A stretch of 64,000 nucleotides of DNA. Origin: Oscillospiraceae bacterium (GTDB lineage Bacteria; Bacillota; Clostridia; Oscillospirales; Ruminococcaceae). The stretch is from the NCBI GenBank assembly GCA_017481565.1, contig JAFUOZ010000014.1, positions 1 through 64,000 of the forward strand, in the 5' to 3' direction. The position numbers and the translations under genes are program-made. The notes beneath the pieces were generated by a model. It did no database searches. It worked only from the letters and a program-made list of their open reading frames with translations, and was not told the origin of the DNA. Below, in pieces: positions 1 through 64,000 of this stretch (position 1 is the stretch's first letter; each line of letters opens with the position of its first letter).

Positions 1-2552
1 GGTCTGATACCGTCAAGCAGACGGCGGTATTCCGAAAGAAGATTTTTTCCGTCATGGTCAATGTAATCGGTCCTGCCCTCCTTGCCTGCAAATTCATGAG
101 CCTTTGCGTGCTCGGAAAGTCTGTCTGCGCATATTCCTGCGCATATTCCCTTGACGGAATGAGCCTCGATCACGTATCTTTCGTAATTGCGTTCATGTAA
201 AAGCTTTTCCATTTCATCAAGCTTTTTAATGCCTTCGGTATATATAACGCCTAAAATATCAAGAAGAGCGTTTGTATTTCCGCCGTATTTTTCAAGAGCA
301 CGTTCAAAGTCCATGCCTTCAATGTGTATCTGTTTATTGTCACTTCCATCAATGACAGCTTCGGCAGCTTCAACAGTCTTTTTCAGCTGCTTTTCCTCGG
401 GGATCCATTTTTTCATCACTGCACCCAGCAGCTTCAGGTCGATAGGCTTGGGAACAAAGCCGTTCATGCCTGCTTCGATAAAGGTATCCTCAACGTGCTT
501 TATCGCATTGGCTGTAAGTGCGATGATAGGCACATTTTTTGCATATTCGGATTCCATGCTTCTTATGATACGTGTGGTTTCAACACCGTCAAGCTCAGGC
601 ATCATATGATCCATGAAGATGATATCATATACAGTACCCTCTTCAATGCGGTGGATAGCCTCATAGCCGCTGTTTACAAGCTCCAGCTCCGCCTTGTATG
701 CAGACAGGAAGCCCTCTGCTACCTTGAGATTTACCAGATTATCATCAACTACAAGTATTCTTGCATCGGGACAATGGAAACGGCTCAGCTCGGTCTTATG
801 TCCCTTTTTGACGCTGCTGTATTCGCCGCTGAATATGGCGGCTGCTGAAAATACGGTAACAGCCTTTCGGCAGAAGCGTATTTTTGAATATGCGCTTTCG
901 TCGGCAAAATCGGCAGGTGCAAGCATTGCTACGGGAGTGATGTTTTTTGAAATGAGTTCATCGGCATGGCTCATTACATAGTCGATAGCTGTTCTGAAAT
1001 CAAAGAAGAAGAAACCCTCGTTTTTCAGTGAGGTGATATTTTCGATATCCTCAGCCCTTTCAAGAACAGATGATGAAGCGGAAAGTGCCTTTGCGGTCTT
1101 TAAAAGGCTTTCTCTGTAAAAATCATTGTGTTCAAGGAAAAATACCCTGTGGTCCTTGCCGCAGTCAGCGGAAACGCAGGCAGTATGGTCTATTACCTTC
1201 TGAGGAGCGGTAAAGGTAAATACCGAGCCGGCACCGTAAACGCTTTCCAGCTCGATTCGTCCGTTCATGAGTCTTGCAAGATTATCACAGATCGCAAGAC
1301 CTAAGCCTGTACCCTCAACTGAGCGGTTTTTCTTTGTATCAAGCTGTGTAAAGGCATTGAAAAGCTCGTCTGCGTCTTCTTTTTTGATGCCTATTCCCGT
1401 ATCGGTAACACTGTAGCTTATGATAACCTCGTTTTCATTTTCCGATGGTCTACAGGTGATGTCCAATGATATCATACCCTTGTGAGTGAATTTTACCGCA
1501 TTTGTAAGCAGATTGATAAGTATCTGTTTGATCCTCAGTTCATCTCCGAAAAGCACCGAGGGGACAGAGGGGTCTGCATTGATATTGAATACAACGTGCT
1601 TTCCCGAAAGACGGGCATTTATAAGACTCTGAATGTCATGTATCATTGATGTGATGATATATTCATCGTTCACAAGCTGCATTTTTCCTGCGTCTATCTT
1701 TGAAAAATCAAGGATATCGTTAATTATCGCAAGAAGATTTTCAGAGGAGCTTCTGATAGATTCCACATACTCGCTTTCCTGAGCGGAAAGGTTTCTTCTC
1801 GAAAGCAGCTCGCTCATGCCGCAGATAGCATTCATGGGAGTTCTTATCTCATGGGACATATTCGCAAGGAAGTCGGATTTTGCCTTGACAGCCGCTTCCG
1901 ATTCCTTGTTCTTAAGCTCAAGCATTTTCAGAAGATATTCATTGTTTCTGTTTTTTCGTGTTTCGGCAATGGTTTTAAGTCTGTTCTGACTCATAAGACG
2001 GTTTATTACCATAATTGATATGACCGCAAGCATGAAGCCTGTGAATATCTTTGAGAATGCGGCGATGCCTGAGCTTATGGGGACAACATCTCCGCACATT
2101 TCGTTTATAAGCGATGAATACCAGCTGTCAGGCAGCTTAAGCTCATGATACATCTGCTGAGAGGTTATCACAAGGATATAGAAGCCTATGAAAAGCACCG
2201 ATTGTATTTTTGTATACAGTATATCATCATAAAGGGCGATAATGCACAGCTGGGCTATGAATACAGGCGAGGCGTCATATGCACTGTGATATGCAAGCAC
2301 ATAAAGCACATAGTAAACTATATGTACTGCCATAAGCATGATAGCCTGTCCGCTTTTGTTAAGTCTCGGACTGATGAATGCCATTATCACAAGGGAAAAG
2401 GGGATAGCTATTGCAATGAAATATTGCAGCGGCGACTGCATTCCGTTCATGATTCCCAGCAGCAGATACATTGATGCGGTGGTAAGATATGCACCTCCCG
2501 AATAGACGGTGCTTTTTTTATGTGAGGGCTTGATATAATTATCGGTTTTCAT
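1..2552 (-). CDS. Hybrid sensor histidine kinase with REC and HPt domains (partial, 3' end outside window)
   Basis: The first 850 residues are visible; the frame stays open to the window edge. The order is about six N-terminal membrane helices (residues 20-200), a short coiled coil, a HisKA domain with MSHEIRTPMN (phospho-accepting His234), an HATPase domain with TGIG and GTGLGL motifs, a receiver domain with VVDDN and Asp648 in FMDHMMP, and a C-terminal HPt domain with His798 in EAHSVKG. The protein therefore carries a complete His-Asp-His phosphorelay (family knowledge) and lacks only an output domain. The ATG at 2552 follows a consensus promoter. The signal sensed is unknown; the membrane part is probably a 7TM- or MASE-like sensor (inference). 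The partner regulator is not in the window. Confidence 0.9.
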   Translation of the reverse strand, partial: MKTDNYIKPSHKKSTVYSGGAYLTTASMYLLLGIMNGMQSPLQYFIAIAIPFSLVIMAFISPRLNKSGQAIMLMAVHIVYYVLYVLAYHSAYDASPVFIAQLCIIALYDDILYTKIQSVLFIGFYILVITSQQMYHELKLPDSWYSSLINEMCGDVVPISSGIAAFSKIFTGFMLAVISIMVINRLMSQNRLKTIAETRKNRNNEYLLKMLELKNKESEAAVKAKSDFLANMSHEIRTPMNAICGMSELLSRRNLSAQESEYVESIRSSSENLLAIINDILDFSKIDAGKMQLVNDEYIITSMIHDIQSLINARLSGKHVVFNINADPSVPSVLFGDELRIKQILINLLTNAVKFTHKGMISLDITCRPSENENEVIISYSVTDTGIGIKKEDADELFNAFTQLDTKKNRSVEGTGLGLAICDNLARLMNGRIELESVYGAGSVFTFTAPQKVIDHTACVSADCGKDHRVFFLEHNDFYRESLLKTAKALSASSSVLERAEDIENITSLKNEGFFFFDFRTAIDYVMSHADELISKNITPVAMLAPADFADESAYSKIRFCRKAVTVFSAAAIFSGEYSSVKKGHKTELSRFHCPDARILVVDDNLVNLKVAEGFLSAYKAELELVNSGYEAIHRIEEGTVYDIIFMDHMMPELDGVETTRIIRSMESEYAKNVPIIALTANAIKHVEDTFIEAGMNGFVPKPIDLKLLGAVMKKWIPEEKQLKKTVEAAEAVIDGSDNKQIHIEGMDFERALEKYGGNTNALLDILGVIYTEGIKKLDEMEKLLHERNYERYVIEAHSVKGICAGICADRLSEHAKAHEFAGKEGRTDYIDHDGKNLLSEYRRLLDGIR

Positions 2553-2597
2553 TATTCTGTACTCCGTTTTTTAATTTATAAAAGTATATATACTACT

Positions 2598-2626
2598 ATT
2601 ATACATTTTATTTAAAAAAACGTCAA
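2598..2626 (-). promoter_or_regulatory. Sigma-A promoter of the hybrid kinase gene
   Basis: Read on the minus strand: -35 TTGACG at 2626-2621, a 17-bp spacer, -10 TATAAT at 2603-2598. It lies about 45 bp upstream of the kinase ATG and is back to back with the promoter of the lipid kinase gene. Confidence 0.8.
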
Positions 2627-2646
2627 TAGAAAGCCTGAAATTTTAT

Positions 2647-2675
2647 TTGACTGAATGATTAAAATGTGTTAAAAT
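2647..2675 (+). promoter_or_regulatory. Sigma-A promoter of the lipid kinase gene
   Basis: -35 TTGACT at 2647-2652, a 17-bp spacer, -10 TAAAAT at 2670-2675. The start codon of the lipid kinase follows about 40 bp downstream. Confidence 0.7.
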
Positions 2676-2714
2676 AGGAATGGATAAAATAATTACAGAA
2701 AGCAGGTGTATTCC

Positions 2715-3641
2715 GTGAGACATATTTTTATTATAAATCCCGCCGCAGGCAGAACCGATTCAAGCGAAAAGCTGTTCAGGGAGATAGAGCGCCTGTGTAA
2801 GCTGAGAGGGATAGAGCCGCTTATCTGGATATCGGAATACCCCGGCTATGAATATGAAATGACAAAGCGCATGAGCGAGCTTTTCAGCGGTGAAAAGATA
2901 CGCATATACTGTGTAGGCGGTTCGGGAACGCTTAATTCGGCTCTGAATGCGGTGGATAACTTTGAAAACGTGGAGCTTGCTTCTATCCCTATCGGACTCA
3001 GCAACGATATCCTGAAAAGCTACGGCGAAACAAAAAAGCTTTTCAAAAAGCCCGAAAATATCATTGACGGCAGGGTGGATATGCTGGATATAGGTGAGGT
3101 AAACGGTGTCCGTTTTATAGATTTTATCAATTTCGGACTGAAAAGCGCACTTCTTAACCGATACAGGATACTTAAGGTGCTTGCTTATATAAATCCTGTG
3201 CTTTATTATGCTCCGGGAATAATTTTCGATCTGTTTGCAAGCAAATGCCATGACTATGAGATAACCGTTGACGGAGCGGATTACAGCGGAAGATACAGCT
3301 TTGTGACCCTGATGAACGGTAAATGCATGGGCGGAGCGGTCATTCCTATACCCGATGCAAAGCCGAATGACGGGGTTTTTGATATACTTATGGTCAAAAA
3401 GGCTAATCCCATAAAAAAATGTATGCTTTTTGCAAAGCTTCTGCAGGGAAAGCTTCATGAAAACAGCTCCGATGTGATATTTTTAAAGGCGAGGGAAATG
3501 CAGGTGGCAAGAAGAGACGGTAAACCTCTGCTTTTAAACTGTGACGGCGAAAAATATCTGTCCGAAAGCGGCTGTGCGGATATATCCTTCAGCACCGACA
3601 AGCTGAGCTTTGCAGTCCCCGAAAAATCCGAGCTGTGCTGA
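2715..3641 (+). CDS. Diacylglycerol kinase-family lipid kinase (DagK_cat / YegS-BmrU type)
   Basis: A soluble protein of about 308 residues with the DagK_cat fold: N-terminal IINPAAG nucleotide-binding strand, GGSGTLN loop near residue 75, and the C-terminal NCDGE motif. The family transfers phosphate from ATP (or CTP) to diacylglycerol or a related lipid at the inner membrane face. The usual loop is GGDGT; here the Asp is Ser, so activity or substrate may differ. I chose GTG at 2715 because AGCAGG lies 8 bases upstream; an alternative GTG lies at 2706. It is a single-gene unit between its own promoter and a strong hairpin terminator. Confidence 0.8.
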   Translation: MRHIFIINPAAGRTDSSEKLFREIERLCKLRGIEPLIWISEYPGYEYEMTKRMSELFSGEKIRIYCVGGSGTLNSALNAVDNFENVELASIPIGLSNDILKSYGETKKLFKKPENIIDGRVDMLDIGEVNGVRFIDFINFGLKSALLNRYRILKVLAYINPVLYYAPGIIFDLFASKCHDYEITVDGADYSGRYSFVTLMNGKCMGGAVIPIPDAKPNDGVFDILMVKKANPIKKCMLFAKLLQGKLHENSSDVIFLKAREMQVARRDGKPLLLNCDGEKYLSESGCADISFSTDKLSFAVPEKSELC

Positions 3642-3685
3642 TGAAAGCAAGTTTTAAGGAAGCTTCCGTTATATATAAAAACATC

Positions 3686-3730
3686 AGAAAGACACTTTTG
3701 ATACGATGGCAAAAGTGTCTTTCTGTTGTT
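3686..3730. terminator. Strong hairpin terminator after the lipid kinase
   Basis: A perfect 15-bp stem (3686-3700 with 3710-3724) and a 9-base loop, followed by a T-rich tail. The interval 3642-4086 otherwise holds only the next gene's promoter. Confidence 0.75.
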
Positions 3731-3935
3731 TATGTTTTTTACTTTATACAAAGGCTTTGTTATAAACAGCTTAGTGACAAAATTGGAATTGAATGACCGA
3801 TATGCTTTGATTTATCAGAGGAGAAAAATTTATGCCTGCTGTTTTTATTCTTGGAAGTTTTCAATATATTGGAATATGTTTTTTTGTATCTGATGCCGAA
3901 ATTTACGTGTCCGATGTAAAATTCATAAAGTACGG

Positions 3936-3964
3936 TTGAAATTTTGTGTTGATTATTGTATAAT
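3936..3964 (+). promoter_or_regulatory. Sigma-A promoter of the LacI-type/GGDEF gene
   Basis: TTGAAA at 3936-3941, a 17-bp spacer, TATAAT at 3959-3964. The leader to the ATG at 4087 is about 115 bases. Confidence 0.75.
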
Positions 3965-4086
3965 ACGAATAATTGTAGGGTAATTGCGGAGGAATATCGG
4001 AAATACAAAAGCTCTGCATATACATATATTTATATAAAGATAGGAACAAAAGAATAATTCGGGCAGAAGGGAGATGTATATCTGTC

Positions 4087-6372
4087 ATGAAAAAAAGGCT
4101 TAATATAGGTCTTGCAATCCATCATCTCGAAAATGATTATTCCAGGCAGGTCATCAGGGGAGCGGTCACGGCAGCTAAGGAGCTTGATGTAAATCTGGTG
4201 GTCTTTGCGGGAAGATCTATCAATTTTGACCCACATGACAAGGAAAACTCACGTTATGAATATCAGTATAATGTACTTTATAACTTTATAACTCCCCGGG
4301 CACTGGACGGACTTATCGTTTCTGCGGCAACTGTGGGACAGTTTATTACCCGTGAGGAGCTTAAGTCCTTTATAGATAAGTATGAGGGTATGCCTGTTCT
4401 TGCACTTGAAAATGAGGTCAGGGGATATCCCTGTCTCCGCTTCGGAAGCGGCGGAATAAAGCAGGCAGTTGAGCATCTTATAAAAGAGCATGGCTGTCAG
4501 AGGATCGCCTTTGTAAGCGGCCCTAAGAATAACAGCGACGCTGCCGCAAGGCTTGACGCATACCGTCAGGCACTGGAAGAAAACGGTCTTTCATGTGATG
4601 AAAGCATGATAGCCTACGGCAATTTCTCGGAATATTCCGAAAATGTCGTAAGCGTTCTTCTTGACAGCTGCGGTGCTATACCCGACGCTATATGCTTTGC
4701 AAATGATAATATGTGCGTTGGTGCATACAAGGAGATACGCAGAAGAGGTCTTATTCCCGGAAAGGATATACTTATAACAGGCTATGACGATTCGGAAATA
4801 GCTATGGAGCTTGATCCCCCTCTTACAACTGTACGTGCGGAGGCTGATATTCTCGGCTATAAGGCGGTTGAAAAGATACTGGGCAGCATCACAAGCGGAA
4901 CACCTGCCGAAAATGAAGAGCTTTCCGCAAGCCTTGTAGTAAGAGATTCATGCAGCTGTGAAACTATGATAGGCTCTGACGGCGGCAGGATCGTTGAAGC
5001 TCTTAAGGGAATGGGCATAAAGGAAAAGGCTGCTGTTATAGTAAACATGGTGGCAGGCAGAGGCTGCGGCTTTGAGGACAGAAATATCCGCAGTGAGATC
5101 GAAAGAAGCGTTGCAGAGATATTCTATGCGGTCAGCACAAAGGAAAACTATTCCGAAACGGGAATAATCAGAAGATTTGATAAAATGCTTGATGACGGTC
5201 TTATCGAAAAGGTAAGCTATGAGACTGTTTCCGAGCTTATTGATACTATCAGAACGGTGATACTTTCAGAATACAGTAAAAGCTGTGAAAGCAAGATAAG
5301 GTCTGCAAGGCTTTTTGAAAATATGCGCTGCAAAATGGCAGACCATGTTATCGGTATGTATTATCGTCAGATGACAGAGACCTCGCAGGCACAGTTCCTT
5401 ATAAGCAATATTACCAAGGATATGATGAACTATTCGGGAAATGAAGAAAAATGCTATGGGGCGATCCTTAGCAATCTTTCCCGTACAAGTCTTAAGAGTA
5501 CGTATATATACCTTTATGAAACGCCTATCGTAAACAATAAGGATTCGGAATGGAAAATGCCCGAAACACTGCTTTTAAAGGGTTTCCATAACGGTGAGGA
5601 TATCGTTGCACTTGAAAAGGGCAGGCAGGAGATACCATGGATGTCATATCTGGATAATGAGTTTATCAGAAAGGATACTCAGAAGACGCTTGTCCTGGCT
5701 CCGCTGTTCCTGAATGATGAGCAGTACGGCGTTATAATTTGCGACCTTGAACAGAAGTTTTTCCACAGGGTATATTCTGTTACACCGCAGATATGCACTG
5801 CCATAAAGCTTTATAATCTGGTAAATCATCTTGAAGGCTCGCTGGAGCTGGTGAAGAATACAAATACGATCCTTAAGCAGATGTCCATGTCCGATGAGCT
5901 TACGGGAGTATATAACCGCAGAGGCTTCTACAAGTATGCGAATATGTCCATTCAGAACTCGTGGAACAAGGGCAGGATGGGTGTGCTTATCTTTGCGGAT
6001 CTTGATAATCTTAAAAAGATAAACGATACCTTCGGTCATGACGACGGAGATTATGCCATTATTGCGGCATCAAGGATAATCGTAAACGGACTTCGCAATT
6101 CGGATATCGTTGCAAGGATAGGCGGCGATGAATTTGCGGCGCTTGCGGTGGTCAACGATGAAAGCGTTATTGCGGGTATGTCCGAAAGAATAAAGGCTAT
6201 TGCCGCAGAGCATAACAGGAACAGCGACAAGCCTTATAATGTTACCGTAAGTATAGGACTCTGCGCCTTTGAATGCAATGAAAACATAAAGGTACAGTCT
6301 CTTATGGACAAGGCAGATGCTGAGCTGTATGCCGATAAAAAGAATAAAAATCCCGATGTTATGAAGCATTAA
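4087..6372 (+). CDS. Soluble LacI-type substrate-binding domain fused to a GGDEF diguanylate cyclase
   Basis: A 761-residue protein with no signal peptide or membrane helix. Residues 1-290 look like the periplasmic-binding-protein fold of LacI/GalR regulators (for example FVSGP, CFANDNM and ITGYDDSEIA) but without the DNA-binding headpiece. A middle region of about 290 residues could be GAF-like. The C-terminal GGDEF domain (about 590-761) has an intact GGDEF at 679-683, preceded five residues upstream by RNSD, an RxxD inhibitory site. The protein probably makes c-di-GMP from two GTP in response to a cytoplasmic sugar-like ligand (inference). A second gene of the same design lies at 16755. 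SD GGGAG and ATG at 4087 fit well. Confidence 0.85.
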   Translation: MKKRLNIGLAIHHLENDYSRQVIRGAVTAAKELDVNLVVFAGRSINFDPHDKENSRYEYQYNVLYNFITPRALDGLIVSAATVGQFITREELKSFIDKYEGMPVLALENEVRGYPCLRFGSGGIKQAVEHLIKEHGCQRIAFVSGPKNNSDAAARLDAYRQALEENGLSCDESMIAYGNFSEYSENVVSVLLDSCGAIPDAICFANDNMCVGAYKEIRRRGLIPGKDILITGYDDSEIAMELDPPLTTVRAEADILGYKAVEKILGSITSGTPAENEELSASLVVRDSCSCETMIGSDGGRIVEALKGMGIKEKAAVIVNMVAGRGCGFEDRNIRSEIERSVAEIFYAVSTKENYSETGIIRRFDKMLDDGLIEKVSYETVSELIDTIRTVILSEYSKSCESKIRSARLFENMRCKMADHVIGMYYRQMTETSQAQFLISNITKDMMNYSGNEEKCYGAILSNLSRTSLKSTYIYLYETPIVNNKDSEWKMPETLLLKGFHNGEDIVALEKGRQEIPWMSYLDNEFIRKDTQKTLVLAPLFLNDEQYGVIICDLEQKFFHRVYSVTPQICTAIKLYNLVNHLEGSLELVKNTNTILKQMSMSDELTGVYNRRGFYKYANMSIQNSWNKGRMGVLIFADLDNLKKINDTFGHDDGDYAIIAASRIIVNGLRNSDIVARIGGDEFAALAVVNDESVIAGMSERIKAIAAEHNRNSDKPYNVTVSIGLCAFECNENIKVQSLMDKADAELYADKKNKNPDVMKH

Positions 6373-6425
6373 GGCAATGTGAATTATGAATTGTCGGTAT
6401 TTTATACTATAATATTTATATGAAA

Positions 6426-6460
6426 CGGGGCTTTGCAGGGCATATGCAAGCCCCGATTTT
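6426..6460 (+). terminator. Terminator after the LacI-type/GGDEF gene
   Basis: A GC-rich stem (6426-6437 with 6445-6455, one bulged base) followed by ATTTT. It ends the upstream gene, but it also lies between a weak possible promoter (TATAAT at 6408-6413) and hisA, so it could act as an attenuator for hisA. Confidence 0.65.
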
Positions 6461-6496
6461 AAGGCAACACCGCACAAGCTTCGTGCGGTATTGCTT
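6461..6496. repeat. Intergenic hairpin upstream of hisA
   Basis: An imperfect inverted repeat (arms about 6461-6475 and 6483-6496, core ACCGCAC/GTGCGGT) directly after the terminator hairpin and about 30 bases before the hisA ATG. It is not followed by a clean T-tract. It could be a leader structure or a small dispersed repeat. Confidence 0.5.
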
Positions 6497-6527
6497 AAAG
6501 CAGATATTTTTCAGATGGGGGAAGTAT

Positions 6528-7301
6528 ATGAAATTCAGACCATGTATCGATATACATAACGGAAGCGTAAAGCAGATAGTAGGAGGCAGTCTGACCGACA
6601 AGGACAGCTTTGCCGAAGAAAATTTCGTCTCGGAGTATGACGGAGCCTTTTATGCAAGGCTTTACAAAAGCAGAGGTCTTTCGGGAGGACATATTATCCT
6701 GCTCAATCCCGCAGGCACGGAGCATTATGAAAATGATCTTATACAGGCAAGGGGCGCGCTTGCGGAATACCCCTGCGGACTGCAGATAGGCGGCGGAGTC
6801 AATGCGGATAATGCAAAGAGCTTTATCGAAATGGGCGCAAGCCATGTTATCGTGACGTCTTATGTATTCTGCGGCGGCGTGATAAGCTTTGACAGAATAA
6901 AGGAGCTTGGAAAAATCGTAGGAAAGGAGCGTCTTGTGCTTGATCTTTCCTGCCGCAGAAGAGACGGGAAATATTATATAGTGACGGACAGATGGCAGAA
7001 ATTTACAGATGTGACCGTTTCCGAAGAAAGCCTTGATATGCTTGCTTCATACTGCGGAGAATTTCTTGTTCATGCGGTGGACGCAGAGGGCAAGGCTGCA
7101 GGAATTGAAGAGGGCGTTGCAAGGCTGCTTGGAACGATGAAGGGCTTTCCCGTTACCTATGCCGGCGGCATAGGCTCTTATGAAGATATACACAAGCTTG
7201 AAGCTTCAGGCAAGGGCAGAGTTGATTTTACTGTGGGAAGTGCGCTGGATATTTTCGGAGGAAGGCTTGAATTTGATAAAATAGCGGAATATAATAAATA
7301 A
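6528..7301 (+). CDS. hisA: Eukaryote-type HisA: ProFAR isomerase (HIS6-like)
   Basis: A 257-residue (beta-alpha)8 barrel that isomerises ProFAR to PRFAR in histidine synthesis. It matches fungal and plant HIS6 proteins much better than the usual bacterial HisA: CIDIHNG-VKQIVGG at the N-terminus, FVS and FYARLYK, VIVTS, VLDLSCR, RWQKFTD, FLVHAVDAEG, YAGG, and GSALDIFGG at the end. The two catalytic Asp positions (CIDIH and AVDAEG) are present. ATG 6528 has a purine-rich GGGGGAAG upstream; the frame is open to 6420, but that part is the terminator and hairpin region. No other his gene lies nearby, so this is an orphan location. Function is well supported by sequence recall; lineage transfer is inference. 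Confidence 0.85.
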   Translation: MKFRPCIDIHNGSVKQIVGGSLTDKDSFAEENFVSEYDGAFYARLYKSRGLSGGHIILLNPAGTEHYENDLIQARGALAEYPCGLQIGGGVNADNAKSFIEMGASHVIVTSYVFCGGVISFDRIKELGKIVGKERLVLDLSCRRRDGKYYIVTDRWQKFTDVTVSEESLDMLASYCGEFLVHAVDAEGKAAGIEEGVARLLGTMKGFPVTYAGGIGSYEDIHKLEASGKGRVDFTVGSALDIFGGRLEFDKIAEYNK

Positions 7302-7334
7302 TAAATTATTTTTAAAGAAAATTCAAAAAAACTA

Positions 7335-7363
7335 TTGCAATTCCAATTTTTTGATGATATAAT
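7335..7363 (+). promoter_or_regulatory. Sigma-A promoter of the Cache/GGDEF/EAL gene
   Basis: TTGCAA at 7335-7340, a 17-bp spacer, TATAAT at 7358-7363. Confidence 0.75.
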
Positions 7364-7450
7364 ATATTTAATTATTGCAGAATTTATTTATTATTTTCGA
7401 AAGGAGCAGTCCGTTGACAATATTGTATAAATATAACGGACGCCGCCGCT

Positions 7451-9880
7451 ATGTTAAAAAAATTCAGGGAGAGTATGCGGACAAGCTTTTCTTCAAGGCT
7501 TGCCTTTACCCTTATATTCTTAAATGTAATACTTTTTATATGCTTCGCCGTTGTAAAGGGTATTATGCTGCAGATAACCTCTGAGTCGGAGATCAATAAA
7601 AAAATGGATTCGGCACTGTCGGTGTCGGTCTATGCAGTTTCCGATTATGCCGAGGCAAAGCTGAATGCTGCAAAGACTGCTTCCGAGCATCATGGGATAG
7701 TAAGCTGGCTGCTTGATGAGGCTGATTCTGTGGCAGTGCGTACAGCTACCGCAAATGCTGCTTTGAATGATCCTGATATTATGGCTGTGTGGATAATGAG
7801 GGATATGGACGGTGAGTTCATAGCCAACGAGATCAGCGGATTTTCAAGTCTTTCCGCCTGCTCATGGTATTCCTATTATAATCACGGAGGAAGAGAATCG
7901 GTATTCACACTGAGCAGCTCAGGCGTTGTGAGCAACTGTGCCTGTGTTACTATGGTTTATCCTATTATAGACAATGAAAATATCATAGGCTTTGCAGGCG
8001 CTGAGGTGGGTCTTGACGCTGTAAGCAGACGCTTTTCAAACTTCAATCTTTCAGACGGCTGTTATATTATGATAGGCACCGAAAACGGAGATATCATATA
8101 TAACCCTGCAGACGCTGCTCCCGACAGGTTTTCAAGTGAGCATATGAAAGCTGTTTTTTCGGATCCTGATGCGATGAAGGGAAACATTTACAGCAGAAGT
8201 GCTGTTGATCCCTATACCTCATGGAAGGTCATGGCAGTGTTTGATAAAAAAGGTGCGGAGAAAGCACTTCTGGCGGATTATGGCAGAGAGCTTCTTCTTC
8301 TTGTGGGACTTCTTGTTCTGATGATAATCGCTGTTATCAACATCGTGCGCAGAGAATGCCGTGAAATACCGGCTATTTCCAAGTCTATTGCGGAAATATC
8401 GGCAGGAAATTATAATTTCAGGATCAATTCATCATGCTGCAATGAGATAGGTCTTATCGCTGAATCGGTCGATACAATGGCAAAGACTCTTCAGGATAAT
8501 AATGCGCTTATTGATTCCTATGTAAATCTGGATACCCTTACGGGAATAAGCAACAGGATAAAAATGTATGAGGCTATTGACGATCTTATCGTAAGCAGGG
8601 ATCATACACAGCCGAGATTTGCACTTATTTTTATTGATATTGACAATTTCCGCTGGATAAACGAAACTCTCGGTCACCGCTACGGCGACGAGGTACTGAA
8701 AACCTTTGCGGATCGTCTCAGAACAGTATTCAGACGTGCATACCGCTACAGCTCTGATATGTTCGTTGCTCTTGTGGAGATAGGAAATGATACCTCTGCG
8801 GCAGATGAGCTTATAAACCGTTTCCGCAGTGAGCTGAACTTTCCGTTCAATGTATTTGCAACAAATCTTTATGTAAGATGCTCCGCAGGTATTGCGGTAT
8901 ATCCTGATGACGGAGATACTCCCGATATACTGCTGCAGGACGCAGATATAGCTCTGAACCGTTCCAAGGAAAGAGGAAAGGACAGGGTAAGCTATTACAA
9001 TACTGCACTTCACAGCAGCGTAAACAGCAAGACATCTATTGCTCAGAATCTGGCAATGGCTCTTGAACGGGGTGAATTCTATCTTAATTATCAGCCTATC
9101 ATATCCACTGCTGACGGAAGTATCCACGGTTTTGAGGTGCTTTTAAGATGGGAGTCTGAAACACTGGGATATGTTCCTCCCTCAAAGTTTGTGCAGATCG
9201 CAGAGGAAACGGGAGATATCGTCAGCATCGGAACATGGATATTTGAGACTGCCTGCCGCTTCCTGAAAAGGCTCAACGAATATAACAGTGATATAATCCT
9301 GTCGATAAACGTTTCGCCTGTGCAGATGAAGAAGCATGACTATATGGAGCATATCCATCGTGTGCTTAATATCACAAAGGTCAATCCCGAAAATATTCAG
9401 GTCGAGATAACCGAAAGCTCGCTTATCGACTTTATGGAGACAGGGCAGAATGTTATCGAGGAGATAAACAGTCTGGGAATAGCGCTTGCTCTGGACGATT
9501 TCGGAACAGGCTATTCATCGCTTAATTATCTTAAGAATTTCCCTATAAAGTGTCTTAAGGTGGATAAATCCTTCGTTGATGATATTGACAGTCACGGCAA
9601 GGATTACAGGATCACGGGAAGTATTATCGATCTTGTACACGGTCTGGGTATAAAAACTGTAGCCGAGGGCGTTGAAACGGTCTCACAGTATAATTCCATA
9701 GTGAATATGAAGTGTGATTATATTCAGGGCTTCCTTATGAGCAAGCCTATGGACGAGCATAATGCACTTGAATTTGTACGTATGTACGATCAGATGCATA
9801 AGCCTGACAAGGCACAGCTTGAACGTACCGAGCGTGTGCTTGCCGAAGAACGCAGAATGAGAAGCGTTAATAAGAAATAG
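7451..9880 (+). CDS. Membrane Cache/HAMP/degenerate-GGDEF/EAL phosphodiesterase
   Basis: An 809-residue protein. An N-terminal membrane helix (about 15-38) is followed by an extracellular Cache-like sensor, a second helix (about 278-300), HAMP, GGDEF and EAL. The GGDEF signature is replaced by SSDMF (434-438), so cyclase activity is not expected. The EAL domain keeps EVL at 562-564, NVSP, EITES, DDFGTG with Asp682/683, KVDKSF, EGVET and QGF, so it should hydrolyse c-di-GMP to pGpG (family knowledge). The degenerate GGDEF may act as a GTP-sensing regulatory domain (inference). ATG 7451 lacks a good SD; the only strong one (AAGGAG at 7401) fits a TTG at 7414 in another frame. Confidence 0.87.
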   Translation: MLKKFRESMRTSFSSRLAFTLIFLNVILFICFAVVKGIMLQITSESEINKKMDSALSVSVYAVSDYAEAKLNAAKTASEHHGIVSWLLDEADSVAVRTATANAALNDPDIMAVWIMRDMDGEFIANEISGFSSLSACSWYSYYNHGGRESVFTLSSSGVVSNCACVTMVYPIIDNENIIGFAGAEVGLDAVSRRFSNFNLSDGCYIMIGTENGDIIYNPADAAPDRFSSEHMKAVFSDPDAMKGNIYSRSAVDPYTSWKVMAVFDKKGAEKALLADYGRELLLLVGLLVLMIIAVINIVRRECREIPAISKSIAEISAGNYNFRINSSCCNEIGLIAESVDTMAKTLQDNNALIDSYVNLDTLTGISNRIKMYEAIDDLIVSRDHTQPRFALIFIDIDNFRWINETLGHRYGDEVLKTFADRLRTVFRRAYRYSSDMFVALVEIGNDTSAADELINRFRSELNFPFNVFATNLYVRCSAGIAVYPDDGDTPDILLQDADIALNRSKERGKDRVSYYNTALHSSVNSKTSIAQNLAMALERGEFYLNYQPIISTADGSIHGFEVLLRWESETLGYVPPSKFVQIAEETGDIVSIGTWIFETACRFLKRLNEYNSDIILSINVSPVQMKKHDYMEHIHRVLNITKVNPENIQVEITESSLIDFMETGQNVIEEINSLGIALALDDFGTGYSSLNYLKNFPIKCLKVDKSFVDDIDSHGKDYRITGSIIDLVHGLGIKTVAEGVETVSQYNSIVNMKCDYIQGFLMSKPMDEHNALEFVRMYDQMHKPDKAQLERTERVLAEERRMRSVNKK

Positions 9881-9902
9881 AGCATATAGTCTCAATAAAA
9901 TG

Positions 9903-9934
9903 ACGGAGCTGCATTGAATGCGGCTCCGTTTTTT
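9903..9934 (+). terminator. Intrinsic terminator after the GGDEF/EAL gene
   Basis: A near-perfect 12-bp stem (9903-9914 with 9918-9929) followed by TTTTTT. Confidence 0.85.
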
Positions 9935-9965
9935 GTTATAAATATAAAAAATGGCGAAAAACCCC

Positions 9966-9994
9966 TTGACAAAGAGAATGGTGTATGATATAAT
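9966..9994 (+). promoter_or_regulatory. Sigma-A promoter of the rplU-prp-rpmA operon
   Basis: Perfect consensus TTGACA at 9966-9971 and TATAAT at 9989-9994 with a 17-bp spacer, as expected for a highly expressed ribosomal operon. Confidence 0.9.
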
Positions 9995-10000
9995 AATAAA

Positions 10001-10085
10001 GCCGCATGTAACGGGCAGGAAAGTTGTATTATCAAAGGATACACGCCCTATACAGCGAGTTTTTAAGAAAAGGCAGGTGCCACAG
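10001..10085 (+). promoter_or_regulatory. rplU leader (candidate L21 leader)
   Basis: The 5' leader of about 85 bases can form a long stem: GGGC at 10013-10016 pairs with GCCC at 10045-10048, enclosing TGTAT/ATACA. Firmicute rplU operons are known to carry a structured L21 leader. The position fits, but I cannot confirm the consensus by eye. Confidence 0.45.
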
Positions 10086-10400
10086 ATGTACGCAGTTATC
10101 GAAACAGGCGGAAAGCAGTATCAGGTTCAGGAGGGCGATGAGATCTTCATCGAGAAGCTCAACGTTAATGCTGATGATACAGTAACTTTTGACAAGGTTG
10201 TTGCAGTAAACAACGACAGCGCTCTTACAGTAGGTGCTCCCTACGTTGCAGGTGCAGCAGTTGAGGCTAAGGTTGTTAAGAACGGCAAGGCTAAGAAGAT
10301 CACTGTTTTCACTTACAAGCCTAAGAAGGGCTCTTCCCACAGAAAGATGGGTCACAGACAGCCCTACACAAAGGTAAGAATCGAAGCTATCAAGGCATAA
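10086..10400 (+). CDS. rplU: 50S ribosomal protein L21
   Basis: A 104-residue protein starting [14 protein letters not shown], the typical L21 N-terminus, and ending in the basic [13 protein letters not shown] region. It binds 23S rRNA in the large subunit. ATG 10086 is chosen over the longer open frame (from 9951) because that frame runs through the promoter, and AGGCAGGTG lies just upstream of 10086. It is the first gene of rplU-prp-rpmA, with only 6 bases before prp. Length and residues are normal for Firmicutes. Confidence 0.97.
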
Positions 10401-10406
10401 TTTCCC

Positions 10407-10721
10407 GTGATCAAGGCTGTTTTTTATAAGAAAAACGGAGCTTTCCGGGGGTTCGGCATATCGGGGCATTCAGGCTATGCAGAATCGGGGAGCGATATTG
10501 TATGCGCTTCGGTCTCCTCAGCCGCTATGCTTACCGCAAATACCGTGACAGATTTTTTCGGTGCAGATGCTAAGGCATATGCAGATGGCAATCTGTTTGA
10601 GCTTATGCTGAACAAAGACTGTGACAGATCGGAAAAGCTGATCGAAAGCTTCTATCAGCATCTTGATTTTATTTCACAGGATTATAACGGTACAATACGT
10701 TTATCAGTTATGGAGGTGTAA
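10407..10721 (+). CDS. prp: Ribosomal-processing cysteine protease Prp
   Basis: A 104-residue YsxB-type protease. It shows the catalytic dyad of the family: His21 in SGHSGYA and Cys33 in DIVCASVSS. Prp removes the N-terminal extension of ribosomal protein L27 in Firmicutes and related phyla, which is essential for L27 function in Staphylococcus aureus. Here it lies between rplU and rpmA, and the adjacent L27 does carry a cleavable extension. The start is GTG at 10407, 6 bases after the rplU stop; its SD is weak, so translational coupling to rplU is likely (inference). Confidence 0.93.
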   Translation: MIKAVFYKKNGAFRGFGISGHSGYAESGSDIVCASVSSAAMLTANTVTDFFGADAKAYADGNLFELMLNKDCDRSEKLIESFYQHLDFISQDYNGTIRLSVMEV

Positions 10722-10724
10722 CAC

Positions 10725-11006
10725 ATGATTAGAATTTCTATGCAGTTCTTTGCTCATAAGAAAGGTATGGGTTCCACAAAGAACGGTCGTGATTCCGAGT
10801 CCAAGAGACTTGGTGTTAAGAGAGCTGACGGTCAGTTCGTTACAGCAGGTAACATCCTCGTTCGTCAGAGAGGTACACACATTCATCCCGGCGCAGGCGT
10901 AGGCATCGGTTCCGATGATACAATCTATGCTACAATCGACGGAAGAGTTAAGTTCGAGCGTTACGGCAGAGACCGTAAGAAGGTTAGCGTTTACGCTGCT
11001 GAATAA
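10725..11006 (+). CDS. rpmA: 50S ribosomal protein L27 with Prp-cleavable N-terminus
   Basis: A 93-residue protein. The N-terminus [14 protein letters not shown] has the QFF-A-xKKG processing motif; cleavage by Prp after the second Phe would leave the mature AHKKG end that reaches the peptidyl-transferase centre (family knowledge). The downstream [15 protein letters not shown] and GTHIHPG motifs are typical. SD GGAGGTG precedes ATG 10725, and only 3 bases separate it from the prp stop. The operon ends at a hairpin terminator just downstream. Confidence 0.97.
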
Positions 11007-11027
11007 TTCTCTTTGAAGTGAATTTTT

Positions 11028-11060
11028 ATCCCGCCTTTTTATTTGGGCGGGATTTTTTTT
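11028..11060 (+). terminator. Terminator of the rplU-prp-rpmA operon
   Basis: Stem ATCCCGCC/GGGCGGGAT (11028-11053) followed by eight T residues. Confidence 0.9.
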
Positions 11061-11103
11061 ATATGTGTAAATGTAAAAAAAATATGAACTGCTCTGTTTT
11101 GTG

Positions 11104-11145
11104 TTGACAACTATTACAGTAAGTGATATACTGTTATTACAGTAA
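11104..11145 (+). promoter_or_regulatory. Promoter with overlapping PadR-type operator
   Basis: TTGACA at 11104-11109, a 17-bp spacer, TATACT at 11127-11132. TATTACAGTAA occurs twice (11112-11122 and 11135-11145), and ACAGTA (11116-11121) faces TACTGT (11129-11134) across 7 bases, covering the -10 box. This suits autorepression by the PadR protein encoded next (inference). Confidence 0.65.
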
Positions 11146-11163
11146 ACGTAACAAGGAGGGACT

Positions 11164-11487
11164 ATGAGGGATAATGTGAAAGGCGGCGCACTTACAGAGG
11201 TGACATTTTATATTTTGCTTTCGTTGTATAAACCAAAGCATGGGTATGCAATTATGCAGTTTATTGAAGAAAATACAGGCGGACGGTTATCATTGGGAGC
11301 CGGAACTTTATATGGTGCGCTAAATTCTTTGGCGGATAAAGGGTGGATAGAGTTATGCAGCGAAAAGGATGGACGAAAAAAGGAATACCTGATAACTGCT
11401 GAAGGTCGTGAAGCCGCAGAACGTGAGCTTATGCGTTTGCATGAATTAACGGAAACAGCTGATAAAATTATAGGAGGTGCGCTATGA
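11164..11487 (+). CDS. PadR-family transcriptional regulator
   Basis: A 107-residue winged-helix protein of the short PadR class. Residues about 10-85 hold the PadR domain (ILLSLYKPKHGYAIMQFIEENTGG, given here as ILLSLY, HGYAIM and the GTLYGALNSLADKGWI wing region) and a C-terminal helix for dimer formation. Such proteins repress their own operon and often answer to drugs or membrane stress. The gene has a strong SD (AAGGAGGG) and a promoter with inverted ACAGTA repeats. Its stop overlaps the next gene by 4 bases, a common pairing of PadR with DUF2812 proteins. The effector is unknown. Confidence 0.88.
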   Translation: MRDNVKGGALTEVTFYILLSLYKPKHGYAIMQFIEENTGGRLSLGAGTLYGALNSLADKGWIELCSEKDGRKKEYLITAEGREAAERELMRLHELTETADKIIGGAL

Positions 11488-12068
11488 GCAGAAAATATTA
11501 CCGTTTCTTCGGAGGTCTTATCAAAACACAGGAAAAGTGGCTGAATAAGCTTGCTGCTGAAGGATATCGTCTGATAAATACAGGTAAGCTTTTATATGAA
11601 TTTGAGGAATGTAAGCCCAATGAATATCAGTATTGCATTGATTTTATTGCAGATAAATCAAAGTACAATGCGGAAAGCTATAGGGAGTTTCTGGAGGAGT
11701 TTGGCTATCGTGTATTTTATAAAAATATCAATCTCAGGTGGTCAATAGGCAAGGCGGAGGTGCGTCCCTGGGCAGAAAAAGGCGGACGTATTGCAATGAA
11801 ATCATCAACTCTTGATAAAGAGCTTATGATAATCGAAAAGCACAATGACGGAAAGCCTTTTGAACTGCGTACAACTGCCGAGGATCGTATTTTATACATA
11901 AAGCGAATGAGGGCACCTTGGATATTTATGCTGTTGATTTTTACCGTATTCGGAATATTTGTGAGATCGGCTACAATTTTAGCTGCAGCGGCTATATGTT
12001 TGGTTTTTGTGTCAGTATTTCAGGCGGAGCTTATCATGCTGAAAAAGAATGCTGAAATTATGGAATGA
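11484..12068 (+). CDS. DUF2812 membrane protein (PadR partner)
   Basis: A 194-residue protein with an N-terminal DUF2812 domain (RKYYRFFGG, LNKLAAEGYRL, and the YQYCIDFI region) and two C-terminal membrane helices (about 145-165 and 168-185). The function of the family is not known. It often sits beside a PadR regulator and is thought to be its controlled membrane target (inference from context). The ATG overlaps the padR stop (ATGA), with GGAGGTG as SD, so translation is coupled. Confidence 0.8.
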   Translation: MSRKYYRFFGGLIKTQEKWLNKLAAEGYRLINTGKLLYEFEECKPNEYQYCIDFIADKSKYNAESYREFLEEFGYRVFYKNINLRWSIGKAEVRPWAEKGGRIAMKSSTLDKELMIIEKHNDGKPFELRTTAEDRILYIKRMRAPWIFMLLIFTVFGIFVRSATILAAAAICLVFVSVFQAELIMLKKNAEIME

Positions 12069-12112
12069 TAACAAAAAATCAGGTCAGTTGGAATACACAA
12101 AGGAGGTGAGTT

Positions 12113-12742
12113 ATGAAAATAGTTCCATACACAAGCAATATAAACGAATATTTAAAATCAGATGATATAATAGATCACGAAAACGTGCAGATAAAAGCAC
12201 TTGCAGAAAAGCTTTACGACAGAGCGTGCAATGAGCTTGATTTTATCAGATCGGCTTATGAATATGTCCGTGATAACATTTCCCATTCTGCTGATATAAA
12301 TGAGGATATTATCACCTGTTCCGCTTCCGAGGTGCTTGCGGCGGGTCATGGTATATGCTTTGCAAAAGCTCATCTTCTTGCGGCAGTTCTGCGCTGTAAG
12401 GGCATACCTGCGGGATTATGCTATCAGAGGCTTATTCTTGATGATGAAGCTGCTCCTGTGCTTATCATGCACGGGCTTAACGGAGTATATCTTAAGGAAT
12501 ATAAAAAGTGGATACGTCTTGATCCGAGAGGGAATAAGAATGGCGTAAATGCACAGTTTTCTGTTGACAGGGAGCAGCTTGCCTTTCCTGTACGCTCAGA
12601 AAAAGGCGAGGAGGACTGTTTTATCGTATTTCCGGAAACAGACAGAAGGATACGCGAGAAATTAAGGAATAACAAAACTAGAACGGAGCTGTGGGAGGAT
12701 CTTCCTACAGAGCTTGAAAATCCGTCAATGAGAGGGGCATGA
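12113..12742 (+). CDS. Transglutaminase-like (papain-fold) domain protein
   Basis: A 209-residue cytoplasmic protein with a transglutaminase-core domain. The Cys lies in GHGICFAKAHLL (about residue 82), the His in LIMHGLNGVYL (about 121), and the Asp in IRLDPRG (about 138), so the Cys-His-Asp triad appears complete. Bacterial members are proteases or amidases rather than cross-linkers. It has no signal peptide. SD AAAGGAGGTG precedes the ATG, 44 bases after the DUF2812 gene, so it is probably third in the PadR operon. The substrate is unknown. Confidence 0.75.
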   Translation: MKIVPYTSNINEYLKSDDIIDHENVQIKALAEKLYDRACNELDFIRSAYEYVRDNISHSADINEDIITCSASEVLAAGHGICFAKAHLLAAVLRCKGIPAGLCYQRLILDDEAAPVLIMHGLNGVYLKEYKKWIRLDPRGNKNGVNAQFSVDREQLAFPVRSEKGEEDCFIVFPETDRRIREKLRNNKTRTELWEDLPTELENPSMRGA

Positions 12743-12783
12743 ATCGATCTGCTCAGCGTTTACTTATTATATTGATCTGACCG

Positions 12784-12816
12784 TTACCCGTGAAACAGCT
12801 TCACGGGTAAATTTTT
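12784..12816 (+). terminator. Terminator of the PadR operon
   Basis: A perfect 11-bp stem (12784-12794 with 12800-12810) followed by ATTTTT. Confidence 0.9.
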
Positions 12817-12835
12817 GAAAAAATATATATTTATT

Positions 12836-12863
12836 TGATACATTTTAAAAAGTCATTCGTCTA
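12836..12863 (+). promoter_or_regulatory. ECF-type promoter of the sigma factor operon
   Basis: TGATAC at 12836-12841, a 16-bp spacer, CGTCTA at 12858-12863. It resembles the TGAAAC-N16-CGTC promoters read by Bacillus SigW/SigX/SigM-type factors, so the operon is probably autoregulated (inference). Confidence 0.6.
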
Positions 12864-12885
12864 AATAAATGAGGGGGGTGAAAAA

Positions 12886-13365
12886 ATGACCGATTTTGAC
12901 GAGATATACAGACTATATGCAAAAAGCGTATACGGCTTTCTCATGCGTATGACAGCTAGTGCCGAGCTTTCCGAGGAGCTTACCTCTGAGACCTTTTATC
13001 GTGCGGTAAAGAATATCAACAGCTTCAAGGGAAACTGCACCATGTCGGTATGGCTTTGTTCAATAGCTAAAAATCTGTATCTCGATCATCTGAAAAAGAG
13101 CGAAAGGAAAAATATTTACATAGAAGACGATAATTATCCCGACAGCGCAGATATGACCCTGCACATTGAGGACAAGGAACAGCTGCTTGCGGTACACCGT
13201 GTACTCCATGCACTTGAAGAACCTTATAAGGAGGTTTTTTCCCTGCGCATATTCGGCGAGCTGTCCTATAAGGAGATAGGCGAGCTTTTCGGAAAAAAGG
13301 ACAGCTGGGCAAGGGTCATCTTTTTCAGAGCAAAGGAAATGATCATAAGGAAAATAAACGAATGA
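12886..13365 (+). CDS. ECF sigma factor (sigma-70 family)
   Basis: A 159-residue RNA polymerase sigma factor with region 2 (YRLYAKSVYGFLMRM, then ETFYRAVKNI) and region 4 (EPYKEVFSLRIFGELSYKEIG with a helix-turn-helix) and no regions 1 or 3. It directs polymerase to stress promoters when released from its anti-sigma partner, which is encoded 16 bases downstream. Upstream is an ECF-type promoter, so the pair is likely self-induced. SD GAGGGGGGTG before ATG 12886 is strong. The signal is probably cell-envelope stress, judging from the membrane anti-sigma factor. Confidence 0.9.
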   Translation: MTDFDEIYRLYAKSVYGFLMRMTASAELSEELTSETFYRAVKNINSFKGNCTMSVWLCSIAKNLYLDHLKKSERKNIYIEDDNYPDSADMTLHIEDKEQLLAVHRVLHALEEPYKEVFSLRIFGELSYKEIGELFGKKDSWARVIFFRAKEMIIRKINE

Positions 13366-13381
13366 CGAAAGGAATGTTTTT

Positions 13382-14524
13382 ATGAAATGTGATATAATCA
13401 GGGATCTTCTTCCCGCATACTGTGACGGACTCTGCTCAGAGGAAACGTCAAGGGAAATTGAGGCTCATACAGCGGAATGTACAGAATGTGCGGATATGAT
13501 ACGGTCTATGAAGGCGGACATAGATGTGCCTGCCGTTACAGGGGAAATATCCGCCGATAAGGCTTTCAAAAAAATCAATCTGAAAATGCAGAATAAGGCT
13601 ATTACTATAGCAGGAAATCTGATTTGCATACTTTTGCTTGTTATATTATTATTTATATGTATAACAGGATATAAAAACAGATATGAATGGGAAAAATATG
13701 AAGAAAGCCTTGTTAATCCCGATGCAGACAGAGTGTTTAATATGCTTATAAGCGGTGATATTGACAACTTTATGAACGAACTGATAATTCAGCAGGATAT
13801 TTTACGTATACCTTCCGAAGAAGAAATTACAATTCGCCGTGAGACTATAAACGAACTGTATGAATACTGGAAAACTATTGGAATAACGGAAGTTTCAAGT
13901 CTGGGAACTGAATACTCTTTCATTTTTCCAAATTATGATTATTATCTTCCTACAACCACATATGTGCTCTGTTTTCATGATTTTGCCAATAGCTATGTAA
14001 GCTTATCGAAATACAGAGGAAAATATATTATAAATATTCTTTGTGAATCTACGGAAAGTATTGCTTTTCCTGAAAAATATGCTGAATACGAACAGCTTAT
14101 AAATAAAGTTGATTATCTTATCAATCCCTGTCTGGATAACGTTCCATTTACCGAATTTTTTGACCCTACAAGTAATCTTAAGCCAAATTTGATAAGTAGA
14201 CACTGTTCAGACAATCCGTATGCGCCTGACGATGAATTTTCTGAGGCTCTCTGCAGCCGTCTTACCGAATTTTCCGAGTCGGATATCATTTGCGAAAATA
14301 TTAATTTTACAGAATTGAAATTTGACAGCGATATTAAGCTTTACACCAAGCGCATGACCATGACCTTTCTTGACCCAAAAACCGAAAAGCATATCACATA
14401 TTCCCGCATTATTCCAATAACAGATTGTATCGGATTTGCTGTAATTCCCGAATATCCTCCGGAAATAACCGACGAGGGCGTTTCGGAGGAGTGCAGACGT
14501 ATTGTGACTGAGCTGTGGGGATAA
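13382..14524 (+). CDS. Membrane-bound zinc-finger anti-sigma factor
   Basis: A 380-residue protein. The N-terminal cytoplasmic part is a zf-HC2 zinc-binding anti-sigma domain (Cys3, LLPAYCDG, then the HTAECTEC motif near residues 28-36). One membrane helix (about 77-97) follows, and then a large extracellular domain of about 280 residues with no recognised fold. It should hold the sigma factor at the membrane and release it on an outside signal. It is cotranscribed with the sigma gene. The long outer domain is unlike the short ones in many ZAS-type anti-sigma factors and may be the sensor. Confidence 0.82.
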   Translation: MKCDIIRDLLPAYCDGLCSEETSREIEAHTAECTECADMIRSMKADIDVPAVTGEISADKAFKKINLKMQNKAITIAGNLICILLLVILLFICITGYKNRYEWEKYEESLVNPDADRVFNMLISGDIDNFMNELIIQQDILRIPSEEEITIRRETINELYEYWKTIGITEVSSLGTEYSFIFPNYDYYLPTTTYVLCFHDFANSYVSLSKYRGKYIINILCESTESIAFPEKYAEYEQLINKVDYLINPCLDNVPFTEFFDPTSNLKPNLISRHCSDNPYAPDDEFSEALCSRLTEFSESDIICENINFTELKFDSDIKLYTKRMTMTFLDPKTEKHITYSRIIPITDCIGFAVIPEYPPEITDEGVSEECRRIVTELWG

Positions 14525-14558
14525 ATTTTTATCTGTAGTTATTTAAATATACATAAAG

Positions 14559-14590
14559 CTGCTGTATAGATTTTATTGTACAGCAGTTTT
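14559..14590 (+). terminator. Terminator after the anti-sigma gene
   Basis: Stem CTGCTGTA/TACAGCAG (14559-14566 with 14579-14586) followed by TTTT. Confidence 0.7.
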
Positions 14591-14632
14591 GTGTATTAAA
14601 AGTAAAAAGAACATTAATTTTTATATTTCGTA

Positions 14633-14696
14633 TTGACAGAACAAAATAAATTGTGTACAATGTAATTGCGAAAATGAATTGAGTACAATATAATTT
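14633..14696 (+). promoter_or_regulatory. Peroxidase promoter with two candidate OhrR operators
   Basis: TTGACA at 14633-14638, a 17-bp spacer, TACAAT at 14656-14661. TACAATGTAATTG (14656-14668) overlaps the -10 box and TACAATATAATTT (14684-14696) repeats it 28 bases on. Both resemble the TACAATT/AATTGTA half-sites of OhrR operators. An ohrR gene lies 950 bases downstream. Confidence 0.65.
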
Positions 14697-14722
14697 TATC
14701 AAATTTATTTGGAGGTATATTT

Positions 14723-15196
14723 ATGAAGATCTATGAGCATACTGTAAATGATGCAAAGGGACATCAGGTAAATATGAAGGATTATGAAGGCAAGGTACTG
14801 CTGATAGTAAACACAGCAACAGGCTGCGGATTTACACCTCAGTATGAGGGACTTCAGGAGCTGTATAAAAAATACAGCGAAAGGGGTCTGGAGATCCTTG
14901 ATTTTCCCTGTAATCAGTTCGGAGCACAGGCACCCGGAACGGAAGAGGAGATCGTTGATTTCTGTCAGTCCCGATATGGTGTGACCTTTCGTCAGTTTGC
15001 AAAGGTAAACGTAAACGGAGATGATGAAGCTCCGCTTTTTACCTATCTTAAGGCACAGAAAACTGGCGTAATGGGCAACAGGATAAAATGGAACTTCACA
15101 AAATTTCTGGTTGACCGCAGCGGAAATGTTACGGAACGCTTTGCGCCTACTGTCACACCCGATAAGCTTGAGGAAAAAATTCTTGAATTGATATGA
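14723..15196 (+). CDS. Glutathione peroxidase-family thiol peroxidase
   Basis: A 157-residue cytoplasmic peroxidase that reduces hydroperoxides. It shows the family's peroxidatic Cys in NTATGCGFTPQ (about residue 35), the LDFPCNQFG motif with a second Cys (resolving in thioredoxin-dependent members), and KWNFTKFLVD with the catalytic Trp/Asn. Bacterial Cys-type members usually use thioredoxin, not glutathione (family knowledge). SD TTGGAGG precedes ATG 14723. The promoter carries OhrR-like sites, which suggests control by organic peroxides. It overlaps no gene and is followed by a TSCPD protein. Confidence 0.92.
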   Translation: MKIYEHTVNDAKGHQVNMKDYEGKVLLIVNTATGCGFTPQYEGLQELYKKYSERGLEILDFPCNQFGAQAPGTEEEIVDFCQSRYGVTFRQFAKVNVNGDDEAPLFTYLKAQKTGVMGNRIKWNFTKFLVDRSGNVTERFAPTVTPDKLEEKILELI

Positions 15197-15222
15197 CTAT
15201 TCGTATTTATAGGAGAAAATAT

Positions 15223-15471
15223 ATGAAGCATATTTATCAGACCGAGGGCACATGCTCTACCGAAATAAGCTTTGAGCTTGAAAACAATATCGTAAAAAAT
15301 ATAAGCTTTACAGGCGGCTGCAACGGCAATCTGAAGGCTATAGCCGTTCTTGTTGAGGGAATGACTGCCGATAATGCCATTGAAAAGCTGGAAGGGATAA
15401 CCTGCGGACGCAGACCGACTTCCTGTGCGGATCAGCTTGCAAAAGCTTTGAAAACAGTGTATAATAGATAA
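15223..15471 (+). CDS. TSCPD-domain protein (TIGR03905 family)
   Basis: An 82-residue protein made almost wholly of a TSCPD domain, named after a motif seen at the end of class II ribonucleotide reductases. Visible motifs are GTCSTEISFE, FTGGCNGNLKAI, and ITCGRRPTSCADQL, with four conserved Cys. The domain is thought to bind nucleic acid or metal; its cellular role is unknown. I chose ATG 15223 because AGGAGA lies 6 bases upstream; the frame extends to 15193, inside the peroxidase end. It is probably cotranscribed with the peroxidase gene. Confidence 0.85.
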   Translation: MKHIYQTEGTCSTEISFELENNIVKNISFTGGCNGNLKAIAVLVEGMTADNAIEKLEGITCGRRPTSCADQLAKALKTVYNR

Positions 15472-15507
15472 TTAAGGAAAGGATGATCGGATATGATCAG
15501 TGATTCC

Positions 15508-15630
15508 TTATTACTTCGGCAATAATATAATTTGATTGCTCGGTGCTTGATTTTTCAAAAAAGTCGCAGATACGACAATTATTGTAATTTAGAAATAGTT
15601 AATCAAACTGTTTAATTGCCGAAGTAATAA
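15508..15630. mobile_element. MITE-like inverted-repeat element, TTACTTCGGCAAT family
   Basis: A 123-bp non-coding element with 30-bp terminal inverted repeats. The outer 16 bases (TTATTACTTCGGCAAT) are identical in both arms, then 7 differ, then TTTGATT matches again. It sits between the TSCPD gene and ohrR. The same 15-base end occurs once more at 30258-30272. No transposase is present in the window. Confidence 0.7.
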
Positions 15631-15661
15631 TAAAAACTGTTATATGAAACGGAGAACCGCT

Positions 15662-16114
15662 ATGGAAGATAAAAACTTCGACTGTCTTAAGCTTGAAAAT
15701 CAGATGTGCTTTCCGCTTTATGCCTGTTCAAAGGAAATCGTGCGGATGTATAAGCCTCATCTTGACAAGCTTGATCTAACCTATACACAGTATATTGCTA
15801 TGATGGTGCTGTGGGAAAAAAAAGAGCTTTCAGTAAAGGCACTGGGAAAATGTCTTTTTCTGGATTCGGGAACGCTTACTCCTGTACTTAAAAAGCTGGA
15901 GACAAAGGGATACATAAACCGGACACGCTCCGCTGATGATGAACGTTCCCTTAATGTATCTGTTACCGAAGCGGGAGTTTTGCTTAAGGAAAAAGCGGCA
16001 GAGGTTCCCCGTAAGATGTCTTCATGCATAAATTTATCTCCCGATGAAGCATTACAGCTATATACCCTGTTAAACAAGCTTATGGACAATTTCAGAAACG
16101 ATGCGGATCAATAA
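15662..16114 (+). CDS. ohrR: OhrR-type MarR-family organic peroxide sensor
   Basis: A 150-residue winged-helix repressor closely like Bacillus OhrR: LKLENQMCFPLYACSKE at the N-terminus with the peroxide-sensing Cys16, YTQYIAMMVLWE, LDSGTLTPVLKKLE in the recognition helix region, and DDERS in the wing. Oxidation of the Cys by organic peroxides releases DNA (family knowledge). Its target here is probably the peroxidase promoter at 14633, since no ohr gene is visible. ATG 15662 is chosen over 15644 because GGAG lies 7 bases before it. The MITE-like element separates it from the upstream genes. Confidence 0.92.
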   Translation: MEDKNFDCLKLENQMCFPLYACSKEIVRMYKPHLDKLDLTYTQYIAMMVLWEKKELSVKALGKCLFLDSGTLTPVLKKLETKGYINRTRSADDERSLNVSVTEAGVLLKEKAAEVPRKMSSCINLSPDEALQLYTLLNKLMDNFRNDADQ

Positions 16115-16123
16115 ACAATAAAC

Positions 16124-16148
16124 AGCCGTCCGAAAAAATCGGGCGGCT
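16124..16148. terminator. Bidirectional terminator between ohrR and a convergent gene
   Basis: Stem AGCCGTCCGA with TCGGGCGGCT (one G-T pair) and loop AAAAA, flanked by A/T-rich tails on both sides. Confidence 0.7.
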
Positions 16149-16557
16149 ATATTTTTACATTGAAATTATTTTTGCACTGGGGACAGCATACTGTATGATT
16201 ACCCTTCTTTTTCGGCAGACGGAGCATCTTCTTACAGCTTGGGCATTTTTTATAGCAATGGGTCTTTCTGTCACGAAGCTTAAGCTTCTGTATTCTGAAA
16301 AAGCCCTTTATTTTATCACGGTATTTAAGATATATCCTGTTTTCATTTCGGCGTTCTTCAAGCCTGCGAGAAAGAACACGATAATATGAAAGTGCGATAA
16401 GAATGGTTATGATAAGAGACAATACGATACTTCTCAGAAAAATATTCAGGATCAAAAGTACAAATATCACCGCTGCGGAAAATTTATAAAGCTCATCTGC
16501 GCCGTATCTTCCGTACATGAATTTTATCAGCTTATCCCTCAGATCGTTTTTGTTCAC
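16147..16557 (-). CDS. Small membrane protein with C-terminal zinc ribbon
   Basis: A 136-residue protein of unknown function. Two membrane helices (about 25-45 and 47-62) are followed by a basic, charged linker and a C-terminal zinc ribbon with CPSCKK and CCPQCKN (two CxxC pairs near residues 103 and 126). The N-terminal LRDKLIKFMYGRYGADELYKF looks like a conserved leader segment seen in Ruminococcus-type proteins (recall, uncertain). SD GAGGTG precedes the ATG. It converges with ohrR and is transcribed alone. Confidence 0.75.
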   Translation of the reverse strand: MNKNDLRDKLIKFMYGRYGADELYKFSAAVIFVLLILNIFLRSIVLSLIITILIALSYYRVLSRRLEERRNENRIYLKYRDKIKGFFRIQKLKLRDRKTHCYKKCPSCKKMLRLPKKKGNHTVCCPQCKNNFNVKI

Positions 16558-16695
16558 TCTTACTCACCTCTTTTATTGATATATATTACAGTATTACTCA
16601 TGATAACATACTATTGTGACAGCGACGTGATAAAATCACTCTTTTTTTATTACAACTTATTCCGAATTTATATTACATAAAATTGCATAAAATTC

Positions 16696-16724
16696 TTGCA
16701 AAATCACTTTAAATATGATATAAT
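16696..16724 (+). promoter_or_regulatory. Sigma-A promoter of the second LacI-type/GGDEF gene
   Basis: TTGCAA at 16696-16701, a 17-bp spacer, TATAAT at 16719-16724. The start codon is about 30 bases downstream, a short leader. Confidence 0.75.
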
Positions 16725-16754
16725 ATAACAAACGGTAAAAAGACGGTGATATAT

Positions 16755-18644
16755 GTGTTAAATGACAAAAAAATAATCGCACTTTGTACATCACGCATCT
16801 ATGACGCTCAGATACATAAATTTATTTCAGAATTCAATGAAGAACTGCGCAGAAATGATATGTATCTGCTCATTTTTACGCTTAATTCAGACCTTTACTG
16901 GAATGAACGTGAGGTTCACCCCGAAAAATATGTATATGATATAATTCCCTATAATATCCTTGACGCAGTTGTCATTATGGACGAAAAAATAAAAAGCCGT
17001 CAGGTTTCGGAAAAAATAATCGCTGAAGCAAAGAAATTCTCCGTGCCTATTGCGGTCATTGACGGCAGCTATGAGGATACTGCGTCCATAAGCTTTGATT
17101 ATTCACAGGGGCTTGAAAGGATGATAGAACATATCATCAAAGACCATAATGTACGCAGACCGCATTTTATGGCAGGTATAGAGGGTAATAAATTTTCCGA
17201 AGACAGAACAGAGGTTTTCAAAAAGGTCATTGCCGAAAACAATATCCCTCTGACAGAGGATATGATAAGCTACGGCGGTTTCTGGGCAGGTCCTTCCCGT
17301 GAGGCTACTAATGCTATTATTGACAGCGGTGAGCTTCCTGAGGCTATTATCTGCGCAAATGATATTATGGCTATTAATGTATGTGATGTTCTTACATCAA
17401 GGGGAATAAAGGTTCCCGAACAGGTCATAGTTTCAGGCTTTGACGGCATATATGAGGGCAAGCTTTTTATGCCAAGAATATCCACTGTAAACTGCAGCAG
17501 CTTCGCTATGGCAAAGGCGGCTGCGGATATGCTTATAAAATACATGGATAGCAAAAAGTGCGGAACATATTCTGTTATACCTGAGCTTGATCTTAATGAA
17601 TCCTGCGGCTGCTGCGGAAAGGATTCTGACCATACCGAGATAGATTGCTTTAATGACGGATTTTATCGCTATCAGGACGATATCCGCCTTTATTATGAAA
17701 GCACCGTCAAAATGCAGCAGTGTACTGATATTGAAGCGGCGGCGGATATTCTCCGTTCTCATATCAAGTATAAGAGAAGTCTTTTCTTTAATCTTTGCTG
17801 TGTTATCGACAGCGCATGTCTTGATGTTGAAAATGTGTTCTTCCTCTCCGATTCATATTATCCGGATAGGAAAAATAGGATGATACTCTGCGACAGCTAT
17901 TCTGATATCAATAAGCTTACTCCCCTTGGCGAAAATGAGCTTGTTCCGGATATGGATAATCTGCTTAACAATGGCTATCCTCTTATTTTCAATGCCATTG
18001 ATTATATGAACAAGCCTATAGGATATATATGCTATTATTTCGGAAGCTATGATATTACCGATTATTCCAAGACTGCAAGCATGGCAAATACCATAGGAAT
18101 GGGTCTTGGCGGCTTTATTAATATGAGTCATCAGAAATATCTCTCCGATAAGGTCGAAAATATGTACAAGACCGATTCGCTGACGGGTCTTTATAACCGT
18201 ACGGGTTTTAAGACCGAATTTGAAAAAGCAAGGTTTGTTTATCACAATACCGATACACAGCTGACCTTTATTATGGCTGATCTTGACGGTCTTAAGATAA
18301 TCAATGACAGTTTTGGTCATGATGCAGGCGATAAGGCTATTGCCGCAGCTGCACAGGCACTGAAAAAAGCCTGTCCTGCAGACAGATCCCTCTGTACAAG
18401 ATACGGCGGCGATGAGCTTCTTGCGCTTATCTTCGGTGAATGTGATCCCAATGAAATGACTTTGGGGGTTGAAAAGCTGCTTAAGGAATTCAATGATAAT
18501 TCGGGGCTTGAATATAAGGTATCCGCCAGCTGCGGAGCATATTCCGTGATAATGAATGACAGCTTCAATTTTGAGGATACTTTCCGCTGTGCCGACGAAC
18601 AGATGTATATAACCAAGAGAAATAAAAAGAACAGACGCAAATAA
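16755..18644 (+). CDS. Soluble LacI-type substrate-binding domain fused to a GGDEL cyclase domain
   Basis: A 629-residue paralogue in design of the protein at 4087. Residues 1-290 form a LacI/GalR-like ligand-binding fold without a DNA-binding head (CANDIMAINVCDVL, VSGFDG). Cys pairs near residue 280 (SCGCCGKD) follow. The C-terminal GGDEF domain starts near DSLTGLYNR and has GGDEL at 551-555, a variant that some active cyclases share; the RxxD inhibitory site is absent. There is no signal peptide or membrane helix, so the ligand is cytoplasmic. The start is uncertain: GTG 16755 (GGTG 6 bases upstream) or GTG 16746. Confidence 0.83.
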   Translation: MLNDKKIIALCTSRIYDAQIHKFISEFNEELRRNDMYLLIFTLNSDLYWNEREVHPEKYVYDIIPYNILDAVVIMDEKIKSRQVSEKIIAEAKKFSVPIAVIDGSYEDTASISFDYSQGLERMIEHIIKDHNVRRPHFMAGIEGNKFSEDRTEVFKKVIAENNIPLTEDMISYGGFWAGPSREATNAIIDSGELPEAIICANDIMAINVCDVLTSRGIKVPEQVIVSGFDGIYEGKLFMPRISTVNCSSFAMAKAAADMLIKYMDSKKCGTYSVIPELDLNESCGCCGKDSDHTEIDCFNDGFYRYQDDIRLYYESTVKMQQCTDIEAAADILRSHIKYKRSLFFNLCCVIDSACLDVENVFFLSDSYYPDRKNRMILCDSYSDINKLTPLGENELVPDMDNLLNNGYPLIFNAIDYMNKPIGYICYYFGSYDITDYSKTASMANTIGMGLGGFINMSHQKYLSDKVENMYKTDSLTGLYNRTGFKTEFEKARFVYHNTDTQLTFIMADLDGLKIINDSFGHDAGDKAIAAAAQALKKACPADRSLCTRYGGDELLALIFGECDPNEMTLGVEKLLKEFNDNSGLEYKVSASCGAYSVIMNDSFNFEDTFRCADEQMYITKRNKKNRRK

Positions 18645-18674
18645 AAATGTCTGCATAAAATACAATAAACGATA

Positions 18675-18712
18675 AAAATCCTCGGAACTCAGTAAAGAAC
18701 TCCGAGGATTTT
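18675..18712. terminator. Bidirectional terminator between the GGDEL gene and pfkA
   Basis: A perfect 12-bp stem AAAATCCTCGGA/TCCGAGGATTTT (18675-18686 with 18701-18712) serving both convergent genes. Confidence 0.85.
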
Positions 18713-18735
18713 GTGATTTTTAAGCTTTTTTTGTA

Positions 18736-19821
18736 TCAGTCGCCGAAGGAAACGCCAAGTCTCTTTGCGGTGATAACATCTGCGCACTTGGGATCAACGA
18801 ACTTGGTCTTTCCTGCAACATCGGAGAGAGGATTTTCGCCGATCTGACTGTTTATAAGCGCTACCGAATAGCCGTATTTTTCCTTTGCGATAAGCTCTGC
18901 GGCACGTACTCCGAACTTTGTAGCAAGGAGACGGTCATAGGCTGAGGGACTTCCGCCTCTGAGCATATGTCCCGGTGTGCATACTCTTGTTTCAACGCCT
19001 GTGCCCTTCTGTATCTGAGCGGCAAGAGTGGAAGTAATAGTGGTGATGCCTGCTTCAGCACGGCGCTTTGCACGTTCCTTCTTCTTAAGCTCCGCTTCCT
19101 TTACATCGTATGCACCCTCTGCAACAGCTACGATAGAAAAGCTCTTTCCCGCTTCTGTACGCTTGTTGAGTGCAGATACGATCTTTTCTGTTTCGTAGGG
19201 TATCTCGGGGATAACGATAACGTCTGCGCCGCCTGCAATTCCCGAATAAAGTGTGAGCCAGCCTGCCTTATTGCCCATTATCTCGACTACAAGTATACGG
19301 CTGTGCGATGCGGCTGTGGTGTGGAGACGGTCGATAACATCGGTTGCAATATCAACTGCGGTATGGAATCCGAAGGTAACATCAGTACCGAAAATATCGT
19401 TGTCTATGGTCTTGGGCAGACCGATAACGTTAAGTCCTTCCTCGGAAAGCAGATTTGCGGTCTTGTGAGTGCCGTTTCCGCCAAGTGTGAGCAGACAGTC
19501 AAGCTTTAAGTCCTTGTATGTTTTTTTCATGGACTTTACCTTGTCCACGTTATCCGCCTCTATAACGGACATCATCTTGAAGGGCTGACGCTTTGTACCT
19601 AAAATAGTACCGCCCTGTGTGAGAATACCCGAAAATTCATAAGGCTCCATTTCACGTGCGATGTTGTTTATCAGACCATAATATCCGTTCTGGATACCCA
19701 CTATCTGAACATCATCTGTGCCGAATTTTTCATAGCACGCCTTTGCAATGCCTCTGATAGTTGCGTTAAGTCCGGGGCAGTCGCCGCCGCTGGTGAGGAT
19801 ACCTATTCTTTTTTTAGCCAT
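18736..19821 (-). CDS. pfkA: 6-phosphofructokinase, mixed-substrate (group III) type
   Basis: A 361-residue PFK that phosphorylates fructose 6-phosphate in glycolysis. Motifs: TSGGDCPGLN (phosphoryl donor loop), GGNGT at 114-118, PKTIDNDI at 136-143 with the catalytic Asp, and MGNKAGWL. Gly117 of GGNGT matches ATP enzymes, while Lys137 of PKTID matches PPi enzymes. This mix marks the group III PFK branch (family knowledge), so the donor cannot be told from sequence. The Asn at 116 instead of the usual Asp is notable. ATG 19821 (AGGA 9 bases upstream) is preferred over TTG 19830. Confidence 0.92.
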   Translation of the reverse strand: MAKKRIGILTSGGDCPGLNATIRGIAKACYEKFGTDDVQIVGIQNGYYGLINNIAREMEPYEFSGILTQGGTILGTKRQPFKMMSVIEADNVDKVKSMKKTYKDLKLDCLLTLGGNGTHKTANLLSEEGLNVIGLPKTIDNDIFGTDVTFGFHTAVDIATDVIDRLHTTAASHSRILVVEIMGNKAGWLTLYSGIAGGADVIVIPEIPYETEKIVSALNKRTEAGKSFSIVAVAEGAYDVKEAELKKKERAKRRAEAGITTITSTLAAQIQKGTGVETRVCTPGHMLRGGSPSAYDRLLATKFGVRAAELIAKEKYGYSVALINSQIGENPLSDVAGKTKFVDPKCADVITAKRLGVSFGD

Positions 19822-19855
19822 ATTTATCAATCCTTTCGAGTATTTATTCCGGGGG

Positions 19856-22138
19856 TCATACCTCCGCAGGATGATTCTGTCTCATGCGGAGAAATTCTTC
19901 AAACTGATCGGCAGGCATAGGCTTTCCGAAGAAATAGCCCTGTGCCCAGTCACAGCCCGATTGCTTTAAGATCTGTGCCTGACCTGATGTTTCGATACCC
20001 TCGGCAACGGTCTCGATATGCTTTGATTTTGCGATCCTGATAACTGCGGATACGATCTCACGGGAGATCTCGTCCTCTTCAAGATACATTATAAAGCTGC
20101 GGTCAAGCTTAAGAAGGGTTATGGGCAGTACCTGAATATAGCTCAGTGAGGAATATCCTGTTCCGAAATCGTCCATTGAAAGCTTTACGCCAAGCTCCTT
20201 GATCTCGTTCATCTGCTGGATAGCATGGTCGATATCCTTAAGGGCAAGGCTTTCGGTAAGCTCAACGTCCAGCCACTGCGGTTCAAGTCCTGTATCGGCA
20301 AGTGCCTTCTTGATAGTTTCTGTAACATTTGTCTGATAGAAATCTATTGCTGTAAGATTTATCGATACGGTAACGGGAGCAAGTCCTATATCCTGCCATT
20401 TCTTATTCTGACGGCATGCCTCGTAAAGTACGAATTTACTGATCTTTGTAATAAGCAACGAGCTTTCCGCAACGGGAATGAATTCACTTGGGGGAACTAT
20501 TCTTCCGTCAGGCTTTATCCAGCGGATAAGCGCCTCCATGCCCATTACAATTCCTGTTGTAAGATCAATCTTGGGCTGATAATAGAGTACCAGCTCATTG
20601 TTTTCAAGAGCCTTTGTAAGATCCTTTTCGATCTCTGTACCCTTGATGATCTTATCATGTACTGTGCTGTCATATCTGATAATACTGCTGCGTGTGCCGT
20701 CTGAAAGGCTGAGGGCAAATTCCGCACGGTCAAGTACCTTGGAGAATTCGTCCTTACCGTCTGACATTTTGCAGAAGCCTGCGGAACAGGTTATTGAATG
20801 AGTTTCCAGCGAATCTGAATGAATCGAGAGAATATCGCTCTGTATCCGCTTTATTATTTCAACAGGCAGTTCATCATCGCCGTTTGCCTTTATAAGCACG
20901 GCAAAGTTATCGCCGCCTATTCTTGCAGCAAAGCCGCCTTCCGTGAGACAGGATGTGATTATCGCCGCCACATCTGCAAGCAGCTTGTTTCCGTTGGCAT
21001 AGCCGCAGGTATCGTTTATGATATGGAAGCCGTCGATATCTATTACGATAAGCCAATAGTCAAGTGCAGGATCGTCCTTTGTCCATGCCAGAAGCTCTTC
21101 GCCTGTCATCATGAACTTGTTGCGGTTGAATATCTGTGTAACATCATCCACATAAGCCATTTTTTCGATAAGGGAATCCTTTTCCTTTTCCTTGGTTATA
21201 TCGATAACAGCTCCGCCTATGCTTGCCTGAAGTACGTTTTTGTTTGACATGGTCTTATATCTGAACTGGAACCAGTGATATGTCATATCGGGGGTTATCG
21301 CCCTGAATTCAACAGAGTGGATCTGTCCTGCCTTATCATCTGCACGGTTTCCCGTACTTCCCGCAAAGCTGTCGAATATGATCCTGTCCTTAGGGTGAAA
21401 CAGCGCTCTCAGGTCGGCACTGCTGATGAATTCCTCTTCAATGCCCAGCATAGCCTGCAGCTGTTCGGATATATAGAAGCGTGAGCCGCCCGGCTCCTTG
21501 AGCATAAGACCGATCTCGGCAAGCTCCATTGAAAGCATATACTTGTTTTCCGATTCGGCAAGCTCCTTTGAATACCGCATAAGCTCGCTTTTCATGTTGA
21601 TGGTCTCCGTAAGGTTGGGACCTATTGACATGAGCAGATATGTGGTCTTTTTATTAATGGTGGTGGTATATATCATGGAGGTATTCCAGATAGTGCAGAT
21701 CTTGCTTCCGTCATAGGCGGTGGCATAGAATTCTTCGTCACGGTTATTTATGATCGCCTGCAGATTATCCTGAAAGGCATCTGCGGGGAGAACCTTGCGG
21801 AGATAATCCTTGTTTGCCATAAGGTCTGCGGCGGTATAGCCAAGATTTTTTGTAAAGTCATCATTTACGTCGATATAGCTGAAATCTGCGTCCCATACTA
21901 TAACCATAGGATTGATATGCTTGGTTATTTCACGGATCATCTTTTTACGGTGCTTTACTCTTGTGGAGATCTCATATATCTTATAGCCTGTTGCATAGGA
22001 AACACCTGTTACAAGTACTGCAAGATAGCCTACTATTATATATGTTGTATAGTTGGGAAACAATGTAAGGAGAACATTCAGTATGATCGCTGAAAACGCA
22101 ACGATAGCGCACATTATCATAGCATACAGTGAACTCAT
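19856..22138 (-). CDS. Membrane PAS/degenerate-GGDEF/EAL phosphodiesterase
   Basis: A 760-residue protein: two N-terminal membrane helices (about 5-28 and 32-52), two PAS-like domains (about 70-175 and 200-320), GGDEF and EAL. The GGDEF signature reads GGDNF (408-412); loss of the Glu should remove cyclase activity. The EAL domain has EAL at 535-537, SINLTA, ELTES, DDFGTG, KLDRSF, EGIET and QGYFFGKP, all needed for c-di-GMP hydrolysis. It is therefore probably a phosphodiesterase tuned by the PAS ligand or redox state (inference). It has its own consensus promoter and shares a divergent region with the response regulator gene. Confidence 0.87.
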   Translation of the reverse strand: MSSLYAMIMCAIVAFSAIILNVLLTLFPNYTTYIIVGYLAVLVTGVSYATGYKIYEISTRVKHRKKMIREITKHINPMVIVWDADFSYIDVNDDFTKNLGYTAADLMANKDYLRKVLPADAFQDNLQAIINNRDEEFYATAYDGSKICTIWNTSMIYTTTINKKTTYLLMSIGPNLTETINMKSELMRYSKELAESENKYMLSMELAEIGLMLKEPGGSRFYISEQLQAMLGIEEEFISSADLRALFHPKDRIIFDSFAGSTGNRADDKAGQIHSVEFRAITPDMTYHWFQFRYKTMSNKNVLQASIGGAVIDITKEKEKDSLIEKMAYVDDVTQIFNRNKFMMTGEELLAWTKDDPALDYWLIVIDIDGFHIINDTCGYANGNKLLADVAAIITSCLTEGGFAARIGGDNFAVLIKANGDDELPVEIIKRIQSDILSIHSDSLETHSITCSAGFCKMSDGKDEFSKVLDRAEFALSLSDGTRSSIIRYDSTVHDKIIKGTEIEKDLTKALENNELVLYYQPKIDLTTGIVMGMEALIRWIKPDGRIVPPSEFIPVAESSLLITKISKFVLYEACRQNKKWQDIGLAPVTVSINLTAIDFYQTNVTETIKKALADTGLEPQWLDVELTESLALKDIDHAIQQMNEIKELGVKLSMDDFGTGYSSLSYIQVLPITLLKLDRSFIMYLEEDEISREIVSAVIRIAKSKHIETVAEGIETSGQAQILKQSGCDWAQGYFFGKPMPADQFEEFLRMRQNHPAEV

Positions 22139-22232
22139 ATATATTTCCCCCTTTCTGCGGATTTATGCTGCGTCTGTTGTGAAATAAAAAAATAATATAT
22201 ATCCATAATAATGTGTATATTCCTACAAAATA

Positions 22233-22261
22233 ATTATACTCCCAGGCTTATGATTTGTCAA
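22233..22261 (-). promoter_or_regulatory. Sigma-A promoter of the PAS/GGDEF/EAL gene
   Basis: Minus strand: TTGACA at 22261-22256, a 17-bp spacer, TATAAT at 22238-22233. The consensus is perfect. The divergent response regulator gene has no equally clear promoter in this 230-bp gap. Confidence 0.85.
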
Positions 22262-22370
22262 TAATTAATATGTAAAATTGAGAAAATAATCCTAATCTTT
22301 CACATATCGTACACATTTATGTGGTAAACTATATGTAAAAGCAAGATTTATACCGAAAGGAGAATCATAT

Positions 22371-23045
22371 ATGTCAAAGGAAAGAATTCTTATAGTTGAC
22401 GATGAAAAGATGATAAGAAATGTTGTAAGGGAATATGCCGAGTTTGAAGGCTATGAAACTGTTGAGGCGGAGGACGGTATGGCTGCAGTGGAAATATGCC
22501 GCAGGGAAGACTTCCGCTGTATCATAATGGATATAATGATGCCCAGGCTTGACGGTTATTCCGCTGTAAAGGAAATAAGAAAGACCAAGCAGATACCCGT
22601 TATCATGCTTTCCGCAAGGGGAGAGGAATATGACAAGCTTTTCGGTTTTGAAATAGGCGTTGATGATTATGTGGTAAAGCCTTTTTCTCCCAAGGAGCTT
22701 ATGGCAAGAGTAAGAGCTGTTATAAAGCGCAGTGCTTCAAACGGAGTTACTGCCGAAAAGCTTACCTTTGAGGGTCTTGAGATCAATATGACGGGCAGAG
22801 AGGTCATTGTTGACGGAAAGGCAGCGTCTCTTACTCCCAAGGAATATGACCTGCTTTTCTATCTTGTGCGCAACAAGGGTATTGCACTTTCAAGAGAAAA
22901 GCTTCTTGAAGAGGTCTGGGGCTATGATTTTTACGGTGATGACCGTACAGTCGATACTCATATAAAAATGCTTCGTAATTCTCTCGGCGAATACCGTAAA
23001 TTCATCGTTACGCTGAGAGGCATGGGATATAAATTTGACTGCTGA
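22371..23045 (+). CDS. OmpR/PhoB-family response regulator
   Basis: A 224-residue two-domain regulator. The receiver domain (1-115) has the acidic pair in LIVDDEK, the phospho-acceptor Asp in IIMDIMMP (about residue 52), and Lys in VVKPFSP. The C-terminal winged helix (130-224) has LTPKEYDLLFYL and RTVDTHIKMLR, typical for DNA binding in the OmpR class. SD AAAGGAG precedes the ATG. It forms an operon with the kinase 17 bases downstream and an alarmone synthetase after that. Its targets are unknown. Confidence 0.95.
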   Translation: MSKERILIVDDEKMIRNVVREYAEFEGYETVEAEDGMAAVEICRREDFRCIIMDIMMPRLDGYSAVKEIRKTKQIPVIMLSARGEEYDKLFGFEIGVDDYVVKPFSPKELMARVRAVIKRSASNGVTAEKLTFEGLEINMTGREVIVDGKAASLTPKEYDLLFYLVRNKGIALSREKLLEEVWGYDFYGDDRTVDTHIKMLRNSLGEYRKFIVTLRGMGYKFDC

Positions 23046-23062
23046 TAAAGGAATGACCCGAA

Positions 23063-24559
23063 GTGAAAAATAAACGAGTATTGACCCGACAGCAGAAAAA
23101 GCAGCTTCTGTATGAAAAATTCCACAGTCTCAGATTTACCGTATGGCTGTATTTTTCTATATTTATGATAAGTATTCTTGTGCTTATGTGGGTATCCTTT
23201 GTGTTTTCGCTGGAGCGTACCTACCGTGTTACAAAAACACGTACCATTCTGGATACGGCGCAGTATATCGTAAATGAATGGAACAACGACCGCTTTACCA
23301 CAGAGCAGCTTGACAAGATAGCTCATGACAATGATATGTGTGTGCTTATTCAGGACAGCTATTTCCGTACCATGTATTCCTATGATATAATGGCGAAAAA
23401 CTGTCTTATCCACGGAACGCAGGGATTTTTCAATCTTCCCTCGCTACGTTCGGCTGTGTTCAATTCGGAAAACGGTATATATTATACCGAACTGGAAAAT
23501 CCCCGTTTCAATAACAATACTCTTATGTTTGCCATGCTTATAGGAACAAAGGAGGAGCCTAAGGGATATGTTTATCTGAATACCTCGCTGGAGCCTCTTG
23601 ATTCAACTACCGAGATACTCCGCAGTCAGATGGTGCAGATAACCTTAGCGGTGCTTATCATAGGTGCAGGCGTGTCCTATTTCCTGTCAAAGCTTATTGC
23701 AACGCCTATCGTACGTATAAAGAGGTCTGCCGAAAAAATGGGTCAGGGTGACTATAATGTAAACTTCAACGGCAGAGGATATACCGAAACGGAGCGTCTT
23801 GCCGATACCCTGAACTATGCATCGGGAGAGATAAGCAAGGTAGATACGCTGAGAAAGGATATTATTGCAAATGTTTCCCATGACCTGAGAACACCCCTTA
23901 CAATGGTGAAGGCGTATGCGGAAATGGTCAGGGATCTTTCGGGAGATAATCCCGAAAAGCGCAATGAGCATGTGGGGATAATCATTGAAGAGAGCGATCG
24001 TCTGGCGGCGCTGGTAAATGATATACTTGATCTTTCAAAGCTGGAGAACAAGACTGCAGAGCTTAATATATCTGAGTTCTGTTTAAAGGATAAGCTGGAG
24101 GACGTTATGACCCGATATACGCTGCTTTCCGAGCAGCAGGGGTATAAATTCTATCTTTCTGCGCCTGCGGAGATAACGGTAAAGGCGGATATCATCAAGA
24201 TAGAGCAGGTGCTTTACAATCTTATCAACAATGCGGTGAATTACAGCGGTGACAGCCGTGAAATATATGTGATGCAGCTTGTAAGGGGACGCAAGGTAAG
24301 GATATGCGTAACCGATACGGGTAAGGGCATAGAAAAGGAGCTTATGCCCCTTATCTTTGACAGGTATTACCGTGCGGAAAAGCATAAGAGAGAGGTCATC
24401 GGAACAGGTCTGGGACTTTCTATCGTCAAGCAGATACTCATTCGTCACGGCTTTGAATTCGGTGTGCAGTCCGAGCAGGGCACGGGAAGTACCTTCTGGT
24501 TTGAGATGGATATAGTAAGCGAAACGATACCTGAAAGTGAAATAGAAGTGGTGGATTAG
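23063..24559 (+). CDS. Sensor histidine kinase (HAMP/HisKA/HATPase)
   Basis: A 498-residue membrane kinase. Two membrane helices (about 30-52 and 195-215) flank an extracellular sensor of about 140 residues. HAMP follows, then HisKA with VSHDLRTPLTMV (phospho-His about residue 274), and HATPase_c with NLINNAVNY, DTGKGI and GTGLGLSIV. It should phosphorylate the regulator encoded just upstream. The start is GTG 23063, with AAAGGAAT some 14 bases upstream, so the SD spacing is long. The next gene, an alarmone synthetase, starts 10 bases after its stop. Confidence 0.95.
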   Translation: MKNKRVLTRQQKKQLLYEKFHSLRFTVWLYFSIFMISILVLMWVSFVFSLERTYRVTKTRTILDTAQYIVNEWNNDRFTTEQLDKIAHDNDMCVLIQDSYFRTMYSYDIMAKNCLIHGTQGFFNLPSLRSAVFNSENGIYYTELENPRFNNNTLMFAMLIGTKEEPKGYVYLNTSLEPLDSTTEILRSQMVQITLAVLIIGAGVSYFLSKLIATPIVRIKRSAEKMGQGDYNVNFNGRGYTETERLADTLNYASGEISKVDTLRKDIIANVSHDLRTPLTMVKAYAEMVRDLSGDNPEKRNEHVGIIIEESDRLAALVNDILDLSKLENKTAELNISEFCLKDKLEDVMTRYTLLSEQQGYKFYLSAPAEITVKADIIKIEQVLYNLINNAVNYSGDSREIYVMQLVRGRKVRICVTDTGKGIEKELMPLIFDRYYRAEKHKREVIGTGLGLSIVKQILIRHGFEFGVQSEQGTGSTFWFEMDIVSETIPESEIEVVD

Positions 24560-24569
24560 GAGGTAAAAA

Positions 24570-25250
24570 ATGTTTGTAGAAAAGCAGTACGACATAGCCG
24601 TACTCGAGGACGCAAGGATAAATAAAACAAGCTTTATGAATTATTATGCTCAGTTTATCGAGCTTATGAATTTATATCAGTCGGCAGCGGACGAGGTTGT
24701 AACCAAGCTGCAGATACTTGATAACGAGTTTTCCGCAAAATATCAGCGCAATCCTATCCATACGCTGAAAAGCAGGATAAAGTCCCCCGAAAGCATACTG
24801 GGAAAGCTGAACAGAAAGGGTATTCCGCTGAGTGCTGAGGCGGTAAAGGCTAATCTTTATGATATTGCGGGAGTAAGAGTTATCTGTCAGTATATCGACG
24901 ATATATATACGCTTGCGGGGCTGCTTGCCGCACATGACGATATCGAGCTGCTGAAAACTAAGGATTATATAAAGAATCCCAAGCCAAACGGCTACAGAAG
25001 CCTTCATATCGTGGTGAATGTACCTGTGTTTCTTTCAACGGGTAAGGAATATGCTCCCGTAGAGATTCAGATAAGGACTATGGCTATGGACTTCTGGGCA
25101 AGTCTGGAGCATGAGCTTCACTATAAGACAGGAAAAAAGGTGAGCCGTGAGCTTTCCGATGAGCTTTTCAGATGCGCCGAAACCATTGCCGATACGGACA
25201 GGCGTATGCAGGATATCTACAAAAAGCTTAATGAGCCTGATGATAATTAA
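24570..25250 (+). CDS. Small alarmone synthetase (RelQ/YjbM-type)
   Basis: A 226-residue protein with only the RelA/SpoT synthetase domain and no hydrolase, TGS or ACT domains. Motifs: SPESILGKL, YDIAGVRVIC, KPNGYRSLH, and VEIQIRTMAMDFWASLEHELHYK (shown in part: EIQIRT, SLEHELHYK), with the catalytic Glu in EIQIR. It makes ppGpp or pppGpp from GTP/GDP and ATP and probably acts as a tetramer (family knowledge). SD GGAGG lies just before ATG 24570. Its place as third gene behind a two-component system suggests that the same signal controls alarmone level through transcription (inference). Confidence 0.93.
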   Translation: MFVEKQYDIAVLEDARINKTSFMNYYAQFIELMNLYQSAADEVVTKLQILDNEFSAKYQRNPIHTLKSRIKSPESILGKLNRKGIPLSAEAVKANLYDIAGVRVICQYIDDIYTLAGLLAAHDDIELLKTKDYIKNPKPNGYRSLHIVVNVPVFLSTGKEYAPVEIQIRTMAMDFWASLEHELHYKTGKKVSRELSDELFRCAETIADTDRRMQDIYKKLNEPDDN

Positions 25251-25260
25251 TAAAATTAAT

Positions 25261-25299
25261 AAAAAAAGGAACGCTTCATACATGGAGGCGTTCCTTTTT
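25261..25299. terminator. Bidirectional terminator between the alarmone synthetase and the chemoreceptor
   Basis: A perfect 13-bp stem AAAAAAGGAACGC/GCGTTCCTTTTTT (25261-25273 with 25287-25299). It serves both convergent genes. Confidence 0.9.
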
Positions 25300-25316
25300 T
25301 ATTATTATGATATTTA

Positions 25317-27569
25317 TCAGTACTTTGAATTTACATCTGTAAAATCATCGTCAAGTATGATCCTGTCAGGCAGTTCCTTTGAAAAATCTACAGGCTCAAA
25401 GGGGAGCGGTTCTTCTTTTTCCTCTTCGGTCTGTATGATTTCATGGGGGATATCCTCTGTCTTGTTTTCGTATGTATCGGATATGCTTTCTTTAAAGGTT
25501 ATTTCAGGTTTATCATCAACAGGCTGTATTTCCTCAGCTGCTGCGGCTTCTTCCAGAGCTGCCGCGATCGGCTTTTCATCAGCTATATGATGTATTTTTG
25601 AAATATCCTTCTTAAGCAGGAAGCTTGCGATAAGCTCTCTGAGAGTAAATGCCTGTCCCGAAAGCTCCTGTGAGGTAGCTGCACTCTGTTCTGCGGTTGC
25701 TGTATTTGACTGTACAACGCCCGAAATAACGTCCACGCCCTCTGTGACCTGAGATATGGATTCTGCTGCTTTTTTTGAATCCGCAGATATGCCTGCATTG
25801 ATAACAGCGATCTTTCTTGCGGTGGCGGAAACATTCTCCATTCTTTCGGAGACCATATCAGCAATGCGCTGACCCTCTTCGATAGCTTCTACAGTGCTTT
25901 CGATAAGTGCGGTAGTGCTCTTCGCCGCCTGAGATGAACGGTCTGCAAGATTTTTTACCTCATCAGCTACAACTGCAAAGCCCTTGCCTGCCTTACCTGC
26001 ACGGGCAGCCTCAACAGCGGCATTAAGTGCAAGGATATTGGTCTGGAATGCGATACCGTCGATGATCTTGATGATCTTCTTTGTTTCGGCGGAGGATTCA
26101 TTTATTTTATCCATCTGGGCAACAAGCTCATTTATCTTATCGCTTACAGCCTTGATCTCAAGATCGGCTGTATTTGTATGACGGCTTGCATCTGCTGCAC
26201 TTTCGGAGTTTGCATTTATGATATGAGAAATACTGTTTATGGAATCGGCAAGTCGTCTGATAGATTCAGCCTGCTCGGAAGCACCCAGAGAAAGTGCCTG
26301 TGCTCCTGAGGAAACCTGATCTGAGCCTGATGTTACCTGATCTGCCGCACTGTTGATCTGAGACATTATGATACTCAGACGGCTGTTGATCTCGCTTAAG
26401 AAATAAAGCAGCTTTTCATAGTCGCCTGTATAGAATGTGCAGTTTTCCTCGGTATCAACATTAAGATTACCGTCTGCCATTGCGGCTAAAATACGTCCGA
26501 TGTCATTGATGATATGATTCTGACTTGTAACAACTGTACGTGTAGCTTCGGAAAGTCTGCCTGTTTCGTCAGCCTCTCTGATATCGGGTACATCACTGGT
26601 AAGGTCGCCTGCCGCAAGCTTTTCAATACGCTCTGTGCATAATGCGATAGGCTTTCCGATAGCCTTTCCAAGCATGATAGAAATAAATGCTGAGATAACG
26701 GCAGCGATTATAACAAGTACGATAGTGAAGAAAATACTTCTATAGGAGTCTGCGATAAAGTCCATGGCAGGTGCTTCAACAGCAACAGACCAGCCGTTTG
26801 TGCCTTCGATCGGACAATATCCCATAAGCTTCTTTTCGCCGCCTGAGCTGTACTGTGCAAAGCCTGTTTCTCCGTTCTTCATTTTTTCAATAGCTTCGAT
26901 AAGTGCGGGATCTGCGTTTCCGTCTGCGCCCAGGATACCCTGACCGCTCTTTACAAGCTCCATATCAATGGCTGCAATGGTATTTCCGTTTGCGTCTATG
27001 ATATAGCCGACGCTGTTTTCACTGATCTTGATGCTTCTTACGATATCATTGAGAAATTCCTCTTCGGGAACGAAATAAACACAGCCGTAAGCCTTTTTGC
27101 CGACAACGCCGTCAAGCCATACTGTAGCAGCGATACGGAACTCAAGCTCGCCCTTGTCATTGAGTGTGGGCTCGGTAATAACGCTGTTTCCGTTCATAGC
27201 TTCCTTGAAGAAATACTCATCTTTATAGGACTTTTCGTAAAAATCAATACCTTCATTATTGATATATACGCCCTGCTTCATTTTATTTTGCATTGCTGCA
27301 ACGTATACTATATCCTTTTTATGATTTTCATATACGCCGCTTTCGGTAAATTCTTTATTTTTACCTGTATCTATTGCAAGCTTTTTATATGCTTCAAGTT
27401 CCATGCATAAGCGTTCAGAAGTAAGTCCGGCGATCTGATTTATATCACGCTCAACAATTTTTATTGATGAGGAATACATCATATAAGAGGAAAAAATTCC
27501 TAGTATAATCAGTGATACGCATATAAGAATTACCGTACATGATACTATTTTCTGACCGATCGATTTCAT
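25317..27569 (-). CDS. Methyl-accepting chemotaxis protein
   Basis: A 750-residue transmembrane receptor. One membrane helix (about 8-30), a Cache-type extracellular sensor, a second helix (about 277-300), HAMP, and a long cytoplasmic coiled coil with the conserved tip ([12 protein letters not shown], then [16 protein letters not shown]). The C-terminal 130 residues are acidic and unordered and lack an obvious CheR-binding pentapeptide. It would pass ligand binding to CheA/CheW, but no other che gene is in the window. ATG 27569 has GGGGTG 6 bases upstream and is preferred over GTG 27578. Confidence 0.93.
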
Positions 27570-27608
27570 AATGATCACCCCATATTTTGCTGATAATACT
27601 GTAAATAT

Positions 27609-27637
27609 ATTTTATCATATTTCCCGATTTTTTTCAA
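27609..27637 (-). promoter_or_regulatory. Sigma-A promoter of the chemoreceptor gene
   Basis: Minus strand: TTGAAA at 27637-27632, a 17-bp spacer, TAAAAT at 27614-27609. No sigma-D (motility-type) promoter was seen. Confidence 0.7.
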
Positions 27638-27650
27638 TACAAATTGCTGC

Positions 27651-27919
27651 TTAAGTTTGATTACAATTATTTAACTTAATATAATTAGTAAAATAAGCTT
27701 GTTAAGTTGATAATATGATTAAATTAAGTTGATGATTTGTAAATTGTCACGTTTATTTATTATATAAAACGTTTTTATATATGTGTATAAATATAATATT
27801 AATAGATGAAGAAGTGGATTTACTTGTTTATTATCAACAAAAAGTCAGAAAATAATAGTGCTGATATACAATCTTTTGTTGTATTTATATTTTTGGGTTG
27901 TCAATATGTTAAAACTTAA
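27651..27919. repeat. Cluster of five TTAAGTT motifs in a long AT-rich intergenic region
   Basis: TTAAGTT or its complement occurs at 27651, 27673, 27702, 27724 and 27913, twice followed by GAT. The region 27570-28054 has no supported gene; it also holds the chemoreceptor promoter, an orphan plus-strand promoter and the ribU terminator. It may be a regulator-binding array or chance in AT-rich DNA. Confidence 0.35.
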
Positions 27920-27960
27920 CAAGTTATTTGTGTGCATATATACAAAGTTCTGAAATAACC

Positions 27961-27989
27961 TTGACTTTTTAGATATAAGATGATATAAT
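27961..27989 (+). promoter_or_regulatory. Orphan consensus promoter pointing at the 3' end of ribU
   Basis: TTGACT at 27961-27966, a 17-bp spacer, TATAAT at 27984-27989. Transcription would run at once into the hairpin at 28003-28038 and then antisense to ribU. No plus-strand gene follows. Confidence 0.5.
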
Positions 27990-28002
27990 ACCGCAAATTT
28001 AA

Positions 28003-28038
28003 AACCGCCCCGATTTTTACAGGATAATCGGGGCGGTT
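28003..28038 (-). terminator. Terminator of ribU
   Basis: A perfect 13-bp stem AACCGCCCCGATT/AATCGGGGCGGTT, followed on the minus strand by a TTTTAAATTT tail. Confidence 0.85.
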
Positions 28039-28054
28039 ATGTATAAAATACTGA

Positions 28055-28681
28055 TTAATCGTTAGCTGATTTACCCTTAAGCAGATGTGAAATATGCTTG
28101 TAGAAGGGGAAAAGTATTGCTGTACATATCATGTATTTAAGGAATGTAAAGGGTGCATTGAAGATTATAAGAGATTCCATAATGCTTTCAACGGAAGGAA
28201 GAATTGCCTGATATGCACCGAGAATAGCTTCTTCGGGCATTGCTATTTTATAGTATACGGGATATACTATAAAATAGTTTGTAAGGATACAGCCTGCCGC
28301 AGAGATAAGCGCACCTGTTACAGAACCCATTATTGCGGAAATGCGGGTCTTTTTCTTCTGATAGATAAAACCTGCGGGCATAACGAACATTACGCCTAAA
28401 AGGAAGTTGGAAAGCTCGCCTATACCGCCTGTTCTTGTAATAAGAAGGTGGAGCAGATTTTTGATAAGGCATACGAAAACTCCCGAAACAGGTCCGAAGC
28501 AGTAGGATGCTATCAGTGCAGGCAGATCGGAAACGTCCATTTTAATGAACGAGGGCATAAAGGGCACTGAGAAATCAAGATACATAAGTGCAAATGCCAA
28601 TGCCGAAAGCATACCTGTTACTGTCATCATTCTGATGTTGGGGCGTTTTGACGCAGGGTTTGAAAGTGTTTTTGTGCTCAT
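28055..28681 (-). CDS. ribU: Riboflavin ECF transporter substrate-binding subunit RibU
   Basis: A 208-residue membrane protein with about six helices, of the S-component class of energy-coupling factor transporters. MLSALAFALMYLDFSVPFMPSFIKMD (in part: ALAFALMYLD, MPSFIKMDVSD) and LPALIASYCFGPVSG are typical of RibU. It binds riboflavin and needs the shared EcfA/A'/T module, which is not in this window. An FMN riboswitch directly upstream confirms the vitamin. SD AAAGGAG precedes ATG 28681. Transcribed alone and ended by a strong hairpin. Confidence 0.93.
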   Translation of the reverse strand: MSTKTLSNPASKRPNIRMMTVTGMLSALAFALMYLDFSVPFMPSFIKMDVSDLPALIASYCFGPVSGVFVCLIKNLLHLLITRTGGIGELSNFLLGVMFVMPAGFIYQKKKTRISAIMGSVTGALISAAGCILTNYFIVYPVYYKIAMPEEAILGAYQAILPSVESIMESLIIFNAPFTFLKYMICTAILFPFYKHISHLLKGKSAND

Positions 28682-28734
28682 GGTAAATACTCCTTTTCTG
28701 CTGATTTAACAGCGGTCAATTATGCAAGCTGTCA

Positions 28735-28768
28735 GAAAAAATCCCCGAAACAATAGTGTTTCGGGGAT
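28735..28768 (-). terminator. Riboswitch expression-platform terminator
   Basis: A perfect 12-bp stem (28741-28752 with 28757-28768) followed on the minus strand by a T-run. It lies between the FMN aptamer and ribU, as expected for transcription attenuation when FMN is bound. Confidence 0.9.
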
Positions 28769-28820
28769 CTGAAATCTGCAAATGAACCGTTAAACGCACG
28801 GAAGGCGCACTTCACGGCAC

Positions 28821-28954
28821 TGCAATGTTTCTCTTATCCGGACTATACCGTCGGTTTCGGAATTTCACCGAATCGGCAGATACTGTGACTACAGCATCTG
28901 TTCGTGGACTTTACCACCGGTGAGGAATTTCACCTCGCCCTGAAACAGGTTGCA
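28821..28954 (-). ncRNA. FMN riboswitch (RFN element)
   Basis: Minus strand shows the RFN core: CAGGGCGAGGTGAAATTCCT, CCGGTGGTAAAGTCC, GGTGAAATTCCGAAACCGAC and GGTATAGTCCGGAT-AGAGA. P1 closes between TGCAA..GTTTC (28954 side) and GAAAC-TTGCA (28821 side). It binds FMN and lowers ribU expression through the terminator downstream. Confidence 0.97.
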
Positions 28955-29002
28955 TTTTTAATATAATATTATATTTTGTAAGAAAATATTCGTGATATCC
29001 TC

Positions 29003-29473
29003 TTACTCCTCAGAAGATGCTTCCTCATCGTCATCATCTTCATCAAGGTCAAATTCGAGAAGCTCATCACAGTTAGGACAGTTGATAGAGCCTTCTTCAA
29101 GCATAGCTCCGTTGATGTAGATAGTATCGCCGCAGGTAGGACAGGTTGTTTCATAGAGGTCATCATCGTCAAGATCGAAGTCCTCGTCGTCATCGTCCTC
29201 ATAATCCTCATCGTCGTAATCATCGTCTTCATCATCGAAATCTTCATCTTCATCATCAAGATCATAGATATCGGCTTCCATCTCGTCAAGGTCATCGCTG
29301 ATAGAATCAACTACCTCGCAGATCTCGTCAATCTGATCCTGCTGGTCTTCAATTTCGAGAGCCATATCACGGAGGATATCAGCCATGAGAGAAATAACCT
29401 TGTCCTCCTTGTTCATACCGTCAAGAAGACCCTTGAGATAAGCAACCTTTTCGCTTAAAGTCATATTATTCAT
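29003..29473 (-). CDS. Acidic zinc-ribbon protein with CD1247-type N-terminal domain
   Basis: A 156-residue protein. The N-terminal 60 residues (LSEKVAYLKGLLDGM, LMADILRDMALEIEDQQ) form a helical coiled-coil domain seen in many Clostridia downstream of efp. The middle is almost pure Asp/Glu (about 75-105). A zinc ribbon follows (CPTCGD ... CPNCDE), and then an acidic tail. The function is unknown; the charge suggests protein or basic-protein binding (inference). SD AAGGAGG lies 9 bases before ATG 29473. It is 43 bases behind efp and probably in its operon. Confidence 0.85.
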   Translation of the reverse strand: MNNMTLSEKVAYLKGLLDGMNKEDKVISLMADILRDMALEIEDQQDQIDEICEVVDSISDDLDEMEADIYDLDDEDEDFDDEDDDYDDEDYEDDDDEDFDLDDDDLYETTCPTCGDTIYINGAMLEEGSINCPNCDELLEFDLDEDDDDEEASSEE

Positions 29474-29516
29474 GATAAAAATCCTCCTTAAATAAAAATT
29501 TCAAAAAAGCTATAAA

Positions 29517-30074
29517 TTAAACTCTTTCCATGTACTCGCCTGTACGTGTATCAATTCTGATATACTCGCCCTCTTCGATAAAGAGAGGAACCTTGATCTC
29601 GGCACCTGTCTCGAGAGTAGCAGGCTTAGTAGCATTTGTAGCTGTATCGCCCTTGAAGCCGGGGTCTGTCTGTGTAACCTGAAGCTCAACAAAGTTGGGA
29701 GGCTCAACAGCGAAAACCTTGCCCTTATAGGAACATACCTTACATGTCATTTCTTCCTTAACGAACTTGAAGCTGTCACCAAGCTCAGCGGGGCTGATGG
29801 GAAGCTGCTCGTATGTTTCGGGATCCATGAAGTAGTAAAGCTCGCCGTCGTTGTAGGAATACTGCATATCCTTTCTCTCAACGAAAGCTGTGGGGAACTT
29901 AGCGGAAGGGTTGTAGCTCTTTTCAATTACTGAACCTGTGATAACGTTCTTGATCTTGGTTCTTACGAAAGCTGCACCCTTTCCGGGCTTAACGTGCTGA
30001 AACTCAACGATCTGAAGAACGTTGCCGTCCTCCTCAAAAGTCATACCGTTTCTGAAATCGCCGGCAGTTATCAT
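29517..30074 (-). CDS. efp: Translation elongation factor P
   Basis: A 185-residue three-domain factor ([10 protein letters not shown] start, [10 protein letters not shown] loop, and a C-terminal [14 protein letters not shown]). It binds between P and E sites and rescues ribosomes stalled at polyproline. The loop tip is a Lys in KPGKG, as in lysine-type EF-P; the modification system is not in this window. ATG 30074 is preferred over the ATG at 30086, which lies directly on the SD (AAAGG). It has its own promoter with TTGCAT and TATTAT. Confidence 0.97.
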
Positions 30075-30193
30075 AAAATAAACCATCCTTTCAAATTTTT
30101 TACCGTCCGTCTCCGTAAATTACGGAAAGCGAAAATGCCGCTGGCATTGACGGATAATCTCAATAAAATAATATGATTAACATTATTATTTAT

Positions 30194-30222
30194 ATAATAC
30201 CACATTTCAACAGATAATGCAA
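30194..30222 (-). promoter_or_regulatory. Sigma-A promoter of efp
   Basis: Minus strand: TTGCAT at 30222-30217, a 17-bp spacer, TATTAT at 30199-30194, giving a leader of about 110 bases. Confidence 0.7.
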
Positions 30223-30257
30223 TACCTTTTTTCATTATTTTTTGAAAAAAGTTTATT

Positions 30258-30272
30258 TTATTACTTCGGCAA
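30258..30272. repeat. Solitary end of the TTACTTCGGCAA repeat family
   Basis: Fifteen bases identical to the terminal repeat of the element at 15508-15630, just downstream of aroQ. No matching inverted partner was seen within several hundred bases, so it may be a remnant. Confidence 0.5.
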
Positions 30273-30283
30273 CAAAATATCTA

Positions 30284-30730
30284 TTATTTAAGGTCAGATA
30301 TCATATCTGAAACAGCCTTTACACCGAGAAGATAGCTGTTTTTGCCGAATCCGCATATCTGACCGCAGCATACGGGTGCAATGACCGATTTTTCTCTGAA
30401 AGCGTCACGGCTGTTTATATTTGAAATGTGAACCTCTACAACAGGGATCTTTATTGCGGCTATTGCGTCTCTGATTGCATAGCTGTAATGGGTATATGCC
30501 CCTGCGTTTATTACAACAGCGCATTTGTCAAGTCGTGCGGCATGGAGCCTGTCTATGATCTCTCCCTCATGATTTGACTGGAAGCACTCGCAGGACTCAA
30601 ATCCCAGTTCCTCAGCATATGCCTTTATTTCGGCGCATATGCTGTCGTATGTATCGTTTCCGTATATTCCCGGTTCTCTTTCTCCCAGAAGATTAAGGTT
30701 CGGTCCGTTTATTATAAGAAGATCTTTCAT
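30284..30730 (-). CDS. aroQ: 3-dehydroquinate dehydratase, type II
   Basis: A 148-residue enzyme of the shikimate pathway that dehydrates 3-dehydroquinate. It carries the type II motifs: INGPNLNLLGEREP, YGNDTYD with the catalytic Tyr, QSNHEGEIID, INAGAYTHYSYAIRDA, and EVHISN with the active His. It works as a dodecamer in the cytoplasm (family knowledge). SD GAAAGGAAA precedes the ATG. No other aro gene is nearby, so it is a stand-alone unit between efp and an intergenic repeat region. Confidence 0.96.
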   Translation of the reverse strand: MKDLLIINGPNLNLLGEREPGIYGNDTYDSICAEIKAYAEELGFESCECFQSNHEGEIIDRLHAARLDKCAVVINAGAYTHYSYAIRDAIAAIKIPVVEVHISNINSRDAFREKSVIAPVCCGQICGFGKNSYLLGVKAVSDMISDLK

Positions 30731-30803
30731 TTGATATTTTCCTTTCGTTTTCGTTCTTTTTGGTTAGAATTAGCATCTGTTATGTGCTGAAGGGGATTTC
30801 GCT

Positions 30804-30848
30804 GTCTGCGGACAGCGACAGGCGGTTCCTCGCCCCCTGTCCGCAGAC
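30804..30848. repeat. Intergenic palindrome, GTCTGCGGACAG arms
   Basis: Perfect 12-bp arms (30804-30815 with 30837-30848). The right part, CGCCCCCTGTCCGCAGACTA, recurs at about 42151-42171. It lies immediately left of the MITE-like insertion. Confidence 0.6.
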
Positions 30849-30850
30849 TA

Positions 30851-30960
30851 AGGAAACGCTGATTAAAGGCGCAGCTATCGATTACGCCGCACGAAAATGC
30901 CTTTGCCGCAGCGGCAAAATTGACTGAGTGGGGCGATAATCGATTTAATCAGCGGTTCCA
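30851..30960. mobile_element. MITE-like element inserted with TA target duplication
   Basis: A 110-bp non-coding element with terminal inverted repeats (AGGAAACGCTGATTAAA against TGGAACCGCTGATTAAA). TA flanks both sides (30849-30850 and 30961-30962). The paralogous sequence near 42161-42179 reads GACTAATGACCCC without the insertion. TA duplication is typical of IS630/mariner-type elements. A related copy, inverted, lies at 47607-47696. Confidence 0.8.
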
Positions 30961-31016
30961 TAATGACCCCTCGCCGCTTTTTTTGGGAAAAAAGTGGACA
31001 AAACCCTTTTATTGTG

Positions 31017-31883
31017 TTACTGCTTGGTATTTGCGCATTGCTCATAATATTTTTTCATGGTCTGTGCGTCCTCTGTCTGTGTACCTGCACTTTCACATAC
31101 AAATATGGGTGACAGGCTTTTCTTATATACAAGCTCCATAAGCGGCTCATACTGCGGACCATAGGTTGTGTCCTCAAATGTCAGGTGCTTTTTTTCGCCG
31201 CCCTTTAATGTATATTCTATCTTTGAAAAATGAGAATGGAATATCTTTAATCTGTCCGCACCTAATTTATTTTCTATTGTGTCAAGTATCTGCTTATATT
31301 CCTCTGCACCCTTTATCTCTCCGAAGGTACGCGCATTCAGATGACCGAAATCAATACAGGGGATAAAGCTGTCGTCAACCCTGCATAGCTCCATGACCTC
31401 ATTCAGATCACCTAACTGATTTACCTTGCCCATTGTTTCGGGACAGCAGTGTATATGTCCCAGTCCCTCGGAAACAAGTGCTTCTCTTGCTTTCTTCATG
31501 GTCTGCTTTGCAAGCCCCAGAGCTTCCTCACGGGTCATCTTTGAGCATGATCCGCTGTGGATCACTATCCTGTCTCCGCCCATTTTATCAACGGCTCTTG
31601 CAGATGCAAGGATATAGTTTATCGAATTATTTCGCTTTTCCTCTTCAACGCTTGAAAGGGATATGAAATAGGGAGCATGAACGGAAACGGTAATATTTTT
31701 TTCCGCCAATGCCTTTCCGAAGGTGACTGCCGCTTCATCTCCTATGCGCACACCCTGTCCGCACTGATATTCAAAGTGGTCAAGACCGAACTTTTCAAGA
31801 TATTCACCCAGCTGTACTGTCTTTTTATATCCCATAGTCTTAAAGCTTTCGCCTGTGCCGGCAGGTCCGAATTTTGCACTCAT
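31017..31883 (-). CDS. TIM-barrel protein of the endonuclease IV (Nfo) superfamily
   Basis: A 288-residue (beta-alpha)8 protein. Metal-ligand positions known from Nfo are visible: SVHAPYF, VIHSGSC, CPETMG, CIDFGHLNA, FHSHFS and CESAG. The usual Asp-x-His near the seventh strand reads KKH, so one ligand is changed. The protein may be an AP endonuclease, or a related sugar-phosphate isomerase-like enzyme with two metals only. The ATG at 31883 follows AGGAG. It stands alone between the repeat-rich region and the YwqG genes. Confidence 0.75.
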   Translation of the reverse strand: MSAKFGPAGTGESFKTMGYKKTVQLGEYLEKFGLDHFEYQCGQGVRIGDEAAVTFGKALAEKNITVSVHAPYFISLSSVEEEKRNNSINYILASARAVDKMGGDRIVIHSGSCSKMTREEALGLAKQTMKKAREALVSEGLGHIHCCPETMGKVNQLGDLNEVMELCRVDDSFIPCIDFGHLNARTFGEIKGAEEYKQILDTIENKLGADRLKIFHSHFSKIEYTLKGGEKKHLTFEDTTYGPQYEPLMELVYKKSLSPIFVCESAGTQTEDAQTMKKYYEQCANTKQ

Positions 31884-31919
31884 TTGCTCATAACTCCTTT
31901 TAAATTTATATGTATATTA

Positions 31920-33344
31920 TCAGCAGCACTGCCATTCATATACTGCCTTTGAAAAATCCCTGCGCAGAAGCTGATCTCGGTTTATGAGGAAATATCCCAT
32001 ACCGCTGTCGCCCCATGAAATATCCTCGGACATTTTTCCGCCATGATACATACTGCATAACTGAAATAACAGCACATCTGCATCGCTGAGCTTTTCGTTA
32101 TTTATACGGGGGTCCTCCTGCACAAAGTTGGGATATCCGCCGATACAGCTTATATCGGGTATCTCGCAAAGCTCACATATTTCCATTAATACGTCCTCAT
32201 CGGGCTCTCCGCCGCATATCTGCCCGACATATTTATCCTCGCCTTGTCTGAAATGATAGTCACTATAGGTGACGGGCATATAAGATACATCCTCAGCTCT
32301 CAGATGAAATTCTCTGTAAAGAGGGAATTCTCTTTCGTTATCCTCAGGACCGGGAAACTGCGGCAGCTCATGCGCCTTATATAAAAATACGGGATTGTTC
32401 GTTATATTTTCATGATATACTACTCTGAAACAGGACTGATCTCTCTGATTTTCCATATTCATTCCGTAAAGCGTATCATCAAGGCAGAAGAACTGAAGTA
32501 TACCCTTTTCGGGAAAATCCTCTAAATGGGGGAGCTTTTCAAAATTAAGCTGTGCAAGAAAGCGCAGAGGTTTACCCTCATTTTCACCGCCCTTTGCCAC
32601 AGGATAGGGTCTTGTTTTCGGCCAGTAGGGAGTACCGCCTGCTTTGCTTTCGTAAACGTCAAGATTATTTGCAGGCACAGGAATAAGCTTTACATAAGGC
32701 TTTTTCGGATTATCGTTTTCGATGAGCCGTTTTATTTCAGCCGCCTGTTTTTTACAGTCGGTTTGCGGTTCATTCACGGGAGCAGACTGTTGTTTGCGTT
32801 CCTCAGCCTGTTTTGCCGCCTGCTTTGCTGCCATATAATCATCATGCTTCCGCTGATATTCAGCCTGTGCAGCTTGTGCCGCTTCTTCCTCGGCGGTATT
32901 TTTTCTGTGTCTGCGGACGATAAGCATACAGCCTGCAGCAAGCAGTACAATACCTGAGCCTATCTCAATAAGCGCCGTTTTCGCATAGGTTTTTTTGCTG
33001 CTTTGTGCAGGAACATCATTGACCGTTTCTCCTGCGATTATCTGCGGATTATAGCTGTTTATACTTATGACTACCTTTTCTCCCGCAGTCACTTCATGGT
33101 CATATTCAATGATTCCCTGACGGTCTATGCCGTTCTGATCGGTATAATCAATATAGGCTACCCACGATATTCCCGGGACCTCACGTACCTCCGTAACTGT
33201 TCCCACAGACTGTATGTAGCTTGGAGTGACAGCGGCGGATTTGTCTATGTTGACGATACCGCCCACAAGGCAGATAAGTCCTATTGCCGCAAAAGCAATT
33301 CCTATACCGAAGCGTTTATAAAGCTTTCTTAAAATGTAATTCAT
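31920..33344 (-). CDS. YwqG-family (DUF1963) protein with N-terminal membrane domain
   Basis: A 474-residue protein. The N-terminal 150 residues have two membrane helices (about 12-30 and 122-142) around a DUF3592-like extracellular beta domain. A charged coiled coil follows (about 145-205). The C-terminal YwqG domain (210-474) has GGTPYWPKTRPYP, LRFLAQLNFEKLPHL, FPEKGILQFF, GGYPNFVQEDPR and WGDSGMGYFLI. YwqG proteins have no firm function. The next gene upstream is a soluble YwqG paralogue. A small inverted-repeat element lies between them. Confidence 0.82.
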   Translation of the reverse strand: MNYILRKLYKRFGIGIAFAAIGLICLVGGIVNIDKSAAVTPSYIQSVGTVTEVREVPGISWVAYIDYTDQNGIDRQGIIEYDHEVTAGEKVVISINSYNPQIIAGETVNDVPAQSSKKTYAKTALIEIGSGIVLLAAGCMLIVRRHRKNTAEEEAAQAAQAEYQRKHDDYMAAKQAAKQAEERKQQSAPVNEPQTDCKKQAAEIKRLIENDNPKKPYVKLIPVPANNLDVYESKAGGTPYWPKTRPYPVAKGGENEGKPLRFLAQLNFEKLPHLEDFPEKGILQFFCLDDTLYGMNMENQRDQSCFRVVYHENITNNPVFLYKAHELPQFPGPEDNEREFPLYREFHLRAEDVSYMPVTYSDYHFRQGEDKYVGQICGGEPDEDVLMEICELCEIPDISCIGGYPNFVQEDPRINNEKLSDADVLLFQLCSMYHGGKMSEDISWGDSGMGYFLINRDQLLRRDFSKAVYEWQCC

Positions 33345-33371
33345 TTTATGCTACTCCTTTTTATTGATGTT

Positions 33372-33473
33372 CCAATTAAACCTTGCCACTTTTGATGATC
33401 TAAAAAGGTTTTAATCCCTATTTTACGTAGTTTACCCAAATTTGTATTCTACATTTTGGCAAGGTTTAATTGG
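33372..33473. mobile_element. MITE-like element with perfect 17-bp inverted repeats
   Basis: CCAATTAAACCTTGCCA (33372-33388) and its exact complement (33457-33473) enclose about 68 non-coding bases in the gap between the two YwqG genes. No target duplication or second copy was seen. A terminator role is less likely, because the loop is long. Confidence 0.55.
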
Positions 33474-33488
33474 GGGAGCAATATGATA

Positions 33489-34610
33489 TCAGCAGCAGTC
33501 CCATGTAAAGATAACTCTTGAAAAATCAAGTGCCTTAAGTCTGTCACGGGGGATAAAGAAGCTTCCTATTCCGCAGTCTCCCCACATTATATAGTTTTCG
33601 CTTACAGACTGGAAAAGCAGGATATCGCAGTCAGCATATTTTTCGTCAAATCGGGGATCGTCCTGTGTAAAATCGGGATATCCGCCCATGCAGGTGGTTT
33701 CGTTCCTGCGTTCCTGAAAAATCCCGTCTATCTCATCTTTCGAAAAGCCGTTATTTATCATATCCTTGATAGTTCTGATCTGACAGCCGCAGCGTTCACC
33801 GCAGTATTTCAGCAGTCTGCTGTAAAATTCAAAACAGTTTGCTGTGGGCTTACATTCCGTAAGTACAGGCTCAAGGAGCATTGTGAAGTTTTCATCGAAA
33901 GGAAAATCAACACTTTCGATAGGGGGCATATCCTCTGCGGATAAAAGCATGGATCTGTCTGTGATGATATTTTCATGGTATATCACACGGAAACCGTTTT
34001 GGAGTGTAAGCTCGTCATAATCCATACCGTAGGAATAATCAGCGTCATTGGGGGAGCCGAAAAACTGTAAAATACCCTTTTCGGGGAAGTCCTTGATATG
34101 AGGGAGACGCTCAAAATTAAGCTGTGCGATAAGCTGTAAGGGCATACCCTCATAATTGCCCTTTCCCATAGGATATTCAAAATCCTTTGGCATATAGGGA
34201 ACGCCGCCTATCTTGCTGTCAAAAATATCTGTATCGGTAATAACAGTATTGAATTTAAGCATCTGTCTGCTGCCAAGCTCGTTATCTATTCTTTCGATGA
34301 TATCTTTAATATTGTATTTCGGTTCTGCTCTCTGCGCCTTAACAGGCTTTTCACGGTCGATATTATCATATAACCCCATATCATTCAGGGAATCAACCAT
34401 ATTTCCCATAAGCTCGGACATTTCCTGAAAGGTACGGGGCTTTTTATCGGCGAAAATTTCTCCTGTTGAGGGGTCATGCTTCATAAGCTCATTTGTCAGA
34501 GCATTTCGGAACATATCCAGCATATTCATTTTCATTTCTTCGCTTAATTCGGATTGTTCCTTGGGCATAAATCCGAATTGGATCAGCATATCATTTTCCT
34601 CTTTCATCAT
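33489..34610 (-). CDS. YwqG-family (DUF1963) protein, soluble
   Basis: A 373-residue protein without membrane helices. An N-terminal helical part of about 100 residues precedes the YwqG domain: KIGGVPYMPKDFEYP, LQLIAQLNFERLPHI, FPEKGILQFF, GGYPDFTQDDPR, and MWGDCGIGSFFIPRD near the end. Domain and tail (WDCC here, WQCC in the neighbour) closely match the protein at 31920, so the pair arose by duplication, with gain of a membrane part in one. Its ATG overlaps the yqeG stop by one base (TAATG), so the two are translationally coupled. Function unknown. Confidence 0.85.
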   Translation of the reverse strand: MMKEENDMLIQFGFMPKEQSELSEEMKMNMLDMFRNALTNELMKHDPSTGEIFADKKPRTFQEMSELMGNMVDSLNDMGLYDNIDREKPVKAQRAEPKYNIKDIIERIDNELGSRQMLKFNTVITDTDIFDSKIGGVPYMPKDFEYPMGKGNYEGMPLQLIAQLNFERLPHIKDFPEKGILQFFGSPNDADYSYGMDYDELTLQNGFRVIYHENIITDRSMLLSAEDMPPIESVDFPFDENFTMLLEPVLTECKPTANCFEFYSRLLKYCGERCGCQIRTIKDMINNGFSKDEIDGIFQERRNETTCMGGYPDFTQDDPRFDEKYADCDILLFQSVSENYIMWGDCGIGSFFIPRDRLKALDFSRVIFTWDCC

Positions 34611-35119
34611 TATCTATCCTTTCGTCTCTGAATGTATTTTTTAGGTAAAAGGGGTTTTTCTATTGCTCTTTTTATTTTAAAGAAAACCGACGGTTCAGGC
34701 TCGATAGGGTATACAAATATTGATTTGATACCGAATAAATTAGCTCCCAGAATATCCGTAAAAAGCTGATCGCCTATTGCGCATATTTCATTTTTTGGTA
34801 CCTGAAGCTTTTTCTGTGCATTGGAATATCCCACAGGCAAAGGCTTTGCACCCTCGGGGATAAAATCCAGTCCCAGCTCCTCAGCAAAGGGAGCTACTCT
34901 CGGAGCATGATTATTTGATACGATTATCATTTTGATGCCGTGCTTTTTCATATTGTCAAGCCAGCGGTCAAGACCCTTTATGGGTCTGGGGTTATTATGA
35001 GTTGTAAGGGTGTTGTCCACATCGAGAAAAAGTGCGGAAACTCCCATTTTTTTCAGTGTATGAGGGGATATATCCAGAATAGTTCTGTAAGCTCTTGTAG
35101 GTGTAAACAGCATACGCAA
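34610..35119 (-). CDS. yqeG: YqeG-family HAD phosphatase
   Basis: A protein of about 169 residues with the HAD subclass IIIA fold: FLDVDNTL carries the nucleophile Asp and the acid/base Asp, IIVSNNH supplies the Ser/Thr of motif II, and IGDQLFTDILGAN the acidic motif III. YqeG-type proteins are mitochondrial PGP-phosphatase relatives (GEP4-like), so phosphatidylglycerophosphate is a possible substrate (family knowledge, unproven here). I prefer TTG 35119, since GGAGG lies 6 bases upstream; ATG 35113 is the alternative. It follows rpsU after a terminator hairpin. Confidence 0.85.
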   Translation of the reverse strand: MRMLFTPTRAYRTILDISPHTLKKMGVSALFLDVDNTLTTHNNPRPIKGLDRWLDNMKKHGIKMIIVSNNHAPRVAPFAEELGLDFIPEGAKPLPVGYSNAQKKLQVPKNEICAIGDQLFTDILGANLFGIKSIFVYPIEPEPSVFFKIKRAIEKPLLPKKYIQRRKDR

Positions 35120-35140
35120 TATGTACCTCCATATATCCGT

Positions 35141-35182
35141 ATAAAAATATAAAGGCAGGCATAACAAATATGCCCGCCTTTA
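35141..35182 (-). terminator. Terminator after rpsU
   Basis: Minus strand: stem of about 13 bp (AAAGGC-GGCATA with TATGCC-GCCTTT, one mismatch) followed by ATATTTTT. Confidence 0.8.
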
Positions 35183-35206
35183 ATTCAAGCGATGTAGATA
35201 TTAATA

Positions 35207-35380
35207 TTAATACTTACGCTTACGAGCAGCTTCGGACTTCTTCTTACGCTTTACCGAAGGCTTCTCATAGTGTTCTCTCTTACGCACTTCAGCGATAACG
35301 CCGTCCTTTGCACAGCTTCTCTTAAAACGCTTAAGCGCTGTGTCTAAAGTCTCGTTCTTGCCAACGTGAATTTCTGCCAA
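35207..35380 (-). CDS. rpsU: 30S ribosomal protein S21 (57 residues, TTG start)
   Basis: A short, very basic protein reading (M)[12 protein letters not shown] at the start and [22 protein letters not shown] at the end in the register typical of S21. It binds the 16S rRNA 3' end near the anti-SD. The start is TTG at 35380, preceded by GGGAGG at 7 bases; no ATG or GTG gives the right N-terminus. It has a consensus promoter and its own terminator, so it is a separate unit between leuS and yqeG. At 57 residues it is easily missed by length filters. Confidence 0.96.
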
Positions 35381-35438
35381 CTTTGTTCCCTCCCTTTGCC
35401 CCAGAGGCAGAGGATTATATATAAGATATAACTTTTAC

Positions 35439-35467
35439 ATTATACTATATATCTTCAAAACTGTCAA
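35439..35467 (-). promoter_or_regulatory. Sigma-A promoter of rpsU
   Basis: Minus strand: TTGACA at 35467-35462, a 17-bp spacer, TATAAT at 35444-35439. Perfect consensus. Confidence 0.9.
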
Positions 35468-35540
35468 GTAACTGCAAAAAAATCTTTTACAAACTTTTTA
35501 AGATTGTTTTGTTAGTTTTCAACAAACCTGTGTTTTTGCC

Positions 35541-37949
35541 TTATTTTGCAACGATATTTACCAGTCTGCCCTTGACATAAATTTCCTTTACGATGTTCTT
35601 TCCGTCGATTGCTGCCGCAACATCAGCGTCAGCCTTTGCCATTGCAAGTACCTCGTCCTGAGATGCTTCTGCAGGAATATTCAGCTTAGCCTTGATCTTG
35701 CCGTTTATCTGAACAGCGATCTCGATAGTGCTGTCTATGCAGAGTGCCTCGTCATATTCAGGCCATGACTGCTCGTTAAGTACACCCTCGTAACCCATTA
35801 CCTGATAAAGCTCCTCAGTGATGTGGGGTGCAAAGGGATTAAGCAGCATAAGCAGTGTACGGTATTCAGCCTTGTTCATTGAGCCTGCTGCGGATACCTC
35901 GTTGAGAAGTGTCATCATCATAGCAATAGCTGTGTTGAACTTAAGGGATTCAATATCCTCAGATACCTTCTTTATGGTCTTGTGCATTGCGGAGCGGAGC
36001 TTATCGGAATATTCCTCGCCCTCAGTGATCTTTTCCTGCATTGCCCATACCTTATCGAGGAATCTCTTACAGCCCTTCATGCTGTTTTCGCTCCAGGGTG
36101 CTGCCTGTTCATAGTCACCCATAAACAGTACATAAAGACGGAGTACGTCTGCACCGAACTCATCAACAACATCATTGGGGTCAACAACATTTCCTCTTGA
36201 CTTACTCATCTTTTCGCCGTCTGAACCCAGGATAAGTCCCTGTGCGGTTCTCTTTGCGTAAGGCTCTGAGGTATTTGTCTCCTTGATATCATAAAGGAAC
36301 TTGTGCCAGAATCTTGAATAGATCATGTGGCGTGTAACGTGCTCCATGCCGCCGTTGTACCAGTCAACAGGCATCCAGTATTCAAGTGCTTCCTTTGATG
36401 CAAATGCTTCTGCATTGTTGGGGTCGCAGTAGCGGAGGAAGTACCATGAGGAGCCTGCCCACTGAGGCATTGTATCGGTCTCTCTCTTTGCGTCCTTTCC
36501 GCACTTTGGACATTTGCAGTTTACGAATGAATCTATCTTTGCAAGAGGGCTTTCGCCGTCTGAGCCGGGCTGGAAATTCTCCACGGGAGGCAACTTAAGA
36601 GGAAGCTCCTCATAAGGAACGGCAACCATGCCGCAGTCGGGACAATGTACTATAGGAATAGGCTCGCCCCAGTATCTCTGACGATTGAACGCCCAGTCCT
36701 TCATCTTGTACTGTACGCCCTTTTCGCCGATACCCTTTTCAGCAAGCACCTCAAGCATTTTTTCGATAGCTTCCTTCTTATTGTCGATACCGTTGAGAAT
36801 ATCGGAATTTACCATTTCGCCGTCGCCTGTATATGCTTCCTCAGCGATATTTCCGCCCTTGATAACTTCGATTATATCAATGCCGAACTTCTTTGCAAAG
36901 TCATAGTCTCTTGTATCGTGAGCGGGAACAGCCATAATAGCACCTGTGCCGTAGCCCATCATTACATAGTCGGAGATATAAACGGGGATCTCCTTTTCTG
37001 TAATGGGATTGATAGCTGTTATACCATCGATCTTAACGCCTGTCTTGTCCTTTACAAGCTGTGTACGCTCGAATTCGCTCTTCTTTGCGCACTCTGCCTT
37101 GTAAGCGTCAAGCTCATCTATATTCTTTATGCTGTCTCTGTACTTTTCGATAATGGGGTGTTCGGGAGCGATTACCATAAATGTAACGCCGTAGAGTGTA
37201 TCGGGTCTTGTTGTGTATATACGGAGCTTTTCATCGTTTTCCTTGATAGAGAAGTTTACGAATGCACCTGTTGACTTGCCTATCCAGTTCTCCTGCTGGA
37301 GCTTGATATTGGGCAGATAATCAACGTCCTTAAGACCTTCAAGAAGCTTATCCGCATACTCTGTGATGCGCAGATACCATACTTCCTTGTTCTTCTGAAC
37401 GATATCACTGTGACAGATATCGCACTTGCCGCCCTGGGAGTCCTCGTTTGAAAGAACTACCTTACAGCTGGGGCAGTAGTTTACAAGTGTAGTATCTCTG
37501 AAAACAAGACCGTTTTCAAACATTTTCAGGAATATCCACTGAGTCCACTTGTAGTAGTCCTCATCTGTTGTATCAACAACTCTTGACCAGTCAAAGGAGA
37601 AGCCTACACGCTTCAGCTGGCTTGAAAACTTTTCGATGTTGTTATCTGTTACCTGTCTGGGATGAACGCCTGTCTTGATTGCAGTGTTCTCTGTAGGCAG
37701 ACCGTAAGCGTCAAAGCCTATGGGGAAAAGTACGTTATATCCCTGGAGACGTCTCTTTCTGCTTACCACCTCAAGACCCGAATAAGCCTTGATATGACCA
37801 ACGTGCATACCTGAGCCTGAGGGATAGGGGAACTCTACCAGAGCGTAATATTTGGGCTTGCTGCTGCCGTTTTCGGCACGGAAGGTATTATGCTCCTCCC
37901 AGTAAGCCTGCCATTTTTTTTCAACTGCGGAAAAATCATATCTTTCCAT
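35541..37949 (-). CDS. leuS: Leucyl-tRNA synthetase
   Basis: An 802-residue class I synthetase that charges tRNA-Leu. It has the HIGH-type HVGH at 49-52, a zinc site (CPSCKVVL and CDICHSD), the CP1 editing domain with TTRPDTLYGVTF and GTGAIMAVPAHDTRD, WGEPIPIVHCPDCG, and the KMSKS loop. The C-terminal tRNA-binding domain is complete. ATG 37949 is preferred over TTG 37955 because the latter is too near AGGA. It is the last gene of the ftsY operon; no T-box lies upstream. Confidence 0.98.
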   Translation of the reverse strand: MERYDFSAVEKKWQAYWEEHNTFRAENGSSKPKYYALVEFPYPSGSGMHVGHIKAYSGLEVVSRKRRLQGYNVLFPIGFDAYGLPTENTAIKTGVHPRQVTDNNIEKFSSQLKRVGFSFDWSRVVDTTDEDYYKWTQWIFLKMFENGLVFRDTTLVNYCPSCKVVLSNEDSQGGKCDICHSDIVQKNKEVWYLRITEYADKLLEGLKDVDYLPNIKLQQENWIGKSTGAFVNFSIKENDEKLRIYTTRPDTLYGVTFMVIAPEHPIIEKYRDSIKNIDELDAYKAECAKKSEFERTQLVKDKTGVKIDGITAINPITEKEIPVYISDYVMMGYGTGAIMAVPAHDTRDYDFAKKFGIDIIEVIKGGNIAEEAYTGDGEMVNSDILNGIDNKKEAIEKMLEVLAEKGIGEKGVQYKMKDWAFNRQRYWGEPIPIVHCPDCGMVAVPYEELPLKLPPVENFQPGSDGESPLAKIDSFVNCKCPKCGKDAKRETDTMPQWAGSSWYFLRYCDPNNAEAFASKEALEYWMPVDWYNGGMEHVTRHMIYSRFWHKFLYDIKETNTSEPYAKRTAQGLILGSDGEKMSKSRGNVVDPNDVVDEFGADVLRLYVLFMGDYEQAAPWSENSMKGCKRFLDKVWAMQEKITEGEEYSDKLRSAMHKTIKKVSEDIESLKFNTAIAMMMTLLNEVSAAGSMNKAEYRTLLMLLNPFAPHITEELYQVMGYEGVLNEQSWPEYDEALCIDSTIEIAVQINGKIKAKLNIPAEASQDEVLAMAKADADVAAAIDGKNIVKEIYVKGRLVNIVAK

Positions 37950-37993
37950 TGTCAATCAGTCCTTTTTATATATAGAATTATTTTAGGTGACCT

Positions 37994-38362
37994 TTACTTT
38001 GTCCACTTGGAAATATCTATTTCCTCGCCATCGCTCCATAAGCGTTCAAGGGAATAGAATTCTCTCTGCTCATTGTGGAATACATGAACGATAACATCGT
38101 GATAATCCAGGATTATCCAGTTTGAACCGTTATTTCCCTGAACCTGTGCAGGTGCGGTCTGAGCCTGTTCCTTAAGCTGATATTCCACCTCGTCCGCAAG
38201 TGCTCTTGTCTGTGTATTTGAAGATGCTCCCGCGATAACGAAATAGTCTGCGATTATTGTCAGGTCCCTGACCTTTATTACACGTATATCCTCAGCTTTT
38301 TTATCATCAAGTGCTTTGACGATGATCTCAAGCATTTTTTCGTGTGAAAGCTCCTGTGCCAT
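37994..38362 (-). CDS. rsfS: Ribosomal silencing factor RsfS
   Basis: A 122-residue protein of the RsfS/Iojap family. It binds L14 on the large subunit and blocks subunit joining when nutrients are short. Motifs: DIRVIKVRDLTIIADYFVIA, SNTQTRALADEVE and DYHDVIVHVFHNEQREFYSLERLW (shown in part: DVIVHVF, EFYSLERLW). ATG 38362 is chosen because AGGAAT lies upstream and the N-terminus MAQELSHEK fits the family; the open frame extends 30 codons further into yqeK. It follows yqeK by 7 bases and precedes leuS by 44. Confidence 0.95.
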   Translation of the reverse strand: MAQELSHEKMLEIIVKALDDKKAEDIRVIKVRDLTIIADYFVIAGASSNTQTRALADEVEYQLKEQAQTAPAQVQGNNGSNWIILDYHDVIVHVFHNEQREFYSLERLWSDGEEIDISKWTK

Positions 38363-38369
38363 ATATATT

Positions 38370-38945
38370 TCATTCCTTTCTCTTTGCCATGCTGTACCTG
38401 TTATATGCCTCAACTGTATGAACGGGCAGCTGTGAGCCCTTTTCAACAACATCGCATACGGAAAATTTAAGTGCGGAAAGCATAGCCTGCTTTATATCAA
38501 TGAATGCAAGCCTTCTCATTCTGCCTACGTCCTTATAATCCCTGTCGGCAGAGATAAGATCCGCCATATAGATTATTTCTTCCAGAGGGGACATACCTGC
38601 CCTTGCGATAGTATGATATCTTACGGCATTCAGTATATCCTCATCATGTATACCCAGAGCATTTTCCGCATACCATGCTCCTGCAGGTGCATGATACAGC
38701 GCAGGCGTTACAAGCTCGGAGGGGCAGATATCCCTGTCCGATTTCTTTACCATATCAAGCTGCTCGTCCTTGGGTATTTCCTTGCATATATCGTGTATCA
38801 GACCGGCTAAATAAGCCTTGTCCGTATCCTCACAGTAAACGTCAGCCAGCTTTTTTGCGCTTTCTGCAACATTCAGGCTGTGGGTATATCTTTTTTTGGA
38901 AAGCCTTATTTTAAGGATATCCTTTATCTCTTCTAAAGTATACAT
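38370..38945 (-). CDS. yqeK: YqeK-type HD-domain Ap4A hydrolase
   Basis: A 191-residue HD-domain phosphohydrolase. The metal site is seen as KRYTHSLNVAE (first His), AGLIHDICKE (His-Asp), LYHAPAGAWYA and VRYHTIARAGMS. YqeK enzymes split diadenosine tetraphosphate symmetrically into two ADP (family knowledge), which limits this stress nucleotide. The gene order nadD-yqeK-rsfS is highly conserved in Firmicutes. ATG 38945 lies 5 bases after the nadD stop, so translation is probably coupled. Confidence 0.95.
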   Translation of the reverse strand: MYTLEEIKDILKIRLSKKRYTHSLNVAESAKKLADVYCEDTDKAYLAGLIHDICKEIPKDEQLDMVKKSDRDICPSELVTPALYHAPAGAWYAENALGIHDEDILNAVRYHTIARAGMSPLEEIIYMADLISADRDYKDVGRMRRLAFIDIKQAMLSALKFSVCDVVEKGSQLPVHTVEAYNRYSMAKRKE

Positions 38946-38950
38946 AAATA

Positions 38951-39559
38951 TCAGCTTCTTTTCATATAAAGTTGATTACACAATATATATTTTACTACAT
39001 TCTCGGGCAGATAGCAAGAAATATCTTCATTATTTAAAATTTTTTTACGAATTTCGGTTGAGGATATTTCAAAGGGGACTGTTTTCACCGTTTCAACAGT
39101 TCCGAATTTACGTACCTTTACGGCGAATTCCTCTATTTTGAGGATATCCTCATCGGAACGTGCCGCAGCCGCTACCGAGCAGAGACTCATTATCTCCTCA
39201 AAGCGATACCACCTTGGCAGTGAATCAAGAGAATCGCTTCCTACGATCAGCCACAGCCTTTCGTCGGGATAAAGCTCACGGAGATATTTCAGAGTATTTA
39301 CGGTATAGCTTACGCCGCCCTGTGAAAGCTCATGATCGGAAACGGTCACATTATCCATGCCCTCAAAGGCAAGGCGGCACATTTCGGTGCGGTGCTTTCC
39401 GTCCTCCACATTGTCTGCGCCCTGCTTGAAGGGGGATATATAAGTAGGCATGATGATGATCCTGTCTGCTCCGATATGAGAATCTATAACGCTTTTTGCC
39501 AGATTGACATGACCCTTGTGTATGGGGTTAAAGCTTCCCCCGAATAATGCGATGCTCAT
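38951..39559 (-). CDS. nadD: Nicotinate-nucleotide adenylyltransferase
   Basis: A 202-residue enzyme that joins ATP and nicotinate mononucleotide to make deamido-NAD in NAD synthesis. It has the nucleotidyl-transferase motifs ALFGGSFNPIHKGHVNLA (with the HxGH His residues) and ISSTEIRKK near the C-terminus, plus IVGSDSLDSLPRW. Length is normal. Its ATG overlaps the yhbY stop by 4 bases. It lies in the ftsY-rdgB-yhbY-nadD-yqeK-rsfS-leuS run. Confidence 0.96.
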   Translation of the reverse strand: MSIALFGGSFNPIHKGHVNLAKSVIDSHIGADRIIIMPTYISPFKQGADNVEDGKHRTEMCRLAFEGMDNVTVSDHELSQGGVSYTVNTLKYLRELYPDERLWLIVGSDSLDSLPRWYRFEEIMSLCSVAAAARSDEDILKIEEFAVKVRKFGTVETVKTVPFEISSTEIRKKILNNEDISCYLPENVVKYILCNQLYMKRS

Positions 39560-39957
39560 CCCTTGCGTGTATATTTCTTCTGTCTGCCGCCCTTGAAGGA
39601 AGGCTTTGACTTTACAGCCTTTATATTCTTTGCGGCGGCAGCGGGCTTCTTTTTAGCCTTGGGAAGATCGCCCAGATCTATCTTGGGGTCATTGGGGTTT
39701 CTCTTGAATAAAACAACCTTGTTTCCGATGACCTGAACTACCTCGGAGCTTGTTTTCTCCGCAATTTCAGCAGCTGCTTCGCCTGCGGATACCATAGAAT
39801 TATCCAGAACCTTTATTTTGATAAGCTCTCTTACACGTAAAGCGTCGGAAAGCTGATCTGTCATATTATCATTGATACCGCCCTTGCCCACCTGAAAAAT
39901 AGTGTCCTCGGTCTGTGCGATACCCTTTAAAATAGAACGCTGTTTGCTTGTAAGCAT
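39556..39957 (-). CDS. yhbY: CRM-domain RNA-binding protein YhbY
   Basis: A 133-residue protein. The CRM domain (1-97) has LTSKQRSILKGIA, FQVGKGGINDNM and VLFKRNP and binds the pre-50S particle during ribosome assembly. The C-terminal 35 residues are rich in Lys, Ala and Arg (KAKKKPAAAAKN ... KKYTRKG), an extension longer than in the E. coli protein and likely to add RNA affinity (inference). It begins 5 bases after rdgB and overlaps nadD. Confidence 0.93.
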   Translation of the reverse strand: MLTSKQRSILKGIAQTEDTIFQVGKGGINDNMTDQLSDALRVRELIKIKVLDNSMVSAGEAAAEIAEKTSSEVVQVIGNKVVLFKRNPNDPKIDLGDLPKAKKKPAAAAKNIKAVKSKPSFKGGRQKKYTRKG

Positions 39958-39962
39958 ATTAT

Positions 39963-40529
39963 TTATCCTTTCAAATGATCCTGCAAAAGCGAAAGTGCAT
40001 TTGCACGATGGCTTATTTTATTCTTTTCCTCTGAGGAAATTTCGGCAAAGGTACGCTCACCCACCATAAATACAGGATCATAGCCAAAGCCGTTTGTACC
40101 ACGTTCCTCATAGCCTATCTTTCCTCTGCATTCTCCTCTGAAAAAATGCTCGGTGCCGTTATTGTCGATATAGCATATTGCGCAGACAAAGCCTGCTCCT
40201 CTTTTATCATCGGGGATATCCTTCATTTCCGAAATAAGCTTTTCGCACCATTTTCCCTCCGGAGCATATCTTGCTGAATATACGCCCGGAGCGCCGTCAA
40301 GTGCATCAACGGATAGTCCGCTGTCGTCGGCAATTACGGGACAATGGAGCATATCATATATGGCATGAGCCTTTATAGCCGCGTTTTCTTCAAAGGTAAC
40401 GCCGTTTTCCTCGGCTTCGATATCAGCTCCCGCTTCACGCTGTGATATTACCTCAAAGCCTAAAGGGGAGAGTATCTCCTTTATTTCACGCAGCTTGTTC
40501 TTGTTGTTTGAAGCAAGTATTATCTTCAT
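39963..40529 (-). CDS. rdgB: XTP/dITP pyrophosphatase (RdgB/HAM1 family)
   Basis: A 188-residue house-cleaning enzyme that hydrolyses ITP, dITP and XTP to monophosphates and so keeps deaminated purines out of nucleic acids. Motifs: ILASNNKNKLREIKEIL, VIADDSGLSVDALDGAPGVYSARY, GFGYDPVF and the C-terminal KNKISHRANAL. All fit the family. The ATG lies 5 bases after the ftsY stop, so it is the second gene of the operon. Confidence 0.96.
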   Translation of the reverse strand: MKIILASNNKNKLREIKEILSPLGFEVISQREAGADIEAEENGVTFEENAAIKAHAIYDMLHCPVIADDSGLSVDALDGAPGVYSARYAPEGKWCEKLISEMKDIPDDKRGAGFVCAICYIDNNGTEHFFRGECRGKIGYEERGTNGFGYDPVFMVGERTFAEISSEEKNKISHRANALSLLQDHLKG

Positions 40530-40534
40530 AGGAT

Positions 40535-41812
40535 CTATTCTTCCTCGTTATTCTTCTTTTTCTTTCCGAATGATATTTCCTTGAACAGCCAGCCGAATTT
40601 GCCCTTTGTCTTGTCCTTTTTATCGGAGCTTTCTTCAGCAGCTTCTTCTGTCTCGTCGGCATCGGACTGCTCTTCGGTATCGTCTTCGTCCTCTGATTCG
40701 TCCTCTGCCTCGGGTGCTTCTTCGGTACTCACTTCTTCGGAGATATCCTCATTGGGAGTATCTGCTTCGGCAGAAATTTCCTCGGTGGCAGCTGTTTCTT
40801 CTGTTTCGTCGGAGATATCCTCGGTGATATCGGTTTCTTCATCTGTATCATCAATATCATCGGGCTTATCGGTAAGACGTTCATAGTTGCCCTCGAAATC
40901 TGTATCGTTTATGAAAAGTGCTTCCGCAAAATCATGAGCGGAGAAATCCTGAAGATCGTCAAGCTTTTCACCTACGCCAACAAGCTTTACGGGAATGCCT
41001 AATTCACGGTGGATAGATATGATGATACCGCCCTTTGCTGTGCCGTCAAGCTTGGTAAGAACGATACCTGTTATATCGGCAGCCTGACTGAAAAGCTTTG
41101 CCTGATTTACCGCATTCTGACCTGTTGTAGCGTCAAGGACCAGAAGTGTCTCGATGCTGCAGCCCTCAGCCTGCTGATAGCAGATACGGGTGATCTTTTT
41201 CAGCTCGTCCATAAGGTTTTTCTTGTTGTGGAGACGGCCTGCAGTGTCGCAGATAACAACGTCCGCACCTCTTGCCTTTGCTGCCGTGACCGCATCAAAA
41301 ACAACAGATGCAGGGTCAGAGCCCTCGGAATGCTTTACGATATCAACGCCTGCACGGTCTGTCCATACCTGAAGCTGATCTATAGCGGCGGCACGGAATG
41401 TATCGGCAGCCGCAACGATGACCTTTTTTCCCTCAGCATTCAGCTTTGCGGAAAGCTTGCCGATAGTGGTGGTTTTTCCTGCACCGTTTACACCGATGAC
41501 CATAATAACGGAAGGTCTGGTGGATAGATCAAGCTTTTTATCCTCACCGAGCATCTCCGCAATAATATCCTTAAGAGCGGACTTTATTTCATCGGGTGAT
41601 GTCATGCCCGTTTCCTTGACTTTTGCACGGAGAGCGTCACAGATATCAACAGAAGTCTGTACGCCGATATCGCACATAATGAGAGTTTCTTCAAGCTCCT
41701 CGAAGAATTCCTCATCTATTTTGGTAAAGGAATTAAGCAGACGGTTCACACCGCCCATAATAGAATCTCTTGTTTTGCGGATACCCTCTGCAATTTTATT
41801 GAAAAGACCCAT
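40535..41812 (-). CDS. ftsY: Signal recognition particle receptor FtsY with C-terminal acidic domain
   Basis: A 425-residue SRP receptor GTPase. The N-terminus GLFNKIAEGIRKTRDSI is the amphipathic membrane-targeting helix, followed at once by the NG domain: GVNGAGKTTTIGKL (P-loop), DTFRAAAIDQL, DTAGRLHN, TKLDGTAKGG. The acidic A region that E. coli FtsY carries at the N-terminus is here at the C-terminus (about 305-400, dense in Asp, Glu, Thr, Ser). The last 25 residues, KGKFGWLFKEISFGKKKK, are basic and amphipathic and could be a second membrane anchor (inference). It is first in a seven-gene operon. Confidence 0.95.
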   Translation of the reverse strand: MGLFNKIAEGIRKTRDSIMGGVNRLLNSFTKIDEEFFEELEETLIMCDIGVQTSVDICDALRAKVKETGMTSPDEIKSALKDIIAEMLGEDKKLDLSTRPSVIMVIGVNGAGKTTTIGKLSAKLNAEGKKVIVAAADTFRAAAIDQLQVWTDRAGVDIVKHSEGSDPASVVFDAVTAAKARGADVVICDTAGRLHNKKNLMDELKKITRICYQQAEGCSIETLLVLDATTGQNAVNQAKLFSQAADITGIVLTKLDGTAKGGIIISIHRELGIPVKLVGVGEKLDDLQDFSAHDFAEALFINDTDFEGNYERLTDKPDDIDDTDEETDITEDISDETEETAATEEISAEADTPNEDISEEVSTEEAPEAEDESEDEDDTEEQSDADETEEAAEESSDKKDKTKGKFGWLFKEISFGKKKKNNEEE

Positions 41813-41879
41813 AAAATCCTCCAGACCGCCGAAGCGTTGTTTTTTATTTATATTTATCCGATAATAATTATCCGATTAT

Positions 41880-41908
41880 ATTATATAATGAAAATTCATT
41901 TCTGTCAA
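41880..41908 (-). promoter_or_regulatory. Sigma-A promoter of the ftsY-to-leuS operon
   Basis: Minus strand: TTGACA at 41908-41903, a 17-bp spacer, TATAAT at 41885-41880; an overlapping second TATAAT lies at 41880-41875. The rest of 41813-42226 is AT-rich and holds an imperfect AATATTAAAAT inverted repeat (about 41947-42000) and the repeat copy at 42150. Confidence 0.85.
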
Positions 41909-42149
41909 ATAATTTTTTTATTTTTCTCAGATCTTGGTTTTGTTCATTGAATATTAAAATCAGAATAATACAAAAAACTGTAATTTTAATATTAAATCAA
42001 TAAAAAATATGAAATAATAAAAGAATAGTAATAGAAAAACTGATAAAAAAATAAATGCAAAAATGTGCAGCACAAATCACACGGGCGGAACGAATGTTAC
42101 CGGACAAAGAAAAAAATACAGACTTTTCTTTCTCTCTGTTCGGAGATTC

Positions 42150-42180
42150 TCCGCCCCCTGTCCGCAGACTAATGACCCCC
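42150..42180. repeat. Unoccupied copy of the MITE target repeat
   Basis: CCGCCCCCTGTCCGCAGACT followed by AATGACCCC, matching both flanks of the element at 30851-30960 but with a single TA (42170-42171) in place of the 110-bp insertion. A GCTTTTTTG stretch shortly downstream is also shared. Confidence 0.75.
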
Positions 42181-42226
42181 TTGCAAGCCGTAGTCAGCTT
42201 GACCGCTTTTTTGGGTGCGCTTGTTA

Positions 42227-45200
42227 TTATGTTATATCTTCGGCGGGGGGCTGCTCCATTTTCAGAAGCTTGGATACGCCCTTCTGCTGCATGGTCACTC
42301 CATACATTACATCGGCTTCCTCCATTGTGCCTCTTCTGTGCGTAACAGTGATAAACTGTGTTGTATCCGTAAAATGACGTAAATATTTCGCATACCTGCT
42401 TACGTTTACATCGTCAAGTGCAGCTTCGATCTCATCAAGTATACAGAATGGCGCCGGCTTTATCTTAAGTATAGCAAAATAAAGCGCTATTGCAACAAAC
42501 GCCTGCTCACCGCCCGATAATAAGGAAAGGCTCTTGATCACCTTTCCCGGAGGTGCAACATTTATTTCAATTCCCGATTCCAGTACGTCCTCGGGATTGC
42601 TCAGTACAAGCTCAGCCTTTCCGCCCTCGAAAAGCTCAACGAATATACTTTTGAAATTCTCGTTTATTAAATTGAAGCTTTCACTGAACTGCTTTCTCAT
42701 GGCTTCGGTAAGCTCATCAATGATGTCCTCCAGCTTCTTCTTTGATGTTTCAACATCGTCAAGCTGTCCTGACATGAAGCTGTATTGCTCGGATACTTCC
42801 TTATATTCTTCAATGGCAGCTACATTGACATTTCCCAATGCACGTATTTTCTGCTTTACCTCGGTAAGCTCCCTTTGTACCTGTATGAGATTTTCAACAG
42901 GCTGTGCAAGCTTTTCAGCTTCGGATAAGTATAATTCATACTGCTCCTCCATTGAGCGTATTATGTCGTCACAGTTATTCTGAACAGTACTCCTGCGCTC
43001 TTCAAGACGTGTTTTTTCGGCAGCGAATTTCTCCTTGCTGTCAGCAAGCTCTCTGCTCTTACGGCGGAGGACAGTCGCTTCCTGCTCCTTATCCCTGCTT
43101 TCTGACTGTGTATCGGAAATGCCTGCATTTATCTGATTTATGCGGCTGTCCGTATCGGCAAGCTCGGCTTCTGAACGTTCTATCTTTTTATTGTTTTCTT
43201 CGATAAGACGCATCTGTTCATCAATAAGCAGAACAAGCTTTGCACTGTCATCGCCTAAAGCACGTCGCTGCTCCTCGATACGCTCCACAGCTTCGGCAAG
43301 AGCTTCCTTGTCCTTGATAAGACCTGCTTCGCTGATCTTAAGCTGTGATAATTTTTCCGAAAGCGATTCTCTTTCCGCATGAAGTTCAGTTCTCTTTTCA
43401 GAGCTTGCACCTGCGGAGCTTTCGGTTTTCCCGATCTTTTCGTTTATGCTGCCGAGACGCTTTTCGGCTTCCTCTGCTTCACGTTCTATCTGTGAAAGAC
43501 GCTGTCTTAACAGTTCAGCCTGATCTCCCGAAGAAGCGATCTGCTTTTTTGTCTGTTCATAGACCGAATCAATACGTTTGATCTCTGCATCAAAGCGTAC
43601 TCTGTCATTCTCTATCTGACGCAGCTTTTCCTTTGCGTCCTCAATATCAAAAGCAAGCTTATCTGTTTCAGCTTTCAGCTTGTCATGGGATATTTTAAGC
43701 TCGGACATACTTTCCGAAAGCTCGTCTCTCTGTGACGAAAGCTCATCGATCTCGGTCTTTCTGGTAAGTACGCCTGTTGATTTTGTATTTGAGCCGCCCG
43801 TAAACGAACCGCCTGCATTGATGACCTGTCCGTCAAGGGTCACTATCCTGAATTTATATCCGAAACGCTTTGCAATTACGGTACCGCAGTCGATATCCTC
43901 GCATACGGCGATACGTCCAAGCAGAGAGTTTACTATTCCTGTATATTTTTCATCATAAGAAACAAGCTCAGCCGCAAGTGCGATAAAGCCGTCACAATCC
44001 TCAAGACCTCTTTCTGTGAGACGGTTTCCCTTTACCGATGTAAGAGGGAGAAAGGTTGCTCGTCCTGCACGGTTTTCCTGCAAAAATCTGATGCAGTATT
44101 TTGCAGCTTCTTCGTTTTCAACAACGATATTCTGCAGTGCGCCGCCAAGAGCGATCTCAATGGCTGTGGAGTATTGATTTTCAACGGTAACAAGCTGTGC
44201 CACCGAACCGTGAACACCTCTGATACGTCCCTGCTTTGAGCCTTTGAGCACCTGTCTTACCGCATTATTGAAGCCCTCCATTGAGTTTTCAAGACCTGTC
44301 AGGAAGTTGATCTTCTGCTCCAGCTCACGTATTTTAAAGCTTGTATCGTTCATCTCTTTTGACACTGCCGCAAGCTTTGAGGATTTTGTTTCGTACAGAC
44401 GGGTTATTCCGCTGAGACGATTTTCCTGTTCGGTCTTTCTGTCGTCAAGGAGACGGTTTCCGCTGAGAACATCTTCCTTTTCCTCGTCCAGAGCGTCAAG
44501 GCTTTCGTGGAGTGACTGCGCCTGTTCGGTGCAGAGTGCCAGCTGTCTGCGGATATCCTCGCCTCCTGAACGTCCTGTTTCGATAGCGGCGGTGTATCTT
44601 GAACGTGTTATATATAAGTTATTCAGCTCGCTGCTTTCCGATTCATACTGTTTATCAATGCTTTCCTGCTCGCTTATGAGTTCTGAAAGCTTTTTTTCGG
44701 TTTCGGAATACTGCTTCTGTGCATCGGCGATATTCTGTTCCGTTTCCTTGATAAGAGCAAGCTTTTTTTCTATTTCGGCGGCAGTTTCGGCATCGGAATT
44801 TTCCGCATTTTCCTGACTGCGCCTGTATTCAGCGATCTTTTCCTCGCTGTGACGGATATCGTTTCTGCATACGGCGATATCTGAGTGGAGCTGTGTATTT
44901 GAACGCTCGATCTCCTGTATTTTCTGTCTCAGCTCGTCGATTCTGATCTGACTGTCCTGCATATCGCGCATAAGCTCCTGCATACGCTGCTCGGTGCGCT
45001 CGATATCCGCTTCGGTGTTGTTGTATTCATTGGTGCTGATAAGTATTTTTTCCTCTAACTCGTCAATGACTGTTTTAAGGTCGGAAAGCTGACGTACCCA
45101 TACGGTGATCTCAAGGGATTTTTTTTCCTCCGAAAGAGTGATGAATTTAGCCGCCTTTTCCGACTGTATACGCAGAGGTTCAACTCTTGCTTCAAGAGCT

Positions 45201-45787
45201 GTTACGATATCCTTAAGACGAAGGAGATTTTCCTCTGCTGAGGCAAGCTTTTTTTCGGCTTCCGCCTTTTTATAGCGGAATTTGGATATTCCTGCGGCTT
45301 CCTCAAAGATATCTCTTCTTTCGCCTGATTTTGCAGATACTATTTCGGCGATTCGTCCCTGACCGATTATAGAGTAACCGTCACGGCCGAGACCTGTATC
45401 CATGAAAAGCTCATAGATATCCTTAAGACGACAGTTTTTTCCGTTTATCATATATTCGCTTTCACCGCTGCGGTAAAGCTTTCTTGTGACCGCTGCTTCA
45501 TCTGAATCTATCTGTAAAACACGGTCATCGTTTGCTATATTCAGTGTGACCTGTGCAAAGCCCATGGGCTTTCTGGACTGAGTGCCCGCAAAGATAACGT
45601 CCTCCATTTTTGCGCCTCTCAGCGTTTTGGAGGACTGTTCACCAAGTACCCAGCGCACAGCGTCGCCTATATTTGATTTACCGCTTCCGTTTGGTCCCAC
45701 AACTGCGGTAATGCCCTTGTCAAAGTCAAGCTTTATTTTGTCGGGGAAGGACTTAAAGCCCTGCAGCTCAAGTGATTTTAAGTACAT
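42227..45787 (-). CDS. smc: Chromosome segregation protein SMC
   Basis: A complete 1186-residue SMC ATPase. N-terminal Walker A is GPNGSGKSNIGDA; two long coiled coils flank a hinge (about 510-680, with GRATFLPL and VINAGGSFTGGS); the C-terminal head has the LSGGEQA signature and Walker B ILDEIEAALDD. With ScpA/ScpB, which are not in the window, it forms the condensin that compacts and separates chromosomes. It lies downstream of rnc and a radical SAM gene and upstream of ftsY, the usual Firmicute order, although ftsY has its own promoter here. Confidence 0.98.
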   Translation of the reverse strand: MYLKSLELQGFKSFPDKIKLDFDKGITAVVGPNGSGKSNIGDAVRWVLGEQSSKTLRGAKMEDVIFAGTQSRKPMGFAQVTLNIANDDRVLQIDSDEAAVTRKLYRSGESEYMINGKNCRLKDIYELFMDTGLGRDGYSIIGQGRIAEIVSAKSGERRDIFEEAAGISKFRYKKAEAEKKLASAEENLLRLKDIVTALEARVEPLRIQSEKAAKFITLSEEKKSLEITVWVRQLSDLKTVIDELEEKILISTNEYNNTEADIERTEQRMQELMRDMQDSQIRIDELRQKIQEIERSNTQLHSDIAVCRNDIRHSEEKIAEYRRSQENAENSDAETAAEIEKKLALIKETEQNIADAQKQYSETEKKLSELISEQESIDKQYESESSELNNLYITRSRYTAAIETGRSGGEDIRRQLALCTEQAQSLHESLDALDEEKEDVLSGNRLLDDRKTEQENRLSGITRLYETKSSKLAAVSKEMNDTSFKIRELEQKINFLTGLENSMEGFNNAVRQVLKGSKQGRIRGVHGSVAQLVTVENQYSTAIEIALGGALQNIVVENEEAAKYCIRFLQENRAGRATFLPLTSVKGNRLTERGLEDCDGFIALAAELVSYDEKYTGIVNSLLGRIAVCEDIDCGTVIAKRFGYKFRIVTLDGQVINAGGSFTGGSNTKSTGVLTRKTEIDELSSQRDELSESMSELKISHDKLKAETDKLAFDIEDAKEKLRQIENDRVRFDAEIKRIDSVYEQTKKQIASSGDQAELLRQRLSQIEREAEEAEKRLGSINEKIGKTESSAGASSEKRTELHAERESLSEKLSQLKISEAGLIKDKEALAEAVERIEEQRRALGDDSAKLVLLIDEQMRLIEENNKKIERSEAELADTDSRINQINAGISDTQSESRDKEQEATVLRRKSRELADSKEKFAAEKTRLEERRSTVQNNCDDIIRSMEEQYELYLSEAEKLAQPVENLIQVQRELTEVKQKIRALGNVNVAAIEEYKEVSEQYSFMSGQLDDVETSKKKLEDIIDELTEAMRKQFSESFNLINENFKSIFVELFEGGKAELVLSNPEDVLESGIEINVAPPGKVIKSLSLLSGGEQAFVAIALYFAILKIKPAPFCILDEIEAALDDVNVSRYAKYLRHFTDTTQFITVTHRRGTMEEADVMYGVTMQQKGVSKLLKMEQPPAEDIT

Positions 45788-45808
45788 ATATACCTCATAT
45801 ATTCATTG

Positions 45809-46819
45809 TCATGAATTTACAATTCTATAGATTTTTCCGTTTATGGATATGCTGTCACAGGGAAGCTCCTTATTAAGCTTAAAGGTGACATTTTTATCCT
45901 TAAAATATATCCTGTTTGATTTTTTATGTCCTCCAAGTATACTCATAAGCTTATCGGGAGCTTCCGCAGAAACGCTGTCTGACAGTGAAAGCTCCTTTTC
46001 GATAAGCTGTCTTACACGCTCGGAATATACAAGCTCGCCTAAAGCAGGGTGATAATATCCTGCTATTGCGGAGCTTTCAACGGTCTCCTCCGCATGAAGT
46101 CCCAGACGGATTATTTTTATATCGTTATCGATAAAACGTCCCGTAATATAGGCGCACACGCTTATACATTCATCAAAGGGGATAAGCTTATATATTCCCT
46201 GTCTGTAAAGCTGTGCAAGCTCTGTATTTTCAAGTACAGCCACAGGATATATCCTTACGGTGCGGGGGCGTATCCTTATAATTTCCTCTGCGGTGTATAT
46301 TTCGTCCTCGGGGGTGCTTCGGTAAAGTCCCAGCATCATCTGCAGACCAAGCTCAAAGCCATGCTCCTTTATCAGCTGTGACGCTTTGACAACATCTTCA
46401 GGGGAGTGTCCTCTGCGGTTTGCTTCAAGAACATTTTCCCTCATTGACTGTGCGCCAAGTTCAATGGCGGTAACACCGTATTTTTTCAGTATGCAGAGTA
46501 TCTCTTCATTGATACAGTCGGGTCTTGTGGAAATCCTTATTCCGCTGAATTTATTATATCCGATATAGTTTTGGGCGGCTTCGAGAAGGGATATCATATA
46601 TTCCCTGTCAATAGCGGTAAAGCTGCCGCCGAAAAAGGCTATTTCCGTATCGGAGCGTTTTTCGGGCAGGATATGTCCGTATGCTTCGTCAAGTACGGCT
46701 GCTACTTTTTCGGGAGAGGGAGGACATGAAGTATGGCTTATAGTCCGCTGATTGCAGAAGGAGCATATATGCGGACAGCCTGTGTGGGGGATAAATATTG
46801 AAATATTTGCGTGGCTCAT
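45809..46819 (-). CDS. Radical SAM protein (Elp3/YhcC-like)
   Basis: A 336-residue radical SAM enzyme with the cluster motif CPHICSFC (Cys15, Cys19, Cys22), then FFGGSFTAI, STRPDCI, ELGAQSM and a C-terminal part without further cysteines. The core is like the Elp3-type domain of COG1243 but lacks the acetyltransferase half, so it is probably a tRNA- or small-molecule-modifying enzyme of unknown substrate (inference). It is placed between rnc and smc, as in many Clostridia. The ATG lies 6 bases after the rnc stop. Confidence 0.87.
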   Translation of the reverse strand: MSHANISIFIPHTGCPHICSFCNQRTISHTSCPPSPEKVAAVLDEAYGHILPEKRSDTEIAFFGGSFTAIDREYMISLLEAAQNYIGYNKFSGIRISTRPDCINEEILCILKKYGVTAIELGAQSMRENVLEANRRGHSPEDVVKASQLIKEHGFELGLQMMLGLYRSTPEDEIYTAEEIIRIRPRTVRIYPVAVLENTELAQLYRQGIYKLIPFDECISVCAYITGRFIDNDIKIIRLGLHAEETVESSAIAGYYHPALGELVYSERVRQLIEKELSLSDSVSAEAPDKLMSILGGHKKSNRIYFKDKNVTFKLNKELPCDSISINGKIYRIVNS

Positions 46820-46825
46820 ATATTA

Positions 46826-47509
46826 TCAGTCCTTGCAGCCCATAAGTATAAGCGCTTCATGAGCAGCCATCTGTTCAGCCTGCTTTTTGCTGTGACCCTC
46901 GCCCTTGCCGATAACGTTGCTGTTTAAGTATACTTCAACAACAAAGCGTCTGTCATGATCGGGTCCTGACTGATCCGCAAGAACATATTCCACCTTTTCT
47001 TCGGGATTACGCTGTATGATCTCCTGCAGGAGAGTTTTATAATCCTTAAGTGCCTTTGCTCCCGAACGTTCAAGGTTTTTCGGGATAAAGCCTAAAATAT
47101 ATTTTCTTGCTTCCTCCATGCCGCCGTCAAGGTAAATTGCGGCTATCACTGCTTCAAATGCGTCAGATACGATAGAGGGGCGCTGTCTGCCGCCTGAATT
47201 TTCCTCGCCCTTGCCAAGCAGGATAAATTCTCCAAGCTGTATTTTATGGGAAAACTCAAAAAGTGCCTTTTCGCATACAAGTGAGGCTCTTATTTTTGTA
47301 AGCTCTCCCTCGGGCAGATGCTTGAAATGAGTGAAAAGATGCTCCGAAACTACTATCGAAAGTACGCTGTCGCCTAAAAATTCAAGTCGCTCATTGGAGC
47401 GGCTCTTTCTTGTTTCGTTTGCGTATGAAGAATGAGCAAGCGCTTCGTGGAGAAGCTCCTTATTTTTAAATGTATATCCTATTTTTTCTTCAAATTTACT
47501 GAAATTCAT
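46826..47509 (-). CDS. rnc: Ribonuclease III
   Basis: A 227-residue double-strand-specific RNase that processes rRNA and mRNA. The nuclease domain has NERLEFLGDSVLS with catalytic acidic residues and DAFEAVIAAIYLDGG; the C-terminal dsRNA-binding domain has YKTLLQEIIQ and KKQAEQMAAHEAL. ATG 47509 is chosen because GGAGG lies 5 bases upstream and the N-terminus MNFSKFEEKIGY is normal. In many Firmicutes acpP lies between plsX and rnc; here a repeat element fills that gap. Confidence 0.96.
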   Translation of the reverse strand: MNFSKFEEKIGYTFKNKELLHEALAHSSYANETRKSRSNERLEFLGDSVLSIVVSEHLFTHFKHLPEGELTKIRASLVCEKALFEFSHKIQLGEFILLGKGEENSGGRQRPSIVSDAFEAVIAAIYLDGGMEEARKYILGFIPKNLERSGAKALKDYKTLLQEIIQRNPEEKVEYVLADQSGPDHDRRFVVEVYLNSNVIGKGEGHSKKQAEQMAAHEALILMGCKD

Positions 47510-47606
47510 ATTTTCCTCCGATCGATCCTCGATAAAGACGATTTCGGGAAACATATATCAAAAAAGCGTTTACGCTGCTCTGATATATACTGCCCGGATA
47601 TATTGA

Positions 47607-47696
47607 TGAACCGCTGATCAAATCGTTTCAGGACTCACTCATTTGAAAATTTTCGTGGGTCTGAAACGATGCCTTTGGCTTTGATCAGTGCTTCCT
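47607..47696. mobile_element. Second copy of the 30851 MITE family, inverted
   Basis: A 90-bp element in the plsX-rnc gap. Its ends (TGAACCGCTGATCAAA and, inverted, AGGAAGCACTGATCAAAG) and inner CACGAAAAT and TGAGT blocks match the element at 30851-30960 read on the other strand. It is flanked by TA on the right (47697-47698) and GA on the left, so one target copy may have mutated. Confidence 0.7.
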
Positions 47697-47747
47697 TAAC
47701 GGTGACTGTACTGATGACGTAATGCCGCCGTTTTTATATGTATGTAA

Positions 47748-48761
47748 TTATTTTTCCGATTTCTTATCGGCTGCAAGCTTTTCAAGAGAACGTGAGATCT
47801 CACCTACAAAATCTCCCTCAACGCACTGCTTTGCCTGTCGTATAGCATTATAGAATGCCTTGGCGTTTGAACTGCCGTGAGCCTTGATAACAGGCTTTGA
47901 AATACCCATGAGAACCGCTCCGCCGACTTCGGTATAGTCAAATCTTTTCTTGAAGCTTTTTACCTTGGGGAGAATAAGCAGAGCCGCCAGCTTTGAGGTG
48001 ATGCCGTTTGTAAGCATTGATTTAAGCTCGTGTCCGAAGAATGAGCCCATGCCCTCATATAGCTTAAGGGCAACATTTCCCGTAAAGCCGTCGGAAACTG
48101 CTACATCACATTCGCCGTCGGGAAGATTTCTTGCCTCTAGATTGCCGTAAAAATTAATGGGGGCTTTTTTCAGAAGCTTATGTGCCTCTATTTCGATATC
48201 TCTGCCCTTTGTATCCTCGGCACCTACGTTGATAAGTCCTACCTTGGGCGCTTTTATGCCCATTACCTTTTCCATATAGCAGCAGCCCATGATACCGAAC
48301 TGAACGATCATTTCGGGGCGGCAGTCAACATTTGCGCCTGCGTCCATAAGCATCATAAAGCCCTTTGCGGTTGGCAGCAGGGGAGCAAGAGCAGGTCTTT
48401 TTATGCCCTTAAGACGCTTTGCGAGAAATGTTGAGCCTACGACAAGTGCGCCTGTGCTTCCTGCCGAAACAAAGGCATCGCCCTTGCCCTCGGCAAGTGC
48501 CTTAAGTCCTACAGCCATTGAGCAGTCGGATTTTTCCTTTATTACCGCTGTAGGCTCTTCGTGTATATCTATAACCGAATCGGTATGGATAATGCTGAGC
48601 TTATCTATATTTATTCCGTTGGAGGAAGCTGTTTCCTTTATTATCTTTTCGCTTCCTGTGAGTATGATATCAACTCCAAGCTCATCTGCAGCCTGTGCCG
48701 CACCTTTGATTATCTCTAAGGGAGCGTTATCTCCGCCGAATGCGTCAACGATAATTTTCAT
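47748..48761 (-). CDS. plsX: Phosphate acyltransferase PlsX
   Basis: A 337-residue enzyme that converts acyl-ACP to acyl-phosphate at the start of phospholipid synthesis. Motifs: MKIIVDAFGGDNAPLEII, SAGSTGALVVGS, GANVDCRPE, SDGFTGNVALK, and the C-terminal GGAVLMGISKPVIKAHGSSNAKAF (in part: GAVLMGI, HGSSNAKAF). ATG 48761 (AAAGGAAG upstream) is chosen over the 15-codon longer frame. No fapR, fabD or acpP lies next to it, which is unusual for the plsX neighbourhood of Firmicutes. Confidence 0.96.
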   Translation of the reverse strand: MKIIVDAFGGDNAPLEIIKGAAQAADELGVDIILTGSEKIIKETASSNGINIDKLSIIHTDSVIDIHEEPTAVIKEKSDCSMAVGLKALAEGKGDAFVSAGSTGALVVGSTFLAKRLKGIKRPALAPLLPTAKGFMMLMDAGANVDCRPEMIVQFGIMGCCYMEKVMGIKAPKVGLINVGAEDTKGRDIEIEAHKLLKKAPINFYGNLEARNLPDGECDVAVSDGFTGNVALKLYEGMGSFFGHELKSMLTNGITSKLAALLILPKVKSFKKRFDYTEVGGAVLMGISKPVIKAHGSSNAKAFYNAIRQAKQCVEGDFVGEISRSLEKLAADKKSEK

Positions 48762-48811
48762 AGTCTTACTTCCTTTCAGATCATTTTTTGGGGGGATGTC
48801 GGTCATATATG

Positions 48812-49309
48812 TTATGCTTTATCTGTAAAATCATTTTTTGCTGAACAGCTGTATATCAGCTGTCTGAGCAGCTCCGCTTTTTCGGGCGGTACAGCCGATT
48901 TCGGTATATAATGATAAATATTCGGCTCGATATACAGATAGTAGGCATGATCATTTTCCTTTATTTTTACAAGCCAGTCATATCTTATCTGCGCACGGGA
49001 TATCCTGTCTGTATTTACGTAATATTCATCGTAAAAATCGAAAATATTCGGGTGTCCCATAAGGGCGGGGATATTGGTATCCGCTGCATTTTTTAAGCTT
49101 TTTACAGCTGTGACCGTATACCATATCGTTAATATAAAGGATAAAAACGCTATAACATAGGCTCCCCTTAAAAGCTGTACCACTGCGTTTACCGTCATGA
49201 CCGCCGTAAAAACTATGAATACAGCTTTTGCACTTGAAGGCTGTCTGTATTTTGCGGCAGAAGCGTCCATATTATCGGTAACTGTTACAAGAGGTGTATT
49301 TTCTTCCAT
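48812..49309 (-). CDS. YcxB-like membrane protein
   Basis: A 165-residue protein with two membrane helices (about 28-46 and 50-68) and a C-terminal cytoplasmic domain like the YcxB C-terminal domain: FYDEYYVNTDRISRAQIRYDWLVKIKEND (in part: FYDEYY, YDWLVKI) and IPKSAV, then an LLRQLI helix. Members are linked to membrane processes, but no activity is known. It is first-downstream of a similar gene (12-base gap), so the pair is one unit. Assignment rests on remembered family features. Confidence 0.65.
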   Translation of the reverse strand: MEENTPLVTVTDNMDASAAKYRQPSSAKAVFIVFTAVMTVNAVVQLLRGAYVIAFLSFILTIWYTVTAVKSLKNAADTNIPALMGHPNIFDFYDEYYVNTDRISRAQIRYDWLVKIKENDHAYYLYIEPNIYHYIPKSAVPPEKAELLRQLIYSCSAKNDFTDKA

Positions 49310-49321
49310 GAATAAACCTCC

Positions 49322-49894
49322 TTACATACTTCTGTGAACATTCTGCGGACTTACCGACGCAAGAAAGTTCTGTGCAGATAAAAAGTAATTTCCCAGTGAC
49401 TCGGCAGGGATATATGTAAAGCTGTTCTTTGATGTATAAATGCATATACCGTCCTTAAGCAGATATATTCCCGGTGACTCGTAATATAAGATACTGAGCG
49501 ATATGAATTTGTTACGATATATTATCCTGTCGGGGTAAAGCTCAAAGCTGTAGCCGCAGTTATTATAGATGGGAGTTTTTTCAAAAAGACGGTTTCCGTT
49601 TATAAATGCATGAATATTCGGGATAAAGCAGGATATCATTCCGAACAGAAAAAGAGAAACTGCCGCTGCTGCAAGAGACGGTTCCAATACTCCTCCTATT
49701 ATCAGAAGGGGAATAGATACCGTATACATAAATCCCAGAAATGTAGGAAAAGCCATGAGTATTCTTATGACTATCATAAAGATCCTCATCGGTTTCCATA
49801 TTCTGTAATAGGATATTTTCCGCAGATCCTTTTTTGTATATACTCCAGAGCCGAAAAATACAGGCGGGGGAGGATAGTTATAATTATTGTCCAC
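49322..49894 (-). CDS. YcxB-like membrane protein
   Basis: A 190-residue protein: Pro-rich N-terminus (NYPPPPVFF), two or three membrane helices (about 38-60 and 65-90), and a C-terminal beta domain (FELYPDRIIYRNKFISLSILYYE, in part: FELYPDRII, LSILYYE; then IPAESL) like that of its neighbour. The start is GTG at 49894 with GGAG about 10 bases upstream. It lies between a frameshifted gene of similar type and the 48812 gene. Function is unknown; the family call is weaker than for the neighbour. Confidence 0.6.
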   Translation of the reverse strand: MDNNYNYPPPPVFFGSGVYTKKDLRKISYYRIWKPMRIFMIVIRILMAFPTFLGFMYTVSIPLLIIGGVLEPSLAAAAVSLFLFGMISCFIPNIHAFINGNRLFEKTPIYNNCGYSFELYPDRIIYRNKFISLSILYYESPGIYLLKDGICIYTSKNSFTYIPAESLGNYFLSAQNFLASVSPQNVHRSM

Positions 49895-49919
49895 TGTTTA
49901 TCATCTCCGTTTTTGACGA

Positions 49920-50179
49920 TTATTTTGTATATGCTCTGAATCGTGCGCCTGCTTTTTCGGTGATATAGCTTTTAAAAGCTCTGCGGTCATTTTCGGAAAG
50001 GCTGTCCTTTTGCATAAAAACGCCCTGACGGGCTGAAAGCATGAAATAATAAAAATGAAAATAATGATACTTAAAAGCAGTCCTGCAATGCCCTTTTTCA
50101 GATACATGAATTCTACAAATTCGGTATAATCCTCAGCGCTGATAATAAATTCCGCAGTAAAAAGCGGTATTTCTTCCAT
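49920..50179 (-). pseudogene. Frameshifted small membrane protein gene
   Basis: The frame from ATG 50179 encodes an acidic N-terminus (MEEIPLFTAEF), a membrane helix (about residues 28-47), then turns to a basic low-sense tail. A shift of one base near the T-rich stretch at about 50045-50070 opens a frame reading LSARQGVFMQKDSLSENDRR and ending KSYITEKAGARFRAYTK at stop 49922-49920, which looks like a genuine protein end. This is therefore a one-base frameshift: a real mutation, a sequencing error in a run of T, or less probably programmed slippage. Without it, the product would be about 86 residues. Confidence 0.55.
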
Positions 50180-50182
50180 TTG

Positions 50183-51508
50183 TCATATTCCTTTTATGTA
50201 TTCCTCAAAGGCCTCCAGCGCTCTGTCGGCAACTGCCTGATAGCGCTGCTGCTTGTCCTTTATGCGTACTCCGATATCAGGGAGGATACCCATATTTGCG
50301 CCCATAGGCTGAAAATTTTCAACTGTTTCATCTGAGATATATCTTGCAAGCGCACCGAGCATAGTCTCACGGGGGAGAATGAGAGCTTCTTTTCCCGAAA
50401 GTTTTCTTGCCATGTTAAGTCCTGCGAGAATGCCCGAAGCCGCAGATTCCATATATCCCTCAACGCCTGTTATCTGTCCCGCAAAGAACAGATAAGGTGC
50501 ATTTCTCATTGAAAAATCACCGTTCAGAAGCTTTGGGGAATTGATAAAGCTGTTTCGGTGCATTACGCCGTAGCGGACAAATTCGGCATTTTCAAGTCCC
50601 GGAATAAGCGAAAATACTCTTTTCTGTTCGCCGAATTTAAGATTTGTCTGAAAGCCCACTATGTTATACATACTGCCCTCGCTGTTTTCACGTCTCAGCT
50701 GGACTACTGCATAGGGGCGCTTATCCGTTTTGGGATCTGTAAGTCCCACAGGCTTCATGGCACCGTAACGCATGGTATCCTCGCCTCTTTTGGCAAGTAC
50801 CTCTATGGGCATACAGCCTTCGTATACGGTAAAATCGTCCCTGCAGTTTTCGGGACGGTCAAAATCATGAACGGGAGCGGACTCGGCATTTACAAGCTCA
50901 CTGTGGAATGTGAGGTATTCTTCCTTTGTAAAGGGACAGTTTATATAATCGTCGTCACCTCTGCCGTAACGGGCGGCAAAGAAAGCCTTTTCCATATCCA
51001 GCGATTCAAAGGTGACTATAGGTGCGGCAGCATCAAAAAAGCTCAGATATCCGCCGCATTTTTCCGAAATATCCTTTGCAAGCGCTCCCGATGTAAGAGG
51101 ACCTGTTGCTATGATAACATTTCCCTCGGGGATAGCTGTCACTTCTTCCGAAATGACCTCTATAAGAGGGTGATTTTTAATTTTTTCGGTAACGCTGTCG
51201 GAGAATTTTTCCCTGTCAACAGCCAGCGCACCGCCTGCCGCAACGGAATTTTCCATAGCACAGGGGACGGTAAGAGAGCCTAAACGGCGCATTTCCTCTT
51301 TTAATAGTCCTGCCGCAGAATTTACTCTCGACGCTTTAAGGGAGTTGGAGCAGACCAGCTCCGCAAAGCCGCTGTATTTGTGGGCAGGGGTATATTTGAC
51401 GGGCTTCATTTCAAAAAGCCGTACATTTATACCGTTACGGGCAAGCTGCCATGCCGCCTCGCAGCCTGCAAGACCTGCACCGATAACGGTCACTGTATTG
51501 TTATTCAT
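50183..51508 (-). CDS. trmFO: tRNA m5U54 methyltransferase TrmFO (folate/FAD-dependent)
   Basis: A 441-residue flavoprotein that methylates U54 in the T-loop of tRNA with methylene-tetrahydrofolate, typical of Gram-positives. It has the N-terminal FAD motif VTVIGAGLAGCEAA, the family's LFEMKPVKYTPAHK, LVCSNSLKA and the C-terminal GQITGVEGYMESAASGILAGLN (in part: QITGVEGYMES). ATG 51508 is preferred because the FAD fold begins a few residues later. The usual order dprA-topA-trmFO holds, with a small zinc-ribbon gene between topA and trmFO. Confidence 0.97.
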   Translation of the reverse strand: MNNNTVTVIGAGLAGCEAAWQLARNGINVRLFEMKPVKYTPAHKYSGFAELVCSNSLKASRVNSAAGLLKEEMRRLGSLTVPCAMENSVAAGGALAVDREKFSDSVTEKIKNHPLIEVISEEVTAIPEGNVIIATGPLTSGALAKDISEKCGGYLSFFDAAAPIVTFESLDMEKAFFAARYGRGDDDYINCPFTKEEYLTFHSELVNAESAPVHDFDRPENCRDDFTVYEGCMPIEVLAKRGEDTMRYGAMKPVGLTDPKTDKRPYAVVQLRRENSEGSMYNIVGFQTNLKFGEQKRVFSLIPGLENAEFVRYGVMHRNSFINSPKLLNGDFSMRNAPYLFFAGQITGVEGYMESAASGILAGLNMARKLSGKEALILPRETMLGALARYISDETVENFQPMGANMGILPDIGVRIKDKQQRYQAVADRALEAFEEYIKGI

Positions 51509-51525
51509 GGTAATATCCGATCCTG

Positions 51526-51720
51526 TCATCTGAATTTCTTTGGATTACGTGCATACAGCTCTATATATCCGCACAGGGGACATACAAAGCAGTCGATTGT
51601 ACTTTGTCTTGTGGGGTCGAGGATATCTCCGCCGCCTTTTTTGGCAACAAATATTGTACCGCTTATTGCAGACTGCAGATCTGCCGATTTCATAGTTTCA
51701 CCGCATTTGATACATTTCAT
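51526..51720 (-). CDS. Small zinc-ribbon protein between topA and trmFO
   Basis: A 64-residue protein with CxxC near the start (MKCIKCGE) and a second CxxC (CFVCPLCGY) near residue 47, consistent with one zinc ribbon. The linker includes SGTIFVAKKGGGD. Function is unknown; small proteins of this kind (short zinc-ribbon with an ARNPKKF tail) occur in Clostridia (recall, uncertain). The clear coding bias, tight spacing (46 bases after topA, 17 before trmFO) and SD (AGGACGTGG) support a real gene in the topA operon. Confidence 0.7.
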   Translation of the reverse strand: MKCIKCGETMKSADLQSAISGTIFVAKKGGGDILDPTRQSTIDCFVCPLCGYIELYARNPKKFR

Positions 51721-51766
51721 ATCCTGCCACGTCCTTTCACAGATATTTTTCCGTTGGGTCTGAAAA

Positions 51767-53845
51767 TTACTTTTCCTTCTTTACAGTAAATTCATAGCCG
51801 CAGCCATCTTTAAGACAGAACATTCTTCCGCCCTTCTTGAAAAGGGTAGTGCCGTCGTTGCACTTGGGGCATTTATCGGAAACGGGTGTATCCCATGTCA
51901 TGAATTCGCAGTTGGGATTATCCTCGCAGCCGAAATATTTCTTGCCCTTCTTGGATTTTTTCTGAAGTACCTTTTTGCCGCACTTGGGACAGATACCGCC
52001 TGTGTCCTTGACTATCTTCTTGGTGTTGGTGCAGTCGGGGAAGCCTGTGCAGGCAAGGAATCTTCCGAAGCGTCCCAGCTTTATGACCATAGGCTTTCCG
52101 CAGATCTCGCATACCTCGTCTGTTTCCTCGTCGGGCACCTTTACACGCTTGCCCTCCATGGTGATCTCAGCCTTCTGCAGTGTGGCATCAAAATCGGTAT
52201 AGAATTCCCTGAGAGTTTCAACCCAGTCCTTCTGACCTACTTCAATAAGGTCAAGGCTGCTTTCCATGCTTGCGGTAAACTTTGTATCAACGATATGCTT
52301 GAAGCAGTTCTTCATAAGATCGGTAGTTACCTCGCCAAGTCCCGTAGGCTTGAGCTGTTTTCCGTCTCTTTCAACGTAAAATCTGTTGATTATGGTTGAA
52401 ATGGTAGGCGCATAGGTAGAAGGTCTGCCTATACCGTTTTCTTCAAGCGCCTTGATAAAGCTTGCTTCGGTATATCTTGCGGGAGGCTGTGTAAAATGCT
52501 GCTTGCCTTCTATATTCTTAAGCTTCAGTACATCTCCCTTTTCAATAGCGGGGAGTACCTTATGCTCATCATCGTCCTTGCTTTCCTCATAGAGAACGGT
52601 AAAGCCGTCAAATTTTACGGAAAATCCTGTTGCCTTGAAGCTGCAGCCGTTTGCGTCTATATCAACGGATACTGTATCCATAAGTGCATTTGCCATCTGG
52701 CTTGCAATAAATCTTTCCCAGATAAGCTTATAAAGCTTATACTGTTCGGGAGTAAGGCTTGCTTTTACCTTTTCGGGTGTAAGCTCGGGAGTTGAAGGAC
52801 GGATAGCCTCGTGTGCGTCCTGAGCGTTTGCCTTTGATTTATATACCTTCGGAGTAGGGGGGATATAATTCTTTCCGTAGGTCTCCTCGATATATTTATA
52901 TGCAGCTGCTCTTGCTTCATCGGAAACTCTGAGACTGTCTGTTCTCATATAGGTGATAAGACCTACTGCACCCATGCCCTCTATTTCAACGCCTTCATAG
53001 AGAGTCTGGGCGTTCTTCATGGTCTTTGCGGTAGGGAAGCCAAGCTTCTTTGATGCTTCCTGCTGCATGGTAGATGTGGTAAAGGGAGCAGCAGGAGATT
53101 TTCTTCTTACCGACTTCTTTACCTCTGTTACCTTATATTCCGCTCCGTCAAGACGGGTGAGGACTGCGTTTGTTTCCTGCTCGGAATGAAGCTCTGCCTT
53201 TTCTCCGTCAATAGCGGTAAATACAGCGTCAAACTGTTTCTTTGAGGAGGGAGCGGTCATCTTTGCTTCGATTGACCAGTATTCCTCAGGCTTGAAATTC
53301 TGTATCTGTCTTTCTCTGTCAACTATCATTCTTACCGCAACAGACTGAACTCGGCCTGCGGAAAGATTTTTTCTTACCTTTTTCCATAAGAACGGTGAAA
53401 GCTTGTAACCTACTATTCTGTCAAGAATACGTCTTGCCTGCTGTGCGTTTACAAGATCAAGATCTATTGCACGGGGACTTGCCATGCCTGCAAGTACGCA
53501 GGTCTTGGTAAGCTCATTGAAGGTCACACGGTTAAGATCCTCGGTGGAAAGACCCAGAAGCTGTGCAAGATGCCATGAAATAGCCTCTCCCTCACGGTCG
53601 GGGTCGGTTGCAAGATATACGGCTTCGGACTCTGCAGCTTCTTTTTTCAGAGTTTTGATAAGCTCCTCCTTGCCCTTCATTTCTGTATATACAGGTTCAA
53701 AGTTGTTGTCAAAATCAACGCTCATTTTTGATTTGGGAAGATCTCTTACATGACCCATTGAAGCGACAACCTTATAATCGTTTCCCAGATATTTCTGAAC
53801 GGTGTTCACCTTTCCCGGTGACTCCAGTATTACAAGCTTTGACAT
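51767..53845 (-). CDS. topA: DNA topoisomerase I (type IA)
   Basis: A 692-residue enzyme that relaxes negative supercoils. The TOPRIM domain begins LVILESPGKVNTVQKYLG and includes DPDREGEAISWH; the active Tyr lies in GLITYMRTDS. The C-terminus has three zinc-finger repeats (CEICGKPM, CPKCGKKV, CPKCNDGT). Length is usual for Firmicutes. AAGGAG lies before ATG 53845. It lies 84 bases downstream of dprA. Confidence 0.98.
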   Translation of the reverse strand: MSKLVILESPGKVNTVQKYLGNDYKVVASMGHVRDLPKSKMSVDFDNNFEPVYTEMKGKEELIKTLKKEAAESEAVYLATDPDREGEAISWHLAQLLGLSTEDLNRVTFNELTKTCVLAGMASPRAIDLDLVNAQQARRILDRIVGYKLSPFLWKKVRKNLSAGRVQSVAVRMIVDRERQIQNFKPEEYWSIEAKMTAPSSKKQFDAVFTAIDGEKAELHSEQETNAVLTRLDGAEYKVTEVKKSVRRKSPAAPFTTSTMQQEASKKLGFPTAKTMKNAQTLYEGVEIEGMGAVGLITYMRTDSLRVSDEARAAAYKYIEETYGKNYIPPTPKVYKSKANAQDAHEAIRPSTPELTPEKVKASLTPEQYKLYKLIWERFIASQMANALMDTVSVDIDANGCSFKATGFSVKFDGFTVLYEESKDDDEHKVLPAIEKGDVLKLKNIEGKQHFTQPPARYTEASFIKALEENGIGRPSTYAPTISTIINRFYVERDGKQLKPTGLGEVTTDLMKNCFKHIVDTKFTASMESSLDLIEVGQKDWVETLREFYTDFDATLQKAEITMEGKRVKVPDEETDEVCEICGKPMVIKLGRFGRFLACTGFPDCTNTKKIVKDTGGICPKCGKKVLQKKSKKGKKYFGCEDNPNCEFMTWDTPVSDKCPKCNDGTTLFKKGGRMFCLKDGCGYEFTVKKEK

Positions 53846-53929
53846 CTGAATTCTCCTTGTTTCATCATAGTGTGTATCATTTTATGCAGAAGATATCCTT
53901 TGCGGCGGATATTTCTGATGTTGTTATTA

Positions 53930-55174
53930 TTACATATAATATGTGTTTCCTGCGCCGCCAGTAACGATACCGTCGATCTCCATATCGGTAAGCAGCGAAA
54001 GGGTCTCCGATATTTCAAGACCTGCTTCCTCGGCGATCTCATCGGCAAGAACGGGGTGTTCCGCCTTTTTTATTATCTCGGCTATAAGCCGCTGTTTTTC
54101 GGGAAGTTCTGAAAAATCCGTTTCATCATCGGGGACGGTCTCTGTGGTGACAGTACGGCTGATATCCTCGGAAGAAGCGGCGGTATTATTTGTATCTTCG
54201 CTGACCGGCTGATCGGCAGAGCTTTTATACACATTTCCTGTAATAAATCCGCTGCTGTATATTTCCGCTGCCTTTGCAGTTAATTTATCCTTATATTCAG
54301 GATAATATTCATAGAGAATATCCTTTATTCCCATAACGGGTATCGCGCCGTCACGGATAAGTGAAATATTTCCGCCGTATCTGAGATCGAAAACATTACA
54401 GGGAGTAACGGCGAACAGATCCCTGTTCTGATCGTTTGCATGATTGGCGGTTATAAGCGATCCGCTTTTCAGTGCAGCCTCGATCACTACAGTTCCTAAG
54501 GACATGCCCGAAAGTATCCTGTTCCTTGGGGGAAAGGAAAAGCTTGAGGGCGGATAATCGGGAGGATATTCGCTTATTATCGCACCGTTTTCGGTGATAT
54601 GATCTCTGAAACAGATATTTTCCTTAGGATAATTATAATTTATTCCGCAGCCGATAACAGCATAGGTCTTTCCGCCTGCCGTAACAGCTGATATATGAGA
54701 TATTATATCTATTCCCACTGCAAATCCGCTTACTATACCGAAGCCGCAGGAAGCAAGTCCTTTGGAAAGCGCGGAAGCAAGCTTAAGACTGTACTGGCTG
54801 GGGTTTCTTGTTCCTACCATAGCTATGCACGGTGAATCGGCAAGCTCGGAAATATCTCCCTTGCAGTAAAGCAGCGAGGGAGGATTATAGATCTCTCTGA
54901 GTCTCTGCGGATATCTTATATCCGAAATGAGAAGGGGGATTATATTTTCTTTGATGCATTTTTCGGCGATCTTTTCCGCATCAGATATATCCAGCTTATT
55001 CAGATTGTTCTTCTGATTAGCGGTAAGTGGCTTTTTTATCTCCGAAGTACCTTCTTTAAGAGCCATATATGCATTTTCGGCACCTTTATGCAGGTTTATG
55101 CTGTTATACATTGAAAAGCTTGAAGGACCGTAAATAAGAGAAAGCAGAATCGTATATAAAAGCTCTTTATCCAT
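53930..55174 (-). CDS. dprA: DNA-processing protein DprA
   Basis: A 414-residue protein that loads RecA on single-stranded DNA entering the cell in transformation. The Rossmann-like core has IAMVGTRNPSQYS, SGFAVGIDIISH, YAVIGCGINYNYP, FPPRNRILSGMS and ALKSGSLITANHA. An acidic linker (about 320-355) leads to a C-terminal winged helix (HPVLADEIAEEAGLEISETL; in part: LADEIAEEAG). AAGGAAGG lies before the ATG. Other competence genes are not seen here. It heads the dprA-topA-trmFO run. Confidence 0.96.
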   Translation of the reverse strand: MDKELLYTILLSLIYGPSSFSMYNSINLHKGAENAYMALKEGTSEIKKPLTANQKNNLNKLDISDAEKIAEKCIKENIIPLLISDIRYPQRLREIYNPPSLLYCKGDISELADSPCIAMVGTRNPSQYSLKLASALSKGLASCGFGIVSGFAVGIDIISHISAVTAGGKTYAVIGCGINYNYPKENICFRDHITENGAIISEYPPDYPPSSFSFPPRNRILSGMSLGTVVIEAALKSGSLITANHANDQNRDLFAVTPCNVFDLRYGGNISLIRDGAIPVMGIKDILYEYYPEYKDKLTAKAAEIYSSGFITGNVYKSSADQPVSEDTNNTAASSEDISRTVTTETVPDDETDFSELPEKQRLIAEIIKKAEHPVLADEIAEEAGLEISETLSLLTDMEIDGIVTGGAGNTYYM

Positions 55175-55196
55175 AAATGCGCCTTCCTTTCATTTT

Positions 55197-55988
55197 TTAC
55201 AGCTTTCTGCAAAGCTCCCACATGATTATTCCCGCTGCCATTGCGGCGTTAAGGGAGTTTACGCTGCCATGCATACGTATAGTCATTTTTACATCGCATC
55301 TGTCCGCTGTTTCATGGGAGAGACCGCTGCCCTCGTTGCCGATAAGCACAGCTCCGCCCTTGGAAAAATCACAGTCGGTAAGACTTACAGCGTCTTTGTC
55401 GATAACTGCTGCATAGGTTTTTATCCCTGCTTCCGAAAGTGCGGCAAAGGCACTGTCCTCATCGGAGCATACAACGGGTACACGGAGCATGCTTCCCATA
55501 GTGGAGCGTATGGTCTTGGGATTGTATATATCACAGCAGCCGCAGCAGATAATACCGTCAACTCCTACAGCGTCTGCGGTTCTGATAACGGTACCCATAT
55601 TACCCGGGTCCTGCACGTTGCTCAGCATTATATATCTGCCGTTTTCATTTATCATATCGGAAAGGGGGATATCCTCGGGCATGAGGGCTATTGCAAAAAG
55701 GCCCTGAGTGCCGTCTGTTTCGGAGATATATTCTGCCAGCTCGTCCGATATGGTATAAAATCTGTTTTTGTATTCATCTGCGAGAAACTTCAATGTTTCG
55801 CCGTATTTTTCCATACAGCCATCAGAGGCAAAAACACAGTGAAACCTTGCAGCTTCCTTGGCAGCGTCGGTAATAAGACGTACTCCCTCCAGAGTATACA
55901 GCTTTTCCGTATACCGTGCCTTTTTGGAAGAGGAAAGCCTGCGGTAAAGCTTTATATTTTCATTTGTTTTTGAAGTGATAACAGTCAT
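55197..55988 (-). CDS. TrmH/SpoU-family RNA 2'-O-methyltransferase
   Basis: A 263-residue SPOUT methyltransferase. An N-terminal substrate-binding domain (NENIKLYRRLSSSKKAR ... YTLEGVRLI) precedes the knotted catalytic domain with VQDPGNMGTVIRTADA, ALIGNEGSGLS (here VLIGNEGSGLS) and SVNSLNAAMAAGI. These three motifs bind SAM and position the ribose 2'-OH. The exact tRNA or 23S rRNA site cannot be told. It lies between rplT and dprA; 22 bases separate it from dprA, so the two are cotranscribed. A terminator separates it from rplT. Confidence 0.92.
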   Translation of the reverse strand: MTVITSKTNENIKLYRRLSSSKKARYTEKLYTLEGVRLITDAAKEAARFHCVFASDGCMEKYGETLKFLADEYKNRFYTISDELAEYISETDGTQGLFAIALMPEDIPLSDMINENGRYIMLSNVQDPGNMGTVIRTADAVGVDGIICCGCCDIYNPKTIRSTMGSMLRVPVVCSDEDSAFAALSEAGIKTYAAVIDKDAVSLTDCDFSKGGAVLIGNEGSGLSHETADRCDVKMTIRMHGSVNSLNAAMAAGIIMWELCRKL

Positions 55989-56021
55989 AGGTATTCTCCG
56001 CGGTAAAGTTTATTTTACACA

Positions 56022-56056
56022 AAAAGTCAGAAGTAAAATAAAATACTTCTGACTTT
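56022..56056 (-). terminator. Terminator of infC-rpmI-rplT
   Basis: Minus strand: 12-13-bp stem (AAAGTCAGAAGTA with TACTTCTGACTTT) followed by TTTTTGTGT. Confidence 0.88.
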
Positions 56057-56073
56057 AAGATGCAAATCTTTTA

Positions 56074-56427
56074 TTAAAGAGCAGCCTTAGCCTTTTCTGT
56101 AAGTGCAGTAAAACCTGCTGCGTCATTGATAGCGATTTCGGAAAGCATCTTTCTGTTCAGAGTAATGCCTGCCTTCTTGAGACCGTTCATGAAAGTAGAA
56201 TAGTTCATACCGTTCATCTTGCATGCAGCGGAAATTCTTGTGATCCAGAGTCTTCTGAAATCACGCTTCTTGAGACGTCTGCTGATATATGCATAGTTAC
56301 CGGACTTCATTACGGCTTCCTTAGCCATCTTGAAATGCTTGCTCTTAGCGCCCCAGTAGCCCTTTGCAAGCTTTAAAGTCTTGTTTCTTCTCTTACGAGT
56401 AGCCATTGCTCCCTTAATACGAGCCAT
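56074..56427 (-). CDS. rplT: 50S ribosomal protein L20
   Basis: A 117-residue basic protein: [15 protein letters not shown] start, [25 protein letters not shown] (in part: KGYWGAKS), [15 protein letters not shown], and a C-terminal globular part. It starts assembly of the large subunit and also binds its own mRNA leader, blocking expression of the operon in Bacillus (family knowledge). It is last of infC-rpmI-rplT, 59 bases after rpmI, and is followed by a terminator. Confidence 0.98.
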
Positions 56428-56486
56428 AGTCTTATACCTCCATCAAATTTTCAAAAGTTTCGTTGAATGTAAACAAACAGACCCTA

Positions 56487-56684
56487 TTATTTGTAAGGGA
56501 GAAGCTGCTTGATTGTAGGTGCGTTTGCGCTGCCGCAAATGCCCATGTTTCTTGCGATTCTCTTACGCTTGTGATCCTTCTGTGTAAGTCTGTGTCTCTT
56601 GTTGGTCTTCTGATACTTAACAAGACCGTTCTTTGTGAGCTTAAAGCGCTTCTTTGCGCCGGAATGAGTCTTCTGCTTAGGCAT
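56487..56684 (-). CDS. rpmI: 50S ribosomal protein L35
   Basis: A 65-residue basic protein: MPKQKTHSGAKKRFKLT start, with KTNKRHRLTQKDHKRKR in the middle, typical of L35. AAAGGAGG lies before the ATG. It is the middle gene of infC-rpmI-rplT, 35 bases after infC. The residue make-up and size match the family. Confidence 0.98.
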   Translation of the reverse strand: MPKQKTHSGAKKRFKLTKNGLVKYQKTNKRHRLTQKDHKRKRIARNMGICGSANAPTIKQLLPYK

Positions 56685-56719
56685 AATATATCCTCCTTTA
56701 GATTTTTCACAGAAAATTT

Positions 56720-57247
56720 TTACTTGCCTGCCTTGGGAGAGATAAACATGACGTATGCGCGTCCCTCCATTTTAGGCGGCTTTTCAACTGTACCTGCTTC
56801 TTCACAAGCCAGCTTGAATTTTTCAAGAAGCTCCTCGCCGAGCTCCGGATGAGCGATGGCACGCTTGCGGAAACGTACGGAAACCTTTATCTTATCTCCG
56901 CCCTTAAGGAATTTGACTGCCTGTGCAGCCTTTGTTTCAAAATCGTGTGTGTCTATCTGAGAGAACATTCTGATCTCCTTGATATCAACCACCTTCTGAT
57001 TTTTCTTTGCTTCCTTTTCACGTTTAGCCTGTTCAAAGCAATACTTGCCGTAGTCCATAATCTTACATACAGGCGGAACAGCCTGCGGTGCGATTTTTAC
57101 TAAGTCAAGATCCTTTTCAATGGCAAGCTTCTGAGCGTCTCTTGCTGACATAAGACCGAGCTGGGCTCCGTCGGGTCCTATTACTCTGATCTCCTTGTCT
57201 CTGATTTCTTCGTTGATCTGCAGCTCCTTGCTATCCTTGTTTGCTAT
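56720..57247 (-). CDS. infC: Translation initiation factor IF-3, apparent ATA start
   Basis: A 175-residue IF-3 with N-domain (INEEIRDKEIRVIGPDG) and C-domain (DIKEIRMFSQIDTHDF, VSVRFRKRAIAHPELG, KPPKMEGRAYVMFISPK). It keeps ribosomal subunits apart and checks the start codon. No ATG gives a proper N-terminus; GGGGGTG lies 6 bases before an ATA at 57247, giving (M)ANKDSKELQINEE. A rare start (ATT in most bacteria) is the basis of IF-3 self-control. Longer frames from GTG 57256, 57268 or ATG 57331 have poor SD and pass through the attenuator hairpin. Confidence 0.88.
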   Translation of the reverse strand: MANKDSKELQINEEIRDKEIRVIGPDGAQLGLMSARDAQKLAIEKDLDLVKIAPQAVPPVCKIMDYGKYCFEQAKREKEAKKNQKVVDIKEIRMFSQIDTHDFETKAAQAVKFLKGGDKIKVSVRFRKRAIAHPELGEELLEKFKLACEEAGTVEKPPKMEGRAYVMFISPKAGK

Positions 57248-57456
57248 GGCGAGCACCCCCAAATTCACATTAATAAATAAAAATATCGGCAAAGCATATG
57301 CTCTGCCGATACGATAATCATTACAATGCATACCCGTCCTTTATTCAAAGATACAGGTAAGGCTATAATATCATAAGGTATTGACCGTATGCGCCTTTGC
57401 GGTACGGTGAGAACGGCGAGTTCTGCTTTGTTTTCTCATGCGCTGATTCAATCAGC
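57248..57456 (-). promoter_or_regulatory. infC leader with L20-type attenuator
   Basis: A leader of about 205 bases ends in a strong terminator: ATCGGCAGAGC/GCTTTGCCGAT with ATAT loop (57310-57285), followed by ATTTTTATTT. This fits the L20 leader, where L20 binding favours termination (family knowledge). A small GCTGATT/AATCAGC hairpin lies near the 5' end (57432-57447). Confidence 0.75.
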
Positions 57457-57462
57457 ATAAAC

Positions 57463-57491
57463 ATTATAACCCATTACATCTGTTTTGTCAA
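57463..57491 (-). promoter_or_regulatory. Sigma-A promoter of infC-rpmI-rplT
   Basis: Minus strand: TTGACA at 57491-57486, a 17-bp spacer, TATAAT at 57468-57463; perfect consensus. Confidence 0.9.
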
Positions 57492-57526
57492 GCATTTTAA
57501 ATAAATTTATACATTCAGACGATCAA

Positions 57527-57955
57527 TCAGTTATCTGAGGAGTTCTTTTTTGTCTGAATTGCATAAGCTTCATCTGCGAAATAATCATCAAGAGCTTCTA
57601 CAGATATAGAATATCCGTCCGATGTGATGATATATTCATCTATCTTGCCGTCTGCAATAGCGTCTGAAATAACTCCTGCCGAAACATTCAGATACTCTGC
57701 CGCTTCATTCTGGGTAAGATACTTTCTCTGGGCGGCAGTATTTATCTGTAAATTATCGGGTGAGGAATATGTAGATGAAAATGTGGTACCGCTTATAGTC
57801 TCATTCAGCTTCTTGACCGAGCTTCCGATGTTTATTCCTGCGATAAGGATACAAATTCCGAGGATAATTGCCGAAAGAAGAATTGCTCCTCCGGGGATTC
57901 CCTGACGGCGCTGCGGCTGACTGCCCGATGATGAGCCTGAACGGTACTGTGACAT
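57527..57955 (-). CDS. Membrane-anchored protein with excisionase-type HTH domain
   Basis: A 142-residue protein. A Ser/Gln/Arg-rich N-terminus (1-20) leads to one membrane helix (about 24-44), a Ser/Thr-rich linker, and a C-terminal domain like HTH_17/excisionase: KYLTQNEAAEYLNVSAGVISDAIADG followed by a wing (shown in part: NEAAEYLNVS, VISDAIADG). HTH_17 domains normally bind DNA in the cytoplasm; here the linker is of a type seen outside the membrane, so side and role are unclear. AAAAGGAG precedes the ATG. It begins 20 bases after addA and is last in the addB-addA run. Confidence 0.75.
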   Translation of the reverse strand: MSQYRSGSSSGSQPQRRQGIPGGAILLSAIILGICILIAGINIGSSVKKLNETISGTTFSSTYSSPDNLQINTAAQRKYLTQNEAAEYLNVSAGVISDAIADGKIDEYIITSDGYSISVEALDDYFADEAYAIQTKKNSSDN

Positions 57956-57975
57956 AATTTAAAACTCCTTTTCTG

Positions 57976-60900
57976 TTATCTTGGTACTTCTATCATACAG
58001 CCTGTGTCGCTGTCTCTTCCGAAGGTATAGATATAAGCCTTTCCTGCGCCCTGAGGCAGACCGTAGATCATTTCAAAGATCATGGTATAAAGGATAAGCT
58101 GGACACTGTAAAGCTCAAGCAGTTCTTCATCCGACTTGCCCTCATTGGTCTTATAGTCAATAAGAATGAAGCCGCCCTCTGTTTTTACGATACAGTCTGC
58201 GATTCCCTGTACAAAAGTATCATTATAATATTCATTATAATACGTTCTGACTTTTTCGTCAAGACCTTTATCGCCGTTTTTTGCAAAAATATCGGATATT
58301 TTTGCCATAAAAGGCTGTTCGGACAAAATATTTTCGTCAGAAGTGCATGAATAATATTTCTTCCACAGCTCAGAAGTGAAAAATCCCTTTATTCTGCCGC
58401 ATACCTTTTTGCTGCCTGAGATATATTCCGCCCATACATCGCTGATAAGTCCCTCCAAAGCAAGACGGTGAGCTTCGTTTCCGACAGGGTCGTCCTCTCC
58501 GTTATTTATAGCCCTTTCAAGTGCTTTAAGGTCGGCATACTGCATAAAGGTATGTACCGCAGTACCCTTTTCGGAGGCGGAAAGCTGTTTCTTTTCCGTC
58601 TTTTCAAGGGATATTTTTCCCACGGGGATAAATTCATGCTTTTCTTCCTTTTCGGGCAGTGCGGACTTATCGGGAGCATATTCCGTTTCCTCATATAAAA
58701 GCTCGTGGGCACGTTTGGTTATTTCGGTAACGGTAAGCTTTGCGGGGATATCCCTCATTACCCTGTCTGTTCTGAATTCCTCGGAGCTGTCATATCCGCT
58801 GAGGCGGATAAGCCGGTCATAAAGCTTTCCGTCAGGTTCGGCCTTTGCGGCTTCTGCGCTGTTTTCGGTGCTGTCTGTACACAGGCTGCGGTAAAGCAGG
58901 GGGTCCACATGCTCAGCCATTATCCTTACGTCGTTTTCTTCGCTTCTGTCGCCGTAGAAATAAGTTATCTTACCCTCTGCAATAAGTGCTGCGATCATCC
59001 ATATGAGCATGGTATATCCCGTATTGCTCAGACTGTCTCCTGAGATGTTTTTTCCTGTCATTATGCTTTCAAGACGTTCTGTCAGATATTTATCTGCAGC
59101 GATATCGGTATAGCAGTCGGTTATGTCACATTCAAAATCACCGTATATTCCGGGAGCAGGTACGGCGTTTTCACGGTATATATTATGGTTTTTCTTTTCC
59201 GACATGGGAAGAACTCCGCTTATATAAAGCTTATGCTTTGCCCGGGTAAGGGCAACATAAAGAAGTCTCATTCTTTCGCTGACAAGCTCCGCTTTTTTGC
59301 TGCTGTATATAAGTGAGGCGGGAAGTGACCTTGCATTTGTGCGGCTTTTTTCATCATATACCGTAAAGCCTACGCCGCAGTCAGTGGTGAATTTCATTGA
59401 GCCTGAGTCGCCTCTCATATTTTTATGGGTGCAGCAGAGGAATACTATGGGATATTCAAGACCCTTGGATTTATGTATGGTCTTTACCGCTACAGCGTCG
59501 TCTGCTTCGGAGGAAGCCGAGCCTGCGGAATAATCCAGCCTGTTGGGCGTCATTGCGTCGATATAGCTTATAAAGCCGTAAATTCCGCCTGTGCCGCAGG
59601 TGACATTCTGTTCGTATGAACGTGCATATTCAGGCAGCAGTGCAAGATTGGCACGGCGGCCTGCGCCGTTTGAATAAAGGGACATCAGTGCGACAAGCTC
59701 AGTTTCGGAATATATATAGCGTATGGTATCTTCAATACTCATCACAGATGAATTTTTTCTGATGCGCAGATAGAGAGTGCAGAACCGTTCTGCTTTTTCG
59801 GATAATTCGTTAAGCGCACTTAAGGGAATACCCACAGCGGAGGAAAGCTGTAAGAGCTTTTCGCTGTCTGCACCGTTTATTTTTAGTATTGCCTTGTAAA
59901 TACTGCTGTTTTTTCTCAGAAGCGTAAGCACTGCCATATCATCGGGGGAGAACATGAACAGAGGTGAAAGCAGACAGCCTGTCATTGCAAGGTTATTGTG
60001 AGGATTATCCAGAATACGCAGGAAATTTATCATTATTGAAATTTCTCTTGATTCAAGATAGCTTGTTCTGTTATCAAGTGATGACTTTATTCCCAGCTGA
60101 CGCAGCTCCTCTTCAAAAAAAGGTGCGTCTGCATTTGTGGGACAGAGTATGCATATATCTCTCGGAGAAAGCTGTATATGCAGGTCAAGCATGCGCTTTA
60201 TCTTTACGGCAACTGCTCTTGCTTCAAGTACATTGGATTTCAGCTCCTCTTCCTCCTCGGAAAGCACGGGTACATTTTCATAGGCAGAGTCATCCTCTTC
60301 CTTGTCATCTTCCTCATCATAGGAAAAGGGGGTATTGTATTTGTCAATGAGCATTATTTCGGTTTCAAGACCCTTTATATTGCCCTTTGCGGATAATATT
60401 TCCTCGGGAGAGATACCTGTTATTTGCGCAGTTTTCACGGCATTTCCCTTAAGCCATACTTCATCGCTGAAAATAAGCTTCTGTGAATCGTCATAATCTA
60501 TGCCGCCGCATTTTTCGCTCATAAGATGTCCGAAAAGCATATTGACAAAGCTTATTACATTCGGACTGCTTCGGAAATTTCTGTTGAGAAGGATATATCT
60601 CGGTCTGTCTGTTTCTTCCTCACGGTCATAAAGCTCTGAATTTTTCAGATAATCACCGAACAGCTTTGGATTTGCCAGACGGAAATTATAGATAGACTGC
60701 TTTATATCGCCTACCACGAACATGTTTTTTCCCTCTGCGGTGCTTGTTCCGCTTTCGGAAAGCAGACGGAAGATCATATCCTGAAGGTCGTTTGAGTCCT
60801 GAAATTCGTCTATCATAACAAAGCCGTATTCCTTTGAAAGCTTTTCCGCTTCGGCGGTCTTGATGATATTTCCCTTTTCGTCGGGACTTCCCAGAAGCTT

Positions 60901-62184
60901 GAGCGCCAGCTGTTCGCCGTCCTCAAAGGTAAGACCGTTTTTCTCCAGCTTCATTTCGGTATATTTATCATTTACCGCTTCTAGAAAATCAGATACAAGA
61001 GTAAGCATATGCTTGTGGGATATGTAATCCGAGCGCAGATCATCGGCTGTGCAGTCCTTCGGAAGAAGCTGCAGAGAACCTATAAGCTTTCCGAACTGAC
61101 GGCAGGCAAGAACAAATTCCTCATGATCCTCATCAAGCTCGGCAAATCTGAAAAGCTTTTTTGCACAGTTCTGCTGAGTTGAAACCGCAAGATCGGAGCG
61201 GAAGAAATTACAGGATATACCTGTGGTGCGGCAGGCTCTTTCCCATTCCGAAAGACCGCCGAAGTCGAAGTAATAATTTTCGAGTATATCAACAGCTTCC
61301 GAAAGAGTATTGAAATAATTCATGGCTGTTTTGTTGTTTTTGTCTTTTTTGGCATTTACATCAAAGCGGGGCGAGTTCTTTATGCTCATATAGGTAAGAC
61401 GGATATATTTAAAAGTATCGCTTACAGTTCTGTTATCCAGAATATTGCTTACTCTTTCGCAGAACATTCTGCCGTAACGGGTATTGAGCGGCTCAAAGCT
61501 TTCGGCTTCACCCATTGAATATTCCTCAATAAGCGGAGTGATAAAGCGTTCCTTATAAAAGGGTATCGCCATAAGAAAGCTTCTGAATTCAAGCAGCTCC
61601 TTGTATTTGTCCGCCTTGTTCAGATTGTTGTTTGAAAAGTATCGGAAATATGAAAACAGCTCGGTGACGGAGGATACCTTTTCGGGATCTGCAAAATGCT
61701 CGTCCGCTGTTTTTTCAAATGCCTCCAGAAGCATTACAGTTCCTTCGGCTTCGTCGATTATCCTGAAATCAGAGGGTATTCCCAGCGATCCCGCATTGCT
61801 TCTTATAAGATTGAAGCAGAAGGAATTTATTGTGGATATCTTTGCTGCGCCAAGATATGACTGCTGCTTTATCAGCCAGCTTTTCCTACGGGAATTTTCG
61901 GGAGCGCTTCCGCAGTCGGATATAGCCTTGTTCAGTGCGGTGTTCAGCTTGCGGACGATCTGTCCCGCCGCATCGTTTGTGAAGGTAACTATTATAAGTC
62001 TGTCTGCACGCAGACCGTCCTTTTCATCGGAAAGCAGGCGGATAAGCTTTTCGATAAGTACAGTGGTCTTTCCGCTTCCTGCCGCTGCAGATACTATTAC
62101 AAAGCTTCCGCCTGCATTTATGGCGTCCTCCTGTTCGGGAGTAAAGCGGCTTTTTGGAGCTTCGTTTACTGTTTCGTTGCTCAT
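57976..62184 (-). CDS. addA: AddA helicase-nuclease subunit
   Basis: A 1402-residue UvrD-like helicase with a C-terminal nuclease, which with AddB processes double-strand breaks for RecA. Walker A is AAAGSGKTT (GSGKT at 36-40); DEFQDSN is the motif II region; VKTIHKSKGLEYP, LLYVALTRAKHKLY are later helicase motifs; the nuclease motif is GFILIDYKTNEG near the end. This is larger than B. subtilis AddA (about 1230 residues), largely through acidic inserts near the middle (EEDDKEEDDS). The ATG overlaps the addB stop by 4 bases. Confidence 0.96.
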   Translation of the reverse strand: MSNETVNEAPKSRFTPEQEDAINAGGSFVIVSAAAGSGKTTVLIEKLIRLLSDEKDGLRADRLIIVTFTNDAAGQIVRKLNTALNKAISDCGSAPENSRRKSWLIKQQSYLGAAKISTINSFCFNLIRSNAGSLGIPSDFRIIDEAEGTVMLLEAFEKTADEHFADPEKVSSVTELFSYFRYFSNNNLNKADKYKELLEFRSFLMAIPFYKERFITPLIEEYSMGEAESFEPLNTRYGRMFCERVSNILDNRTVSDTFKYIRLTYMSIKNSPRFDVNAKKDKNNKTAMNYFNTLSEAVDILENYYFDFGGLSEWERACRTTGISCNFFRSDLAVSTQQNCAKKLFRFAELDEDHEEFVLACRQFGKLIGSLQLLPKDCTADDLRSDYISHKHMLTLVSDFLEAVNDKYTEMKLEKNGLTFEDGEQLALKLLGSPDEKGNIIKTAEAEKLSKEYGFVMIDEFQDSNDLQDMIFRLLSESGTSTAEGKNMFVVGDIKQSIYNFRLANPKLFGDYLKNSELYDREEETDRPRYILLNRNFRSSPNVISFVNMLFGHLMSEKCGGIDYDDSQKLIFSDEVWLKGNAVKTAQITGISPEEILSAKGNIKGLETEIMLIDKYNTPFSYDEEDDKEEDDSAYENVPVLSEEEEELKSNVLEARAVAVKIKRMLDLHIQLSPRDICILCPTNADAPFFEEELRQLGIKSSLDNRTSYLESREISIMINFLRILDNPHNNLAMTGCLLSPLFMFSPDDMAVLTLLRKNSSIYKAILKINGADSEKLLQLSSAVGIPLSALNELSEKAERFCTLYLRIRKNSSVMSIEDTIRYIYSETELVALMSLYSNGAGRRANLALLPEYARSYEQNVTCGTGGIYGFISYIDAMTPNRLDYSAGSASSEADDAVAVKTIHKSKGLEYPIVFLCCTHKNMRGDSGSMKFTTDCGVGFTVYDEKSRTNARSLPASLIYSSKKAELVSERMRLLYVALTRAKHKLYISGVLPMSEKKNHNIYRENAVPAPGIYGDFECDITDCYTDIAADKYLTERLESIMTGKNISGDSLSNTGYTMLIWMIAALIAEGKITYFYGDRSEENDVRIMAEHVDPLLYRSLCTDSTENSAEAAKAEPDGKLYDRLIRLSGYDSSEEFRTDRVMRDIPAKLTVTEITKRAHELLYEETEYAPDKSALPEKEEKHEFIPVGKISLEKTEKKQLSASEKGTAVHTFMQYADLKALERAINNGEDDPVGNEAHRLALEGLISDVWAEYISGSKKVCGRIKGFFTSELWKKYYSCTSDENILSEQPFMAKISDIFAKNGDKGLDEKVRTYYNEYYNDTFVQGIADCIVKTEGGFILIDYKTNEGKSDEELLELYSVQLILYTMIFEMIYGLPQGAGKAYIYTFGRDSDTGCMIEVPR

Positions 62185-64000
62185 TTGAGATCGTCCTCCT
62201 CTGTTTCGTTGTCATCAGCCGCAGAGGGCTTGGGATATGCTTCTCCGAAGGCTCGTATATTATCTGTTATTTCTGCGGAATTATTGGCTGAGCTGCGCAG
62301 AAGCTTTGCGTCATCCGATGAGTTTTCGCATATGGATCTGTAATCGCAGAACTGACAGGGCTTTTCCGTAGAAAGAGGGGATATATCTGCCTTGCCGCTG
62401 CATATTTCGGATGAAAGGCTTATAAGCTTATCGGTAACGAATTTTCTGACATTTTTAAATTCCTTATCCGTAAATGTATAAGAGGGATCGGGACATTTCG
62501 TTTTGTTTTTCGCAGGTACCGCAGTAAGAAGCTCGGTTAATCTGTTTCTTATTTCATTATCGGTATCCTCGGGAAAATACTTGTCAAAGTCACGGAATAT
62601 TTTTTCGATAAGCTCATTTTCGGAATAATTCTTTGATATGTAATTCTGTATATTAAGCTTGGGTTTTATGAATTTACCCTCTGCAAGATATTCCATGGCA
62701 CGTATGATATTGATATTTGCTGAGGATATTCCCTTAAGTGAAAGCTCGCTGTCAAGGATCTTCTGCAGATGTGCGCTGCTGTCTCCTTTGAATCGGTTAT
62801 CCTTAAGAGCCTCGCTTTTCGCCCTGTGTGCAGGCATATACATAAAGCCTGCGGAATTATATCCGCTGTATATACTGTCTGTTTCCGTATCTGTAACTGC
62901 GGAAAGATAAAGTATCATCTGCATATTTATTCCGTTTACAAGGTCCTTAAGCTTAAATTCCTTTGCGCCTGTCTTATAGTCAACTACTCTGAGATATTTT
63001 ATCGGGGTGCCGCTGCTTTCATCGGTGAATACGTCGATACGGTCAACAGAGCCTGAAAAGGAAATATCAAATTCCTTTCCGTCATCGGTGATCCCCTTCA
63101 GCTTCCATGGCTGCATATCCGATTTTCCGTGATATCCGCCTATGGAAAATTCAAAAGCGTCGGGAGCAAATTTTGAATTTGACGGAGCAAATTCGCTTCT
63201 CATACGGATAATTATCTCAAAAAGATCCTCGCACTGATTATCCATCGAGTGCTTGAAAATATTGTCGGGCAAAAAGCCCTCAGAGATAAATTGGTTTCTG
63301 TAATATTCATTCAGAAGAAGGATTATCCTGTCCTTAAGATATTTATCTGTTTTCCGTGAGAAGCACTCATTGAAGCTGAGCTTATTTTTTTCTGCTTCAT
63401 CATATATTTCGTTCATTATCCCTGAAAGAATGAAATGAACAGCCGTACCTCTTGTATTGCTTGCAAATTCAAGCTTTTTCACGGAGGATAGCTTAAGTCC
63501 GCTTTTGCAGAAGAACATAAAGGGGCATTTTGCATAGTCCTCTATGCGTGAAGCCGAAATATTCAGATCTCCGTTTCTGCCCGTATATATTTTCAGGGCG
63601 TTATCCGAGGTGATCTGTTTACGGTAGATATTTCCGCTTGCGATATCACGGCTGTAATTATCCGCAAGCTCCATTCTTGTACCGATGCTGCTTCCGTATA
63701 CCGCTTTTACCGCTGCTGTTTTTTCGGGAGAAAGCGCGCCGTTTTTTCCGAGGGTACGCACATATACCGAATATGCCGATTCCGCAGTGGTGATGAAATA
63801 TTCCGCAGGAAGAGCGGAAACTATAACGGGACGGGTCTGAATCATTTCTATGATATTATCGGTAAGAGGAGCGATGTAACGTGCCTTTCCGCCTGTATCC
63901 GCAAGAGACCATGTGATATAAAGCTCATGTGAGGGAGCGGCTGCTGCGCTTACGGCAATAAAGGCTTCCTCGGCGGCAAGCCGTGTTATACGTGCGGCAA
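62181..64000 (-). CDS. addB: AddB nuclease subunit (partial, 5' end outside window)
   Basis: The C-terminal 605 codons or so of AddB; the frame is open to the window edge (AARITRLAAEEAFIAVSAA at the far end), so the ATG at 63845 is internal. The nuclease domain shows the [4Fe-4S] ligands (EDYAKCPFMFFC near the front, CQFCDYRSIC near the end) and the catalytic RVVDYKTGAKEF. AddB recognises Chi together with AddA and cuts the second strand. Visible features match the family; the N-terminal helicase-like part is missing only because of the window limit. Confidence 0.95.
   Translation of the reverse strand, partial: AARITRLAAEEAFIAVSAAAAPSHELYITWSLADTGGKARYIAPLTDNIIEMIQTRPVIVSALPAEYFITTAESAYSVYVRTLGKNGALSPEKTAAVKAVYGSSIGTRMELADNYSRDIASGNIYRKQITSDNALKIYTGRNGDLNISASRIEDYAKCPFMFFCKSGLKLSSVKKLEFASNTRGTAVHFILSGIMNEIYDEAEKNKLSFNECFSRKTDKYLKDRIILLLNEYYRNQFISEGFLPDNIFKHSMDNQCEDLFEIIIRMRSEFAPSNSKFAPDAFEFSIGGYHGKSDMQPWKLKGITDDGKEFDISFSGSVDRIDVFTDESSGTPIKYLRVVDYKTGAKEFKLKDLVNGINMQMILYLSAVTDTETDSIYSGYNSAGFMYMPAHRAKSEALKDNRFKGDSSAHLQKILDSELSLKGISSANINIIRAMEYLAEGKFIKPKLNIQNYISKNYSENELIEKIFRDFDKYFPEDTDNEIRNRLTELLTAVPAKNKTKCPDPSYTFTDKEFKNVRKFVTDKLISLSSEICSGKADISPLSTEKPCQFCDYRSICENSSDDAKLLRSSANNSAEITDNIRAFGEAYPKPSAADDNETEEDDLK

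Follow-up and report, generated by a model that had tools for sequence, protein, structure and literature searches.

The 108-bp repeat before an aroQ-like gene in this Oscillospiraceae bacterium raises two questions: which enzyme family would move it, and what keeps its two arms matched. The window, meaning the whole stretch of DNA that was analysed, comprises 64,000 nucleotides (contig JAFUOZ010000014.1, positions 1 to 64,000). The first-pass annotation described a 110-bp MITE-like element at 30851-30960, with 17-bp imperfect terminal repeats and a TA target duplication, and attributed it to an IS630/mariner-type transposase. The element was indeed present with the flanks as described and its 17-bp repeats match at 15 of 17 bases, but the boundaries were corrected to 30852-30959. 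It is short, carries no transposase and lies in the intergenic region before the aroQ-like gene. Its parts and surroundings are as follows.

30284 to 30730, reverse strand: downstream gene, which we take from its sequence to be aroQ (3-dehydroquinate dehydratase-like)
30762 to 31008: host repeat split by the element, about 138 bp when the element is removed
30848 to 30851: left copy of the 4-bp target duplication, CTAA
30852 to 30959, forward strand: MITE copy, 108 bp, GGAA...TTCC, with IS5-type ends GGAA[N]CGCTGATTAA
30852 to 30866, forward strand: left terminal inverted repeat GGAAACGCTGATTAA
30868 to 30876, forward strand: mini-hairpin of 3 bp with a GNA loop (GGC-GCA-GCT in this copy), beside the left end only
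30877 to 30892, forward strand: left arm of the co-varying inner stem
30892 to 30928, forward strand: conserved apical region CGAAAAT...ACTGAG
30902 to 30918: extra hairpin TTTGCCGCAGCGGCAAA, splitting the apical region in the 108-bp class
30928 to 30944, forward strand: right arm of the co-varying inner stem
30945 to 30959, reverse strand: right terminal inverted repeat GGAACCGCTGATTAA
30960 to 30963: right copy of the target duplication, ATAA, with one mismatch to the left copy
31017 to 31883, reverse strand: upstream gene, presumably, from its sequence, encoding a sugar isomerase/endonuclease-IV-like TIM-barrel protein
42152 to 42179, forward strand: second host-repeat copy with an unbroken junction

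The genome-wide search that the first-pass annotation had proposed was performed on the window's own genome. The end sequence GGAANCNCTGATTAA, with at most one mismatch, was found at 218 ends, corresponding to about 110 copies in 2.45 Mb, and a reversed-pattern control gave 0 matches; searching with the element itself gave 144 candidates, at least 40 of them scored copies. Two length classes are present, of 107-109 bp and 88-90 bp (the 108-bp and 89-bp classes), the shorter without the hairpin TTTGCCGCAGCGGCAAA. The copies lie in unrelated flanks, each with its own duplication. Because these flanks differ, with no extended stretch common to the copies, and the terminal repeats are conserved, the reading as a mobile element survives. 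Some copies stand in tandem with only one TTAA between them (examples are C6:10744-10925 and C79:19541-19722), the pattern expected if a newer copy enters the duplication of an older one.

Positions relative to genes were taken from rough ORF calls. By these, 63 of the 72 copies fall outside any ORF of at least 70 codons, a raw count for which no expectation was computed. Tandem genes enclose 33 copies, convergent genes 17 and divergent genes nine; gene 3′ ends lie at a median of 54 bp from a copy, 5′ ends at a median of 118 bp. Between tandem genes, 22 copies have the same orientation as the genes and 11 the opposite one, a weak bias.

On either strand the element folds into one long stem, with a z-score of about −5.5 against dinucleotide shuffles. 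Among 32 copies of the long class, seven inner-stem pairs showed changes on both sides (47 cells; shuffles gave 16.8 and slid controls no more than 11); in the short class, such changes were seen in 11 pairs. An ungapped alignment of 17 short-class copies was assembled from three genera, namely from the own genome (G000), its congeners G001, G002 and G003, and G052 and G325. Here two-sided changes occurred in 14 of 31 pairs, 11 of them within the 16-pair inner stem, with 46 cells versus 11.9 in shuffles and at most seven in slid controls. Related copies inflate these cell counts; nonetheless, the number of pairs and of pair types exceeded that of all 500 shuffles. The percentages of paired positions lean towards the structure, since it was derived from one copy and the consensus and the alignment holds no gaps. 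The mini-hairpin loop is mostly GNA, with a middle pair that flips between CG and GC among copies, and the loop CGAAAATNCGTNACTGAG recurs in elements with these ends in G001, G002, G003, G052, G138 and G325.

One explanation for the paired changes is that the inner stem acts as a functional RNA, processed or bound by protein after read-through transcription, so that pairing is kept by selection on the RNA. The two-sided changes across G000-G003, G052 and G325 would fit, as would a loop conserved in several genera, and MITE stem-loops in Neisseria transcripts are known RNase III substrates (PMC2229807). However, RNA selection should tolerate wobble, and three alignments contained only 2, 4 and 2 G-T states, compared with 8, 10 and 15 additional Watson-Crick states, all of these being states and not independent events. 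Other non-pairing states (4, 10 and 6) were no rarer than G-T. The element has no match in Rfam at the curated score, and copies are found in both orientations relative to tandem genes. Selection on the RNA is thus considered unlikely. Because wobble states are scarce, whereas selection on a transcript should make G-U common, matching of the arms at the DNA level is favoured; the counts are suggestive of arms kept complementary most likely on the DNA, either by templated correction of one arm from the other or by a requirement for a hairpin or cruciform. Whether the co-varying stem, GNA mini-hairpin and loop CGAAAATNCGTNACTGAG together form a conserved core, common to MITEs of several genera, that functions in its own right as folded RNA or folded single-stranded DNA, with the IS5-type ends as its vehicle, seems doubtful, though it deserves some credit.

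The target duplication bears directly on the enzyme. An exact 4-mer stood at both ends in 57 of the 72 copies extracted with their flanks, and no copy gave lengths of 3 or 5. The motif is N-TA-N, with TTAA at 46 of 72 left and 49 of 72 right sites and YTAR at 54 of 72 left sites. As TTAA dominates the targets, the comparison was repeated with random pairing of left and right 4-mers; 20,000 trials gave a mean of 32 matches and a maximum of 42, versus 57 observed. Sites other than TTAA also match within a copy (CTAG/CTAG, GTAG/GTAG, ATAT/ATAT, TTAT/TTAT, CTAT/CTAT and ATAA/ATAA). The outer bases vary among copies and agree within one, so the base beside TA belongs to the target and not to the element, and a duplication of TA alone, as first annotated, fails. 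The copy in the window, with CTAA/ATAA, is one change short of a perfect duplication.

A matching transposase was sought among related bacteria, and the end pattern was scanned across 397 genomes of the family, where several genera were indicated. In G180 such an end adjoins a truncated IS5-family transposase, and from it 57 related loci were identified in reference genomes. Many of these are bounded by GGAA[ACG]C[AGT]CTGATTAA or by near or one-step variants, with 4-bp duplications: CTAG at L139-L142, CTAA at L118, L129 and L136, CTAT at L120 and TTAG at L147. Their transposases belong to NF033581 (IS5 family; E-values of 8e-87 to 7e-93) and to Pfam DDE_Tnp_1; no sequence relative of the transposase was found in the PDB. 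Intact IS5-family elements in related Clostridia measure about 1.2 kb, and their 15-bp ends are the same or nearly so. Two genomes of the same family as that of the window, G225 and G314, contain both intact IS5 copies and short elements with the same ends.

In the own genome, an assembly that is 87% complete in 120 contigs, no intact IS5 element with matching ends was found. The sole PF01609 transposase there is a fragment at a contig end (G000 contig C111:3-374, L045/L066), which was rejected as the mover: it belongs to a different IS5 subgroup, NF033580, whose nearest relative, in G005, ends in GAGCCTGTTGACACTA. As the matching transposase was not found in this assembly, we infer transposition in trans, putatively by an IS5-family enzyme. 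A partner IS in the same genome is unnecessary for the family assignment and necessary for present mobility.

Given that intact IS5 elements have nearly the same ends and YTAR-type duplications, the likely mover is of the IS5 family and not IS630/mariner. We estimate the probability at about 0.9 that the window element is an IS5-family MITE, moved by the IS5 DDE transposase of a full-length element and inserting at a duplicated N-TA-N. The full-length element would supply the transposase, which would recognise the GGAANCGCTGATTAA ends; the unit would then insert at a 4-bp N-TA-N, mostly TTAA, and duplicate it. The MITE reading of the first-pass annotation (non-coding, mobile, with terminal inverted repeats and a target duplication) is thereby upheld apart from the length of the duplication.

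Mobilisation by an IS630/Tc1/mariner-type transposase with duplication of TA, as proposed for RUP in Streptococcus pneumoniae, would account for the TA at the centre of nearly every target and for a size and copy number near those of RUP (107 bp, 108 copies; PMC2229807). It is nevertheless very improbable: IS630 elements duplicate TA only (PMC2170065), whereas here the bases flanking TA differ among copies and are identical at both ends of a copy, giving 4 bp, and the ends match those of IS5-family elements. IS5 in Escherichia coli was reported to duplicate YTAR (PMC10359306).

Several further candidates were found in the genome scan. A 3-kb span in G138 (L098:1494-4509) has ends of the IS5 type with TTAG on both sides; it was rejected as an autonomous transposon, as it holds an adenine-methyltransferase-like gene (DNA methyltransferase-like) and no transposase; possibly, it is a composite that carries cargo. 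In G263, two ends 2.1 kb apart turned out to belong to separate short elements. Several other genomes have isolated ends that lack both a partner and an NTAN flank, and these probably match by chance within genes. The strict left-arm pattern had no match in viral contigs. Other genera of the family also carry short elements of 106-172 bp that form hairpins, share the IS5-type ends and have YTAR-like duplications but different interiors (L099-L104 in G314, L097 in G263, L108-L109 in G317, and L112/L115 in G225 and G138).

Spread as a REP-like palindrome by a RAYT (single-strand) transposase would suit a palindromic, intergenic unit of about 110 copies, but RAYT movement leaves no target duplication, and with a clear 4-bp duplication and ends matching an IS with a DDE transposase, its probability is negligible.

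The sequence into which the element inserted was examined as well. The claim of an empty-site paralogue in the window holds: the joined flanks of the window copy match 42152-42179 at 28 of 28 bp across the junction (E = 1e-10). Searching for other empty sites, as had also been advised, gave a stronger paralogue on contig C89 (L034), a longer match of 138 bp at 90.6% identity (E = 2e-48) without the element and with CTAA at the target. The host repeat has about 12 copies in the genome, built of interchangeable palindromic modules, which bears out the annotation of one repeat family inside another. In the congener G002, the two flanking genes are separated by about 120 bp, and this orthologous, short aroQ intergenic region contains neither repeat nor element. 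The window copy would represent insertion into the CTAA of a repeat that is older and unrelated. Instead of transposition, segmental duplication or recombination between repeats might be considered, as the host sequence is itself repeated, yet this is almost certainly wrong, given that the other copies have unrelated flanks and carry duplications of their own.

This host repeat forms a separate intergenic family of about 140 bp (30762-31008, interrupted; about 42142-42230; L032-L042), found in each of the four genomes searched within the genus. Modules such as TGTCCGCAGAC, GCAAGCTGGAGTCAGCTTGACC and GGGGCGCTGCCCC are swapped among its copies, a modular build that recalls the pneumococcal BOX elements. 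There is also a third small repeat, ATTGCCGAAGTAATAA, which forms an inverted pair with its complement at 15508-15630 and occurs at 30247-30277, in the flanks of L014 and L036, and as single copies elsewhere in the genome. The window also contains an FMN riboswitch (RF00050, 110 bits) at 28822-28951 on the minus strand, upstream of an ORF (28055-28681) for a membrane protein resembling a riboflavin transporter. The adjacent minus-strand ORFs 31920-33344 and 33489-34610 are diverged paralogues (sharing the DNA repeats D1 and D5, 74-75% alike), which probably arose when a DUF1963/YwqG-like gene was duplicated in tandem.

Compared with the IS5 family (NF033581 transpos_IS5_4, Clostridia), the window element shares the 15-bp ends GGAANCNCTGATTAA or near variants and the 4-bp YTAR/NTAN duplication, but it is 108 bp long and has no transposase. 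MITEs of the IS5 type are already known, namely BrickBuilt of Porphyromonas gingivalis and ATR of Neisseria meningitidis (PMC4596501); these are likewise short, non-coding, intergenic and stem-loop forming with IS5-family ends, and differ in sequence and host phylum. BrickBuilt has 23-nt tandem repeats and irregular duplications, whereas the present family has a regular 4-bp duplication and a co-varying inner stem. Intergenic MITEs of 107 bp such as RUP are known too (PMC2229807; PMC3049150). RUP resembles this family in length, intergenic position, about 110 copies, IS-like ends and a single long stem, but it was assigned to IS630-Spn1 with TA, and this family is IS5-type with 4 bp. The Correia/NEMIS elements of Neisseria are also MITEs of about 100-150 bp with a stem-loop, beside genes; their ends are different, and RNase III processing was shown for them. 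No published description of this family was found in the open literature searched, which gave partial coverage, and it appears to be a new family of IS5-type MITE.

The analysis changes which enzyme family would be expected to mobilise this repeat, and the 72 sites provide a clean sample, from nature, of the targets chosen in IS5-type insertion. The paired arm changes form an unusually clear record for this MITE family. With many copies in several genera, the set lends itself to testing how arm matching originates in MITEs, whether through selection on RNA, through selection on DNA hairpins or through templated correction.
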